Source: Prostheceraeus crozeri (Eukaryota; Platyhelminthes; Polycladida; Euryleptidae). From it: DNA of 64,000 bases. Below are positions 1 to 64,000 of this stretch, one piece after another. A program made the translations under genes and the position numbers. The notes beneath the pieces were generated by a model. It saw only the letters and a program-made list of their open reading frames with translations, was not told where the DNA came from and searched no databases. The stretch spans positions 1-64,000 of the forward strand of contig CAJQUW010006778.1 of the NCBI GenBank assembly GCA_907163375.1, read 5' to 3'. The first letter of the stretch is position 1; each line of letters starts with the position of its first letter.

Positions 1-360
1 ACTAAAGAACGTGTAATATATAATAATATAAAATAACTCTCAAGACCTTGATATTAGAATGTTTATATCTAAAATTAAAACACAAATTTTTTCTTTAAAA
101 AATAAAAAAATGGAAAATACCAAGTTTTATTGTAACTTATGTAAAAAAAATTTGCAAACAAAAAGAAGTTATCAATCTCATTTACAAAGTAAATTGCATT
201 TACAAAATGTAGATCGAGTTGATGAAGGAAATATATTAAAATTAAATAATTATAAAAACTATCTAGAAACATTGCCTACTGATATAAAAGTTAAAAAAAT
301 ATTTGATGATTATTCACATTCGGAATATAAAAAAGTTTTTAATAGTGAAGATAAGTCCAT

Positions 361-393
361 ACAAACCGAAGGTTCTAGGGCTTGGCCCGTACC
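361..393 (+). repeat. Short GC-rich palindromic element, type B
   Basis: A 33-bp sequence whose core is TTCTAGGGCTTGGCCC, with a GGGC/GCCC-type hairpin. An exact inverted copy is at 2088-2120 and a diverged relative at 3179-3207. It is read in frame in the PolB-like gene as part of EGSRAWPV and is strikingly GC-rich against its AT-rich surroundings. Confidence 0.7.
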
Positions 394-481
394 CGATGAA
401 AGATATTTATTTAATGATACAGATGAATTTAACGAAATCGATGAATTAAGCGAAATTAAAAAAACAGATGAAGCCGTGCAG

Positions 482-515
482 GGGACATCGGAGATGTCTT
501 CCAGGGCTTCGCCCG
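482..515 (+). repeat. Double-hairpin element, type A, in frame in PolB
   Basis: 34 bp made of two small hairpins: GACATC-GGA-GATGTC followed by GGGC-TTC-GCCC. The sequence is identical at 2043-2076. It is translated in frame as GTSEMSSRASP. Inverted, slightly diverged copies end the 273-aa gene at 6466-6500 and 13319-13353. Confidence 0.75.
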
Positions 516-2042
516 TTGAACATAATGAAACCGATGAAACTTTTTATAATGTATTAACAAACTTTTTCAAAATATTTAAGAAATCTTTCAAATGTTATAT
601 GAATGTAGAAGTACTTTATACAAAAAATGGACCTGATGGAATTCCCGAAGAAATAATACAAGGACATTTTACAAATTCACAAGAAATTCATTGTATAAAT
701 GATATACAACCCATATTTGAACAAATGATACTTAAATTAGAAAATTGTATAATTGAAGCCCAGTTACGTGAATCTGGATGGAGATTTGTTAAAATACTAT
801 CTAAGAAAATAGTAATTGATAAATATAAAAATAATACTGATGGTAGTTATGTTCCTTTACCTGTCAGTTCACCACAAATAATCAACATAAAAAATGAAGA
901 TGATTATTGTTTTCTGTGGAGTATTATAGCACATTTACATACTGCAGAATATCACAAAGAAAGACTAAGTCATTATAATAAAGAAGAATATATAAATGAG
1001 TTTGATCTTTCTGATGGCTTAGATGAATTTCCATATGATTATAATAGGTTAATAAAGTTTCATAAAAAGAATAAAAATTTAATAGAAGTAAATGTTTTTG
1101 AATTAAATGTGAATTATGTTTCTATTGGTAAAATTACTCCACTTTACTCAGATTCAAAAAAATTTATGTCAATCAGAAATAGTATATAATGATAGAGGAA
1201 ATTACATGCATCATGATATTTTTTACCAAGGAAAAATAATATGTACTGAAAAATTTGAAATTGTTAAAACACTCACCAATAATGATTAATCATAATAATT
1301 ATAAAGGACGTAATTATAATTATGATTATGATTCCGATTATTTATCTTTATCTTTAGAATATCAACAAAAATTACAAAATTTAAATGAAAGTTTACAAAA
1401 ATGTAAAACAGATTATCAACAACAATTAAAAATGTTACTACAAGAATATCACCATAAATATCAAAATAAGATAGAAACAATTCAAAAATTAAATGAAGAA
1501 AATAATGAAGAAAATGAAGACAATAAAGAATTAAATAATGAAGAAAATGAAACCAATCAAAAAATAAATGAATGTTTAAAAAATGTCAACAACAATGTAA
1601 AGAACAATATGATAAAGAATATATTTATCAGCTACAAATATTAAATCAAAATTATCAACAGTCTGAAAAAGATTTACAAAGATATATCGACTTAACACAT
1701 GAAATATATCAAGATAAATTTGAAAAATTAAAACAAACAAAACAATCAGCACAAGCGAATATATTATATTATCAGGGTTATTTTATATTGTGTAAAGATG
1801 TTTCTATATTTACAAAAACTTCAGATAATGCTAATTTTCCCTGTCTCCAATGTATGACGAGCTTTAGAACTAAAGAAGAAATGAATAGACATTTGGAGAA
1901 TTGTCAACAAAACGAAGCAGTTGAAAATACTTTTCCTAAAGATGATTATTTAGAATACAATAAATGGTATTTCAAAAATAAAGTACCCTTTACAATATAT
2001 TGTGATTTCGAAGCATATAATGTTAACATAACACAAAAGCAC

Positions 2043-2076
2043 GGGACATCGGAGATGTCTTCCAGGGCTTCGCCCG
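2043..2076 (+). repeat. Double-hairpin element, type A, second copy
   Basis: Identical over 34 bp to 482-515 and again read as GTSEMSSRASP, between Exo I and the finger region of the broken PolB. A type B element follows 11 bp later at 2088-2120. Confidence 0.75.
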
Positions 2077-2087
2077 ATTCCGAAAAT

Positions 2088-2120
2088 GGTACGGGCCAAG
2101 CCCTAGAACCTTCGGTTTGT
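2088..2120 (-). repeat. Palindromic element type B, inverted copy
   Basis: Exact reverse complement of 361-393 over 33 bp. It is in frame in the PolB-like ORF, giving GTGQALEPSVC. Confidence 0.7.
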
Positions 2121-4756
2121 AATTATGAAAAAAGTGCACCTGAAAAAAGTGCATCTGAGCAAAGTAAAGAAAAATATTTATTTGAACAAAAACCATTATG
2201 TTGGGGAATGTACATTCATTCAAATTATCCTGAATTATTTAAATCAGAATATTTTCAATACTATGGTGAAGATAGTTCAGAAATGTTTACAAAGAAAGTA
2301 GAAGAATTACAATGTCGTTTTTCACAATTGCTTGAAACAAATATACCAATGATTCCATTAACGGATGAAGAAAGAAAACATTTTTATAATGAAACAAATT
2401 GTTTTTACTGTGGAAAAGAATTTACAAATAATTATAAAACTGGCAGAGGTAGATATCTTGATAAGCGAAGCGGCGGCTTTGCCGACAAGGTAAAAGATCA
2501 TGATCATCTAAATGGATTATATAGAGGTGCAGCACATAATTCTTGTAATCTTAATGCTAATAAATTTAAATATAACTTTGTTCCTCTATATTTCTACAAT
2601 GGTTCTAAATATGATTTCCATTTAATAATGAAAGATTTATTTTCATCTGAAAAATTACAACAACAACAAATAAATGTACTATGTAAACAAGAAGAAGAAT
2701 ATTTTTCAATGCAATTAGGTTGTATTAGAATTTTAGATGCATTTAGATTTTTTACTCCTTATTCATTAGATGTTATGGGAAAAACTTTGAAACCTGAACA
2801 ATGTAAAATATTAAATAAATATAATCTAAAGCCTTTAAAAGGAATATTTCCGTATGAATATATAACTGGAGATTTTAATTCTGTGAATAAAATTATGGAA
2901 GAACAAAAACTTCCTCCAATAAATAAATTTAAATCAACATTAAAACAATCACAATTATCTGAAGAAGACTATGCAGAAGCTGAAAAATTGGAGAGAGTTA
3001 AATTGTAAAACAATGTATGATTATACAATGAAATATCTTCAGATAGATGTATTAATCCTTGCTGATCTTTTTGAAAACTTTCGTGACATGTGTTTAGAAT
3101 ATTACGGAATAGATCCATGTTATTGTTATTCTACACCAGGTTTAACATGGTTAGCAGGATTAAAACATACTGGTGTTCAAGCCGATGGCTCTAGGACAAA
3201 GTCCGTTAAACTTTAACATTATAAAGAAAATACATATGATAAATTATTATTTTTTGAATCTGGTATTAGAGGTGGAGTTTCATCAGTTTTAGGTAATAGA
3301 TATGTTAAGTGTTATAATAAAAAAGTAAATCCTGATGATTATGGAATAATGAAACCTTTATCTCCAGAAGAAAAAGAAAAAATATTAGAAATTTTTCGAA
3401 CGAAACGAGAAGGAGTAGAACGTGAAAATGCAATTGATGAATTCATGAGAGAAAACTATTTGTTATATTATGATTTTAATAGCTTATATTCTTCTTGCAT
3501 GATACAAGAATTACCAACAGGTGAAATGACATGGTGTAATATTCTTGGATACGAACCTACATTAGATGGTGAAAATAATTTTGGTTATATATATGAAGTT
3601 GATTTAGCATACCCTGATTATATAAAAGGCGCAACAAAATATTATCCTTTCTGTCCCGAAAACAAAATTCCCAATATAGAAGATTTTTCAGATTATCAAA
3701 AGTCTATAATTCCTAAGAAATACAGACCAACAAAAAACTTATGTTAACACAAGGTAATAAGGGAAACTATGTTGTTGAAGGAAGAATGCTAGATTGGTAT
3801 TTAGAACATGGAATGATTCTTTTAAAAATACATCGAAAACTAGAGTATAGAAAATCTAAATGGTTAAAAAATTATAGAGTTCAATATTGAAAAACGTAAG
3901 ATAGCTAAAAGAAATAAAGATGATTTTGGAAACGTGTTCTTCAAATTAATGAATAATGCATTTTATGGTAAGACTTTAGAAAATGTGAGTAATAGACAAA
4001 ATATTGAAATAGTTTATGATAGAGATGGGTTTCAAAATTTAACAAGGAAACCTACATATAAAAGAACTACTAGATTTAGTGATGAACTATGTGCTGTACA
4101 TTTACGTCGAATCAGCGTGAAACATGGTAAGTTTAATTTTATAGGATTCACTATATTAGAATTAGCTAAACTATTTATGTATAGATTTATATATGATTAT
4201 TTAGAACCTGCTTATGGCAAAAACTATAAATTACACTTTACAGATACCGATTCTGTTTTCTTAGAATTAACAATACCGTATAATTCTTCACTTGATGAAG
4301 AAATTAATAAAATAAAAGATATCATTCATCCTTCTGATTTATGTAAAGTGAAAGATGAACTAGAAGGAAATGAAGATTTCATAACAGAAGCTATATTTTT
4401 AAAATCTAAATGTTATTGTTATAATACAACTAATAATATTAAAACACATAAAACATTAAAAGGAATTTCAAAGGCATCAGTGGCTAACCAAATAACATTT
4501 CAAGATTATAACAATTCATTATTTAATAATGAAATAAAAACAGCATGTAATTATAGACTTAATTCAAAGAAACATAAAATGTATTTAAAAGAGGAACATA
4601 AATTAGCATTAGATCCATTTGATGATAAAAGAAAAATTTTACCTGATGGAATAACTACTGAACCTTTTTAATTTTCTAATTTCTAAGATAGACAAATTTG
4701 ATATATATATAAAATAAAAAAATAAAATATTATAACACTATATTTGTATATTTTTT

Positions 4757-5523
4757 TCACTCGCTAAACAAATGTTCGATAACTCTATCATGAATTTTTT
4801 TATCAATATTAATTGTAATGAAGCCGTAATCTTTTGACCAAGCATTATTACACGATTGTTTAAATTCATCTTTATTTCTTACGCATAAATCTCTTAACAA
4901 ATCACTTAAGTTTCTTGCATTTATTTCAAATAGTATAAATATATTTGCATTCTTTCTAATAACACTTCCATCTAATGAATACATACTTTGTGTTAAATAA
5001 AAAACACTACAGTTATTATGTCTACCTCTTGTGAAATAATTTCTCTGAACTGACTGATTTTTATCATTAACACAATCATCAAAAATTACACAATGTTTCA
5101 TTCTTTTATCTAGTTTACTGGGATCTTGCATATTACCACTATCATCTATTAATTGTATCTTTATATGTTTATTTTTATTGGATTCAACTAACTGATTATT
5201 TTTTGCTGCTTCTTCACACCACGAACTTATTTCTTCTTCATCTTCAGATTTTTCATATTCTTTGAATAATGAAGCAATTGCTGTTTTTTTAAGATTATTT
5301 TCAAATCCATATTTTAAAAATTGATAGACGGGTTGTTCTGCTGTTGTTGTATAAATTATAAGATTGTTATAATCCAAAAAATTTGGAGTCGTTAAATTTT
5401 AAATAATAGATACGTTTTTCCACAACCTGATCTTCCACAAATAACTGACAAAACTTTATTAGATAAATTTGGATGATGATTAAATTTGAGTTTTTTTTAA
5501 TTTAATGGGGGCACTTCACTCAT
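4757..5523 (-). pseudogene. Packaging ATPase (FtsK/HerA-type), frameshifted
   Basis: Genome-packaging ATPase of the Polinton/adenovirus-like lineage. Reading from the probable ATG at 5523, an in-frame stop occurs after eight codons. The following open stretch carries a Walker A motif CGRSGCGKT (near 5435-5410), and the frame then changes near 5400-5380 into a 206-codon open stretch (5377-4757). That stretch holds the Walker B-like CVIFDDCV and a downstream FYLTQ sensor-like segment. The same disruptions are present in the duplicate at 11612-12378, so they predate the duplication or reflect a shared homopolymer sequencing problem. Neighbours on the same strand are virion genes. Confidence 0.8.
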
Positions 5524-5598
5524 TTTTTAATAAAAATTTTTATTTTCATTTTAAAAGAAGAAGAAGAAAATTAAACGTCTCTAGCTTCGCGTGGGAGT

Positions 5599-6401
5599 TT
5601 ATACCTCCCGAACCAAAAGATCTATCATAATCTCTTCACCTCCAAAATTTATTTCTTGTCCTTTCTCATCAGTGATTCTAATGTTAATACTGTTAATAGT
5701 TTTTCTTGTAATAGGGAAATATATTAATGTTTGTGGAAATACATTTAATCTATAACCGATGGGTACAGTAAAAGCTGGAAAACTGAATATTAAATTTGAC
5801 AATTTACCATTTATATATCCTCCTTCAATAATGTCACAATGTACAACAATTGAATTTATTTCAGTTATTTTTGGAATCTTCTCACCTAAATGATAACCTT
5901 GACTATAGGTTTGTTTATTAAATCCTAATAGCTTTGACAATGATCTATCATGATAAAATCAACTTAATGATTTTCGTCTAAAGTAAGAGAAAATTTATTA
6001 ACTGCCGGTTCAACTGCAAAATGTAATTGTTTCTCATCTCTAAATGGTATACCTAAATGTCTCTTAATTTCATTTGATATTGATTCAACTTCGTAAGAAC
6101 CAGGAAGAAAAGTTAGTATTTTCCATGTTTTACCTTTATCAGTAGAATATCTAAATTGGTCATTCACATCTTTGATAACGTTTTGAATAGTGTTAAATGT
6201 AGAGAAGCTAGTCAATGCAATTTGATAATTTTTATTTTGTTCCAAATGTAGAATGGGTTCTAAATTACAAGTGTGTGATGAAGTAGTTGTTATAATTTTT
6301 AACGTCGTACTAAATTTTGATGAACCCAAAATCTCTGTTAAATTTTCTAAATGATTATTAATTTTATCAAAATCTACGGATGATAATTCTCTCGAAGACA
6401 T
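5599..6401 (-). pseudogene. Penton-like minor virion protein, frameshifted copy
   Basis: Same gene as the intact 267-aa ORF at 12451-13254. This copy has a frame break and an in-frame stop near 5941-5963, splitting it into 145- and 113-codon pieces. The family resembles a protein commonly found in animal Polintons: an N-terminal block with FRYSTDKGKTWK, a central LLGFNKQ, and a C-terminal GEEIMIDLLVREV. I infer a penton/minor capsid role from family resemblance. A GGGAG...CTCCC hairpin overlaps the stop codon. Confidence 0.7.
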
Positions 6402-6465
6402 TTTTTAACTAAAACATTTAAACAGATATTTATTTATAAAAATTAGAAACAACATATTTCAGCTA

Positions 6466-6500
6466 CGGGCGAAGCCCTTAAAGACATCAGAGATGTCCCG
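6466..6500 (-). repeat. Double-hairpin element at the 3' end of the 273-aa gene
   Basis: Inverted, four-position-diverged relative of the type A element (482-515). It supplies the last codons (GHL) and stop of the 273-aa gene, so it may act as a 3'-end hairpin. The identical arrangement is at 13319-13353. Confidence 0.6.
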
Positions 6501-7308
6501 TTATACTTTTATAATCCTCTTCATTTAGAATCTTCTTTTCTAACAGTCTTTTCAATATAGCATGAATTTCATTGAAACTAGAATTATGTCCTTCTTTTAT
6601 TGCCGATATTAAAATATTTAATCTATTTAGTAATTCTTGTGGGTCATCTGGTAAAAATACAGTTGTTTCTGTTTTCTGTTTTTCAGATAAACCTTTTCCT
6701 ACTTTAACTCCCGTTGATAATAAATTTTCTAATTGTTTATAACGTCTAAGAGATTTTACTGCACCAACTCTATCTAACATAGCTTTATATTTTATGAGAT
6801 CTTCTACAGCATAATTATTTAAATCTGCTCCTCTTAAAAGATCAACAAAATTTCTATCTAAACTAAAAGGAGATTTATCTGGTGAAAAAATTAAACCTCG
6901 AAAAGGTTGTGGAAATATTTCTTTTTGTCCGAGATAAAATCTAGGTATTGTTTTTCCATCTATAAATGAAATAGAATGTTCGAATTGCATAGATTTTGGT
7001 AATTTCTTATTAATGTTTGATTCTAGTAATCCATAGTCATCTAATATAGTTTTGTGCTCTGGATCTGTTATATCAATTTGTTTATCATTATTTGTAAGTT
7101 CTTTTTCAAGAGTTTTAAATGGTTTCATAGTTTTTTCAAAATCAGTTTTTACTTGCTCGGTTTGCTGCATTTTTTCAAGCATATCAGATTGAATACCAGC
7201 TTTTATCATTCTATGTTGAAGATGATTTTCTTTCATAATATTTCTTTGTTTTATTAACTCTTCTAATTGTTTTATTCTTTTAAAATTATCAGCTCTAATT
7301 TTATCCAT
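6487..7308 (-). CDS. Polinton-associated 273-aa protein, function unknown
   Basis: Starts at the ATG giving MDKIRADN; an upstream in-frame extension to 7374 is dismissed because the duplicate lacks it. The N-terminal half (residues 1-80) is a charged coiled coil. The C-terminal half contains FYLGQKEIFPQPFRGLIF and a segment with LLRGADLNNYAVEDLIKY, a pattern I associate with a recurrent hypothetical family next to capsid genes in animal Polintons. No catalytic motif is visible. It lies between the penton-like gene and the two-TM gene on the same strand. The copy at 13340-14161 is almost identical. Confidence 0.65.
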   Translation of the reverse strand: MDKIRADNFKRIKQLEELIKQRNIMKENHLQHRMIKAGIQSDMLEKMQQTEQVKTDFEKTMKPFKTLEKELTNNDKQIDITDPEHKTILDDYGLLESNINKKLPKSMQFEHSISFIDGKTIPRFYLGQKEIFPQPFRGLIFSPDKSPFSLDRNFVDLLRGADLNNYAVEDLIKYKAMLDRVGAVKSLRRYKQLENLLSTGVKVGKGLSEKQKTETTVFLPDDPQELLNRLNILISAIKEGHNSSFNEIHAILKRLLEKKILNEEDYKSITGHL

Positions 7309-7429
7309 TTTTAAAATATAATATTTGAATTTTGTGGTAACATTGGAATACAACAAAAACATTTTACTGAACAAATTATTTTTTTATTGCTTTGTTGTCT
7401 GACATCTTTTCGTTTAAAGTTTTCTCGTT

Positions 7430-8119
7430 TTAAGTTTTGTTTAATAAAGTTTTGCTTAAATTTTCGCTTAAAGTTTTTAGCTCTTCTAAAAAAATTTTAT
7501 CATTTTCTTCATTAGAAACTTTACCATCACTAGAAATTTTGCCATCCTGTTTATTCTTATCATCAACTTTTTCTGACTGTAATTGAAATGATATTTGATT
7601 TACTTCATTAGCTATTTGATCAAATTTTTCAATCTCATCTAACGTAATAACATTATCATCACATACTCTTTGAAAGTAGTAATGCAATTTGTCATAGACT
7701 TCTTTAATATGTAAATGCTTAGTTTTTAATGATTTTCGTTTCTTAGTTATTAAAGATTTATCTAACATTGTAACAAGTGAAGTTGCAAAAACACCCGTAC
7801 CTGTTAAAGCTGTAGCAACTACTGGAATTAATAAAGCACCTGAAGATATAACAATTGTTAAAGCACCTAAACTTATTGTTAAGAATATGCCAATTCCTTG
7901 TGTTACATTCTTAGCATTAGACCATCTTTTTCTTAATTTATTATAATGTTCTAATCTTAATAATAATTGAGATTCCTTAACTTTCATATAACGTACTCTA
8001 TCTTTGTGTTTTTCAATGTTCATTTCACTTGTTTTTAATTGTGATAACGAAGGATATATTCTTGCGGTTTCTTCCATTTTCGTCCCCGTTGAGGTTTCTT
8101 CCACTTTTGTTTCATCCAT
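7430..8119 (-). CDS. Two-TM Polinton-associated protein, 229 aa
   Basis: A short acidic N-terminus is followed by a basic segment, then a long hydrophobic Gly/Ala/Thr-rich region (about residues 72-120: GIGIFLTISLGALTIVISSG followed by a second hydrophobic stretch), probably a transmembrane hairpin. A charged helical C-terminus contains DDNVITLDEIEKF. This layout matches a recurrent animal-Polinton family of unknown function. The paralogue at 14284-15012 differs by a small insertion near the N-terminus. A 50-bp remnant is at 9881-9930. Confidence 0.65.
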   Translation of the reverse strand: MDETKVEETSTGTKMEETARIYPSLSQLKTSEMNIEKHKDRVRYMKVKESQLLLRLEHYNKLRKRWSNAKNVTQGIGIFLTISLGALTIVISSGALLIPVVATALTGTGVFATSLVTMLDKSLITKKRKSLKTKHLHIKEVYDKLHYYFQRVCDDNVITLDEIEKFDQIANEVNQISFQLQSEKVDDKNKQDGKISSDGKVSNEENDKIFLEELKTLSENLSKTLLNKT

Positions 8120-8334
8120 TTTTAAAGAAATATTTTGAATACAATCTTCTGAAATTCTATTTATATCGAAATTAGTAGTCGTTTGTTTGCCGTATATTTT
8201 TTAGGAAGACTCTAATGTTACTCATTTTTATAGAAGACAAAATGTTCCTATTATATTCCCGTAAATGTGAAATTAAAAACAACACATGGATATTTCAATT
8301 TGGTTACAACCACTTTACATACATTAACATACAT

Positions 8335-8600
8335 GTAAATTTGTCCACGCGTGGACGCGTTCTAATTGGTTGAAGCACTCTATTGTATTTACATGTGCAA
8401 CAGGAAATAACATTGCATATAAAACAGGAAATAGCATTGCATATAAAACAGACAGATACAAGTTTTGTAAATAATGGGATTTCTGTCCGCGTGTGGACGC
8501 GTTCTAATTGGTTGAAGCGCTGTATTTTAGCTGAATGGCATAGTAGTTGTATGTACATGTGCAACAGGAAATAACATTGCATATAAAACAGAGGGGTTTC
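8335..8600. repeat. Imperfect direct repeats of about 150 bp
   Basis: Two units share a GGACGCGTTCTAATTGGTTG box, an ACATGTGCAACAGGAAATAA box and repeated TTGCATATAAAACAG. A third, weaker GCGTGAACGTGATTTGATTAG-like box follows at about 8640. No gene is seen here; the ORFs on both strands are repeat artefacts. Confidence 0.6.
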
Positions 8601-8884
8601 AAGAATGATAAGTTTTCTTCACAGCGCGTCTAATGTTAACGCGTGAACGTGATTTGATTAGTTGAATGGCGCAGTATTTTAGCTGAATGGCGCACCATTG
8701 TTCAAGAAAATGATGGCATAGGTCTAACCATTGAAAATAAAGTGTCGTGCGGCCGTCGCAGTAACAAAGCGGGGATTCACATCCAAGTTCCATTGAATAT
8801 GTCACCGCAGTATTGTCGTAAACCATTGTTTGAGAAAAGAATGGAATCATTTGGAATGTCACATAATTGCTTTACACAATGAAT

Positions 8885-9559
8885 CTAGTTGCCGCACCAA
8901 AATTCTCCATCCTTTTGTAGACAATCTTCCAATATGGCTAGGTCGCATTTTAAAAGTCTGAGAGGAACAGACACCCTACAAAGCTTAGGAAATTTGTCTG
9001 CTAATTTACCTAATCTCATTGTAAATGAAATTTCGGTGCGTGAATATTCGATCTCATTTTGCTTCAAGAGACTATAAAAATAAGTCTTGTCATTACCACA
9101 AAGAGATAGAAGATAGTTAATGTGCTTACCAATAAAAATTTTGCACGTCACACTGAGCAAGTTGCTTCTTTTTTCATGCAACAAGAATTTACGTATGTTT
9201 ACAATTGTTACATCCTTTTCACCATGTGGCTCTATGAAATCACTCAAAGAATCTGTAAATTCATGCCTCTCAAATATATTCCTCTTCAATTCCTCCCGTA
9301 ATTTTTCCATCCTCCCTGGCAACGATTGTTTTCTTCTATCTTCATTTTGCTTTTTCTTGAAATTTTTTCTTTCTATCTGTGATGCTACGATGAAGTCTGG
9401 ATCAAACAAATGTGGGCATTTCGCAGTCTCCTTTCTAACAAATTGGAAATAATCACCGTGTTTTTCTGAAGATACAAACAAATTTGCGATCTCACAGAAG
9501 AAATTTGGCAAATTTTCTCTGATAATCTTTGATTGAGTAGCGGAAAAATCTTGGCTCAT
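8885..9559 (-). CDS. Orphan ORF, 224 aa, unknown
   Basis: Open from the ATG giving MSQDFSATQSK to 8885. It is Lys/Arg/Glu-rich in the middle (coiled coil around residues 80-115) with hydrophobic patches, and has no motif I recognise. A second open frame on the same strand (9731-9492) overlaps its start and ends just inside it, so the gene may be frameshifted with its true start near 9690. It sits between the two copies of the AT-rich element but is not part of the duplication. It could be a captured accessory gene or transposon debris. Confidence 0.35.
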   Translation of the reverse strand: MSQDFSATQSKIIRENLPNFFCEIANLFVSSEKHGDYFQFVRKETAKCPHLFDPDFIVASQIERKNFKKKQNEDRRKQSLPGRMEKLREELKRNIFERHEFTDSLSDFIEPHGEKDVTIVNIRKFLLHEKRSNLLSVTCKIFIGKHINYLLSLCGNDKTYFYSLLKQNEIEYSRTEISFTMRLGKLADKFPKLCRVSVPLRLLKCDLAILEDCLQKDGEFWCGN

Positions 9560-9880
9560 TTTGAGAAATATATGACGAGAGCGTCTTGGCACAACCTTCA
9601 CTGACAAGAAACACTGTTAAATTAAATAAGTCTTCAGCACAATTGTTTGAAATAGCCATATCGATTATTGTTGTTGTGTATTGTTTCATGGCACTGCAGC
9701 TGGAGTAGGATTTGCTGGATATATATTCCACGTCTTACAAATGTCTAAGTGGGTGTAGCAGCTGTTTGTTCTTTCATACATTGTTTCCTTTCAAATGTTT
9801 GAGTTGGAGGTCACAGCTCTTTACACTGAAATGCATTTTATTCATAAATGCGAGAAGCAGATGTTCTCTACAATTAAATG

Positions 9881-9930
9881 ACAATTGTAAAAGTACCTAA
9901 ACTTATTGTTAAGAATATGCCAATTCCTTC
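9881..9930 (-). pseudogene. 50-bp remnant of the two-TM protein gene
   Basis: Nearly identical to 7851-7899 in the TM segment of the two-TM gene. It is isolated from the rest of the gene and directly abuts the satellite array that precedes the second copy. Confidence 0.7.
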
Positions 9931-9934
9931 AAAT

Positions 9935-10545
9935 ATTATTAGACACATGGTATATTTTAAAAACCTGAAAAACGTCTAAACTCATGAATTTAGTCATTTT
10001 TGAAAATACTAACTTTTATGATTTTCAGTGTCCTTGAACGGTCATGATTTTAAGGGTGAAAAATTTCATAATCTCAAATTTTGAGATTCTTAACTTTTCT
10101 GATTTTACGGTGTCCTTGAACGGTCATGATTTTAAGGGTGAAAAATTTCATAATCTCAAATTTGAGATTTTGAAAAATTTGAAAAATTGGGTATTTTTAA
10201 AAACGCCTAAATTTATGAATTTAGGTCTTAAAAACCTGAAAAAGGGTTCAAATTCATGAATTTATGTCGTTTTTAAAAATACCATTTTTTCAAAAAATGG
10301 TACTTTTTAAATGGACTAAATTTATGAATTTAGGTCTTAAAAACCTGAAAAAGGGACAAAATTCATGAATTTATGTCGTTTTTAAAAATATCATTTTTTG
10401 AATTTTATGGTGTCCTGGAACGGTCTAAATTCATGAATTTACGTCTTAAAAACCTGAAAAAGGGTTCAAATTCATGAATTTATGTCGTTTTTAAAAATAC
10501 CATTTTTTGAATTTTATGGTGTCCTGGAACGGTCTTCTTCCCATT
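9935..10545 (+). repeat. Satellite/iteron array left of the duplicated segment
   Basis: Repeated blocks share GTGTCC(T/T-G)GAACGGTC boxes (10028, 10110, 10410, 10519), TTAAAAACCTGAAAAAGGG, and ATTCATGAATTTA palindromes. The same family forms the right-hand array (15040-15785), always in the same orientation. Confidence 0.8.
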
Positions 10546-10548
10546 ACT

Positions 10549-11517
10549 TATAATTCCTAAGAAATACAGACCAACAAAAAACTTATGTTAACACAAGGTA
10601 ATAAGGGAAAGTATGTTGTTGAGGGAAGAATGCTACATTGGTATTTAGAACATGGAATGATTCTCACTAAAATACATAGAAAACTAGAGTATAGAAAATC
10701 TAAATGGTTAAAAACTTATATAGAGTTCAATATTGAAAAACGTAAAATAGCTAAAAGAAATAAAGATGATTTTGGAAACGTGTTCTTCAAATTAATGAAT
10801 AATGCATTTTATGGTAAGACTTTAGAAAATGTGCGTAATAGACAAAATATTGAAATAGTTTATGATAGAGATAGGTTTCAAAATTTAACAAGGAAACCTA
10901 CATATAAAAGAACTACTAGATTTAGTGATAATCTATGTGCTGTACATTTACGTCGAATTAGCGTAAAACATGATAAGTTTAATTTTATTGGATTCACTAT
11001 ATTAGAATTAGCTAAACTATTTATGTATAAATTTATATATGATTATTTAGAACCTGCTTATGGCAAAAACTATAAATTACACTTTACAGATACCGATTCT
11101 GTTTTCTTAGAATTAACAATACCGTATAATTCTTCACTTGATGAAGAAATTAATAAAATAAAAGATATCATTCATCCTTCTGATTTATGTAAAGTGAAAG
11201 ATGAACTAGAAGGAAATGAAGATTTCATAACAGAAGCTATATTTTTAAAATCTAAATGTTATTGTTATAATACAACTAATAATATTAAAACACATAAAAC
11301 ATTAAAAGGAATTTCAAAGGCATCAGTGGCTAACCAAATAACATTTCAAGATTATAACAATTCATTATTTAATAATGAAATAAAAACAGCATGTAATTAT
11401 AGACTTAATTCAAAGAAACATAAAATGTATTTAAAAGAGGAACATAAATTAGCATTAGATCCATTTGATGATAAAAGAAAAATGTTACCTGATGGAATAA
11501 CTACTGAACCTTTTTAA
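10549..11517 (+). pseudogene. C-terminal PolB fragment (duplicate)
   Basis: Duplicate of the last third of the AT-rich PolB, open over 310 codons from 10585. It carries Pol B NNAFYGKT and Pol C FTDTDS, but no exonuclease, Pol A or N-terminal modules. It begins abruptly at a satellite boundary, so it is a 5'-truncated remnant. It is more intact than the same segment of the first copy, which has an extra break near 3890. The frame change near 10575-10590 is shared with 3730-3747. Confidence 0.85.
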
Positions 11518-11611
11518 TTTTCTAATTTCTAAGATAGACAAATTTGATATATATATATATATATAAAATAAAAAAATAAAATATTATAACACTATATTTG
11601 TATATTTTTTA

Positions 11612-12378
11612 TCACTCGGTAAACAAATGTTCGATAACTCTATCATGAATTTTTTTATCAATATTAATTGTAATGAAGCCGTAATCTTTTGACCAAGCAT
11701 TATTACACGATTGTTTAAATTCATCTTTATTTCTTACGCATAAATCTCTTAACAAATCACTTAAGTTTCTTGCATTTATTTCAAATAGTATAAATATATT
11801 TGCATTCTTTCTAATAACACTTCCATCTAATGAATACATACTTTGTGTTAAATAAAAAACACTACAGTTATTATGTCTACCTCTTGTGAAATAATTTCTC
11901 TGAACTGACTGATTTTTATCATTAACACAATCATCAAAAATTACACAATGTTTCATTCTTTTATCTAGTTTACTGGGATCTTGCATATTACCACTATCAT
12001 CTATTAATTGTATCTTTATATGTTTATTTTTATTGGATTCAACTAACTGATTATTTTTTGCTGCTTCTTCACACCACGAACTTATTTCTTCTTCATCTTC
12101 AGATTTTTCATATTCTTTGAATAATGAAGCAATTGCTGTTTTTTTAAGATTATTTTCAAATCCATATTTTAAAAATTGATAGACGGGTTGTTCTGCTGTT
12201 GTTGTATAAATTATAAGATTGTTATAATCCAAAAAATTTGGAGTCGTTAAATTTTAAATAATAGATACGTTTTTCCACAACCTGATCTTCCACAAATAAC
12301 TGACAAAACTTTATTAGATAAATTTGGATGATGATTAAATTTGAGTTTTTTTTAATTTAATGGGGGCACTTCACTCAT
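11612..12378 (-). pseudogene. Packaging ATPase, duplicate copy, frameshifted
   Basis: Near-identical copy of 4757-5523, with the same early stop and the same frame change between the Walker A segment and the 206-codon body. See that entry for motifs. Confidence 0.8.
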
Positions 12379-12450
12379 TTTTTAATAAAAATTTTTATTT
12401 TCATTTTAAAAGAAGAAGAAAATTAAACGTCTCTAGCTTCGCGTGGGAGT

Positions 12451-13254
12451 TTATACCTCCCGAACCAAAAGATCTATCATAATCTCTTCACCTCCAAAAT
12501 TTATTTCTTGTCCTTTCTCATCAGTGATTCTAATGTTAATACTGTTAATAGTTTTTCTTGTAATAGGGAAATATATTAATGTTTGTGGAAATACATTTAA
12601 TCTATAACCGATGGGTACAGTAAAAGCTGGAAAACTGAATATTAAATTTGACAATTTACCATTTATATATCCTCCTTCAATAATGTCACAATGTACAACA
12701 ATTGAATTTATTTCAGTTATTTTTGGAAACTTCTCACTTAAATGATAACCTTGACTATAAGTTTGTTTATTAAATCCTAATAGCTTTGACAATGATCTAT
12801 CATGATTAAAATCAACTTGATGATTTTCGTCTAAAGTAAGAGAAAATTTATTAACTGCCGGTTCAACTGCAAAATGTAATTGTTTCTTATCTTTAAATGC
12901 TATACCTAAATGTCTCTTAATTTCATTTGATATTGATTCAACTTCGTAAGAACCAGGAAGAAAAGTTAGTATTTTCCACGTTTTACCTTTATCAGTAGAA
13001 TATCTAAATTGGTCATTCACATCTTTGATAACGTTTTGAATAGTGTTAAATGTAGAGAAGCTAGTCAATGCAATTTGATAATTTTTATTTTGTTCCAAAT
13101 GTAGAATGGGTTCTAAATTACAAGTGTGTGATGAAGTAGTTGTTATAATTTTTAACGTCGTACTAAATTTTGATGAACCCAAAATCTCTGTTAAGTTTTC
13201 TAAATGATTATTAATTTTATCAAGATCTACGGATGATAATTCTCTCGAAGACAT
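12451..13254 (-). CDS. Penton-like minor virion protein, intact 267 aa
   Basis: The intact version of the gene broken at 5599-6401. About residues 30-110 form a beta-rich block with NYQIALTSFSTFN and FRYSTDKGKTWK; about 145-175 has LSKLLGFNKQTYS; the C-terminal third (SIVVHCDIIEGGYINGK ... GEEIMIDLLVREV) is again beta-rich. This pattern recurs in animal Polintons next to the other structural genes and parallels each half of the 985-aa protein at 30124-33081. The penton assignment is inference from the family, not a visible catalytic motif. Confidence 0.7.
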   Translation of the reverse strand: MSSRELSSVDLDKINNHLENLTEILGSSKFSTTLKIITTTSSHTCNLEPILHLEQNKNYQIALTSFSTFNTIQNVIKDVNDQFRYSTDKGKTWKILTFLPGSYEVESISNEIKRHLGIAFKDKKQLHFAVEPAVNKFSLTLDENHQVDFNHDRSLSKLLGFNKQTYSQGYHLSEKFPKITEINSIVVHCDIIEGGYINGKLSNLIFSFPAFTVPIGYRLNVFPQTLIYFPITRKTINSINIRITDEKGQEINFGGEEIMIDLLVREV

Positions 13255-13318
13255 TTTTTAACTAAAACATTTAAACAGATATTTATTTATAAAAATTAGA
13301 AACAACATATTTCAGCTA

Positions 13319-13353
13319 CGGGCGAAGCCCTTAAAGACATCAGAGATGTCCCG
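13319..13353 (-). repeat. Double-hairpin element, duplicate of 6466-6500
   Basis: Same sequence and same position at the stop of the 273-aa gene as in the first copy. Confidence 0.6.
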
Positions 13354-14161
13354 TTATACTTTTATAATCCTCTTCATTTAGAATCTTCTTTTCTAACAGT
13401 CTTTTCAATATAGCATGAATTTCATTGAAACTAGAATTATGTCCTTCTTTTATTGCCGATATTAAAATATTTAATCTATTTAGTAATTCTTGTGGATCAT
13501 CTGGTAAAAATACAGTTGTTTCTGTTTTCTGTTTTTCAGATAAACCTTTTCCTACTTTAACTCCCGTTGATAATAAATTTTCTAATTGTTTATAACGTCT
13601 AAGAGATTTTACTGCACCAACTCTATCTAACATAGCTTTATATTTTATGAGATCTTCTACAGCATAATTATTTAAATCTGCTCCTCTTAAAAGATCAACA
13701 AAATTTCTATCTAAACTAAAAGGAGATTTATCTGGTGAAAAAATTAAACCTCGAAAAGGTTGTGGAAATATTTCTTTTTGTCCGAGATAAAATCTAGGTA
13801 TTGTTTTTCCATCTATAAATGAAATAGAATGTTCGAATTGCATAGATTTTGGTAATTTCTTATTAATGTTTGATTCTAGTAATCCATAGTCATCTAATAT
13901 AGTTTTGTGCTCTGGATCTGTTATATCAATTTGTTTATCATTATTTGTAAGTTCTTTTTCAAGAGTTTTAAATGGTTTCATAGTTTTTTCAAAATCAGTT
14001 TTTACTTGCTCGGTTTGCTGCATTTTTTCAAGCATATCAGATTGAATACCAGCTTTTATCATTCTATGTTGAAGATGATTTTCTTTCATAATATTTCTTT
14101 GTTTTATTAACTCTTCTAATTGTTTTATTCTTTTAAAATTATCAGCTCTAATTTTATCCAT
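13340..14161 (-). CDS. Polinton-associated 273-aa protein (duplicate)
   Basis: Same protein as 6487-7308. Here the ATG of MDKIRADN is the first in the frame, which fixes the start for both copies. Confidence 0.65.
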   Translation of the reverse strand: MDKIRADNFKRIKQLEELIKQRNIMKENHLQHRMIKAGIQSDMLEKMQQTEQVKTDFEKTMKPFKTLEKELTNNDKQIDITDPEHKTILDDYGLLESNINKKLPKSMQFEHSISFIDGKTIPRFYLGQKEIFPQPFRGLIFSPDKSPFSLDRNFVDLLRGADLNNYAVEDLIKYKAMLDRVGAVKSLRRYKQLENLLSTGVKVGKGLSEKQKTETTVFLPDDPQELLNRLNILISAIKEGHNSSFNEIHAILKRLLEKKILNEEDYKSITGHL

Positions 14162-14283
14162 TTTTTAAAATATAATATTTGAATTTTGTGGTAACATTGG
14201 AATACAACAAAAACATTTTACTGAACAAATTATTTTTTTATTGCTTTGTTGTCTGACATCTTTTCGTTTAAAGTTTTCTCGTT

Positions 14284-15012
14284 TTAAGTTTTGTTTAATA
14301 AAGTTTTGCTTAAATTTTCGCTTAAAGTTTTTAGCTCTTCTAAAAAAACTTTATCATTTTCTTCATTAGAAATTTTACCATCAGTAAAAGTTTTACCATC
14401 ACTAGAACTTTTTCCATCCTGTTTATTCTTATCATCAACTTTTTCTGACTGTAATTGAAATGATATTTGATTTACTTCATTAGCTATTTGATCAAATTTT
14501 TCAATCTCATCTAACGTAATAACATTATCATCACATACTCTTTGAAAGTAGTAATGCAATTTGTCATAGACTTCTTTAATATGTAAATGCTTAGTTTTTA
14601 ATGATTTTCGTTTCTTAGTTATTAAAGATTTATCTAACATTGTAACAAGTGAAGTTGCAAAAACACCCGTACCTGTTAAAGCTGTAGCAACTACTGGAAT
14701 TACTAAAACACCTGAAGATATAACAATTGTTAAAGCACCTAAACTTATTGTTAAGAATATGCCAATTCCTTGTGTTACATTCTTAACATTAGTCCATCTT
14801 TTTCTTAATTTATTATAATGTTCTAGTCTAAGTAATAATTGAGATTCCTTAACTTTCATATAACGTACTCTATCTTTGTGTTTTTCTTTGTTCATTTTTT
14901 CAATGTTCATCTTTTCAATGTCCATTAAAGTAGAACTACGTTCATATGATAACGAAGGATATATTCTTGCGGTTTCTTCCACTTTTGTTTCATCCACTTT
15001 TGTTTCTTCCAT
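14284..15012 (-). CDS. Two-TM Polinton-associated protein (duplicate, 242 aa)
   Basis: Paralogue of 7430-8119 with a variable N-terminus containing repeated MDIEKMNIEKMNKEKH-type heptads. The TM hairpin and C-terminus are conserved. The N-terminal divergence is much higher than elsewhere in the duplicated segment, so this end has changed by small repeat gains or losses. Confidence 0.65.
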   Translation of the reverse strand: MEETKVDETKVEETARIYPSLSYERSSTLMDIEKMNIEKMNKEKHKDRVRYMKVKESQLLLRLEHYNKLRKRWTNVKNVTQGIGIFLTISLGALTIVISSGVLVIPVVATALTGTGVFATSLVTMLDKSLITKKRKSLKTKHLHIKEVYDKLHYYFQRVCDDNVITLDEIEKFDQIANEVNQISFQLQSEKVDDKNKQDGKSSSDGKTFTDGKISNEENDKVFLEELKTLSENLSKTLLNKT

Positions 15013-15039
15013 TTTTAAAGAAATATTTTTAGTCACATA

Positions 15040-15790
15040 ATTTTAGTTATCTCATATTTTAAAAACCTGAAAGATGGATAAAATTCATGAATTTGAAATT
15101 CTCAACTTTTATGATTTTCGGTGTCCTTGAACGGTCATGATTTGAGCAATGAAAAATGTCATAATCTCAAATTTGAGATTCTTGACTTTTCTGATTTTAC
15201 AGTGTCCTGGAACGGTCATGATTTTCAAGGTAAAAATTGTAATTCTCAAATTTTGAGATTCTTAACTTTTATGATTTTCGGTGTCCTTGAACGGTCATGA
15301 TTTAAGAGAGAGAAAAAATGATCTTAATCTCAAATTTGAGATTCTTAACTTTTATGATTTTCGGTGTCCTGGAACGGTCATGATTTTCAAGGTAAAAATT
15401 GTAATTCTCAAATTTGAGATTTTGAAAAATTTGAAAAATTTGGTATTTTTAAAAACGCCTAAATTTATGTATTTAGGTCTTAAAAACCTGAAAAGGGGTT
15501 CAAATTCATGAATTTATGTCGTTTTTAAAAATACCATTTTTCAAAAAATGGTACTTTTTAAATGGTCGAAATTCATGTATTTAGGTCTTAAAAACCTGAA
15601 AAAGGGTTCAAATTCATGAATTTATGTCGTTTTTAAAAATACCATTTTTCAAAAAATGGTACTTTTTAAATGGTCTAAATTCATGTATTTAGGTCTTAAA
15701 AACCTGAAAAAAGGTTCAAATTCATGAATTTATGTCGTTTTTAAAGATACTATTTTTTTGAATTTTATGGTGTCCTGGAACGGTCTTTTG
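15040..15790 (+). repeat. Satellite/iteron array right of the duplicated segment
   Basis: Same satellite as 9935-10545, with GTGTCC..GAACGGTC boxes at 15121, 15202, 15281, 15364 and 15770. Both arrays end with the box followed by a CCATTACT-like sequence (10541 and 15791), suggesting a common border. Confidence 0.8.
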
Positions 15791-15829
15791 ACCATTACTG
15801 GCCTGTTTCACGCGGAAGTGAGAAAATAG

Positions 15830-16044
15830 AATAGTCAGATGAACAAAGATCTACAAAGATGAACAAAAACGCTAGTCAGCCACGTTTCAGTCAGGAGCAT
15901 CACATCAATTTTGAGATCGGAAATAAATGTATAGATTTCGGTTCTGCGTTTCGGAGATCCAACAGAACGAGCGTTGAACAGACCTAAGATAACCGTCTCA
16001 GTACTCGCAGGTCTAAGTGTGCCGATATCACAATTAATTTCTTG
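15830..16044 (-). mobile_element. LINE ORF2 endonuclease start (fragment)
   Basis: On the minus strand this reads as a broken APE-type endonuclease N-terminus: GLFNARSV ... ISDLKIDVMLLTETWL, the typical opening of CR1/Jockey-like ORF2. It is truncated at about 15830. Confidence 0.7.
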
Positions 16045-16788
16045 TCAGAATAATTGTTTCTTCAAGTCTATTTGATCAACAATTCTTCCATTATGATACA
16101 GTTTTCCGCCTTTGATGAAAACTTGGTCAGAAGAATTTTCATTCTGCAAAGCTTTTGCTGACTCTCGCAGTCGTTTCTCTTCCTTCAAAGTCAACGGAGG
16201 AGAATCTTTATTCACAAATACTCTGCCAAATTTATTCAAAATATCAGGTTCTTGTCTGATCAGTTTCTGGTTATAAAGAATCTGATTTCTGGTATCTTTA
16301 TTTGCGAAGATGACCTTGACAAGTCGCTTTGGTCCAGCTTTCCCGAGACGTCGGCAATCCATGATGTCTGCAACGGTAAAATCTTCCATTATTGTTGCAC
16401 AGTGATGCTCAATTTTTTCTATATCTTCAGTCAAAGAAATCTCATTATCTTCTTCGTCTTTCATTATAATAGGAGATTGAGGTAAATTTGCAAAAATAAG
16501 ATTCTGTGATCTTGACTGTATTTGAGATTTTTCAATAAACAGTTTGACAGTTTTTTCAATAACAGTTTCTTTGACCTTTGTCATATCTGCATCAGTTTTT
16601 GATTGACTTTGTTTAAGAAACAATATAGACTTCTCAATAGATGTAACTTGATCTGATAGTTCTGTAAGTTTGTTAAGAAGTTTTGTCTATGATTCTTGTA
16701 TACGACTCATAATATCTTCAAGAGTGATACCATCCTGAGAGTAAGATCTCAAAACTCTCTGATTAGCGTTATTTAATTTAGGAGGCAT
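16045..16788 (-). pseudogene. LINE ORF1 protein (CR1/L2-like), one internal stop
   Basis: A 248-codon frame from the ATG at 16788, interrupted by a TAG near 16690. It shows a coiled-coil N-terminus, then an RRM-like region with NLIFANLPQ, DIMDCRRLGK, RLVKVIFANKDTRNQIL and VNKDSPPLTLKEEKRLRE, then a C-terminal DQVFIKGGKLYHNG segment. This is the usual architecture of ORF1 of CR1-like non-LTR retrotransposons, an RNA-binding chaperone. The ORF2 start follows directly downstream (15830-16044). Confidence 0.75.
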
Positions 16789-16799
16789 TATCTGTCAAC

Positions 16800-17818
16800 C
16801 CAACACAGGACCAGCGAAACACTTTTAGTGAAAACACTTTTATTCGTCTAAGAAAGTCAGACACGCAATCCATCAGACCAGTGCCGCTTCGTTTACAGAA
16901 ATGTTTCAAGATCCTGATAATCCAATTCCGAATTGTAGTGCATGCAGATATTGATTGAAAATTTGCAACCGTCGCAGAAAATGTGTTAAGTCACAGGCTT
17001 CGACGGACTGAACAGTTTTCAGCCAAAAGAACACACACAAGATAATAATCCCAATAGCGAATATGGATGACCACAACCTTGAACACTGACTGAGGATTGA
17101 TACTCCTGAGACGATATGAAAGACTTAGGTATAATTTTTGCACAAAAACACTCCAGATAAGTACACCAACAGGACTGATATTGCCACTGGTAAGAAATCA
17201 CGAGATACTATAAGTTCACTCATTCTTTTTCAGAGAGGAAGTCATGAAATGCACAATTTTTAGCTGACAAACTTTGAATGCCATCAGAGTTAGACGGACC
17301 AATGAACCATATGCATTTTATCAAGTTTGATAAAATATTGAGTCATGCTGTCTTGAATATGATACGTCATGCTATATTTCAAGAATGTCAAGATTCAAAA
17401 TTTTCTTGCTTTCCATGCGCGTCATTGGGATCTGAGTAGCAAGTTAGAAAGCAACAAATTGACAGCATTGATGTACAAGTGGTGGTAAGCTATAAACAGA
17501 ATTGATGAAAATTCACGCCGTCTTCATGCGCTAAATGACTCGAATGGAAATGAATGGATTGTGATATTTCCATGGACTTCTGTATGGATTTCCATGGCAT
17601 TTAGAAATTCGTGATTATTGCCTGATATATTCCGTGTATTATGTACATAACAAGCGGAAGCCATCAGATATCACACTCCGAATTACAGGTAAAACGATGC
17701 TTTATGATAGATATCATACGATATTTTCAAGCATTATCCTATAACAAACTCCGGCCTGCCGCCGTCGTTTGTTATGTTGATAATGCTTTCAAATATCGTT
17801 TGATATCCTATACATAAA
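16800..17818. other. No gene seen
   Basis: Mixed-composition sequence upstream of the LINE ORF1, probably LINE 5' sequence and host flank. No supported coding region. Confidence 0.5.
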
Positions 17819-18272
17819 AATCAAAATATCAATGTCTGATAAGTTGAACATTCATCTTTGTTATTGAGGCTTGGTTTCATAGATTTTATTAATATGGCCT
17901 CTCTGAAACGTAGGTTAATGCTGTTTGTATCAAACGCTATGATTTTGACTGTAAACGGGAAAGTTATGTTAGGAGAGCAACCATATGGTAGTGTATGAAA
18001 TAACATGCAAAACGTGTAAAAGTAATTATATCGGGAGTTCACTCCATACACGCATTAAAGAACATGTCACAAACAAAGACTCAAGTGTACTCAAACATCA
18101 CCTAAGTTGCTCTCCTAACATAGCTTTCCCGTTTGCAGTCAAAATCATAGCGTTTGATACAAACAGCATTAACCTACGTTTCAGAGAGGCCATATTAATA
18201 AAATCTATGAAACCAAGCCTCAATAACAAATATGAATGTTCAACTTATCAGACATTGATATTTTGATTTTTA
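17819..18272. repeat. Long inverted repeat around a GIY-YIG fragment
   Basis: Arms of roughly 160 bp (17819-17982 and 18106-18272) are near-perfect reverse complements separated by about 120 bp. Because both arms derive from the C-terminal part of a GIY-YIG gene, the structure looks like a fold-back duplication of a retroelement end. Confidence 0.8.
17985..18266 (+). pseudogene. GIY-YIG endonuclease domain fragment
   Basis: 93 codons containing VYEITCKTCKSNYIGSS...RIKEHV, the GIY-YIG core plus the C-x2-C and RIKEH segment typical of the C-terminal endonuclease of Penelope-like retroelements. No reverse transcriptase is attached. The second half lies in the right arm of the inverted repeat. 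Confidence 0.65.
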
Positions 18273-18309
18273 TGTAAGATGTAATTTGAAAATCCTTTTT
18301 ACGTGAACA

Positions 18310-19020
18310 GGCCGTCATATCGGTTACAACAGGTTACATATGTGCACTTGCGAGTTGGTTATAGCGTTTAGACTGAGAAGCGATGACAAGCCCTGGATTA
18401 AACCTTTCCTAAAGCACCTGATAAATAAACCCGAGCGAGCGTACAAGGAGCACAAAACCCCCAAATTTCTTAGACTACGGGAAGAAGTTATTTCAAAGTT
18501 CAGCAAGCTTAAGAATGATTATCTATCCAGAAATCCAGATTATCAACACCAGAAATACATTCAAACTGTGGAACTCCGCAAACAAGCTACTTAATCGAAA
18601 GCTTAACTATCCAAGTTTTGATCCTAGTGTTCTTGCCGATGTCTTCCCATCTGTCTATAATTCGTGGCCAGTTGATGAAAACTACTCTGTTTGTTAAGAT
18701 GCTCTTGCTTCCTCAGTTATTGAAATAGCGCAATTGTATGTCATCTCAATTATTCGATCTATAAAAATTGGATCGCCGGAGCCTGACAATACCCCTGCTT
18801 GGATTTTGAAAGACTAATGTGAAATTCTCTCACCTATTGTCCATTATCTTCGTGTTTTAAGTGTCACCAAGGGAATTGTTATAGATACATTTAAACGTGC
18901 GACTGTTATTCCGATTGCCGAATGCTCCAATCCATCAGTGCTGGATTTTCGTCCTATCTCATTATTGTCGTGTGTCCCAAAGGTGCTAGAAAAACTTGTT
19001 TCAAACAAGTGGTTTATGCA
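18310..19020 (+). mobile_element. LINE ORF2 reverse transcriptase fragment, degenerate
   Basis: Scattered over several frames: DKPWIKPFLKHLINK...AYKEHK, the linker before RT in CR1/Jockey ORF2, then SPEPDNTPAWILK, then DFRPISLLSCVPKVLEKLV, the RT block with the hallmark RPISLL. Stops and frame changes make it non-functional. Confidence 0.75.
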
Positions 19021-20794
19021 GATCGTGCCTCAATTACACGTGGAGAGGCCGCTCGGACCCGGCAAGTGGCTCAACGAGAAATATTCACTCCCATTCCCTC
19101 GTCGACCATCCACCCCTCCCCGCTCCGCCTCCATTCCCGGTCGATCCGTCCACATGCTCCTCGCACACCCATCCCATCACCGTCAGATGCCACCTCTTCC
19201 AACTTGACACCCCAGTGCATACTCCATGTACCTGCATACGTGACAGTCCCCCTGGCTGGCAGTCCTACCCCACCCGCAGTTGGCCCTGCCCGAATGCACC
19301 TACCGCATGGCAGTTCCATTTCCGTCCTGTACGTCCGATACACAACACTCTTCGGCCAGGCTGCCGAAGTCTGCTCCTCCATCCTGCAAAACACATCCCT
19401 CTCCAACCCACTGCACCCCAGGTGCGCCATGCCGCACTCCATTGACAGACCGATCCCTAACTGTGCAGCGCATACCACACACGCAGCAGCCACAAACCGA
19501 GGTATCGTTCCTGATGTGTCCTCCAGCAACACAGAAACTCAGACAGAAACAAGACAGAAGGACTGGTCTTGAGACAATTTTGGTCAGGAGGGGGAGTTCG
19601 AACATTTTTCTAGGTTATTTTCCCACCCGAAAATCGGAGTTGAGGTTAGGATACTCTAGTGGGCAGTCGTCCACGCTGAATCGAAAATCGACAGTCGTGA
19701 GGCGCTACGATGCCGGGAAGTGGATGAAAATCCATGCTGTTCGTAATCGCACCCTTTTATCACTTATATTGCATTCAACCACATATTTCATAGAACAGAT
19801 TTCTTGGTCGTTGCAGCAGCAATTCTTGTGACATGGTAGATTATCTTCGAATTTCAATTGTCGGCAATAATGATAAGGGAGGTTATCATACAAAGACAAA
19901 TTTGGATATCAATTGTACGCATAGTATATCACAATTACGAGTATCTCAAGAAATACGAACAACAAACATTTTTTACCATTGCGGATTTATCGTGCCATGC
20001 TCGAATTATAGACTAAAACATGATGTACACGACTTCAATGTGAACAGTCATGAATGTGATATGATGGAATGTAGTTATGTTACTTATTTGCGTGAAAAAA
20101 ATACCGCTTTATTTTCATCAAAAATAACACTTTAGCGACACAGTGCCATCATCTCCCCATATATTGATACTGTCATCTGGAAGCGAAACTAAGTCATCTA
20201 GATGCTGTGCAAAAATATTAACTCGCTTTCTTGGATTGAGATTCTAACACAGTAAATATAAAGGTGGACTTAATAACAGTTCTCTTAGTAGTTGTCAAGA
20301 TGCTATGTAAATTACACTTAGTGGTAAAGAACTAATAAATAGTTTCCTGGACATTTTAAGGACTACTTGAAAAGTCTCATCAAAATTTGAGACAGATCTT
20401 CGGCTCCAACTAAATTCTCAGATGATTCCCGGGCAATCAGGGATTCCTGTACTCGGTTACAGTCCTGATAATAAAGCGCTAAAACGTTATAATTATTCAG
20501 TATAGCATTTTATGAATCACAATTGTTGAGCTACAAACGACTAAAATACCACAGTAACGCAGCATTTCGGACCATCTTCTGTAAAATTGCGAAGTGTAAT
20601 GCTTCAACGGCCGTCTCAAAATCAGTGCAATCGACTTACGCGAGACGAGTCTGTGTTGCTCCTGTTAGTTATACCTGTAATTGCATACGTACATTGTGAG
20701 ATGTTGCTCTTAGACGGGGTGGTCGTCAAAATGTCATATATAACAGATATCATGAATTGAAAATTTAAAATACCTCACGTCACACACTTTCTAT
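19020..20794. other. No gene seen; C-rich stretch then ordinary sequence
   Basis: 19030-19560 is C-rich on the plus strand and is open in several frames at once, giving Pro/Ser/Thr/His-rich peptides that look compositional rather than coding. The rest shows nothing recognisable. Confidence 0.5.
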
Positions 20795-20817
20795 NNNNNN
20801 NNNNNNNNNNNNNNNNN
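20795..20817. other. Assembly gap (N run)
   Basis: 23 unknown bases directly outside the left end of the large Polinton; a target-site duplication could be hidden here. Confidence 1.
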
Positions 20818-20834
20818 CTGTTATCATAGTGTTG

Positions 20835-22059
20835 AGTAGTAAGAAAGTGACAAACACCCGACCGGCGCGCCCCCTCCCCCTCCCCTCCCCCTCCCCCCCT
20901 CTGGAACGACAGAGGTTGTGGTCTGTCGTGGTGTGCCGGCCAGGTTGGTTCACGTTCACAACATGTTCGCTGACTCCCCCCCTCCCCCTCCCCCTCCCCC
21001 CCTCAAAAACGACAGAGTGTGAGACTCGGATGTGTTGGTCTCGTATGGGTTGACGTGGCCGACCGCCTAGGTTGACGTGGGCGACCGTCTAGGTTGACGT
21101 GGGCGACCGTCTAGGTTGACGTGGGCGACCGTCTAGGTTGGCGTGGTGGAATGGTGAAACGGACTTTAGATTCGTGATCAGCGTAAAATTCCGCATCGGT
21201 ATGGTGAATTTGAAGTCAATCGGCGAGAAAAAATGTTTCTTCAAAATTTTGGCAGAGTTAAAATTTGGGACGTTTTGGTCTGTAGCGCCCAAACGAAGCA
21301 TCGGATGAGAAAACGGAGGCCAGATTTGGATTCAGCGTGAAATTCTGCATCGGTATGGTGAATTTGAACGCCATCGGAGAGAAACATTTTCGCTGACGTC
21401 CCCCCCTCTGGACAGCTCGCTTCGATTTTGGCTTCCAGTGGACGGATTTTGTCGTGCCATAGCTCGTTTGAAAGCTAAGAGTGAGACAAATTCACTGAAA
21501 CAAACGGCTTGTTCCTATCTGTCTTCGTTTAGATGTGAGACGCCATTTAAGATTTTGGGACATTGGCGAAAAACGACAGAGTTAGAATTTGGGACGTTTT
21601 GGGCTGTAGCTTCAAAACGAAGCATCGGATGGGAAAACGGACTTCAGATTTGGAATCAGCGTGAAATTCTCTATCTGTATGGTGAGTTTCAAGTCAATCG
21701 GAGAGAAAAAGTTTCGCTGACGCCCCCCCCCCTCTGGACAGCTCGCTTCGATTTTGGCTTCTAGTGGACGGATTTTGTCGTGCCATAGCTCGTTTGAAAG
21801 CTATGAGTGAGACAAATTCACTGAAAGAATCGGCTTGTTCCTATCTGTCTTCGCTTAGATGTGAGACGCCATTTAAGATTTTGGGACATTGGCGAAAAAC
21901 GACAGTTAGAATTTTTGCGATGGCTGCCTACTGTAGAGCCAAAACGAAGCATCGGATGGGAAAACGGAGGCCAGATTCGGATTCAGCGTCAAATTCTACA
22001 TGGAAATGGTGTATTTCCAGCTCAATCGGAGCACTAGAACTGGAGATAGACGGGTTTTT
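20835..22059 (+). repeat. Left terminal inverted repeat, internally tandem
   Basis: Contains C-rich runs (20871-20900, 20978-21002), a tandem GGTTGACGTGGGCGACCGTCTA array (21051-21150), and a 326-bp unit present twice (21408 and 21734). The same blocks recur reverse-complemented at 42140-43358. Confidence 0.8.
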
Positions 22060-22078
22060 AGTGTTTGGATGATGGGTA

Positions 22079-22161
22079 TTACGTCATCAGCTGATCGCCA
22101 CACACTATATAAGCTGGGAACCGACGGAGACTTGTCATTCAGACGAGAGCGATTGTCAGAG
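22079..22161 (+). promoter_or_regulatory. CRE-like site, TATA box and non-coding leader exon
   Basis: TTACGTCATC (22079-22088) and TATATAAG (22106-22113) lie just inside the left repeat. A good donor (CAGAG|GTAGGT) follows at 22162, and the first downstream coding ATG is 3 nt after an acceptor at 23197. I infer a leader exon about 22135-22161 and a 1036-bp 5'-UTR intron. Confidence 0.55.
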
Positions 22162-23197
22162 GTAGGTCGTCTCTCTGAGCTCCGATGATAGCTTCGGACA
22201 TTCCAAATCCCGAGTTTCTGTAAGAAACCGACTTAGAAAATTTCATTGCTGATATCAGCTAAGGCGTCAGACTTAGAGGTTCGCCAGGAGATGGCCTTCG
22301 TCTCCAGGCCATAAAAGACTCCAAAACTTTAAAGGCTTGTAACTTTGCTTCTACAAGTCCGTTTGACTTGATTCAAAAAAGGTTCGGTCGCTATTGACCT
22401 GGCTTAAGTGATGGACTACTTATAAAATTTCATAAGTAGTGCTAAAAAGTTGAAAATTTTAAATTCACTAGTTTTGGAGGTTTTCTGGGGTTTTCGACCC
22501 TGCTGAAGTCAATGAAAGCATTTTTAATGATGTCTGAGCCAGTCTTCTCATGGTATAAGCGGCTTTTCACTGAAAGCGAGCAAGACACGGAGAGTTTTGC
22601 TGTAATATTCCACTGACAGGGTGTTCCTTCGGGACGGCGGACGATGCCGTAGTGATAAGTGTGGCAAGGGAATGTGTCATATTTGAGACCGTAACCGCTG
22701 GGACAACTCATGTCTCATGTTGGGCATTTGACACAGCTCTCAACGTAGCACTTTGAACGCCAATCGGTTGAGTCTTAGCTATCTTGTCATGGGTGGCCTC
22801 TAAACATCTCCATTGCAAAACGCTGGTGAATCAAGCTCTCTACGGCTTGCTATCAAGCTGATCAAAGCAATGACTTGGAATGTTTCCTCAAGGTTTTCAA
22901 GTATGCTGAGTTCAAATCTGCTATCAGATTTCAAATTTAACTAAGTCTAAGGCAGCTTTGAGGGGTTAGATCCCAGCTACTGTTCACTACCTTTGACTCG
23001 ACGTTGCTGTTACCACTTCAGGGCAGTGACAATGATGTCTTCAGCTGTAAATAGCGGGTATCGGGGAAGATCTTTCACTTCCCTAGTGATCAGTACAAGG
23101 CCTTCGGGCTGTTGACGGGATCGAGTGCCACTCACTACACTTAAATCTATCATTCCTCACTAAGTGTAAAATCATTGTTTTCCGTTTTTCGCTTCAG
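22162..23197 (+). other. Inferred 5'-UTR intron, no coding sequence seen
   Basis: No ORF of interest. It begins at a GTAGGT donor and ends TTTTTCGCTTCAG before the ATG at 23200. Confidence 0.45.
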
Positions 23198-23199
23198 AA

Positions 23200-24372
23200 A
23201 TGCCGAAATACAATAATATGAAGACCAGTTTCAAACTGTGTCAATGCCGGAAGGTATTCCGAGCTGACGCCTTCAAGAAGCACGCTTGCACTAACAAGAA
23301 ACAAATAGGGGTCGCTCGCTACTATTGCGGACCCCACAAAGTCAGTCGCTTAAGTGAGCGGCTGGAGGATTGGCACTCACAACACAGCGAGTGTCAAACA
23401 GGCGAAGTAGGCGAAGAAGAACGGAGTTCACTCTTCGCCACTGAGCTCCGCTCTTTGGAGCTACAATCTGCCAACGAGCAAGAACGGAGTTCACTCTTCA
23501 CCACTGAGGCCACTGAGCTACAATCCGCCATTGAAGCGATTGCCTCTGTATCCTCACTTAGTAGCGAGAGCTCGCTGACCAGCAGCGATAGTGAGGAGGA
23601 GGAGGGAGAGCTACAGTCGCAACTTATCGAGGACGTCGACCTCGATCGCGAGACCCCTACAGCCGTAACTGCGAGTGGAATTGCAACACAATGTCGCAAT
23701 TTTGTCAAGCGCCCGCCGGTGATCGCCGAACGGGATAGACTAAAGAAAGAGGTGGAGAAGTTGAAGGAGGAGGCCTTCTCATACAAGGCAAAGTATGAGG
23801 ACCTAAAGAATGTGGCCGGAGAGATGAAGAAGGTGAAGGAGAGATTAAGCGAGCGGGATGGCGAGTTGGAGCAGGAGAGGCTCAAGACTCTCGAGGGGAA
23901 AGCCAGAGAAGAGGCTTTACTAGCAGAGAGGGAAAGTAGGGAGAAGGAGATACGAAGGTTGAAGGAGGAAGTGGAGAGACTCCGTGTGCAGATGGCTAAG
24001 GTGGTCGAGACGAACCACGAGCTGCACCGTTCGGCGCAGCTGGTGGATCGCGATCGAAGGTTGCGTTCCAGTCGCCTGCACATCCCTATTAGAAAGGGGA
24101 GAGTAGCAGAAACTCCTCTCTTGTACGAGCGTGGAAGAGGGGAGAAATGCTACTCTCGGGTGAAGAAAGGGGTGGAGTGTCTACACTTCACCTTCGATCA
24201 TCGTGATCCGATCTCGAATTTCCTTTATGAGGAAGCGTCCGAGAAGATCTGTAAGTAAAAATGACTAAATTAAAATGTAAGATGATAACTCACTACTTCT
24301 TTCTTTACAGACATCCAAGAGAAGCGACCACCCGCCCCGTTGCCGGAGCCGCAGTCGAAACAGCAAGCCTGA
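23200..24372 (+). CDS. Zinc-knuckle/coiled-coil protein, spliced, unknown function
   Basis: Two coding exons, 23200-24250 and 24311-24372, with a 60-bp GT-AG intron (ATCT|GTAAGT; CTTTACAG|AC). The N-terminus has Cys/His pairs (CQCRKVF...FKKHAC, residues about 14-32). The middle is acidic and Ser-rich (residues about 65-145). Residues about 180-285 are a long Glu/Lys/Leu coiled coil, followed by an Arg-rich segment (DRDRRLRSSRLH), and the spliced end is Pro/Gln-rich. I recognise no family. Its place, first gene on the plus strand upstream of PolB, is the same as that of the six-exon gene at 56582-58559. It could be a nucleic-acid-binding or scaffold protein. Confidence 0.75.
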
Positions 24373-25165
24373 GTCCCTACCACACACCCCGAGAACGAAC
24401 CATCGGCTCTCTTAAGGGCCACCATGGGGCAAGACATGATAGAACCTCCTCGCGGTTTGCCCTGGGCAGTCTTCGGACTGGCGAATACTATCATTAAGTT
24501 GAATCTGCTATCAGTCAACTTGAACGTTGCAAATGAAGTTCGGTGTAATACTTCCTTTCGACGGGCGTTCCTGTAAAGGGCGGCGGTGAAACCCGTAGCT
24601 ATGTATACCGCAAGGGACATTCGGCAATGGTCAATCTTGTTAAACCTCTCTGCGTCATGTTTGCAAGTGATTGCCTCTGTCTCAACGTAGTATGCATTCG
24701 CGCCAGGGCGACATTTAGCCAACTGTCGAAGGTTGCCTTATAAACTTTCCATTGCATACGTTATGAGAACCATGAGTTCTACCTGTCTCTATCAATGAGA
24801 CGAATTGATGAATGGAATGAAATGGGAGGACACTCACGCGCCACACGCAACATAACACACTTCTCTCTTCCGTAGTCTAACAAGCTCTTTACACATGGAT
24901 CGCAGTCGATTGCTATCCCTGTATCAGAAGTGTAAGCTATCTTAATTTTATTTGACACTATTTCATCTACCATTATCATCCATATGAAATGTTATAAGAA
25001 TTACAAGTTAAACTAAGTGTGCTACTATTTCCAAATGAAAAAGTATACATGGTTAAATCATCCACTGAAGCCCCATTCAAGTAAGTCAGTATGAAAGCAA
25101 AGATAATATGAAATAAAAATTTATTATGGCATGTATTTCAAAAGGTCTTCATCATCAATATCGTC
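24373..25165. other. Intergenic; no supported gene
   Basis: Short ORFs on both strands overlap the coiled-coil gene's second exon or are unsupported. An AATAAA lies on the plus strand near 25110. Confidence 0.45.
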
Positions 25166-25570
25166 TCAGAGTCTGACTTCACATAGATAACAAAAACAGT
25201 TCAGTTGCTTTAATCGTTCTTCCACTGCGAGCCTCACTTTGTCAATATACTCCCACTCTGCCATAGTTCGTGGCTGGGAGTTAGGGGTGTACCACTCCCA
25301 TAATTGATGGAGGAATTTCGTGCTGGTGATCTCCATCACATCGTCAGTATCGTACTGGAGATACTTCCACCTCACGCCTGTTAAGTCGGGACACTCCTTC
25401 TCACATACACTCTCTTCGTTGTCCGCTGGTAATGACAACTTTCTGATATTGTCCAGTCGGTACACCTTCTCTACCTTCCCCTTCGTTGGAGCGTTTGGTG
25501 CAACGAGCGCCTTGGATGTTGAGGATGGAGAAGAGAATTTTGTGTTTGGTGTGGTCGGAGGGCTTGTCAT
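25166..25570 (-). CDS. Unknown 134-aa protein, divergent to PolB
   Basis: ATG at 25570 (MTSPPTTPN). A Ser/Thr/Pro-rich N-terminus of about 40 residues is followed by a compact region with KVYRLDNIRKLSLP, WKYLQYDTDDVMEI, a Trp-rich LHQLWEWYTPN and a C-terminal CFCYLC. No known domain. It shares the upstream region 25571-25839 with PolB, including two CCAAT boxes and a TATA that is nearly symmetric (GTATATATGC), so the promoter may be bidirectional. Confidence 0.6.
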   Translation of the reverse strand: MTSPPTTPNTKFSSPSSTSKALVAPNAPTKGKVEKVYRLDNIRKLSLPADNEESVCEKECPDLTGVRWKYLQYDTDDVMEITSTKFLHQLWEWYTPNSQPRTMAEWEYIDKVRLAVEERLKQLNCFCYLCEVRL

Positions 25571-25627
25571 GTTGACTGAATAATGACTTTGAAATGTTTT
25601 CTAATTCTGAAGTATCAACAAGCAACC

Positions 25628-25835
25628 AATCAGAATGAACAGCCAATGAATGATGAATATGAAAGTATATATGCAAAGTGACATTCGTGTCATTTCACTC
25701 TGTCTCTGAGACGTATAAGTGAAGTGTTCTCTAGCGAATTCTATATTTGAGGTGTACAAGTGAACTGCTCTCTAGTGAATTCCAAATTTGAGACGTATTA
25801 TTTGACTGAAGTATCAACCTTAAACTTGATTTCAT
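25628..25835 (+). promoter_or_regulatory. PolB promoter region: CCAAT boxes, TATA, tandem 41-bp repeat
   Basis: CCAAT at about 25626 and 25643, TATATAT at 25666-25672, then two imperfect 41-bp units (about 25707-25788: AAGTGAA(G/C)TG(T/C)TCTCTAG(C/T)GAATTC) upstream of the first ATG. Confidence 0.5.
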
Positions 25836-25839
25836 TGAA

Positions 25840-28800
25840 ATGGTAAGTTGAAAATTTCTTCACTCATCTCCCTCAAACGTGTGGCTAATAGCATTTTCCT
25901 CAATTTCAGGCATCAACTTCATCACCAACGCCCTCCCTTCTCGAGGAAAGTTTGGAGTTGTTGAGTCAAGGTAGGTTGTAACAATACACTGAGACTTGAA
26001 CAGAGATGAAAGAATGATTTCTCTTTCAGGTGATACCAGTTCCATCTCGTGCGAGTCCATATCAACATTGTCGCGGGAATGCAACGATCGGGAATGTGCT
26101 GACTGTGGACACATCTTCACGAGGAAGCGTGATCTCATCCGACACATCAAGCGAGGTGTTTGTAGACTTAAGCCGGCATCAATCTCCGAAGGTAGGGATG
26201 ATTCTGTTAACGATGTCTCCTTTTCTTGCGATTTATGCATTCAGTCTTTCGAGACACGTTTTGAACTATCTTCGCACAGACTTCAACATACACACGGTGA
26301 CGATAGTTATACTAACAGCACCTCCTCTATCCGACTCACTGAAGTGTCCATAAATAATTTAGTGAGGAACTACCAGATGGACTCCTCAGAAACCATTGCT
26401 AACTTTGAGGAATGGTTTCATCAAAATTCATCATTGATAGAAGCGCTCTTCAACAATTTAGACAATTTTAGAATGAAGGCGCTCATCTATCTTAAAATAA
26501 AATATGTAAAAATCGACCACCATACTGGACAAATAATAGAGAGGTTGGAGTTTCACATACCCTCCTCTCCTGCAACCGAGGTTGTAGACTATGAGTCTTG
26601 GATAAATTTTCACATCAAAGGATTAAAATTAAATATTGATAAATTTAACGAGCGCGATAGTGGTCTCATTTTTGACGGCATTGAGTCCGCCTTATTTAAA
26701 ATCACTTTATTAGAGAACTACTCTGGACGAGGCTCCTTTAAACTTCCGAAAAGTTTAAAAAATAAAACAGCAGTCATTTCTGTAGATTGTGAATCGCAAT
26801 GTTTTAAATATGCTGTCCTCTCCATTCTCCACTATAATGATGTACAGAATAGCCGATACCGCAAGAGTAAGTATCAACAGTGGGAGAATGAATTAAACTT
26901 CGATGACTGTAATAGTGACGATATGAAAATTAAAGATATAGAAAAATTTGAAAAATTGAACAACATTAAAATAGTTCTCCATGTTTGGGAAAAAGGATTG
27001 AAGGGTGTGCGCTACAACTCGCGTTCGAGTTGTTATGAACGTACAGTAAACCTGTTATTAGTAAAACAGGATGATAGTGAGGAATGGCACTACTGCGGCA
27101 TTCCCAAAATCTCTCGCTTATACCACCACTTAGAAAACTCTAGTAGAGAGTTATATTACTGCGACAGATGTATTCGGAACTTTAGGAGTAAAAACAAATT
27201 TGAAACTCATTACGAATGGTGTAAGCGAGGTAAACTGCAAATGGAGCGCATGCCCAAAGATAAGGAGTTTTCATATAGAGAGAATGGCGATGAACTAAGT
27301 CCTCTTCGTGTCATCTATGCTGACATCGAATGCTATATCGATGATAACATCCATCGACCAGCAGCCATTTCCTGCTATGAAGTATGGCATGATCACTTTA
27401 GGGGTAGGCAAAATAAAATGCGCGTCTGGCAAGGTGAGGATTGTATTTACCATTTCCTACAATTCCTCGAACAGGCTGTAAAATTTCAGCAAAAGTATGA
27501 TGGTGAACTCTATCGCAGATCATTGCATTTGACAGCAGATGATCAAGCAAAATGTAGGAAGCCCCAAATGTAGGAAAACATTTGATGATGATAAGATTAA
27601 GAAAGTGCGCGACCATGATCACATCACTGGTAAATTTAGAAACGCACTCTGTTCCAAATGTAATTTTTCGCTGAGGATGAAGCGGCGTACATTACCCGTC
27701 ATTTTCCATAATTTCAAGGGCTACGACAGCCATATGATAATAAAAGGAGGTTTAGGTCAAATGAAAGAGTGGAAGCTTGATGTAATAGCACAAACGAGAG
27801 AGAAGTTTATGGCCATGACAGCAAAAGTGCCTGTCGATAAAACTAAAGAAAATAAGACGGTCTATTTTGATATAACATTTTTAGATTCCTACCAATTTAT
27901 GACTGCGTCACTGGCCTCTCTCGTACAAAATCTAAAGTCTCTTCCACTAACACAAAATCTTAAGAAACAATATCCAAATCTAACCGATGAAGTCATCACA
28001 CGGAAAGGAGTCTTTCCATATGCATATTTTGATGCGATTAGTAAACTCGGCGAGACTTCTCTTCCGCCCATAGATAAATTTAAAAATGATTTGAGCGGTG
28101 CAGAATGTAAGACCGAAGATTATGATCATGCACAAGATGCATGGATAAAATTTGACTGCCATACATTTGGTGAATATATGATTGCCTACCTTAAGTTAGA
28201 TGTATTTTTGCTGGCTGATGTATTTCAGGAGTTTCGACGAGTGGCATTAGAAGAAGATAAGTTAGATCCCGTCCACTTTGTCAGTCTGCCAGCCATGTCA
28301 TTTAAGTCTGCTTTTAAAATGACTGGTGAGACCATTCATCTCTTACAAGATCCAGAGATGTATAATTTATTAGAGCGAGGAATTCGCGGTGGTCTCACAT
28401 TTGTAAATAAACATAGGTTAAAATCAAAATTAGTAGGCGATGATCAGACTCATCTTAAGTATTATGACCAAAATAATTTATATGGTAGTTCACTATCCAA
28501 ACCACTCCCTCACTCTGAGTTTAGCTGGTTAGATGATAGTGAAATTCAGCATCTCTCCAACCCTTCTAACATACTAGCAATTCCAGATGAAGGTGATTGG
28601 GGATATTATTTTGAGATACACGTAGATCTAATCTATCCAAATAATATTAAACATAAAACCGTAGATTTTCCACTCGCACCCGAATCAGGTGAAGTGACCA
28701 AAGATATGTTTTCCGACTTTATGAAACAATTTCATAAAGATTTAGAATCATGCGGTCAACCCGACTATAAGCCTTGCCGCAAACTTTTACTCACCCAGTA

Positions 28801-29818
28801 TGATAAGGAAAACTATCTAGTCCACTTTAGCATCTTAAAATTTTATTTAGAAATGGGTATGATTTTAAAAAGAGTTCACCGCATTATTAAATTTAGACAG
28901 AAAGCCTTCCTCAAACCATATATTGATAGCAACAGCCAGAAACGTGCACTAGCCCAAAATAATTTTGAAAAAGATTTTTATAAGTATAAGAATAATAGTC
29001 TATTTGGTAAGACGATGGAGGATGTCAGAAAACGTGTAAACTATAAACTAGTCAATGATGTTACAAAATTTAAGAAATTGGTCTCATCACCTCTATTCAT
29101 CGATAGAGACATTATCGATGAGGACCTTGGTGTTAAAATGATAAAATCTGAAGTTGAGTTGTGCAAACCCATCTATATTGGTCAAGCTGTACTAGATTAC
29201 TCTAAGCTTGAAATGTACCAACTCTTTTATAAAATACTAAAACCATGTCCTCTCGTAAAAGAGGTTCGTTTGTTGGGTGGCGATACAGATAGTTTCTTCT
29301 TAGGTATTACCACTCAAAAAGATTTAAGTTTCAATGAAGTAGGAAAATCTTTAGAAAGATATTTTGATACATCAAATTATCCTACTGATCACCCACTCTA
29401 CTCCATCAAAAATAAGGCAAAACTTGGCTGCTTTAAGGATGAGACAGCAGGGAAGGAAATAGATGAAATGATTCTCCTCCGTCCAAAAATGTACAGTATG
29501 AAATTAAAGGATAGTGATGATAGCATTAAGCGCGCTAAAGGCATATCAAGATCATTGGTCTCTAACATGAAACATAAGAATTTCAGGAAAGCCTATAGAA
29601 ATAAAAATATAACGTTTGTCGATATGACAATCTTAAAATCTAAGTCGCATGAGATCAAAACTCATACTTTTAGGAAACGGGCGCTTTCAGCATGGGAGGA
29701 TAAGAGGTGCTGGCTAGAACACAACATATCTCTTCCACATGGACATCCTGACACAAACATACCACCACCCAAAAGAATTAAACTCACACTACCACATTCA
29801 GGAGACGTCTTAGCATAA
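25840..29818 (+). CDS. Polinton DNA polymerase B, spliced, one frame change
   Basis: Three exons: 25840-25842 (the ATG alone), 25910-25970, and 26030 onward, with introns of 67 and 59 bp and clean GT-AG sites. Domains in order: C2H2 fingers (CADCGHIF...H; CDLC...H...H); the Polinton N-terminal module; a Cys/His pair (CFKYAVLSILH; WHYCGIPKISRL) that may be an inactive or active papain/OTU-like fold; a third finger (CDRC...H...C); Exo I YADIEC; the HNH-like KVRDHDHITG...CSKCN; Exo II NFKGYDSH; Exo III YLKLDVFLLAD; Pol A NNLYGSS; Pol B KNNSLFGKT; Pol C GGDTDSFF. The frame changes by +1 near 27555-27575, inside the finger before KVRDHDH. As assembled this would truncate the enzyme after the N-terminal half. 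All catalytic residues are otherwise intact. Confidence 0.93.
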
Positions 29819-30023
29819 TCATCCTTAACTTAGTATTTTGATGTTGATTTCTGTAGATAAACATTGTTGTTTTATGTATCGCATGAGATTGTTTTTTCCT
29901 TGTGAATATGTGTCCACATCTGTACATTCCCCATGTGATGACTTTTCCACTGAAAGACATTTTTCCTATCCCTGTATATTTCCACCCTTCACGAAGTAAA
30001 AAGACTTTTTGTATATAGCAATG

Positions 30024-30108
30024 TTTATTGAAGTGCGCTCATGTATATATTTTCAGTGGATGTTGTATAAAGTCTATTGCTTCACATTCATGTACATATT
30101 TCAATAAA
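30024..30108. terminator. Overlapping convergent poly(A) signals
   Basis: AATAAA on the plus strand at 30103-30108 serves PolB; AATAAA on the minus strand at 30029-30024 serves the 985-aa gene. The two transcripts should overlap antisense by roughly 80-100 nt. Confidence 0.6.
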
Positions 30109-30123
30109 TGTTGTATAAAGACT

Positions 30124-33081
30124 TCACTTTGTTTTCCGAAACACTAACGTTATGAGGGATTTAGTATCTTTCACGTGGATGCACTCTTGTAAACCATTGG
30201 TAATTTTGATAGCAATAGAGGGTATAGTTTGTTTGACGACGGGATGATAGAAAATAGATTCAAACATCTTCTCGACTATTCCATATGAAGCGTCTTTATC
30301 ATGAATGAAATCACGTAAAATGTATTCTTTTTTCTCACCAACAGAAATAGGTAGAATCAAATCACTTTGAATGTAAAGGTGCTGTTCATGTTTATCAAGT
30401 GTCATTGGTGTTTCTATACCAATCGTATGCGCAGCAGCAAACACTGTTTGTAGCATTGAAAAACCAAAGAGTTTCTTCAAATTTTTACTCAATTGACATT
30501 GAATGTCATCACCCAGTCTCAGAACAACGCGTTGATTTTCAATTGAAAACGAAATGTGGTGTGTCTTTGCATCATATTTACTTTTCATCACATGCTTCAA
30601 CTTCTGTTGTATATAAGGATTTACTACATGAATGAAGCTTTCAACTGTATGATATAGACGCGGCATTATATTGATAGCAACTTTAGATTCTTCATAAGAC
30701 TGGTAAATTTTCTTGATGCGATCGCCATAGATGTCCACCCACCATTCATCATTAACTGAATTAGCTTTAGTGTGATATTCATGAGAAGCATACACCACAC
30801 CGCTTCCAATAATAGGTGTATAATGTCTTACAAAATGACGCAAGGTTGGAGAGAAATAAACTGTAAGTTTGTCATTATATTTCTGAATAACCAACTTATT
30901 TTTGTTCGCCATAATTTTCTCTCCATACTTCTTACCCACAGTCTCATTCCATCGTTTTACTAACTCAATAAGTGATAAAGGTTGAACACCACGCTTTTTC
31001 AAAATGATGCGTTCTTCACATTCTACAACATCTTCATCAAATATTTTAAATCTATAATGAAATTTGTTGATTCGATTTGAAAAAACTTTTTTAACATTTG
31101 CAGTAGCAATTGACGTTAGATGTAGTCCATGACCAAAACCAAGATGTGGATAGAATTCATTATCCAACCTCAGTGTAAGACCTTTAGTAAAAGAATGAAA
31201 GCGGAGGAACTGTCTCCCACTCCAATGATAGATAGTAAACTCATAAGCTTTCTGATTTTTATTCTTCATGATGGAAGTATTACCACTGTTGAATGCCTTA
31301 ATAATTTTCTCATTCCCAAATGGTTCATAAGAATCTGATTTTATCTGAATCCATTCATAGTTCCACTTTCCATCTGATGTTAAATTGTATGGGAACTGAA
31401 ATGCATTATTCATCGTTATTCCATCATGGGTGCGAGGAGTCAATATCATTTCTTCCAAATCATTCACATTCTGAATATTGCTATCATAGCAAATACTAGA
31501 AACGCCAACCTCCCATTCACCTTCTAAATGCAGTGGCCGATTTAATTCTACTCGATAGTCTGATGGTTTATTTTTGGGAAATTTATTCATAGAAGCATTA
31601 CTGGGCAAGTAGATTAGAAACGAGTCCTTATTTTCCCTTTCCATATTATTCACATTGGAAAAATATATTAGCATACGTTTGCATTGACTCTTCATTCGGA
31701 AATGGAGTGTGATACTTGTCACAGCATCTTTATGAAAAGGAATCAACGCACTAGCATCGTCATAAATGGCAATATCAATTTGTGGGATGTAGTTTGATTT
31801 CAGCTTTGTATAATGCACTTTCTTGAAAGTATGCTCAGATAAAATACTGCAGCTTTTTGGCTGGTATGGTATCATTGCTAGCAATGGAGCTTCAACATCT
31901 CCCACACGTACATCTTCACCAATATTGGAATATATCTGAAAATAGGTAATACGACGCGATAGCGACATGTCTGCGCTAGCTTCGGTTACAGTACCACTTT
32001 TAAAGATATTTTGATCAAAACCCAAAATGTCCATTAGAGTTTTATCCATAATTAGTTCAATACCTTTTCCACTTATAGTGAGAGACAAAGTACCTTCTTT
32101 TTCAGAAAATAAAATATGTTGCTCATTAATCACTTCATTTAAATAATCTACAACCAATTTAACCGAAGTAATAATGCGAGGCATCAACACTCTTGTTTCA
32201 TGTAAGATACCACCTAAAGGCTCTACACACTTTCTGTATAAAGATACGGACCATTCTGTATCAAATTGATTTGACCTTTCACATGGTAAATGTTGCATAT
32301 CAGATTTTCCATGAACAGCTGCAGAACGATGTCGTAAGAACTGATGAAAATCTTTTGAACAAACTAATACTAGATCATCATCATTTAATTTGCTTATTGC
32401 AATATGATTAGATGATTTAATATAAGTCAATGTTGCCACTTGTTTACCATCAACTCGAAGGAGATAATTAAATTTCTTCAATAATGTTTCAGGAGTCATG
32501 TTTGTCTTTCTTGGCTTAAGCACAATCTTCTTCACCAACGTCTTCTCATTTCTTGGAATAAGATCTACATAATAAGCTTCCTCTCGATATATTAACTGTT
32601 TATGACCACTTATGTGGTAATTAACGTTAAAATTATCATAGCTTGTTAAGGCGCTAGCGAGGTAGCCTAAATCATTTCTTAAACTTGGACTTAAACCAAC
32701 AATCCAATCTTTCTCAACTACATGATGTACATAAGTATAATCATCATTGTGCGGAGTAAATTGGACAATATGTTTACACGCTTTATTCAAGAAATCATAT
32801 ATAAACTTTTTACATGATAAGAGATCTTTCTTTGGCCACTGTGGAATGTATACTCGGCACCCCTTTTCACATTGGTAAGCAGCTGTACGCCTCATATTAA
32901 TAGTCATCACCTCATGATCAAAAGTATAGACACAGTTGCTATAAACAAGTTGAGTGACACCCACTTCCCAATTTCCATTTAGCTGTTGTGCATGATCAAT
33001 GGGAGTAGAAAAGAGTGCGGCTCGATTACTAGCAAATCTCTTTGTAGCCGCATTGCTAAGCAAAATATGATAAAACGACAT
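30124..33081 (-). CDS. Large tandem-duplicated virion protein (penton-like), 985 aa
   Basis: Start at the ATG of MSFYHILLSN (33081); an upstream TTG extension is unlikely. The protein consists of two homologous halves. Half 1 opens FYHILLSNAATKRF...LNGNWEVGVTQLVY and half 2 (from about residue 495) opens FLIYLPSNASMNKFPKN...LEGEWEVGVSSICY. Each half then repeats the order: a middle block ending in FLRH/FVRHY, an MPRI/MPRL segment, an (I)LGF/LFGF segment, and in half 1 a C-terminal block ending TLHFR. This is the animal-Polinton minor capsid/penton-like family, here fused head to tail. In the AT-rich element the same family is a single 267-aa gene. It is absent from the equivalent place in the third element (62568-62846). 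Confidence 0.75.
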   Translation of the reverse strand: MSFYHILLSNAATKRFASNRAALFSTPIDHAQQLNGNWEVGVTQLVYSNCVYTFDHEVMTINMRRTAAYQCEKGCRVYIPQWPKKDLLSCKKFIYDFLNKACKHIVQFTPHNDDYTYVHHVVEKDWIVGLSPSLRNDLGYLASALTSYDNFNVNYHISGHKQLIYREEAYYVDLIPRNEKTLVKKIVLKPRKTNMTPETLLKKFNYLLRVDGKQVATLTYIKSSNHIAISKLNDDDLVLVCSKDFHQFLRHRSAAVHGKSDMQHLPCERSNQFDTEWSVSLYRKCVEPLGGILHETRVLMPRIITSVKLVVDYLNEVINEQHILFSEKEGTLSLTISGKGIELIMDKTLMDILGFDQNIFKSGTVTEASADMSLSRRITYFQIYSNIGEDVRVGDVEAPLLAMIPYQPKSCSILSEHTFKKVHYTKLKSNYIPQIDIAIYDDASALIPFHKDAVTSITLHFRMKSQCKRMLIYFSNVNNMERENKDSFLIYLPSNASMNKFPKNKPSDYRVELNRPLHLEGEWEVGVSSICYDSNIQNVNDLEEMILTPRTHDGITMNNAFQFPYNLTSDGKWNYEWIQIKSDSYEPFGNEKIIKAFNSGNTSIMKNKNQKAYEFTIYHWSGRQFLRFHSFTKGLTLRLDNEFYPHLGFGHGLHLTSIATANVKKVFSNRINKFHYRFKIFDEDVVECEERIILKKRGVQPLSLIELVKRWNETVGKKYGEKIMANKNKLVIQKYNDKLTVYFSPTLRHFVRHYTPIIGSGVVYASHEYHTKANSVNDEWWVDIYGDRIKKIYQSYEESKVAINIMPRLYHTVESFIHVVNPYIQQKLKHVMKSKYDAKTHHISFSIENQRVVLRLGDDIQCQLSKNLKKLFGFSMLQTVFAAAHTIGIETPMTLDKHEQHLYIQSDLILPISVGEKKEYILRDFIHDKDASYGIVEKMFESIFYHPVVKQTIPSIAIKITNGLQECIHVKDTKSLITLVFRKTK

Positions 33082-33116
33082 TTTTATATTGCTGATCTGC
33101 AACTTTGCATAACATC

Positions 33117-33473
33117 ATGAAGACTTGGATTTTGGACTCTCTACAATATATCAGAGTTGATCGTGATGGAAACGTACATTTCAAAAATTCTCATGGTCAT
33201 ACATCAAGAGGAATTACATTAACATGGCGACAATTTGTCAACCTCAATGATATCATGAGGGATTTGGAATATTTTGAAACATTAAGATTCATCTCCTTGG
33301 GTGATCAAGTTTGGCTTCAACATTACAGAAATGAAATTCAAATCTACCATTCTCATTCCGCAAACTGTTTCTCATTTCGCAAATACAATTGGGAGAAGTA
33401 TAGAAGATATATACATCGCTCCATCATGACATTTATTCGTCGTGAGTTCATCGCCCTACTATGCAAATCTTAA
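33117..33473 (+). CDS. PC4-like ssDNA-binding-type protein 1, 118 aa
   Basis: ATG at 33117 (MKTWILDSLQYIRVD). The N-terminal half, YIRVDRDGNVHF...SRGITLTWRQFVNLNDI, resembles the PC4/Sub1 core: two or three strands, then GI(S/T)L, then an amphipathic helix with a central Trp/Phe. The C-terminal half (QVWLQHYRNEIQIYH...WEKYRRYIHRSI) looks like a second strand-helix unit. It is followed directly by a paralogue. It is head-to-head with the 985-aa gene, with only 35 bp between the two ATGs. A PC4 assignment is a fold guess from pattern. Confidence 0.6.
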   Translation: MKTWILDSLQYIRVDRDGNVHFKNSHGHTSRGITLTWRQFVNLNDIMRDLEYFETLRFISLGDQVWLQHYRNEIQIYHSHSANCFSFRKYNWEKYRRYIHRSIMTFIRREFIALLCKS

Positions 33474-33495
33474 TCAGACATGACTACCACACATC

Positions 33496-34146
33496 ATGAG
33501 TTGGAAATTAGATTTCCTACAACGTATTGAAACGGATCATGATCGAAACGTCTATTTCAAAGATTCAACTGGAAATGTGAGAAGAGAGTTTGCTTTATCT
33601 TATCGTCATTTTCAATCTCTACATCATATCATGAAGGACTTGAAATACTTCTATATGAAAAGACATTCACGTATTGGAAATCGCATCTGGCTGCGCGTCA
33701 ACAATCGGCGAATTCAACTCTATCATTCCCAACTTCATACTAACTTCACATTTCATCAAGGTAGTTGGGAAAAGTATAAAAGGAAGGTACATCGCTCAAT
33801 TTACTCATTCTTTCATCATGAAGCGCCATCGCTACACCATCGTCAACATTCTCCGTCGCTTCAGACTCTACACCAAAATCGATCTCACAACATTACACCA
33901 ACAGCTTCCAAACAGCAAGTATTACCCGGGCCGCCCTCAAATGTTAGTGGTGAAGATGAACAATTCACGGAATCTTCAACTCTTCCCAAATGGGACTGTA
34001 CAGATTCTCGGCGCCCTTTCTCATTCATCGGCGCAGTCAATGCGCTTAGAGCTACAAAGACTACTACGTCGGATATGGAAGAGGGAGAGGTGTGTGATGT
34101 CGAATCTGACTGTGGACAATATGGTGATCTCTACTCAATTGAGTGA
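33496..34146 (+). CDS. PC4-like protein 2, 216 aa, overlapping the TBP-like gene
   Basis: Residues 1-112 align along their length with the preceding 118-aa protein (LDFLQRIETDHDRNVYFKD...; LSYRHFQSLHHIMKDLKYF; SWEKYKRKVHRSIYSFF). The remaining roughly 104 codons are Ser/Thr/Pro-rich and lie over the start of the TBP-like gene in another frame. That tail may be real overprinting or simply an untranslated-in-practice extension. The third element has the same arrangement (62847-63407). Confidence 0.6.
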   Translation: MSWKLDFLQRIETDHDRNVYFKDSTGNVRREFALSYRHFQSLHHIMKDLKYFYMKRHSRIGNRIWLRVNNRRIQLYHSQLHTNFTFHQGSWEKYKRKVHRSIYSFFHHEAPSLHHRQHSPSLQTLHQNRSHNITPTASKQQVLPGPPSNVSGEDEQFTESSTLPKWDCTDSRRPFSFIGAVNALRATKTTTSDMEEGEVCDVESDCGQYGDLYSIE

Positions 34147-34363
34147 CAGTCTATCATTTTTGAAGATTCGTACCAGCAGTTACAGTTTGTGTTATGAACC
34201 CGAACTTTTTCCTGCAGCTCTCATTAGTTGTTGGTTACCTGTGCATGTGGCAATCTTTCATAATAGTAAAGTGATCATTACTGGACTAAAATCTCATGTA
34301 CAAGCAAATATGATCCTAGACTATCTCATTGAGTATGTACGTACCCAGCGGATTGTAAAATAA
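33818..34363 (+). CDS. TATA-binding-protein homologue, 181 aa
   Basis: A two-lobed TBP-fold protein. Lobe 2 has YEPELFPAALISCWLPVHVA followed by IFHNSKVIITGLKS, a close match to the conserved YEPELFPG...IF.SGKVV.TGAK region of cellular TBP. Lobe 1 has FRLYTKIDLTTLHQQL...GRPQMLVVKM...LQLFPNGTVQILGALS. Lobe 2 is preceded by VDNMVIS, as in TBP. Of the four Phe residues that kink DNA in TBP, three are present (LFPN, ELFP, AIFH); the first is Pro (GRPQ). Length equals the TBP core, with no N-terminal tail. The start overlaps the PC4-like gene. Inferred role: recognising element promoters or diverting host pol II initiation. Confidence 0.85.
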   Translation: MKRHRYTIVNILRRFRLYTKIDLTTLHQQLPNSKYYPGRPQMLVVKMNNSRNLQLFPNGTVQILGALSHSSAQSMRLELQRLLRRIWKRERCVMSNLTVDNMVISTQLSDSLSFLKIRTSSYSLCYEPELFPAALISCWLPVHVAIFHNSKVIITGLKSHVQANMILDYLIEYVRTQRIVK

Positions 34364-34394
34364 AAAACAATTTTTCCAACATGATGTTTTTATT
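34359..34394. terminator. Poly(A) signals overlapping two convergent stop codons
   Basis: Plus-strand AATAAA at 34359-34364 contains the TAA stop of the TBP-like gene. Minus-strand AATAAA at 34394-34389 contains the TAA stop of the protease. Only about 25 bp separate the convergent genes. Confidence 0.7.
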
Positions 34395-34851
34395 TCAAAT
34401 CATGATAGAACTTACAAATCATTTTTTCATTAGAGGATGGATTACATGAAAAGTTTTGAATAACAGATGCAAATCGAGATACATGTAAACGTTTTAAGAT
34501 GAAGTACAGTACAAAAGCACCACACGTTGATGAAAGTGGATGTTGTAGTATGCGTTCATTTCGCTGATATTGACGCGTATGTTTTCTCAACCACTGCTGT
34601 GTTGGTATATTTGGAGGTTGAGCAAGAGAGTCAAATAGTTCACCACGTCGGTCTTCTCCAATAAAGATCGCTTTCCAATGCTCACCGCCTAAATTCTGTG
34701 AATGAGTGTTTAGCACAATAAAGATGGGATAGTGATTTACTGCAGGTGGTAAGGTATCGAGTGAATAGACATTATCGAAAGCTTTCAACGTCGCTTCGTC
34801 TGCATTACGCTGCACTTTAGTCTTAATATCGTCAGCAGTCAACCAACTCAT
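34390..34851 (-). CDS. Adenain-like cysteine protease (Polinton PRO), 153 aa
   Basis: Maturation protease of the Ulp1/adenain clan, expected to cleave virion precursors. The catalytic pattern is visible: His in GGEHWKA, an acidic residue in ELFDSLAQPP, Gln in QHPLSSTCG, and nucleophile Cys in SSTCGAF. The size is typical for Polintons. Its start shares one base with the stop of the capsid gene (TAATG at 34853-34849), suggesting coupled or leaky translation, or separate transcripts. Confidence 0.88.
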   Translation of the reverse strand: MSWLTADDIKTKVQRNADEATLKAFDNVYSLDTLPPAVNHYPIFIVLNTHSQNLGGEHWKAIFIGEDRRGELFDSLAQPPNIPTQQWLRKHTRQYQRNERILQHPLSSTCGAFVLYFILKRLHVSRFASVIQNFSCNPSSNEKMICKFYHDLK

Positions 34852-36128
34852 TAGCGATTATACTGAAGAATCACGTCACGATACTTTGTAATTTCAATAT
34901 TTGAATCGAAGACTGCATAAATTAATACATTGATCGTCTCAGGTAGTGTTCTTTTGAACGTCAAATCCAAACGAATATTATGAGGCACGTTCGCTTGACG
35001 ATAGGATGCACTAATATCGCTGTCAGCAGTCAAATCAAATGCATAAATAGTATATCCACTCTTAAACTCTTTCATAGTAAGTCTGTTGGTGTCATCCGTA
35101 TTGTAAAAGCCAAAGACATCCATAAAATCAACATAACTGCGCATAAATTGATCCGAAGCAAAATCTGGTTTGTAGGGTGGACCAGGATGACTGACACCAT
35201 TTACACGTAAAGCAATTTCACTTAACTGATTGTGTTTAAAATTGAAAGGATTCTTCTTTATATTACCATTAAATGCATCATTTTCAACCATTGCCACCAT
35301 GAGGAGCTTCGGTGCTTCCGATGGAAAGAGGCCATCTTTCATGAAACTCTTTTGATCTTTCGGAATTGTAAAGGTGAGAAGCTTTGTATGCTGAACGGGG
35401 TAAATGGCATTTTGGCGGTTAAGACCTTCAGCATGCCCTCTAATGACACTTGGATTCGGTACTACTCGACGAATGTAAAGTGCAATATCTTCCACATGAA
35501 TTCTAAAATTGTCAACTTTAGCAAATGCATTCAGCGCAAATTCAGGCTTATTCAATGTCAGCTTGAGTCGCATGCTGGTATTACACAGTAAAAACTTTGA
35601 CTGTCTAAAGAAGTCTAAATTCAGCGGACCATATAGCTGACATACTTTACTATCTTTAATCATAGCAGATCGCTTTACAAAGCCACTGTTTGTTTCAACA
35701 TCAAATTTTCCTGCTTCATCTCTATACCATCCCATGGCTTCCATATGACTTTTTTGTGCTGCTGGATGAAACTGTGATACATGATTGAAATATGATTTAT
35801 AGGGATAATCGCTTTGACCACCTTCCACCTGCTGCTCTCCAATCGTTAGAGAAACATCGCGAAGTAATGTAGTCAATGGTAAATTGTTCAGTCCAACTTT
35901 ATGTGCATCGTCAATAGCAGTTCCATCTGCTTGCTGAATTCTAAACCTCAAATCAAGCATCGCATAACTCAAATCTATGTAGTCATCACTACCACCAGGA
36001 ATAACAAATTCAATGGGGCCAGCATTCTCAGCTGTTCGAGGATGATAATCTACAATACTTGAACTAAGAATATCTGTCTGTATGGCTTGTTGATCAAACA
36101 AACAAAAACCGGAAGTTTTACACTCCAT
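34851..36128 (-). CDS. Major capsid protein (hexon, double jelly-roll), 425 aa
   Basis: N-terminal segment DILSSSIVDYHPRTAENAGPIEFVIPG followed by DDYIDLSYAMLDLRFRIQQADG and LLRDVSLTIGEQQVEG is the signature of the animal Polinton/adintovirus hexon family, often annotated in animal genomes as F54H12.2-like. It forms the icosahedral shell. The sequence appears full length and intact. The start overlaps the end of the core-protein gene by 11 bp, and the stop overlaps the protease start. Confidence 0.88.
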   Translation of the reverse strand: MECKTSGFCLFDQQAIQTDILSSSIVDYHPRTAENAGPIEFVIPGGSDDYIDLSYAMLDLRFRIQQADGTAIDDAHKVGLNNLPLTTLLRDVSLTIGEQQVEGGQSDYPYKSYFNHVSQFHPAAQKSHMEAMGWYRDEAGKFDVETNSGFVKRSAMIKDSKVCQLYGPLNLDFFRQSKFLLCNTSMRLKLTLNKPEFALNAFAKVDNFRIHVEDIALYIRRVVPNPSVIRGHAEGLNRQNAIYPVQHTKLLTFTIPKDQKSFMKDGLFPSEAPKLLMVAMVENDAFNGNIKKNPFNFKHNQLSEIALRVNGVSHPGPPYKPDFASDQFMRSYVDFMDVFGFYNTDDTNRLTMKEFKSGYTIYAFDLTADSDISASYRQANVPHNIRLDLTFKRTLPETINVLIYAVFDSNIEITKYRDVILQYNR

Positions 36129-36603
36129 GATTAGAAGTTATAGCAGCGTCGTCGTTTAGCGCCTGATGAATGATTAGAGCCTCTACGACGTTTGCGTGAA
36201 TGCCTTTTGACTGAAGATCGCACCTTACCAGCTCCGCGATGTTTCCTCCTTCCTTTTTCATTCGTTTAGGTGATTTCTTTCCTTGAGTAACACCAGCAAA
36301 GGTCTGCTTCAATGTTTTTAAACCGCGTTCCTTCCCACGATTCAACAAACTGCTCTTAAAACTTCTACCTCTGGAAAGATCACTAGCAACATCACCAGCA
36401 AAACCAACGGCATTACTTAAAACATTTCGTTTTAAAGATCTACCGACATTGGATATGAGAGGTGCTACAACAGATTTCAGTGCACCAAGTATGCTACCTC
36501 CACGTTGGCGGCGAGCGCCGATGTAAATTTGTCCTCCACCACTTACATAGGAGGGTCGTGAATAAAATGAGGCAGTTGGATTCATAGCTAAAACCCTAAA
36601 CAT
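36118..36603 (-). CDS. Basic virion core protein, 161 aa (155 from the second ATG)
   Basis: After a short leader it has YVSGGGQIYIGARRQRGGSIL, then a hydrophobic/amphipathic stretch ALKSVVAPLISNVGRSLKRN and NAVGFAGDVASDL, then a Lys/Arg-rich segment. The Gly-Gly site in a basic context and the following helix resemble adenovirus-type core or minor proteins and their Polinton equivalents, which the protease would trim. The second ATG (36585) is the likelier start because the motif CAACTTTGCAT (plus strand, 36613-36623) then lies 27 bp upstream. Confidence 0.65.
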   Translation of the reverse strand: MFRVLAMNPTASFYSRPSYVSGGGQIYIGARRQRGGSILGALKSVVAPLISNVGRSLKRNVLSNAVGFAGDVASDLSRGRSFKSSLLNRGKERGLKTLKQTFAGVTQGKKSPKRMKKEGGNIAELVRCDLQSKGIHANVVEALIIHQALNDDAAITSNHGV

Positions 36604-36626
36604 TGTTAGTTACAACTTTGCATGAA

Positions 36627-37847
36627 TCACTGTCGATCACTTAGATGAAAGATGTCGACACGACGCATCCAAGAGTTCATACTTGAAGGATAACCAGTCC
36701 ATTTAACAAGACACCATTCTTCACCTTGCCGTTTTTTACATCGAATGATTTTCTCTACCAAATATGTTTCACTTTCAGTGACTACCTCAATCTCATCGCG
36801 GTAAAAGCTACCCTCAATTTCTTCATTATCGTAATCTTTCAACTTGTAGGTGGTCGGAGAGTCTTTTTGATTAATCCTTGATACTGTAAATACCTCCTCT
36901 GTCCAATTCGGGAGGTACCCTTTAGCAAAAACACTTTTCACTTTTGAGATACGAACTTTATCGCCAATTTTCACATCACTTTTCACATGAGTGCGTTTAC
37001 GTTGGAATGATTCGCGCACTTTATCTACATTGTCAGCATTTACATCTACTGGTCTGAGTCCAATAGAACGATGGATAGAGTGATTGTAGGCATGGAGTGT
37101 ATCTTGTAGAACCTTTGTCCAATTTTGTGTCAAGTTGGCAGTAAAATGTCGCCACAAACGATTTTTTAATGTGCGATTAAAACGTTCAACGAGTGCAGCT
37201 TTATAAGCGCTCTTTACACTAAACAACTCAATGTCATGCCTCTCAAATAATCTTGTCACATGCTGATTTTCAAACTCTTTTCCTTGATCACTCTGAATTC
37301 TTTTTGGAATGCGACCTTCTCGAAAAAGTGTTTGGAATGCTTTTGCTACTCCTTTCCCTTCTTTAGTTTTTAAAGGTTGAGCCCACGCATAACGCGAGAA
37401 AATATCAATGACGGTTAAAATAAAATTATTGCCCGAGTTATGTTTTGAAATGGAGGCAACATCGCACAAATCTGCTTGCCACTGTTCATCGATGTCATGA
37501 ACAATATAATGGCGGGTGCGGTACTTCTTTTTCGCTTGTTTGTGGAGTGTATAGGTAGCCTGACCCTTTAACCATCGTTTCACTTGTGATTGTGGAAGAC
37601 CACTCGCTTTTGATAATTTCTTGATAGATGCAAATCCTGCCGGATGTTTTACATCATAATAGATTGACTTCAAACGTTCAGTCGATGACGACTGACTCTT
37701 TTTCCTCCTTCTCATCTTTTTGTTTTCTTCCCTTTCTACATTTACAACAACTGCAGCATTTAGCTTTAGCGGTTTTGCGATCGTGTTCACATTGCTTAGG
37801 GGTTTCATTATGAGAGCTGGCGCAGCAAGTGCAAGTGACAACGACAT
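36627..37847 (-). CDS. Retroviral-type integrase with chromodomain, 406 aa
   Basis: Inserts the element. After a basic N-terminus there is a helix-turn-helix-like segment (SIKKLSKASGLPQSQVKRWL) and then the rve core with catalytic D (WQADLCD), D (QSDQGKEF) and E (LVERFNR), the last two separated by 33 residues. An SH3-like region with KIGDKVRISK follows, then a C-terminal chromodomain (YLVEKIIRCKK...WCLVKWTGYPSSMNSWMRR), which in other elements directs insertion to modified chromatin. All three catalytic residues are intact. The N-terminus overlaps a Cys-rich ORF at 37678-37893. Confidence 0.93.
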   Translation of the reverse strand: MSLSLALAAPALIMKPLSNVNTIAKPLKLNAAVVVNVEREENKKMRRRKKSQSSSTERLKSIYYDVKHPAGFASIKKLSKASGLPQSQVKRWLKGQATYTLHKQAKKKYRTRHYIVHDIDEQWQADLCDVASISKHNSGNNFILTVIDIFSRYAWAQPLKTKEGKGVAKAFQTLFREGRIPKRIQSDQGKEFENQHVTRLFERHDIELFSVKSAYKAALVERFNRTLKNRLWRHFTANLTQNWTKVLQDTLHAYNHSIHRSIGLRPVDVNADNVDKVRESFQRKRTHVKSDVKIGDKVRISKVKSVFAKGYLPNWTEEVFTVSRINQKDSPTTYKLKDYDNEEIEGSFYRDEIEVVTESETYLVEKIIRCKKRQGEEWCLVKWTGYPSSMNSWMRRVDIFHLSDRQ

Positions 37848-37893
37848 TCACCTCTGGCGGCTCATTACATGGCAAGCAACACATCTGCTTCAT
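37678..37893 (-). CDS. Small Cys-rich basic protein overlapping integrase
   Basis: 71 codons with about 15 Cys (MCCLPC, CTCC, CCSCCKC) and a Lys/Glu-rich tail. Its ATG lies just after the stop of the 230-aa gene (TAATATG), the sort of spacing used elsewhere in this gene cluster. It overlaps the integrase N-terminus in another frame. It could be a real zinc-binding accessory protein or a by-product of the Arg/Lys-coding integrase leader. Confidence 0.35.
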   Translation of the reverse strand: MKQMCCLPCNEPPEVNVVVTCTCCASSHNETPKQCEHDRKTAKAKCCSCCKCRKGRKQKDEKEEKESVVID

Positions 37894-37894
37894 A

Positions 37895-38587
37895 TTAATA
37901 ATCTGAGAACATGTATTTCCTGGGAGGAGCTGTTTTACGTTTTCCTTTTACCAGTTTTAGTGGCGATGTTGATCTACGTCGAGTTCTTCCTCTTGTTTGC
38001 TTAGTGAGTGTGGGAGGGGATGTAGCAGGTGACGCCTTAAACCAATTTGTTGGCATTTTCATCGTCTGAAGCATTGGAGTAGTAGCCACTGTTGAATCAA
38101 GTTCTTTCAATGTCTCATTATTCAAAGCAAATTTTGGCACATTATGCTTTTTCAATAGTTTAAGAAAGTATGACCAACCAGGTGGAACATAGCCCTGACG
38201 GCGCTTTCTACGTGTCGCATACTGAATCAAGTCTTCATAACGTGAAGCATCAATCACTTTATTTTCATCTGTAATGATTTCTCCTCTATCATTTACATTG
38301 AGATGGGGCTCAATACTATTGAAAAGAGATATGGCATGTGCGCGAGATGCTAAACGTGTAGCAGTCGATACAGAGTCACGCATCTTATTCTTCAAGTTTT
38401 TCAATTGCTCAACAGTTTCCGATTGTAATAATACAGCACGATGTGGATCTTTGATGTGAACATTTTGCTGATAATCTATTTCTTTCCTATACATTTGATT
38501 TGCAAGAGGTTGCTTTACTTGCTGCATGGCAGTCAATTGTACATATTCATCCTGAGGAATAACAATCATGCGAGAATAAGAACTCAT
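37895..38587 (-). CDS. Polinton-associated 230-aa protein, function unknown
   Basis: Helical, with a charged middle (LLQSETVEQLKNLKNKMRDS) and a C-terminal motif RRQGYVPPGWSYFLKLLKKHNVP, a recurrent hypothetical pattern beside ATPase and capsid genes in animal Polintons. The C-terminal tail is Arg/Ser/Thr-rich. Its ATG overlaps the ATPase stop by 4 bp (ATGA). Probably a structural or packaging protein. Confidence 0.6.
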   Translation of the reverse strand: MSSYSRMIVIPQDEYVQLTAMQQVKQPLANQMYRKEIDYQQNVHIKDPHRAVLLQSETVEQLKNLKNKMRDSVSTATRLASRAHAISLFNSIEPHLNVNDRGEIITDENKVIDASRYEDLIQYATRRKRRQGYVPPGWSYFLKLLKKHNVPKFALNNETLKELDSTVATTPMLQTMKMPTNWFKASPATSPPTLTKQTRGRTRRRSTSPLKLVKGKRKTAPPRKYMFSDY

Positions 38588-39201
38588 AGTTTGTAGATAA
38601 TCATGGGAGTTTTCAAAATATCACTTCGAAATCTAAATTCTTCCGGACACTCTTGCGTAAAGTCAATGAATAAGTAACCGTATGGTTTTTCAGTAGCTGC
38701 TTGAAAAATTTCAATTAAGGCTTTTGATCCTCTGGGTGCAACTTGTCGCGCTAAAATTTCAAATTGACTTTTATCTCGCGGATTCTTGAAAATAGCATAA
38801 TAGTGTGTATTCAGGTTTCGTGTACGAGCTTCTTTTCCATCAGGAAACAAATTTTGTGTAATATAGATGATAAAGCACCTTTTATGGTGTGCTGCGCGAG
38901 TAAACATATCTGTAACATCTTTTGAATTCTTACTTTCTTTTAATAAATCATCCAATACAACAACATCATTAGACTGAAGTTTATCCACTGGAATAATTCC
39001 TTCATGTCGAATAAAGTTGCGACTTTGCAATTCCTGAAACAGCGACGGTTGATAAATACCATAACACCAAATCACTCGATTGATAGGTTCCTTAAACAAC
39101 TCCCTTCTTTTATCCAATAAATTCAGCGTGAAAACAGTTTTACCTGCATGAGATGGACCTGATACAGTCAGAACTTTATCACATTGAAGTCTGAAATCCA
39201 T
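38584..39201 (-). CDS. Packaging ATPase (FtsK/HerA-type), 205 aa
   Basis: Starts at MDFRLQCDKVL. Walker A VSGPSHAGKT (about residues 13-22), Walker B DVVVLDDLL (about 83-91), and a downstream IIYITQN sensor-like strand with conserved polar residue. It pumps the genome into capsids in this lineage. Intact, unlike the AT-rich element's copies. An upstream extension to 39249 begins with TTG and is not needed. Confidence 0.88.
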   Translation of the reverse strand: MDFRLQCDKVLTVSGPSHAGKTVFTLNLLDKRRELFKEPINRVIWCYGIYQPSLFQELQSRNFIRHEGIIPVDKLQSNDVVVLDDLLKESKNSKDVTDMFTRAAHHKRCFIIYITQNLFPDGKEARTRNLNTHYYAIFKNPRDKSQFEILARQVAPRGSKALIEIFQAATEKPYGYLFIDFTQECPEEFRFRSDILKTPMIIYKL

Positions 39202-39232
39202 TTTATTACTTTGAGACTCAACATTTGCATAA

Positions 39233-39589
39233 TTAACGCTTAGAGCCAAAGATATTTCCCAATAGGTTGCCCACGGCAGGAGCTATCATTGGAAGTATTG
39301 CTGAAAGGAAACCACCCTTTTGTGTTAGAGTTTTCCTCTTTCTTTGAAGGGCGACTTTAGGATTGGAGATGAAACGCAATTTTGTAGCATATCGCTTAAG
39401 TAACTTTCGTTGTTTTGGCGCTAATTTCTTCGTCCTCAACTTCCTCACATGAGAAATAATTTCACAAATGAATTTATCGTTAGCATGTCGTATAGCATTG
39501 TATCGCTGATTTGCTTTCATTCGTCGGAGAGCTTGAATGGCTGAAGAAAACTTTTGACTTTTACGTTTCGTCATTTTACGTTTCGCCAT
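39233..39589 (-). CDS. Small basic protein with C-terminal hydrophobic segment
   Basis: 118 aa: about 90 Lys/Arg-rich residues, then LTQKGGFLSAILPMIAPAVG and a glycine-containing NLLGNIFG tail. A Gly-Gly site preceding an amphipathic hydrophobic helix is a recurrent feature of Polinton/adintovirus minor virion proteins and recalls adenovirus pVI-like membrane-active segments freed by the protease. The role is inference. Confidence 0.6.
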   Translation of the reverse strand: MAKRKMTKRKSQKFSSAIQALRRMKANQRYNAIRHANDKFICEIISHVRKLRTKKLAPKQRKLLKRYATKLRFISNPKVALQRKRKTLTQKGGFLSAILPMIAPAVGNLLGNIFGSKR

Positions 39590-39640
39590 TTTCCGTGTTA
39601 GTCTTTGCTAAAACCTATCTTTACCACATTTGCATAGGTA

Positions 39641-39964
39641 CTAACTATTGCGACATAAGTGACACTCGAAATGAGCAATATCACAGTGGTAACATTGGCA
39701 AAGTTGAATGCAATTACGTATGAAACAGCGTTGACAAAAAGCATGCTTACATCTCTTGAAGATGCGCTTTTCATTTCCATCCTTTCGCTTACATACATCA
39801 CAACACATAGTTTCACCGTTACTGATGTCTATAGCAAGTCTTTTTGAAGATATGAATTTGCTAGCCTTTTCTAAATAATAGACGCATGTACAGAAGGAAT
39901 ATACTTCGAGAGTGAGCAGACATAGCTCGAAAACCAGTTGTGCTACAATCAAGTACCACTGCAT
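39641..39964 (-). CDS. Membrane-anchored RING-like protein, 107 aa
   Basis: ATG at 39964 (MQWYLIVAQLVFELC). An N-terminal hydrophobic segment (residues about 3-30) is a probable TM or signal anchor. Then CCDVCKRKDG...RCKHAFCQRCF...CQCYHC gives the C-x2-C ... C-x-H-x2-C-x2-C ... C-x2-C spacing of a RING-type finger. It could be a ubiquitin ligase acting on host factors. It begins 3 bp from the end of the preceding minus-strand gene. Confidence 0.6.
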   Translation of the reverse strand: MQWYLIVAQLVFELCLLTLEVYSFCTCVYYLEKASKFISSKRLAIDISNGETMCCDVCKRKDGNEKRIFKRCKHAFCQRCFIRNCIQLCQCYHCDIAHFECHLCRNS

Positions 39965-39966
39965 TT

Positions 39967-40377
39967 TCAATTTTTCTTTATGGAAAGTTGAATGTGAATA
40001 TCTGAAATCGCTTCAATCACTAGACTGCTACCATGATGGTTAAATGCGTTAAGACGTTCAGCAATTTTTATCATATGTCTTTTAAAAAATTCTTCGGGGT
40101 GATCTACCACTTCCATTGAATAAGAAGCAAAATGGAAAGAGCGACTTTCCACCTCTTCCTTTCCAAAATGACTAAACTTAATTTTCGCAACTAATCGCGC
40201 CATGATAATGCTATCAGAGAATGTATTCATTAACTCTAGAAATAGAGTGCTAGCATCATCGACCACTGCTTCGATGTCGGTCTCATCTTTATGAAAATTT
40301 ATCACATAATCTTGAACAGCTCCTTTTAAACTTTGCCTATGAAAACGTAATGTTCCGCAGTCGTTTGAGAAAGACAT
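39967..40377 (-). CDS. Free-standing PolB N-terminal-module homologue, 136 aa
   Basis: The C-terminal 90 residues (ARLVAKIKFSHFGKEEVESR... then FHFASYSMEVV...LNAFNHHGSSLVIEAISDI) parallel the N-terminal module of the PolB in the same element (KIKYVKID...ERLEFHIPSS...LNIDKFNERDSGLIFDGIES), with the same order of strands and the GS(G/S)L...I.D.(I) segment. It has no polymerase or exonuclease motifs. It could modulate PolB or replace that module in a complex. Intact, with its own ATG. Confidence 0.65.
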   Translation of the reverse strand: MSFSNDCGTLRFHRQSLKGAVQDYVINFHKDETDIEAVVDDASTLFLELMNTFSDSIIMARLVAKIKFSHFGKEEVESRSFHFASYSMEVVDHPEEFFKRHMIKIAERLNAFNHHGSSLVIEAISDIHIQLSIKKN

Positions 40378-40464
40378 GATCGCCCTTTATCTAACCCATC
40401 CATTGCATGAAAACAACAACTCTTCTCATAGTAACATTTATTGAATAATGGTAACAAGCATGCA

Positions 40465-40995
40465 TTATAAATCAATGGTTTGAAAGAGATAAAATAGATA
40501 CAGCTGGTAACTATCATACAGCGAGCAATGATAACCATACAGGACTTTGGCAGTGTTGAGGTAAGGAGGAAAGAAGCATTGGTTATGAACGTAGCTACTA
40601 CAACGAACAGACAAAATAGGAACACACAAATCCTTAAAACGTTTTGTGACATCATGATAATGTTGATTCACTCTACTATCCCAAGGTGGGAGCAAAATAT
40701 CATCAATGATTAGATTGGGAAATACTTTCCTCTCCTTACCAGGATTATTACAAAAGATGCGTATAACATTGAAAGCAGCTAACCATCGTTTAAAGTCAAT
40801 AAGAAGAGCACTCTCACAAGAAAAGCCATAGTCTTGCAAATATTTCAGATTAAGTCCATGAATGTGTTTTCTCGCCCATTGATCAACATTGGGATCGCAG
40901 TTGGCATGTTGATGATAGACACTAACAATCTGATATGTCCAATTGTTCATAGCAATGGCACTGAGCTCCTGTACAGGTTCACCCTCACAATCCAT
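40465..40995 (-). CDS. Putative DEDD-type exonuclease-like protein, 176 aa
   Basis: Opens MDCEGEPVQELSAIAM (D-x-E at the first strand), then an ARKHIHGLN motif and an acidic LIDFKRWL, the pattern of DnaQ/DEDD 3'-5' exonuclease folds found in some Polintons. The open frame continues upstream of the ATG into a hydrophobic strand (ASIIIF) that directly follows a TTTTAG, so an upstream splice or different start is possible. A Trp-rich C-terminus has no recognised motif. Moderate confidence in fold, low in activity. Confidence 0.5.
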   Translation of the reverse strand: MDCEGEPVQELSAIAMNNWTYQIVSVYHQHANCDPNVDQWARKHIHGLNLKYLQDYGFSCESALLIDFKRWLAAFNVIRIFCNNPGKERKVFPNLIIDDILLPPWDSRVNQHYHDVTKRFKDLCVPILSVRCSSYVHNQCFFPPYLNTAKVLYGYHCSLYDSYQLYLFYLFQTIDL

Positions 40996-41047
40996 AAAAA
41001 TGATGATAGAAGCCTAAAACGGAAATTTACACATCTAAGGAAACGTT

Positions 41048-41248
41048 CTATAACATATTACAAAATGAAGAATTACATCGATGCTTTTCACGACAAAATA
41101 CACAAATGATATGATGGCAACGAAGAAGTAAAATGTATCTAATAAGACCACGTCTACGACACTCAAAGCACATAAGCGAATTGTCATAGGGAAGAGTTAG
41201 GAAAGGACTAGCAATTCTCCTTCTTTGATTTGCGTTTTGATGTAGCAT
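41048..41248 (-). CDS. Second small RING-like protein, 66 aa
   Basis: MCFECRRRG...LLRCHHIICVFCREKHRCNSSFC gives C-x2-C, C-x-H-x2-C-x2-C and C-x4-C pairs. It overlaps the 3' end of the 235-aa gene in another frame; the start is uncertain. Confidence 0.45.
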   Translation of the reverse strand: MLHQNANQRRRIASPFLTLPYDNSLMCFECRRRGLIRYILLLRCHHIICVFCREKHRCNSSFCNML

Positions 41249-41983
41249 TCTTCTCCGACTTGCGCTTCGTACCACTGCTGTTAAGGATTTGATCAATTAT
41301 GTCGTCCACGTTGGGTGGTTTCGGAATATATAGGATGGATTCCATATGCATGGAGAGAGAGGCTATTTTATTATCCTTGTGTCGACCATAATATAGCCCA
41401 TTCACTTTGAAAAGGATATCCCAAGTACCTTCTCCGAGCTCATCACATCTGATGGGTATTGAATGATCTCCATCCTTCTTATAGTAAGTACACCAATGTG
41501 ATACCGGTAGGCAAATGTGATTACCATCCCAAATCTTTCTATAGGGAGTATCCTTGTCATCTCTAGCCTTCCACTCTTGAGCAAGAGGAGTAGGAATGTC
41601 CATATTTAATGTCACGTACTCCTCAATAGTATCAAGTTGGTGGCGAATGTACGGACTCACGGGGATCAGTATGTAGTCCCCATACTGATTGTGCATTATC
41701 TTGACATCCGTGGAAGGGAGCATTCCCGTTTGGAGTACTACGCTATGATCATCATAACGCAAGGCTTGTTTAAATTTACGCTGTAGCGGTGTAGGATTAT
41801 GTACCTTGGTTGTTTCTTCCACTGGCCTCAGTTGTAGATGATCTGACCGTAGCGAACCTTGTAACGTTTGACCGCCATTTTGTCCTACTAGTGCAGTAGA
41901 TGGAGTAGATGCCTGAAAATGAAAAAAGATTGTATTAAGTTTACGTTCAAGGGAGGAGAGGGAGGGAAGTAGCGACTTACCAT
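41208..41983 (-). CDS. Spliced 235-aa protein, unknown, ATG-only first exon
   Basis: Exon 1 is the ATG at 41983-41981. A 68-bp intron follows (41980-41913; ATG|GTAAGTCG ... TTTTCAG|GC), and exon 2 runs 41912-41208. The joined frame begins M-ASTPSTALVGQNG and is open to the stop. The body has a DYILIPVSPYIRHQLD strand-helix region, DGNHICLPVSHWCTYY and a C-terminal Lys/Ser-rich tail (KRKSEKNATSKRKSKK) that looks like a nuclear localisation signal. I know no family. The same ATG|GTAAGT...CAG|GCATC layout starts the PolB gene at the other end of the element. Confidence 0.7.
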
Positions 41984-42083
41984 TTTAGTTGGATAATAGA
42001 ACAGGGAACTAGGGAGAGAGAAAATGTGCGTCCGTCACTCGTGTGATTCAACGATGGAATGATTCTCGCTGTGGAAGGCTCGC

Positions 42084-42130
42084 TATTTATAAAGAAATGC
42101 TTGATTCTCATTGGATGATGATCCTCATTG
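42084..42130 (-). promoter_or_regulatory. TATA box and CCAAT boxes of the 235-aa gene
   Basis: Minus-strand TATAAATA at 42091-42084, about 100 bp upstream of the ATG, with two CCAAT boxes at about 42109-42134 on the same strand. Confidence 0.6.
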
Positions 42131-42139
42131 GACAATAAC

Positions 42140-43358
42140 ATCAAGTTGATTCCAAATCTGGCATCCGTTTACCAATCCGATAGTTCGTTTTGAAGCTACA
42201 GCCCAAAACGTCCCAAATTCTAACTCTGTCGTTTTTCACCAATGTCCCAAAATCTTAAATGGCGTCTCACATCTAAACGAAGGCAGATACGAACAAGCCG
42301 ATTCTTTCACTGAATTTGTCTCACTCTTAGCTTTCAAACAAGCTATCGCACGACAAAATCCGTCCACTGGAAGCAAGCCGTCCAGGGGGGGGGGACGTCA
42401 GCCGAAAATTTTTTCTCTCCGATTTCGCTGGAAACATCCTTCCTAACCCAAAATTTCACGTAGATTCCGAATCTGACCTCCGTTTTCTCATCCGATGCTT
42501 CGTTTGGACGCTACACACCAAAAACATCACACACTATAGCCTCAAGACTAATCCTGGCGGTCGCCCACGTCAACCTAGACGGCCGCCCACGTCAACCAGG
42601 CGGTCGGACCAACTCACCCGAGTCTCACACTCTGTTGTTGCAGAGGGGGGGGGACGTCATCGAACATGTTGTGAACGTGGACCCACCTGGCCGGCACACC
42701 ACGACAGACCACAACCTCTGTCGTTCCAGGGGGGGGGACGTCAGCCGAAAATTTTTTCTCTCCGATTTCGCTGGAAACATCCTTCCTAACCCAAAATTTC
42801 ACGTAGATTCCGAATCTGGCCTCCGTTTTCTCATCCGATGCTTCGTTTGGGCGCTACACACCAAAACGTCCCAAATTCTAACTCTGTCGTTTTTCGAAAA
42901 ATGTTGAAAATTTTTTCTCACCGATTGCCTTGAAACTCACCCTACCGATGGAGAATTTCACGCTGAATCCGAATCTGACCTCCGTTTTCTCATCCGATGC
43001 TTCGTTTGGACGCTACACACCAAAAACATCACACACTATAGCCTCAAGACTAATCCTGGCGGTCGCCCACGTCAACCTAGACGGTCGCCCACGTCAACCA
43101 GGCGGTCGGACCAACTCACCCGAGTCTCACACTCTGTTGTTGCAGAGGGGGGGGGAAGTCAGCGAACATGTTGTGAACGTGGACCCACCTGGCCGGCACA
43201 CCACGACAGACCACAACCTCTGTCGTTCCAGAGGGGGGGGGACTCAGACACGAAGCACCACGGCGGCCGACCACGACACTCTGCCGTGCCAGAGGGGGGG
43301 GGGACGCAGCGATGGCCGCCATCTTGCGCGGTCCAGAAGTGGAGTTTTGCTTACTACT
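42140..43358 (-). repeat. Right terminal inverted repeat
   Basis: Reverse-complement relatives of the left repeat: the AGCCCAAAACGTCCCAAATT and CACGACAAAATCCGTCCACT blocks, the ACATGTTGTGAACGTG block, GTCGCCCACGTCAACCTAGA arrays and G-runs. Internally duplicated (blocks at 42390 and 42735; 42490 and 43000). Ends CTTACTACT at 43358. Confidence 0.8.
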
Positions 43359-46300
43359 AAGCCAATCCAGCAAATCACAAAAAGTGATTATTTTCCTACT
43401 AAAGTACTTAAAAATTACGACCATGTAATACCTATGTGCATATACATGTGCAGTGCATGCATACCAATTGTGTAATTTCATATTACTTGAATCACTTTCT
43501 TTTAATAACCTTCTTTCAAGCTAACTGTGTTTGTCTAAATCTCGGATGTGTTTGTTTGCGTAAGTTAGTCACATGCACGCTACCTGTCGTGAAACATATA
43601 TTGAATTGAATTGTCAATAGGGATGGATGCAATGTGAATAATGCTGTGAGACATAATTTTTCGAACTGCGCAGCTACCGTTGTCAGATCACAAAAGTTTT
43701 CGGTATGGCATTATTAGGCATCTTCCAAAAACACGTGGAAATGGGACCGAAAAGCTTTCCGCCAGGACGCAGTATCTTCTGTCGTTTTTTGATTCGATGC
43801 TTTGGCTTGAATTGATTGTTTCTGAATTTTCTGAATGCCCACGGCACCCTTCTTTCAAATTTCCAATTGAAACCCACGGACTACAGCAACCCCGAAATGT
43901 CCTAAAAGTTAGGCTATAGGTGTGACCCGTAAACTGTGATATCATTCATTGAATTCAGTATATACAAAAGAAGTTAAAGTTATGACTTGAGCTATTGCAA
44001 TAAACGAAATAAGTATTTCAAAGTGTGAAAATCTTTGATTAAGTACTGATCAATTATAGAAAACATATGAATATTACTATAGTAAGCTTCGCGATGAACT
44101 AATGATCAAGCAATCGTGTGGTGAATGCGCGGTGTAAAGTAGAATCATTTTTTATATAGGCCTACATGTATAAATAAGTCAGTGGGGAAAACGAATCATT
44201 TTTGGAAGTTGTTTGATAAATTTGACAAGCATGCATTCAGAAATTTGACAAGCATGCATTCAGAAACGTTCCAAATATTTAAAGTTCGTTTAATAATTTT
44301 TTTCTCACATGACTTCATTTTATTCAAAACAATTTCACATCAGCATGTGATTACAACGCGATCAATAAGCTTCTTCGATTGACTTTTTATAAATTTGCTA
44401 TTTCTCTTATTATCTTAATCTCTTTCGTTTCATTGTTTCTAGGTTGAATTAAAACCTTAGAGTGCATCTGTTTCCACTCTCAAGAAATCCGATCAATATA
44501 TGGACATATAGCAAAATCTCAACCCATCTGATCAATACAAATTTAGAGTATTTCGTCAAGAGGGTCCATTATTGCTTTGGAAATTGAAATTTCGCTCTTA
44601 AGAGCAGCTAGTTGGACAGCGTTAACACATAAGTGTCACCCCTAGCGCTGTAGTCAAAACTAAACAATAACACAAGTGTTGTGGGCGCGGGCATCCATGA
44701 CCTGATAGCACTCCCGATCTACAACAGTTCACTTTGAGCGACAATGATGGTAACGGCATAGAGATACGGTACATTGAAAATTTCAATGACAGAGCGGCTT
44801 TACATATTCATTCTTTTTGTTTCATATTCAACATATTTATTTCTTGCATATTTTCTAGTTTCTTTTATTGCTAATGGAATCTCAAGATGATGAAGTCGTC
44901 TATTTTTTACTGCATTACCTCTATACATTGACCCCATCATAGCAAATGATCATCCTCATTAGGGAAAAAGAATTTATCACAACATTATTCAACTGTCATT
45001 TTAGCAGCATTTTAATTCGTTTTAATCGTGAGATTCACCGATGATGCTAGTCTTGCATTATGCATGATTCAATATTCATGACTGATCAAATTCAATATAG
45101 CTGACGTGACATTTCCAAGGTAGTCGACAAAATTGGAAATCAATGATAATTTAAATCAATAGAAAATCGATTAAATTAATTAATTTTTGTGATAATTTGA
45201 TTCTTTTTTAAATATAATTTTGGCATTCCAAGAAAAAAATGACTAAACATATTGGTTCACTTAATCCATTCGACCACCTCTAGATCTAGTATCACCTCTA
45301 GTGTAGCAACAATAGATTAAAAACATAGCTAGTTAAAACAAAAAAATAGTTCCGTGAAAGTCACATATTGTTATTTGTCAAGCATGAATCTCATACGCTC
45401 ATTATTTGTTTTCCAATGAAAGTCATTATGACTAAAATCTCCTGAGAAAACAGAAATTTTTTCGGTCTCTATTTTTATTCTTAAAAATGCGACCACGATA
45501 TGAGAGTGTTTTTAAAAACAAACTTTAATGAAATAGAAACCGCTAAGAAAAAAACTCTGCTAACCTGGGAGATTTTCGTCATGGCAACTTTCATTGGAAA
45601 ACATGCAGCATCCCGGAGTTTGGTGAATTACGTGACTCTTTGCTTTTACTAATTGTAGGCCTAAATATTAGATTTACTTATATATCTTTTAACGTAATAG
45701 AATGTCATAATGAATGTTGTAATGAGTGTGCTATGTATTTACACTGCATGGAATGTAGGCCGATGTTTTATATGTATACTAAACATCTGCGTCAATAACA
45801 ACAGCATTAATAATTATATAGGATAAATGGGAATAGTTTGGCGTCTGAAGAGCTGCAATACCTCAACGAAAGATTATTCTTAGTGGCAAAGATAACGATC
45901 AGCATGATTAGTTCTTTATGTCAATAGGAACCGCTATTTCATCGGAGAATTCCAAATACTTTACTCAAGAATATCACCCTCAGCTTCAACCGATTGATGG
46001 AGACGTTTGATTAAGTTTCTGATTGTGCGACATCTCTTCTTATTTCGTCCACCAATAACATCGTGGATAACCGAAAACTGTCTCCAGATAACCATTTTCC
46101 GCAAGGAAGTCCAAAAGCGATATGAGGTGTTAATAAAGTCATAGTATTGAGGGCGAGGGTCACCCGTTTGGTCCTTGTCATCCTATCTGTCTTTTGGGAA
46201 GATGCTCGACCAAAATAGCATGAAAAGTCACTGCAAAAGCACGATGCATCGTCTTGTTGGTAATTGTAGTGACTGCCGGTTCCATTTGTAAATTGTGAAC

Positions 46301-49288
46301 GACTTTGATGGCAGAGCTTCACAGCAGCGATCACCGCTGTATTTTATTTTGCTATTTTTCTATGAGCGCATGAAGCCATCTTTGCGAACAATGCGCGAAA
46401 CACGATTTTGAAATCGGGTTTTGAAAACCTGGCTTTCAGCAGTTTTGAAATAGATGTATTACTAAAAGACATTACTTTAAAACTGCCAATTTAGACCCGT
46501 TAAAAAATACAGCTATTCAATTAATATTTAAAACCCATATTACACGAAATGTGGCGATCGTGTGAATTGCGATCATGTGAATTTTAGATATTGAGAATTA
46601 TTGTACAAATGTATGCAATTAAAGATTATCAAATCTTAACACACAAAGACGTCACTTCTTCAAAGACGAACCTGATATGTTATTCAATCCATATGTATTA
46701 CTTTGCATTAGCAAAACTTACAGTATGTCGATTGTCATGGTTTAAAATTTTCTATTTTTCTTAATTTAAACATGTTTTAAAACATGGTTTAAACACACCA
46801 GTCTTACAGACCTAATCGTGAACAAATCTCATCAGAAAAACAGAGATGGGTAGTAATGCAAAATAAAGATCAATAATGAAGGTTATGATTAATGGTTTAC
46901 TATGTAACTTCATTATTCGGGTATTTCATCAAAATGCTCTCACTTCTCAGTGTATGAATTATGGAAAAGGTATAAAGGATTGTCTAACGTATAGATTATT
47001 CCAGGATTGAGCCATAGCCAGATTGCTATCAACTATAGTCAGTGAAAATCTGACTTGCGCATGTGTAGTTTTTAGGTCGCATAGGTCTATTGTAACGTTG
47101 ACTATGTCTAGTGTGCACTGTTGCACATGTATCAATCATTTTCTTTGAAAGCTGAAACTACGATTATATATGAAATTTAACGAAGATATCATAGTTTGAT
47201 TAAAAACACGAAGAAAAATCTGAGTTCATAATAGATTCACTATGGAAATACAAGTAACCATAGCATTCCATGATTCTTTTTTACAAAAATGATGGAGTCG
47301 ACAACATAAGTCGAGATCGGAGATCATTTACTGAAGGCCTTATGCCTGATTAGTTATATGCTTGAGTCATGTCATTTGACAGTTCTCCGACTCCAATTAA
47401 AGTGATAGGACCCTGAGAATCCGACTCCACAACCCTGGCACTTGCAATTAAACCTTATTACAAGCTGTTCATTTTTTCTAATCGCCAATATTTCCATTCA
47501 CCCAGTCAAGAGAAGTGAATCGACTACTGAACATGAAATTTCTTATTTCTCTTTTGTTCATAAACTTTTGCTTTTAAAGTCACACTGCTTACGTTGGCAC
47601 ATAATAAATGATGCGCAATTCAACAAACAAATATTAGTTTGGTAATCCAGCCGTCTCGTTAATCTGGCCACCAGACTGGGAACGATTATGGCCGGATTAA
47701 TGAGACCTGACCATAGCGGAAACGACTGTACATGTACACAATTCATACTAGACTTACTTTTCCCACTTTTTTCCATTGCTTTTAAGATCCATTATGTGTC
47801 TACTTATTTACAATATAAAAGTAGAACATGCAAGTGGCAATTACCTTAAAGAATTGAAGCTTGCTTTATCTTCCTTCAGCTGAAATTAAATTACATGTTA
47901 AAGAGCGGAGCCATAGCGCAATAGCGGAACAACGCAACACTTGAAAACAGTTGGAATATAAAGGCTATACGACCGTCGTTCATATAATGAACTTTTTAGT
48001 TGCTATTATATCATTTTAGAATTGTGATGCACTTCGGCAGAACTTCCCTGTCAACCTATTGCTGCGCAGTCGAAATGACATGACGTAAATGACTCACTCG
48101 ATCCAAAAATTCTGACAATTACCCAAGGAAATCATATAAATTACTTTTGCTTTCCCTTGCCTCCCTCTTGTATTGTACTGTCGGTCTGGTCAAGTAGTGG
48201 TCAGGGACGCGGAGTCGATGTCGAAGTCCCGGAGTCCTATCATTTTTGCCGGAGTTGGAGTCCTATGAAATGATAGGACTCCGGACTCCGGACTCCAGAC
48301 TATAACTAGACCCGAAATATAATACAAACAAATTATTTATCCTCGTGTATAGCTGTCATTGTTTTGGTGTCAACTTTCTCCGTCAAGCAAAAGTACAGAG
48401 ACAGCCGTGCATTCAAAGCTTGTAATAGTCGAGGGAATGAACCGTGATAGTGAAAAAGGATTGTCGTTTCACTCAGTGATCTAGTAGTGAAGACAAGCCT
48501 TCATAGCCTCGATCACACCTGCGCACCAAAGGTCACATCAGAGACAAAGTAAAATATTAGTTTGCTTAAGAACATTACCTCTTACCCTCACGTCGATGGT
48601 GTGTGATGGCTCCTCCATAGGCCATATTAAAAACGAAAGTGTACTCATATTTTTTGACAAAGGATGGGAGATTTTCCTGCCTGGTAGAGACTGAAGGAAA
48701 GCCGTGTGAAGCACACACCAGCAAGTGATGTGCAAAGTTGGCAAAACTTCATAGAAATTTGATACAGCAGTGATCACTAAAATCAGGCTCAGGTATGCTT
48801 AAATTCTATCAAAAATGTAGGCAATTAATTAAATTATGTTAAAATAAATCATGGTTTTGCCACACAATAATACAGATTGCCCAAAAGTCAAGCAATTACT
48901 AGTCGAAAAAATCAATCAATATTCAACAGTTTTTATTTAGTTAATTTGCATAAAAAGCATCTGTTTCGATGTCGGTGGAGAACCTACAAATTCGTCGGAT
49001 ATCGCAGGATACTGGAAGTGACAATCGTTGGTTGATTTTGTCAGTAATTTTTGTAGGATTATTGTCGGTCTACGGTTTACAGTGTAAGCCTATAATGAAC
49101 TATGATGTAGATCACCAGAACTAAGGCTGATATACTTCCCACCTGGAGTCCTATCAAACCCCGGAGTCGGAGTCCTATCAAAATGATAGGACTCCGCATC
49201 CCTGGTAGTGATGTGAGTTCTTCTCCACACCAACTTTTGGTGTTTAACTATTGTGCGATAATATAGAGGGTGTTCTTCTTCGTTGCAG
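43359..49288. other. No recognisable gene; host-like AT-rich sequence
   Basis: Short ORFs only. Inverted GGAGTCCTATCA / TGATAGGACTCC motifs recur at 48230-48300 and 49140-49195. No splice-supported exon was found upstream of 49289, although earlier exons of that gene should lie here or further left. Confidence 0.5.
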
Positions 49289-51135
49289 ATGACAAATGTA
49301 CAGCGGAGAAAGCTGCTCGGCGACAAATGAAGAACACGATGGGTGCACCAGCACATTTGAAAAGTGAAATCAAGCCTCACTCAATCCGAGTTGCGAATAA
49401 ATATCAACTTGATGTGGAAGAGCGCATCTCTGAATTGACCATCAAAACTCGCCAGGCAACTGCACGTGTCTATCCAATACTACATGAGCAATCAACTCCA
49501 GCTGCTCTGGCAGCTATTTCGGAATCTGCAGAGGACATGCAGCAACCAACCGCCCCACCTGAAACTGACATCATTTCACAAGCACCAAGTGAGGCTGAGG
49601 CAACCATCGATAGTCAATCAGCGCACAGTCGCAATGATGACTGGCTCGCGGAGCACCATACATCCACCGCATTCGTTCCGCGTCTCATCTCTCATCGTCA
49701 CAGTGACAGTAGTAGCAGCAGTGAACTTAGCCATGCTCTGCCTCCTCGGTATAATAACGTCAAAATGCCAAAAGTTGATTCCCCACCACCTCCAGATTTC
49801 AGAAATGTCGAACTACATGTTGTTGATTTTCCATCAACCGACTCTGCTGTAGATAGCGAGCCAGTCTATCCAGAAGACGCTTTGGAGGAAGGAACAGTTG
49901 CATCTATAGAGGATAATCTGTCAGATAATGAATATGATGTAGAGCTAGAAAACATAGTTTTTCAGAATAGAGCAGCTTATTGCGAGGCAGTCCCAGAAAG
50001 AGTTGTCACTGAGGTTAACATAACGGAGAATCAAGTGAAAGAAATTGAGGAAGCAAATGAGTTAAGTTCAAATGAAGAAGATAGTCAAACATATGAGGCG
50101 ATTCCAATACAATATACTCCTAAAGAAAACTCTGATACGAATCCCTTTCGTCTATCAGTTGTCGAAGAACATGAGGAGATTGATGAAACAATAGAAAATT
50201 TTCATTCTTCTCTCCATGAACTACAGAGTCCTGACGAACACAAGTCCCCTGTACCAAATATATGTTTACACAATCAAGGAAATGACGAACAGTCACTTCA
50301 TGATCAAAATGATGAGGACACGATGAGTGAAGATGATTCTCAAGTTCCAACACAGTCGAATTTGAATGATAACAAAACTAACCCATTCTTCAGTTCGGTC
50401 GAATTTCAAAATGATGAAATTGCTCCGATAGATTTAGAGTCAAGGGAAGCTTCTCAGAAGCCTGCTTTTGATATGAATCCTTTCCTAGATCTCGAGGATG
50501 ATTCTCAAATTAATACGAAGAATCCATTTCTGGATTTGCAGGTACAAGACTCGAATAGCATTTTTATTTTTCCACCGAGAGAGTCTCTTGAAGGAAGTTC
50601 ATCGGTACAGTCTCTGCTTCATGATCAAACTTTTTCTTCCATAACGCACGAAACAGAACACCCGTTTGTTTTCCCACCTTCCGAGATGCCAAACACTAAT
50701 GCCAACATGGATCCCTTTATTTTCATTGATAAAGCTGATGATCAACAAAGTAAAGATTCATTGCCATTTCCCTCGCCTATTCCATCCATTGACTCAAAAC
50801 CAGACTCCAGTATAATCAGCGATCTATTGAATCTGCCCCCACCTCCAGAGTGGACACAAGATTTTCATTTTCCGGATGAAATTCCTCCTCCTGCCATTCA
50901 AGTGATCAGTCCATCTCCAGCACATTCCTCAGAACTTGCCCCTTCTCCCGTATTCTTGCCAATGAAAGGGACTGAAGATCCTTTCAGTCCAAGTCCTCTT
51001 TTAGTCACAGAGCAGTCACATTCAGAGGCGGACGGCGGAGAAGACCGCACCAGTGTGTCGTCGGCATTTTGGCTATCTGAAGATGAAATCGATGATACTA
51101 CACGAGCTCACAACACAAAAAACTTTGTTGAATGA
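49289..51135 (+). CDS. Host-like terminal exon with NPF/DPF endocytic motifs
   Basis: A strong acceptor (TTCTTCTTCGTTGCAG) precedes about 615 open codons ending at TGA 51135. After a short basic region (EKAARRQMKNTMGAPAHLK; TIKTRQATARVYPIL) the sequence is acidic, Ser/Pro-rich and disordered, with repeated TNPF, MNPFLDL, KNPFLDL, MDPF and EDPF motifs, which bind EH domains and AP2 in clathrin adaptors or cargo tails. It ends WLSEDEIDD. Codon use and intron style differ from the Polinton genes. I do not recognise the gene; a trafficking adaptor or a receptor/transporter tail are both possible. Confidence 0.6.
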
Positions 51136-51720
51136 TTGAAAATATACCGATCAGTTTTTGTAGAGGAAAGCTAGCATACTTCAGTGGATCATTTTGCATT
51201 TACATTTCACTGAGAAGTACACGAGTAAGTTTATCAGACATGGATTATTTATGTCCTTAATACAAGCTTTTTTGCTTAACTTCTGCGTGAAACTATGAGA
51301 TTGTACTTAGATATTTGCCGTTTCTGTCATAGATGAATTTTGATTGTATAGTTAGATTGATTATTTTTTTGACTTTGGATTCATTTATATGACATTTACA
51401 CATCCACCATTTTCGCGCAACTGCATCGGTAAAACCAAAACTTCTAAATGATTGTTGGAAATTTTACTTTCTGTAAATGCATAACTTTTGCACAAATACA
51501 TGAAAAAGGCTCAGCAACGCCGCTTTGAATTAAGAAAATACAAAACTTTTGACGACTTTCTCATCCTTTGAAATCCATGATCCTACCAATTGACAGGGAG
51601 ACTCTCACAACTAATTTACGTGTAATATGTGACACAAAAGCACGTTTACTGCCAAACATTTCCGTGGTTTGGGACAGTTGCGTTGTCGGTATTCAAAGCG
51701 GAGACCAAGTTCTTTCTAAA

Positions 51721-52323
51721 GCCGCTGTCACACAGAAAAAGGCGTCTTCCATCTTCCATTTGGGATTTCCCTTTAATTGTATGCAGAAAATAATACAACC
51801 TATCACACAGAAAAAGTCATCAGCCATAATTCAGCTTCCATCTTCCACCGTCCACCACGCTGTCACACAGGAAAAGTCATATGGCGTAGTCCATCGGACA
51901 TAAGGCATGAAATCATGCGGCTGATGAAGTTTATTTCCATAAACGGTCAGACGTCACCCGCGAGACTGTTCCAAATTTAGAACAACGTGAAGTGACGTCT
52001 GAGGGAAGGTATAGGAAGCTGTCATTTGCGAAGAGAAGCAATCAGATAACAGCCTTTGTCCACAATGTCGAACGAGGACGAGGATCAAGACTGTAGTCAT
52101 AGCAACGATAAATAGTGAAAAATAGCGCTGACTGCATCGGAAATGGAATTCCCTAGTGTGACTTCGGTAGGTGGAAGATGGACGATGGACGATGGAAGGT
52201 GGAAGACGCAGATGAAAATCGTCTCATCACGCCTTATGGAAGACGCCTTATGAAGAATGTGCAAAGAGGCGAGTGACATGGAAGATTGAAGGTGAAAGAC
52301 GCCTCATTCTGCGTGACAGCGGC
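51721..52323. mobile_element. MITE-like element with 30-bp imperfect inverted ends
   Basis: Left end GCCGCTGTCACACAGAAAAA and right end, on the minus strand, GCCGCTGTCACGCAGAATGA continue as GGCGTCTTCC / GGCGTCTTTC. Inside are CATCTTCCA-type repeats in both orientations and no coding capacity. No target duplication is obvious. Confidence 0.6.
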
Positions 52324-52726
52324 CTAATGGTGCCACTCTCTCGATCTTGTATACTTGTCGCGTACGATGGAGGTGTGCGAACCCGAAATCGGGTTTGGGT
52401 CGGGTTTCCGAATTTATTCGGTTTCATTGCAAGCATTCGAGTTATATATTCGGGTTTTCACTTCATGATACTTAGACATTTATAAGTATACTTATGCCTT
52501 TTTGACTTCCCTTGCAGATATACATACAGTATTCTATTTCATAAATGCGCATTCAAATTTCGTGCATGTTTTGTAGCCTATTTATATAGAATGTTGAATG
52601 GATGGCCTCAATTGCACATCTGTCACCAATGGCATATGTTTCTGCATAAATGCCAACGGTGACTACCGAAATTCACCAGATGACGGGAGATCATAAGTAG
52701 TGAAAACTGTGCCCTACTTGCGACGG

Positions 52727-52915
52727 ATAGGTACATGGATAGGTACATGTAAAATTTAGTGTTATCAATAGGAACATGGATAGGTACATGGATAGGTACA
52801 TGGATAGGTACATGTATAATTTAGTTATCGATAGGTACATGGATAGGTACATGTATAATTTAGTTATCGATAGGTACATGGATAGGTACATGTATAATTC
52901 AGTGTTATGAATAGG
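52727..52915 (+). repeat. Tandem ATAGGTACATG repeats
   Basis: 12-bp ATAGGTACATGG units nested in about 55-bp units that also contain TATAATTTAGTTATCG. Confidence 0.75.
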
Positions 52916-53234
52916 AACTTGTATGAGATCTGTTTTACTGGATATGTACATGTGTTTGGTACACTCAGTTGAGTACACTGTGTTTCGGAACGTCTATGAT
53001 CGAACTTGTGTGGTTTGGTTCTGAGCACTTGGGTACGTACCGATAGACGTCCGTTGTTTGATTTTGAATGGGTTTGCTCAATTGCGACTATTGTGACTAT
53101 TATTTTAAATGTAGCACTATTTAGATGTGAAACTTTAATGTGCAGTTATGATTTAGTTGCTCCCCAACAAGAAAACCAATTCCAGAACTATGTTTAAAGT
53201 GAAAAAGACAAGAGATTTACAATGTAAGTTTAAT

Positions 53235-53525
53235 TTAAGCATGAAAAATAAATGATGGGTGTATATCACGTCCCTCAGGCGACTCCATGATCTTTAGGAA
53301 GTCATCACACCATTCATGAAATGTTTTATTGTTGCTAAAGTCATGATCGCACTCGTGTACCGGACACTTCACTGGTAGTCCATTCCGCCTTTGAAGTGCT
53401 GACACAGTCAAGGTCTTCCACAGGACCACTTTGCAGCCGCAAGACAGATGCATGGTCATGTCCAACTGACCTCCCATAATGACTTGGCTGTCATTTTGAA
53501 AATAAAATAGTGGTTTTGAGGACAT
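53235..53525 (-). CDS. Unknown 96-aa Cys-containing protein
   Basis: MSSKPLFYFQNDSQVIMGGQ start, then LSCGCKVVLWK and VKCPVHECDHDF, a set of Cys/His pairs that could bind zinc. No close family is recognised. It is divergent from the 153-aa gene, each having its own TATA in the 225-bp gap, as for typical Polinton accessory genes here. Confidence 0.5.
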   Translation of the reverse strand: MSSKPLFYFQNDSQVIMGGQLDMTMHLSCGCKVVLWKTLTVSALQRRNGLPVKCPVHECDHDFSNNKTFHEWCDDFLKIMESPEGRDIHPSFIFHA

Positions 53526-53581
53526 GCTTCTTGTTATGGAACGTTGAGGATAAGTACTTAACAGTTTGGAACAATGACATC

Positions 53582-53668
53582 CTTTATATAGTTATATATA
53601 TTCTTTAGGGAAGTTCGGTACCTCTCTGATTGGCTGTTAGGATTTCCTTTGTTTAAAAAGTATATAAG
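53582..53668. promoter_or_regulatory. Divergent promoter with two TATA boxes
   Basis: Minus-strand TATATAAAG at 53590-53582 (for 53525) and plus-strand TATATAAG at 53661-53668 (for 53750), with an ATTGG (CCAAT) box at about 53629. Confidence 0.6.
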
Positions 53669-53749
53669 TCCGAGGTTTGTACCAATTCTTATCAAAGGTT
53701 CTAATCCTCACGTTTACAAGTTACAATTATTTTAAATCTACAAGTCATA

Positions 53750-54211
53750 ATGGATCGCAAACAGAAAGCCGCAGTTGAGAACGGGACTGCTGATCGTACC
53801 ACTTCGCCAGTGGAACGTACCAATACACCTCCCCAATCTCCGATGGAGCGATCGACAACACCAAACGAGCCGGTGGTGTTCACCCAAGCCCCTGCATCGC
53901 CCGACTACTCGAGTGATGAAGATAGTGACGTATCAATCGAGACGATGCGTCACATGAATAAGAAGTCCATGCGAACGCCACTTTATGGACGGGTCACGGT
54001 CAAAGTCAAGAACGCCCCGAAAAAGTACCACACCAAACGGGTGTTCATGAGGATGGAGCCGAACGAGCGGAACCTCACAACCGCTCTCGAATTTTCGGTC
54101 ATCGACCTTGACACACCACGTCGCTGTCCCTGTGCGCCCAAGAAGACCAGGATCCATGTGCAAGTGGACTTGAAAAAACTTGTACCCTTTCCTTACCTTG
54201 ATGACATTTAG
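53750..54211 (+). CDS. Unknown 153-aa protein with disordered N-terminus
   Basis: MDRKQKAAVENG start. Residues 1-65 are Thr/Ser/Pro-rich (repeated SP/TP sites) then acidic (SSDEDSDVSIE). The second half is beta-like: GRVTVKVKNAPKKYHTKRVF, LEFSVIDLDTPRRCPC, TRIHVQVDLKKLV. It is reminiscent of small viral regulatory proteins with a phosphorylatable tail, but I assign no function. Confidence 0.5.
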   Translation: MDRKQKAAVENGTADRTTSPVERTNTPPQSPMERSTTPNEPVVFTQAPASPDYSSDEDSDVSIETMRHMNKKSMRTPLYGRVTVKVKNAPKKYHTKRVFMRMEPNERNLTTALEFSVIDLDTPRRCPCAPKKTRIHVQVDLKKLVPFPYLDDI

Positions 54212-54439
54212 TGTGTTTTTTCTTAATCTCTTTATTTAATATTCATTTGTATATATGAACAGACTTGTTTTATCATTTCACAAATCGGTCTTCAATTAAG
54301 GTCTGAATGGGAAAGGGGAATAACTATCTACAATTAATGATGTTCAATAACTGAATTGAAACAAAAAATCAAGTATGAAGACTTCAACTTGAAATAAATA
54401 GGAACATATAACTTTTAAAGAAACAGTTATGTTGTTAAT

Positions 54440-54770
54440 TTTAAAATGCTTGTAGCAGTCCAGGATGATATCATACATGTGTCATACACGACACCATAAG
54501 AATGAGAATGAAAAGACCTTTAGAATGATATAAGGTATGTACCTATTCGATGGGAAAATCCTAGTTGTATGCAACTGTATGCAAGCAGACAAATGTTAGA
54601 TTTTTAAATTCACTAAGTTTTTAGCCCATTCTTTAAAGACATGTAGCTCTCTAGTTATATGTCATACAATACACCATTAGAATCAGCATGAAAAGAGCAT
54701 TCGAATGATATATTGTATGTACCCATTTGATGAAAAAATCCTAGTTGTATGCATCTGTATGCAACTTGAA
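54440..54770 (+). repeat. Two imperfect direct repeats of about 105 bp
   Basis: About 54479-54585 and 54659-54765 share GTCATACA(C/A), GAATGATAT and AATCCTAGTTGTATGCA blocks. No coding sequence. Confidence 0.65.
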
Positions 54771-54894
54771 AAATTCCAAGTTTTTTTACAAAAATGACTA
54801 AGTTTACAAATTTTCAAAGTTAAAGTTTTACAACCAAAAATGACCATAATATACAAACCTCTACACTTGACCTTGACCTTAGACCTGACCTTGA

Positions 54895-55076
54895 CCTTCA
54901 TACACTTCATACACTTCATACACTTCATACACTTCATACACTTCATACACTTCATACACTTCATACACTTCATACACTTCATACACTTCATACACTTCAT
55001 ACACTTCATACACTTCATACACTTCATACACTTCATACACTTCATACACTTCATACACTTCATACACTTCATACAC
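54895..55076 (+). repeat. 9-bp tandem repeat, about 20 copies
   Basis: CACTTCATA repeated almost without error. Long ORFs on both strands here are artefacts of a 9-bp period that carries no stop. Confidence 0.95.
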
Positions 55077-55136
55077 GGCGGGGGGGGCCTCAAAATTTCT
55101 CGGGCGCTTCGCGCCCTCGAAATTTTTCGGATTCTA

Positions 55137-55187
55137 GGGTAAATAAATTTTCGAGTGCGCTTCGCGCACTCGAAAATTTATTTACCC
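55137..55187. repeat. Perfect 24-bp stem palindrome
   Basis: A 24-bp arm (55137-55160), 3-nt TTC loop, and exact complementary arm (55164-55187). A shorter, imperfect relative built around GGGCGCTTCGCGCCC is at 55091-55121. Confidence 0.95.
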
Positions 55188-55222
55188 ATGGGTTCCGGGT
55201 GCCATAGATACTCTTCTTGCTT

Positions 55223-55255
55223 CCCTAACCTTAACCCTAACCCTAACCCTAACCT
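55223..55255. repeat. Short interstitial telomere-type repeat
   Basis: (CCCTAA)n, about five units with one variant, the TTAGGG type used by most metazoans outside arthropods and nematodes. Confidence 0.9.
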
Positions 55256-55265
55256 AGTATTTTAA

Positions 55266-55365
55266 TTTGATTATTTGAATTTTGGCGCGAAATTCAAATT
55301 TTCGGAAAAGTCTTTAAATTTGATTATTCGAATTTTGGCGCGAAATTTGAATTTTCGAAATTTAG
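55266..55365 (+). promoter_or_regulatory. Duplicated block with two E2F-consensus sites
   Basis: TTTGGCGCGAAA at 55281-55292 and 55334-55345, inside a roughly 52-bp unit present twice, about 400 bp upstream of the TATA of the six-exon gene. Confidence 0.5.
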
Positions 55366-55500
55366 CGCTTAATTCAAATTTTAATGTTCTATTCAAACCA
55401 CACGTTTTTATATCTTCAAATATGAATCATTATATGACTATTAATAATAACATGTATATCAAATAATACATCAGTCCATCAGTTCATATTACTTTGAATT

Positions 55501-55598
55501 CACTCTACTGTTTACATGTAGAAATCTTTCAACACATATGATGGCACTTCACTCTACTGTTTACATGTAGAAATCTTTCAACACATATGATGGCACTT
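55501..55598 (+). repeat. Exact tandem duplication of 49 bp
   Basis: 55501-55549 and 55550-55598 are identical. Confidence 0.95.
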
Positions 55599-55682
55599 CC
55601 ATTTCTAAGGTTAAAAATAAACCAGCTGTTCCAATTCTTGTTTGAGTTATCAATTTTGTTTAACCGTACCGATTCCAGGATG

Positions 55683-55837
55683 TGATGTCATAAGGTCTTT
55701 GTTCATAGTTGCTTTGTCAATTTCATATATAAAGAAGTTGCACACAACGAATTTTCACTCATTTTCAAATTATTTAGTGTCCATAACAGACGTCGTTCTT
55801 CGTTCCTCCGTTCTCCGGTTCTTATTACAATTCTAAA
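55683..55837 (+). promoter_or_regulatory. CRE-like site, TATA box and leader exon of the six-exon gene
   Basis: TGATGTCA (55683-55690), TATATAAAG (55726-55734), then a donor TAAA|GTGAGT at 55838. The acceptor CTCTACAG at 56579 leaves AA before the ATG, so a roughly 740-bp 5'-UTR intron (55838-56579) is inferred. Its internal ORFs are ignored. Confidence 0.5.
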
Positions 55838-56581
55838 GTGAGTTTCATTGTCATGTTCTGCTACTTTATAGGATATTCGGGAGTAGGAACATTATTAAGT
55901 TTTTATAACCAAATAGCTTTAAATATAGAAGCTTGGGTTTTTAGGATAGGAACACTTTATGTTATATTATTAATCATGTTTTTTTATTTTCTTCCTATAT
56001 TAATTCATCCAGAAGAGACATGACTGTATAAGTCTGAGTAAAAGTGCAATTGACATCCGTATTTTTACACATTCTTTCTAAATAAAAAAGATGTTTAAAT
56101 AAAAATTCAATGTCATCTGATAGTTGATGTATGAATTCAAATTTGTTTAATCAAACGAATTGATTAACGGTTGAAATTTTCGAAAATTTTACTTTCGTTC
56201 TATTATGTTTATTTCAATTTAAAAGAAATATAAATCAGCTGCTTCCATAAAGTTTAAACTTGTTTAATTAAACTAATTTTTTAATGGTTGAAATTTTCGA
56301 AATCTCATTTTCATTCTATTATTATTTCGTAATTAAATAATGATATAGTTGTTTACAGATGATACAGCTGTTTCCAAATTTTATGTCTTTTTATAAACAA
56401 ACCCTTTGAAATGAAATTAAACTTTCGAATCTCAGTTTCTATTTCATCCATAAATTTATTTCTTCTTAAGATTTGTCTAATATTAATCTAGTACTTAATA
56501 AAGCTTTGAAGGTGGTACATAAATGATTTCTTATTTAATAAGGGATTAAATTATAATAAAAGTTTTTTATCCTCTACAGAA

Positions 56582-58559
56582 ATGGTTCGACATGAGAGTA
56601 TCGCACGACAACGTCTCGTCTTCCATTTTTGTGAGACATGTCAACTGCCCGTTCGACATGCCAACAAAAGCGGGCACAAGGAGTGCACCTTCCGAGAAGA
56701 CTGCTCCTACATCTACTGCCTTTCCTGTAGGACGTATGAAAGGAGTGATATGAAGGCCAACACCGATTCGGCGAAGGCCTTCATTGTTCGTCATACCCCC
56801 TGTGCTCTTGAGAATGGACGGAAAGGGATCAATTTGACTTCTAGTAATGAAAAAAAGAAGTTGCAACGCCTCTTTTCGAAGGACAGGCCGGTGGAAGGTG
56901 TTTTATCCCAGGTGGACGAACCTCAACAGCCTCCCAAGAAAGCCCCTAAGTCTCGCGCTCCCAAGAAGGCCCCTAAGTACCGAGAATTTGTCGACGAGAC
57001 TTTCAGCGATTTTGAGGTAAGTAATGTCAATCCTAGTTTCAACGAATAACTGATCCACTGGGGATAGATAAAATGCTACTTCATTAAGTCAATATAAGCA
57101 TATGTCGTTTACACATTTCAGGATTTGGTGATGCCCCCACCGAAGAAGACAAAGGTGTTGGTGCAGAAAAAACTCATCGTTAAAGATGTGAGAATCTATT
57201 TACTTGGGTTATCATTCATATGCATAATTAAATCAATGTTGTCAAAACATTTCAGACTGAACCACCTCAAGCGATGACAGTCGGGTTTGAAGATGGAAAC
57301 GTGGTGGAAAACTTGCGAAAGGTAACAAATTAATTTGCTTAATAGTTTCTAAGGAGAAATCAAATATGAATCTCTTTTTTAGCTGTTTCCAAGTGTTCAA
57401 TCAATCCCCGCATGCCCGAAGCTGCCTCGAGGGAATTCCCCAGGAGACAAAAAACTCGCTTCTAGCCCCGTAAGTGTGATTGCTGTGGTCTACGCTCAGA
57501 TAACAAACAACAACAACACCTTGAAAACCTGTCTATGTCTATCTCTTTAAATAAACATATTGTCACATTTTTCCGCTGCAGGCTGTGCGATCTCTATCCC
57601 TTAAAAAGCATAGGAGATTTTTAAGCACGCCAGCGACAACCACTTCCATTGAGGACAATGAGGAGAGGCCCTACTCCATACGCGAATCATCCTCATCCGA
57701 GGATTCTGCAACATCATCCTCATCCGACGATTCTCCAACATCGTCATCCGATGATGACGATGAATCTGTTACTAATGTAAGTATGAAGCTTGGTTAACTG
57801 CTTCAGTGTAGAATTTTCTATTAAAACATTTTGAAACTTACTTTGACAAACTTACTTACTTTGAAACTTATTTTGACAATTATCCTAATAAACAATTGTT
57901 TCCTTTGCTTACAGGAGTCCGTCATGTGTGCCTCACAGGAAGAGGTGTCCTTCAGCCACATCCGGGCATCCCCCAGCTGGAGCGTCCGCCTGCCGCTGTC
58001 CCCGATGATGACGCTTGCTCCTCCATCCCCTGTGCGTCCTCTATCGCCCGCAGTTCCTTCTTGTCCGGCACCTCCGATCCCACCCCCTCCAACGCCCGCA
58101 GCTCCTTCCTCTCCGTCACCTCCGATCCCAGCCGTAGCTCCTTCCTCCGCGACACCTCCTATCCCCGCCGCAGCTCCTGCTACAGTTCCCAAGGCCCCTC
58201 TCCGTGTGCGAGAGTATGATGTCGACCTCGATGCAACGACGGATGAAGACATGTACTCAAAACTACGCCGTTGTCAAGAGCGTCTAAGGGAGTCAGAGGC
58301 CCGTGAGGCTCAACTAATAGAGGACAACAGAGGTTTGGTTGAGTCCTTAAAAAATATAACTCAATCAAACCTCCTGTTGGCCTCGCAAGTGACCAACATT
58401 CAGAGGCACGACAAAGAAACATTGGTGCACATCGAGTGCAGAGACAATGCCATTAGAAAGGTGCGTCTAACGAGGATGGACGACTTGGGTGGCTGCAGTG
58501 AAAGCTGCAGCCACTTGAAGTTGTACCACAATGGTATTGTGAAATGTGTTAAACTTTGA
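56582..58559 (+). CDS. Six-exon coiled-coil/zinc protein, 497 aa, unknown
   Basis: Coding exons 56582-57016, 57122-57187, 57256-57321, 57383-57469, 57582-57776 and 57915-58559. Every internal intron is phase 0 with GT-AG ends, and the joined frame is open throughout, which strongly supports the model. The N-terminus has a Cys/His cluster (FCETC...H...H..C; YCLSC). Then comes a Lys/Pro-rich part with a KKAPKSRAPKKAPK repeat, a Ser/Asp-rich acidic stretch (SSSEDSATSSSSDD) in exon 5, a Pro-rich stretch, a coiled coil (KLRRCQERLRESEAREAQLI) and a Cys-containing C-terminus (GGCSESCSH). It occupies the same place before PolB as the coiled-coil gene at 23200. No family recognised. Confidence 0.8.
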
Positions 58560-58632
58560 CTTTTTTTCTTTGAAAATTAATTACTGAAAATTTTATGTGT
58601 TTTCTCTTTACAACAGATCGGAACATACGGTA

Positions 58633-58679
58633 TTGGCTGGTGATGACGCTGACGTCATTAGATGGTAGATGTATATAAG
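58633..58679 (+). promoter_or_regulatory. PolB promoter: ATTGG box, full CRE, TATA box
   Basis: ATTGG near 58633, TGACGTCA at 58650-58657 and TATATAAG at 58672-58679, 32 bp before the PolB ATG. Confidence 0.65.
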
Positions 58680-58710
58680 GGCTTGCTAATTTCAATCCTC
58701 ATCAATAATC

Positions 58711-61700
58711 ATGGTTGTCTGTACCAAGTGTGGAAAAGTGTTCACTCTCATAGGCAATTTGCAACGACATGAAAAATTTTGTAAGTTAGGAAAAACATAT
58801 CAATGTAGCAAGTGTCCATATAAGACGAATAGGATGGATAATCTTAAGAGGCATAAACTTGTATGCAATAATAAACCGAATGATAGCATAACAGAGTCAA
58901 ATTCAAATAATCAAAATAGATCTACTTCTAAGCCAACAACCAGCGCTTCAACTAACATACAAAACTTTATGCAATACTGCTCTCGGTGTGGCAAAACGTA
59001 TAACTCTATAAGTAGAATTCGACAGCATATGAATGTACATAACACAAATAGTGAGATGAATATGCATAATAACTATGGAACTGTTAGTCTCAGTGAAAGC
59101 GCACTCAATGGCCATGCACGTGTGTATGATATCACGCCCACAACACCTACTGTGGACATAACATCATTCATAGAAAGCATGCGTTCCATGTTAGGGAATT
59201 TAGTGTCTGACTTACTAAGGAGCTATCAATTGCGCGGTCGTCTGATTGCACAAATTCGTTATGTCCGTTCTAATCCTCAAGAAGAAGAAACTTTTCTCGC
59301 ACACTTTACCTCATCATCCTCAAACTATATTTATGACTGTGATGCTTGGTTTCAGGATCATCTAAATAGTCTAATAAATCATATTGAAGCCTTCACAAAA
59401 AAGGGTAGCAATTGGATTATAGATGATGTACAAAATATAGAGTTCAATGTAATAACAAGTCCAATACTGTCAGGTGGACAATCATTTCCTCTACAAAAGA
59501 AGTTAAAAAACTCTAAAGCTGTCATTAATGTTAATTCAAATGCAAATGATTGCTTCCTATATGCAGTTTTATCAATATTGCATTATAATGAAGTACCTTA
59601 TTCAAGGAATGAAGTAAAATCATATAGTGAGTCAACATCTGAGCTAAATATGGAAGGCATTTCCACACCAGTATCAATTAAAGATATTCCAAAATTTGAG
59701 AAAAATAATGATATTAAAATTAACATTCACTTTTATGAAAATGGACTCAAAGGTGTTCGTTATAATAGTAACTTTACTGGTAGGCAAACGGTTAATATTT
59801 TGCTAATTCTAAACAATGGAGCAGCACACTATTGTGGAATTCCAAAGCTGTCAAGATTGTATAGGAGAACTTTAAAAAGACATAAATACTTCTGCGAAAG
59901 ATGCACTCAGTCATTCACATATAAAACAACACTAGAACGACACTTCCAGTTTTGTATTCGAGGAAAAGCACAAATAGAAAAAATGCCATCGGATCTAAAA
60001 GTACTAACAAGTAGCATGGAATATCAACTAAGTCCTCCTTTAGTAATTTATGCAGATATAGAGTGCTACATTGATAAAAAAATACATAAACCTGCGGCTA
60101 TTGGAGCTTATCATGTCTGGCATAATGCCCTTCAATCAAAATTTGAAAACAAGTATTACCTCTTTGAGGGAGAAAATTGCATTATTAGTTTCTTGCACCA
60201 CTTAGAAACTGTAGCCCAAGACTTATATGACAACCAATGTGCAACAACTAGGCAGCCAATGTCACTGTCAGCGGATGAAAAAGCACGCCACGAGAATGCA
60301 GAATGTTGCAACAAATGTAAATCAAAATTCAGCGATGAAGTGATAAAAGTTCGTGATCATGATCATATCACCGGACGATATAGGCAAACATTATGTAGGA
60401 AATGCAATCTCCGGTTAAGACTTAACAGACGGGAGCTGCCCATATTTTTCCACAATTTTAAAAATTATGATAGCCACATCGTTTGCTATAAAGCGATTGG
60501 AAGAATGAAGTCTTGGAAATTAGATGTTGTAGCAGCAACTGCTGAAAAATATATAACTTTATCCGCCAGTGTCCCTGTAAATGAATACAAAGGGAAGACA
60601 GTATACTTTAAACTAAAATTCTTAGACTCATATCAATTTCTAAGTGCATCCTTGAGTGAATTAGCCAAGGGCTTGCAAGCGTATGAGCATGTAGAGACAT
60701 TGAGGGTAGAATTTCCACAATTAAGTGATAATGTTTTATATCAGAAGGGAGTGTTTCCATATTCATACTTCAAAAACTTAAACACGTTGACGGAAGACTG
60801 TCTACCACCACAATTTGAATTCTATAATGATCTTACTCGTGAGCACTGTTCCAATAGTGAATATGAACACGCTAACAAGGCGTGGATTGAATTTGATTGT
60901 AGCACATTTGGTGATTACATGCTGGCATATCTGAAGTTAGATGTTTTATTGTTGGCAGACATATTTGAAGTGTTTAGAGCATTGAGTCAACGTGAGGATG
61001 AAGTCGACCCTGTACATTTTGTCAGTCTCCCACATCTTAGCTTTACCTCAGCACTAAATTTCTCTTCCAATGATCCCCCACACTACATACAAGATGAAAA
61101 TATGTACAATCTATTTGAACGAGGAATTAGAGGGGGTATGACTTTCACCAACATCCACCGAGCGCGTGCACGCATTGAAGAATTAGGAAATAATACACAT
61201 GAAAGTCGACATTTGACCTACTTAGATGTTAATAACCTTTATGGTTCTTCACTCAGTAGAAATCTACCCCACTCAAATTTCAAATGGTTGAATGAAAGTG
61301 AATTAGATAATTTTTTAAATGAAGAAAATGTTCAAAATATAGATGATGATGGTGAAATCGGCTACATTTTTGATTTAGATTTAGAGTATCCTGCAGCCAT
61401 TCATGATGACACTGCCGATTTCCCATTAGCTCCAGAAATGCAGATGATTGAAAAGAGAATGTTTTCACACTATATGAAAAATCTATATGAAAAAAAAAGA
61501 CCAAATACACATTTTTCTTCTATCAAGAAACTTCTGCTCCATCAATTTGATAGGGAAAATTATGTAGTCCACTATTCAATTTTAAAATTTTACTTGACCA
61601 TGGCCATGAGAATCAAGAAGATTCATAGTGGCATAAAATTCACACAAAAGCCTTGGTTAAAAACATACACTGATATGAACTCTCAAAAGAGGGCTCAATC

Positions 61701-62567
61701 AAACACTGACTTCGAAAAGTCATTCTACAAATTGAAAAATAATTCTTTATATGGTAAAACAATCGAAAATGTAAGGAGAAGGAAAAAATTTAAACTAGTC
61801 AACAATGAGAAACAACTACTGAAATTGTCAAATCATCCTCTCTATGTTCAACACAAAATATTTGATGAAGATCTGGTTGGTATGGAAATGTACAAACCTT
61901 CAATAGTTTTAAATAAATTAATATATGTTGGTCAAGCAGTACTTGACTATAGTAAGTTGGAAATGTATCAATTATATTACAATTATCTAAAAGGGTGTCC
62001 ACTGATAAATAGAACGCGGCTTTGTGGAGGTGATACCGACAGTTTCTTCCTATGTTTATACACATCACCATCCGTCCGTCTGGAAGATATACTTCTATAC
62101 TTCGGCGAAAAGTTTGACTCTTCAAACTATGACAGTCATCACCGACTATACTCAACTACAAACAAAGCTAGATTAGGTTGTTTTAAGGATGAGTGTGCTG
62201 GAAAGTTGCTTGAGGAAATGATCCTACTAAAACCGAAAATGTATTCCATGAAATATCTAGACTCTACGAATCATAGCATCAAACGTGCAAAAGGAATTCA
62301 GAGAGCAGCAGTTAAAAATTGAAACATGATGACTATAGGAGTGTCTATTATAGTGAGAATGATACAACTGAAGATATGACAATTATAAATTCAAAAAATC
62401 ACATAGTTAGCACAAAATCATTTAGGAAGCGAGGTCTTTCACTTTGGGAGGATAAGCGCTGTTGGCTGGATAAAAATTTATCATTACCATATGGACACTA
62501 CAGCCTAGGTCTTCCCCCACCGTCGAAGAGAAGGAGATGCCTTCCTGTCACAGGTGATGTAGAATAA
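58711..62567 (+). CDS. Polinton DNA polymerase B (third element), late frame change
   Basis: Intronless here. Three N-terminal C2H2-like fingers (CTKCGKVF, CSKCPYKT, CSRCGKTY). Then the Polinton N-module; Cys/His pair CFLYAVLSILH and AHYCGIPKLSRL; a finger CERCTQSF; Exo I YADIEC; HNH-like KVRDHDHITGRYR...CRKCN; Exo II NFKNYDSH; Exo III YLKLDVLLLAD; Pol A NNLYGSS; Pol B KNNSLYGKT; Pol C GGDTDSFF. The 1203-codon frame ends at 62322, and the expected C-terminal roughly 80 residues (SFRKRGLSLWEDKRCW) continue in another frame to 62567. So one single-base-type frame change removes the C-terminus as assembled. About as diverged from the 25840 PolB as two distinct Polinton families. Confidence 0.93.
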
Positions 62568-62619
62568 GTCTAAATGAAAACAATATAATATTCCACTTGT
62601 AATAGATCTTGCGATTGCT

Positions 62620-62800
62620 GAATCTTCCGACATGTAGCAACACTTACTAATACATAAGTAGTCTTCCTAAAATTGAAATTTCTACATCTTTCCGATATGT
62701 AGAAATGATTACTAATAAATAGGTAGTCCTAATGTGAATGAATATGTGAAGAATTTGTACTCAACATCATTCCGATATGTTGAGCTAATAAAATAACAAA
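62620..62800 (+). repeat. Imperfect direct repeats between PolB and the PC4-like gene
   Basis: Three relatives of TTCCGA(C/T)ATGTAG...TTACTAATA..TA.GTAGTC. The penton-like gene that occupies this spot in the 22.5-kb element is absent. Confidence 0.55.
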
Positions 62801-62846
62801 CTTTAGGCAAACATTAAACCTAAATTTGAAACATAGCTTTCGGAAC

Positions 62847-63407
62847 ATGCCTCATTACATTAGAACATGGAAACTTAGTGACGTTCAAAACGTTCACATA
62901 ACAAATTCTAAAAGAATAGCATTTCGTCATTCAATAGCAAATAGTGATCGAAACCATCGTGGCGTTTGCATTAGTATTGACTCATTGCCTTCACTGAAAG
63001 ACTTTGCGGATCTCATTGACAACCATAAGACTCGGATCAAGATTCCTCTCGATGACAAGGTATGGAAAAAGTGTGATTCATCAGTCAAACTATACGTCTG
63101 TTCACCAAAACGTGAAGATGTTGAATATCGATTTTTTCAATTCAGTGACGTCACATGGGAAACCTTTACAAGGGAGATACTACCACAGATAACGTCATTC
63201 ATTAAAGATGGAGGACATCAAACGGTTGGAAGTTGTAAATCGGATGTTAACTACAAAAGCAAAGTCAAAACTCAATCTACAAGAGATCGAGAGGAATTTA
63301 CCCAACCGAAAACAATGGTTACTGATAAAACGCAAATTGAAGCCGACAACGAGCTTACATCTTGGAAGACCCTCAATGTTAACATGGAGGATTCAGAGGA
63401 AGGATAG
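62847..63407 (+). CDS. PC4-like protein, 186 aa, overlapping the TBP-like gene
   Basis: Starts MPHYIRTWKLSDVQNVHITN. It resembles the two PC4-like proteins at 33117-34146: short strands, then RGVCISIDSLPSLKDFADL (equivalent of RGITLTWRQFVNLNDI), a second strand region (VKLYVCSP) and WETFTREILPQITSFI. The last 67 codons lie over the next gene in the -1-relative frame. Confidence 0.55.
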   Translation: MPHYIRTWKLSDVQNVHITNSKRIAFRHSIANSDRNHRGVCISIDSLPSLKDFADLIDNHKTRIKIPLDDKVWKKCDSSVKLYVCSPKREDVEYRFFQFSDVTWETFTREILPQITSFIKDGGHQTVGSCKSDVNYKSKVKTQSTRDREEFTQPKTMVTDKTQIEADNELTSWKTLNVNMEDSEEG

Positions 63408-63777
63408 ATCTCTCACTATCCTATTCTTTCCAAATGGAACAATCCAATGTATTGGAAGGGTCATGGAGGGTGATCTCTCATATCTACACTTAACTTTGGA
63501 ACATTTACTTGGTGATTCATTATCTGATTGGAAAGTGAAGACAATGACCGTGTTATGTGAATTACACTATCACTATGATTTCCGTAAAGTTACATCATCA
63601 CATAATCTAACTTATGAAGTGGAGCTATTTCCAGCAGCTCAATTGACTAACTGGCATCCATATCATGTTCATGTGTTCCATAATGGAAAGATTGTGATAA
63701 CCGGCATTAAAGACATAAGTGATGTGCCTCCCATCATATGTGATTTGAAAAAATGTTTCATGAAAACCAAATTGTAG
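63208..63777 (+). CDS. TATA-binding-protein homologue (third element), 189 aa
   Basis: Lobe 2 has YEVELFPAAQLTNWHPYHVH followed by VFHNGKIVITGIKD. Lobe 1 has KAKSKLNLQEIERNL...GRPSMLTWRI...LTILFFPNGTIQCIG. As in the 33818 protein, three of the four TBP intercalating Phe positions are aromatic Phe and the first is Pro (GRPS). A shared substitution in two diverged elements suggests a conserved altered lobe-1 surface. Its ATG overlaps the PC4-like gene at the same aligned codon as in the 22.5-kb element. Confidence 0.8.
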   Translation: MEDIKRLEVVNRMLTTKAKSKLNLQEIERNLPNRKQWLLIKRKLKPTTSLHLGRPSMLTWRIQRKDRSLTILFFPNGTIQCIGRVMEGDLSYLHLTLEHLLGDSLSDWKVKTMTVLCELHYHYDFRKVTSSHNLTYEVELFPAAQLTNWHPYHVHVFHNGKIVITGIKDISDVPPIICDLKKCFMKTKL

Positions 63778-63924
63778 ATTTTGTATATATGTGGATAGAT
63801 AATGAAATGTGAACATGTTTTTGTATATATGTGAATAGATAATGAAATATGAGCATGTTTTTGTTTTCCTTATAAATCCTTGTTTTGGAAAAAAGAGAGC
63901 AAGTTAATGATACAACATAAAACT

Positions 63925-63999
63925 TTATTTCAAAACTGTTTCAACATATTTAGTAAGAATTACATCATTTTTATCACAGTTTTTTGAAAATAGTTCTAA
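63925..63999 (-). CDS. Protease C-terminus (partial, runs off the window)
   Basis: The minus strand is open from the window edge to a TAA at 63927-63925, ending LELFSKNC...ILTKYVETVLK. This parallels the end of the 34390 protease (NFSCNPSSNEKMICKFYHDLK) in spacing and in position after the convergent TBP-like gene. The stop again lies inside AATAAA (63929-63924). No catalytic residues are in the visible part. Confidence 0.55.
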   Translation of the reverse strand, partial: LELFSKNCDKNDVILTKYVETVLK

Positions 64000-64000
64000 A

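Follow-up and report, generated by a model that had tools for sequence, protein, structure and literature searches.

TATA-box binding protein (TBP) bends DNA and normally tolerates G-C within its site poorly, and TRF2, an animal gene, is a TBP relative without some of the key phenylalanines. TBP-like proteins are also encoded by poxviruses, giant viruses and mirusviruses, as described in the passages available from PMC7221094, PMC10132985, PMC11464507 and PMC12085832 (those from the latter three papers concern giant viruses or mirusviruses), and mirusvirus-like algal insertions without Polinton core genes carry sporadic TBP genes (excerpt of PMC10675990). According to the available part of PMC7221094, most viral TBPs no longer have the TFIIB contact, and nearly all of them are accompanied by a viral TFIIB. 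The vTBP of beta- and gamma-herpesviruses, ORF24 in KSHV, acts at a non-canonical late core promoter (TATT) with host Pol II, contacts the Pol II CTD directly and depends on five or more further viral proteins (PMC7498053, available in part), and the Giardia TBP is a further relative without some key phenylalanines (excerpt of PMC12209930). Here we describe a TBP-like gene in a Polinton-type element of the polyclad flatworm Prostheceraeus crozeri. Unlike the TBPs of yeast, human and archaea, and unlike TRF2/TBPL1 and the Giardia TBP, which are likewise cellular, it is borne by a mobile element. No report of a Polinton TBP was found among the matches listed in the literature surveyed, the sources being covered in part and the founding Polinton and adintovirus papers lying outside that coverage. 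The terms TATA, TBP and TFIID have zero occurrences in the main text of PMC11071296, PMC11071308, PMC10120064, PMC7805220 and PMC11244446; in PMC12220804, TBP does not occur and TATA appears only within an author name. This agrees with the first-pass annotation, which had not been aware of TBP as an established Polinton gene. Virus-encoded TBP is already known and TBP in Polintons would be the new part, though it may already be present in annotations; some database homologues are already labelled automatically 'TATA-box binding protein (TBP)'.

The window, the whole 64,000-nt stretch of DNA that was analysed, contains the element summarised in Table 1. It had been called a Polinton, a label with good support that nevertheless does not extend to all hallmarks. 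Long inverted repeats, whose arms include 21431-21664/42141-42374 as well as others, and an integrase with an rve core and a chromodomain speak for it; on the other side, the PolB Pfam model (PF03175) matched the polymerase ORFs of neither the window nor lineage B (a related lineage in the same genome, described below), and no 6-bp target-site duplication was found in the ranges tried, a run of N lying just outside the left end. The polymerase region is labelled from motifs recognised by eye, which we take to be those of PolB, and its second ORF has a 58% identical homologue in lineage B. The lineage B integrase has a higher Pfam score than that of the window, and the lineage B homologue of the Ulp1/adenain-like protease (PRO) reaches 23.2 bits, over the cut-off of 20.7. 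The 425-aa capsid-like ORF gave no Pfam match above cut-off; judged from its sequence, it is the probable major capsid protein. For the 118-aa adenovirus-pX-like ORF, the Pfam match was below cut-off.

Several structural features of the element were also noted. Both terminal repeat regions hold the same segments in several copies, nested and shifted, as if the element ends had been remodelled by unequal exchange. The two polymerase ORFs do not share a frame; the region has an endonuclease VII-like stretch and, close to its start, a C2H2 zinc finger. The 985-aa ORF contains an internal duplication, in which residues from ~482 onwards match the same places as its start, and its homologue in lineage B (L044) is split into two ORFs of 461 and 514 aa. 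A 107-aa ORF (39641-39964) without a Pfam match above cut-off has a cysteine-rich CxxC pattern that, as far as we can tell, resembles a RING finger.

Table 1. Features of the Polinton-type element, in window coordinates
Feature	Position	Strand	Remarks
Left terminal inverted repeat region	20892..22020	+	Nested repeats
DNA polymerase region, two overlapping ORFs	26014..29818 (26014-27573, 27539-29818)	+	
985-aa ORF	30124..33081	-	
ATGCAAA	33104..33110	-	29 nt before 985-aa ORF; lies between divergent genes 35 nt apart
118-aa ORF	33117..33473	+	Predicted PUR-alpha/PC4-like fold (two bbbba units)
ATGCAAA	33461..33467	+	35 nt before 216-aa ORF, within 3' end of 118-aa ORF
216-aa ORF	33496..34146	+	3' part overlaps TBP gene in a different frame
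TATAAAAG	33775..33782	+	43 nt upstream of TBP start codon
TBP-like gene, intronless, 181 aa	33818..34363	+	Translation, Pfam, PDB sequence search, predicted structure, alignment
PRO, Ulp1/adenain-like protease	34390..34851	-	Convergent with TBP; C48 19.2 bits, cut-off 20.7
Capsid-like protein, 425 aa	34851..36128	-	Lineage B has a homologue in the equivalent position (54% identity)
ATGCAAA	36617..36623	-	20 nt before 161-aa ORF, intergenic
Integrase, rve core and chromodomain	36627..37847	-	rve 41.8 bits, Chromo 28.3 bits, both above cut-off
Packaging-type ATPase	38584..39201	-	Pox_A32 14.4 bits, cut-off 22.8; 66% identical lineage B homologue
ATGCAAA	39224..39230	-	29 nt before ATPase, intergenic
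ATGCAAA	39629..39635	-	46 nt before 118-aa adenovirus-pX-like ORF, intergenic
Right terminal inverted repeat region	42141..43239	-	

On its sequence and predicted structure, the product of the TBP-like gene is a member of the TBP superfamily (PF00352). The Pfam model matched two stretches of the protein with 71.6 bits (cut-off 22.9), and the predicted structure contains the pseudo-twofold, two-lobed saddle; the N-lobe spans approximately residues 5-88 and the C-lobe 96-176. The first-pass annotation had proposed a two-lobed TBP homologue from two quoted segments. Translation placed both within one 181-aa ORF, and the profile and structure checks that it had suggested both returned TBP, with neither a missing profile match nor a missing saddle, the outcomes it had named as refuting. 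In a PDB sequence search, 35 of the 36 distinct sequences matched at E<=10 were TBPs or TBP fusions, headed by an archaeal TBP (E 2.1e-12), with TonB as the sole non-TBP. The best named match in BFVD was the TBP of Heterosigma akashiwo virus 01 (E 1.3e-10). NCBIfam TBP models also matched, every one below its cut-off, and identity to cellular TBPs was 18-27%. Since PF00352 was found in all 61 database homologues, and since orthologues of ~42% identity stand beside PRO in lineage B, chance resemblance to TBP is excluded.

We then considered the distribution of the gene in the 2.05-Gb assembly. An identical, unbroken 181-aa protein was encoded by 150 of 150 scored copies, the top-ranking ones among 11,899 first-look candidates and so biased to perfect copies; because only the best candidates were scored, this demonstrates many young copies, not universal intactness. 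For 20 of the scored copies, DNA identity to the window was 98.6-99.7% over 2.2-3.5 kb each. A Pfam TBP search of the same genome, with the best 150 of 10,982 scored, revealed three element lineages carrying TBP among the scored matches: A (the window type), B and C. The TBPs of lineage B (L027, L028, L030) are 41-42% identical to that of the window and score 83.6 bits with Pfam, and the gene order of capsid-like protein, PRO, TBP and 985-aa homologue is conserved; the same order is seen in L033, a more diverged relative with an internal stop in TBP. Lineage C (L029, L031, L037, L041-L043) has TBPs of 41-45% identity (81.2 bits, over the cut-off as in B) near PolB remnants. In the search for the gene beside PRO that the first-pass annotation had suggested, TBP was found there in lineage B, and not in lineage C or in L050 (C318:58501-67500), a control piece with capsid-like (48%) and PRO (41%) homologues and no TBP beside PRO. 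A fixed TBP-PRO pairing is disfavoured because L050 has PRO without an adjoining TBP. In L050 the A/B-like capsid-like and PRO genes adjoin ORFs of another lineage, an arrangement that can be read as a nested insertion or recombination.

Point values of pN/pS were 0.51 in lineage A (six copies compared with the window; 0.49 beyond the overlap with the upstream ORF), 0.55 in lineage B (three pairs) and 0.38 in lineage C (15 pairs; 0.29 beyond that overlap), with a point value of 0.58 for the three unbroken lineage C copies alone. The values below 1, together with conservation at 42% identity, favour purifying selection and, at the level of sequence, speak for its action on the TBP gene in the element lineages. 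Internal stops in L038, L029, L031 and L037, as in L033, might instead suggest a stray or recently captured fragment of a host TBP, or a pseudogene. We regard this as highly improbable, given that the gene is conserved in three lineages, is far from cellular TBPs in identity with an archaeal best match in PDB, and coexists with the host's own genes: a canonical TBP whose separate exons lie on a single contig (L024, L026; 123.7 bits) and, at a locus separate from the element TBP, a gene that we take from its features to be TBPL1/TRF2-like.

To describe the DNA-binding surface, residues were counted in a 62-sequence alignment with yeast TBP, using yeast numbering and the roles in base contacts, TFIIB contacts and the regulator helix that we assume for the yeast residues. 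The earlier reading that three intercalating phenylalanines are kept and the first is Pro was confirmed: F116, F190 and F207 are kept in 62, 61 and 62 of the 62 sequences (F56, F131 and F147 in the window), and F99 is Pro in 58, a gap in 3 and Gln in 1 (Pro40 in the window). Other N-lobe positions have changed along with F99. L114 is Gln in 58/62 (Q54 in the window), V122 is Gln in all 62 (Q62), T124 is Leu in 56/62 (L64) and V71 is Met in 38/62, with N69 kept in 50/62 and gaps in the remaining 12. In the C-lobe, the base contacts N159 (62/62), V161 (62/62) and T215 (61/62) are kept, V203 is His in 62/62 and L205 is Ala in 46/62. At these residues the family departs from the canonical TATA-reading TBP, having three of four intercalating phenylalanines and L114, V122 and T124 all replaced. 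By eye, the TBPs of lineages B and C have the same residue pattern, with single-copy exceptions such as L189 to Phe in L041. As judged from the alignment, the N-lobe is recoded family-wide, beyond one lost Phe; the C-lobe half of the saddle is canonical, as is the TFIIB stirrup.

The residues for protein contacts have followed two courses. Those for TFIIB are kept (E186 in 61/62, E188 in 62/62, L189 in 55/62; E127, E129 and L130 in the window), and in the basic helix K138 is Glu in 42/62 and K133 in 27/62. The latter region is presumably the surface bound by TFIIA, NC2, Mot1 and TAF1, so that the element TBP differs from cellular TBP here as well as in its N-lobe. No TFIIB was detected among the 19 element ORFs, TBP included, that were scanned with Pfam. 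The kept contact and the lack of a TFIIB among these ORFs point, from sequence, to use of the host TFIIB. Compared with the viral TBPs in the available part of PMC7221094, the element TBP is likewise virus-encoded with a lost regulator surface, but it retains the TFIIB contact, and the element ORFs scanned yielded no TFIIB.

The same two observations, combined with the alteration of half of the base-contact surface, would also fit a decoy or repressor whose binding to host TFIIB, and perhaps to DNA, is unproductive and lowers host transcription, leaving the element promoters unread. We think this unlikely, because N159, V161, T215 and three phenylalanines, kept in 61-62 of 62 sequences, would be needless for a TFIIB decoy, and because an upstream motif, described below, is common to two lineages. 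On balance, we consider it somewhat probable that the Polinton-encoded TBP is the element's own promoter-recognition factor, as the first-pass annotation had inferred.

The genes directly upstream of TBP bear on another alternative. The 118-aa ORF there has a predicted PUR-alpha/PC4-like fold of ssDNA-binding type, and the N-terminal ~110 aa of the 216-aa ORF (33496-33825) are a tandem paralogue of it, 43% identical. A DNA-bending protein with ssDNA-binding-like neighbours could be a replication or packaging factor acting on the terminal repeats or an origin, and both the bending of DNA by TBP and the predicted fold of the neighbour at 33117-33473 count in favour of this. The conserved TFIIB residues, however, have no obvious use in replication, and we give this explanation a small chance, like that of a decoy. 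The 216-aa ORF overlaps the TBP gene over ~330 nt (33818-34146). The same kind of overlap, with an o216-like ORF, occurs in lineages B and C as well as in A, so the double coding may be long-standing. A TATAAAA-like sequence is found in lineages B and C at a place similar to that of TATAAAAG, with L043 and L041 deviating by one base; since the upstream ORF codes through this site, its conservation may serve the peptide.

The motif ATGCAAA was first spotted by eye in lineage A, where it is the commonest 7-mer at -60 to -10, before 5 of 17 ORFs; a best 7-mer count of 5 was reached in 6 of 5000 random-position sets. The top 8-mer, TATGCAAA, has a count of 4 (matched in 15/5000 random sets). In the window, YATGCAAAK has seven sites, six of them within the element and five at 20-46 nt before a start codon. 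Four of the five lineage A motif sites are intergenic. Lineage B was then examined by listing all k-mers. The top 6-mer was AAGCAA, found before 7 of 17 ORFs and in each case 33-47 nt before the ATG; any 6-mer reached 7 in 8 of 5000 trials. Among 7-mers, TAAGCAA was highest at 3/17, tied with TATTCTT. Three of the seven lineage B sites are inside neighbouring coding sequence (the capsid-like ORF and the homologues of the 161-aa and 230-aa ORFs). The motif cores of A and B are one base apart, and the fullest common form, TTAWGCAAA, is in the minority: two of the five lineage A sites read TTATGCAAA, and two of the seven in lineage B read TTAAGCAA. In both lineages the motif precedes the homologues of the 985-aa, 161-aa and pX-like genes; most ORFs (12/17 in A and 10/17 in B) are without it.

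For comparison, AWGCAA was counted within 70 nt before ORFs in lineages A (7/23) and B (7/19) and, by the same rule, in three other Polinton-type pieces of this genome (0/9, 0/6 and, in L050, 1/8), in which the family profile detected no TBP (best E 0.022). A Fisher test of 14/42 against 1/23 gave p 0.006, a value that is not independent, since AWGCAA was chosen as the rule with A and B already in view. The control pieces are partial and not all clean, and L049 and L050 have related ORFs and hence are not independent of each other. L049 was chosen for a PolB match next door, on which its Polinton status rests, and its comparison with the window proteins gave no match at E<=0.01. L048 (C10109:430501-439500) represents a distinct Polinton-type lineage; before the ATG of its ORFs there are AT-rich stretches, for example TTTTTATAAAA, and no AWGCAA, a sequence pattern hinting at lineage-specific promoter codes.

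The motif could belong to a host factor. ATGCAAAT equals the POU-factor octamer, and the element has 20 TATAWA sites on the + strand and 16 on the - strand, so ATGCAAA/AAGCAA may be a POU/octamer or C/EBP-like site with the TBP reading ordinary TATA boxes. This explanation overlaps that of a promoter-recognition factor, and we hold it to be a serious possibility, short of probable. Against it, the motif sites are at core-promoter distance, 20-47 nt before start codons, the motif changes by one base between lineages, AWGCAA is rare before control ORFs, and the recognition residues of the N-lobe are altered as a set.

Within our preferred reading of the TBP as a promoter-recognition factor, we tentatively propose, as a possible though rather less likely extension, that the recoded TBP reads a G-C-containing core promoter (ATGCAAA/AAGCAA), recruits host TFIIB and Pol II and escapes host regulators, TBP and box having co-drifted between lineages. 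Against the promoter-factor reading stand the usual aversion of TBP to G-C within its site, the many ORFs that lack the motif, the minority status of TTAWGCAAA and the position of TATAAAAG inside another ORF. Host TBP would transcribe the element TBP gene early, from TATAAAAG (33775). The element TBP would then bind, via its altered half, the AWGCAA-type core element (in full, TTAWGCAAA) before the capsid, packaging and other genes, and host TFIIB and Pol II would be recruited through its kept stirrup. Mot1, NC2 and TAF1 would be avoided, giving a late transcription programme insulated from the host regulators of TBP, and the PUR/PC4-like neighbour proteins might assist at melted promoters or in replication. 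We propose host rather than element TFIIB because the viral TBPs that pair with a viral TFIIB have mostly lost this contact (PMC7221094, in part). The herpesvirus vTBP would be a functional analogue with a different recruitment step; unlike it, the element TBP is TBP-core sized and would rely on TFIIB.

To our knowledge, the expression of Polinton capsid genes is poorly understood, and an element-encoded TBP, if true, would supply a promoter-recognition step for these genes. Small Polinton-type elements would then be added to the list of viruses with a substitute for the first transcription factor of the cell. With its TFIIB contact retained, this TBP would represent a solution distinct from those of giant viruses, which have their own TFIIB, and of herpesviruses, which contact Pol II directly. 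The retooled half-saddle would be a natural experiment in TBP specificity and, if the pairing with the motif is true, the TBP and its box would form a naturally occurring orthogonal pair of TBP and promoter in animal-type nuclei.
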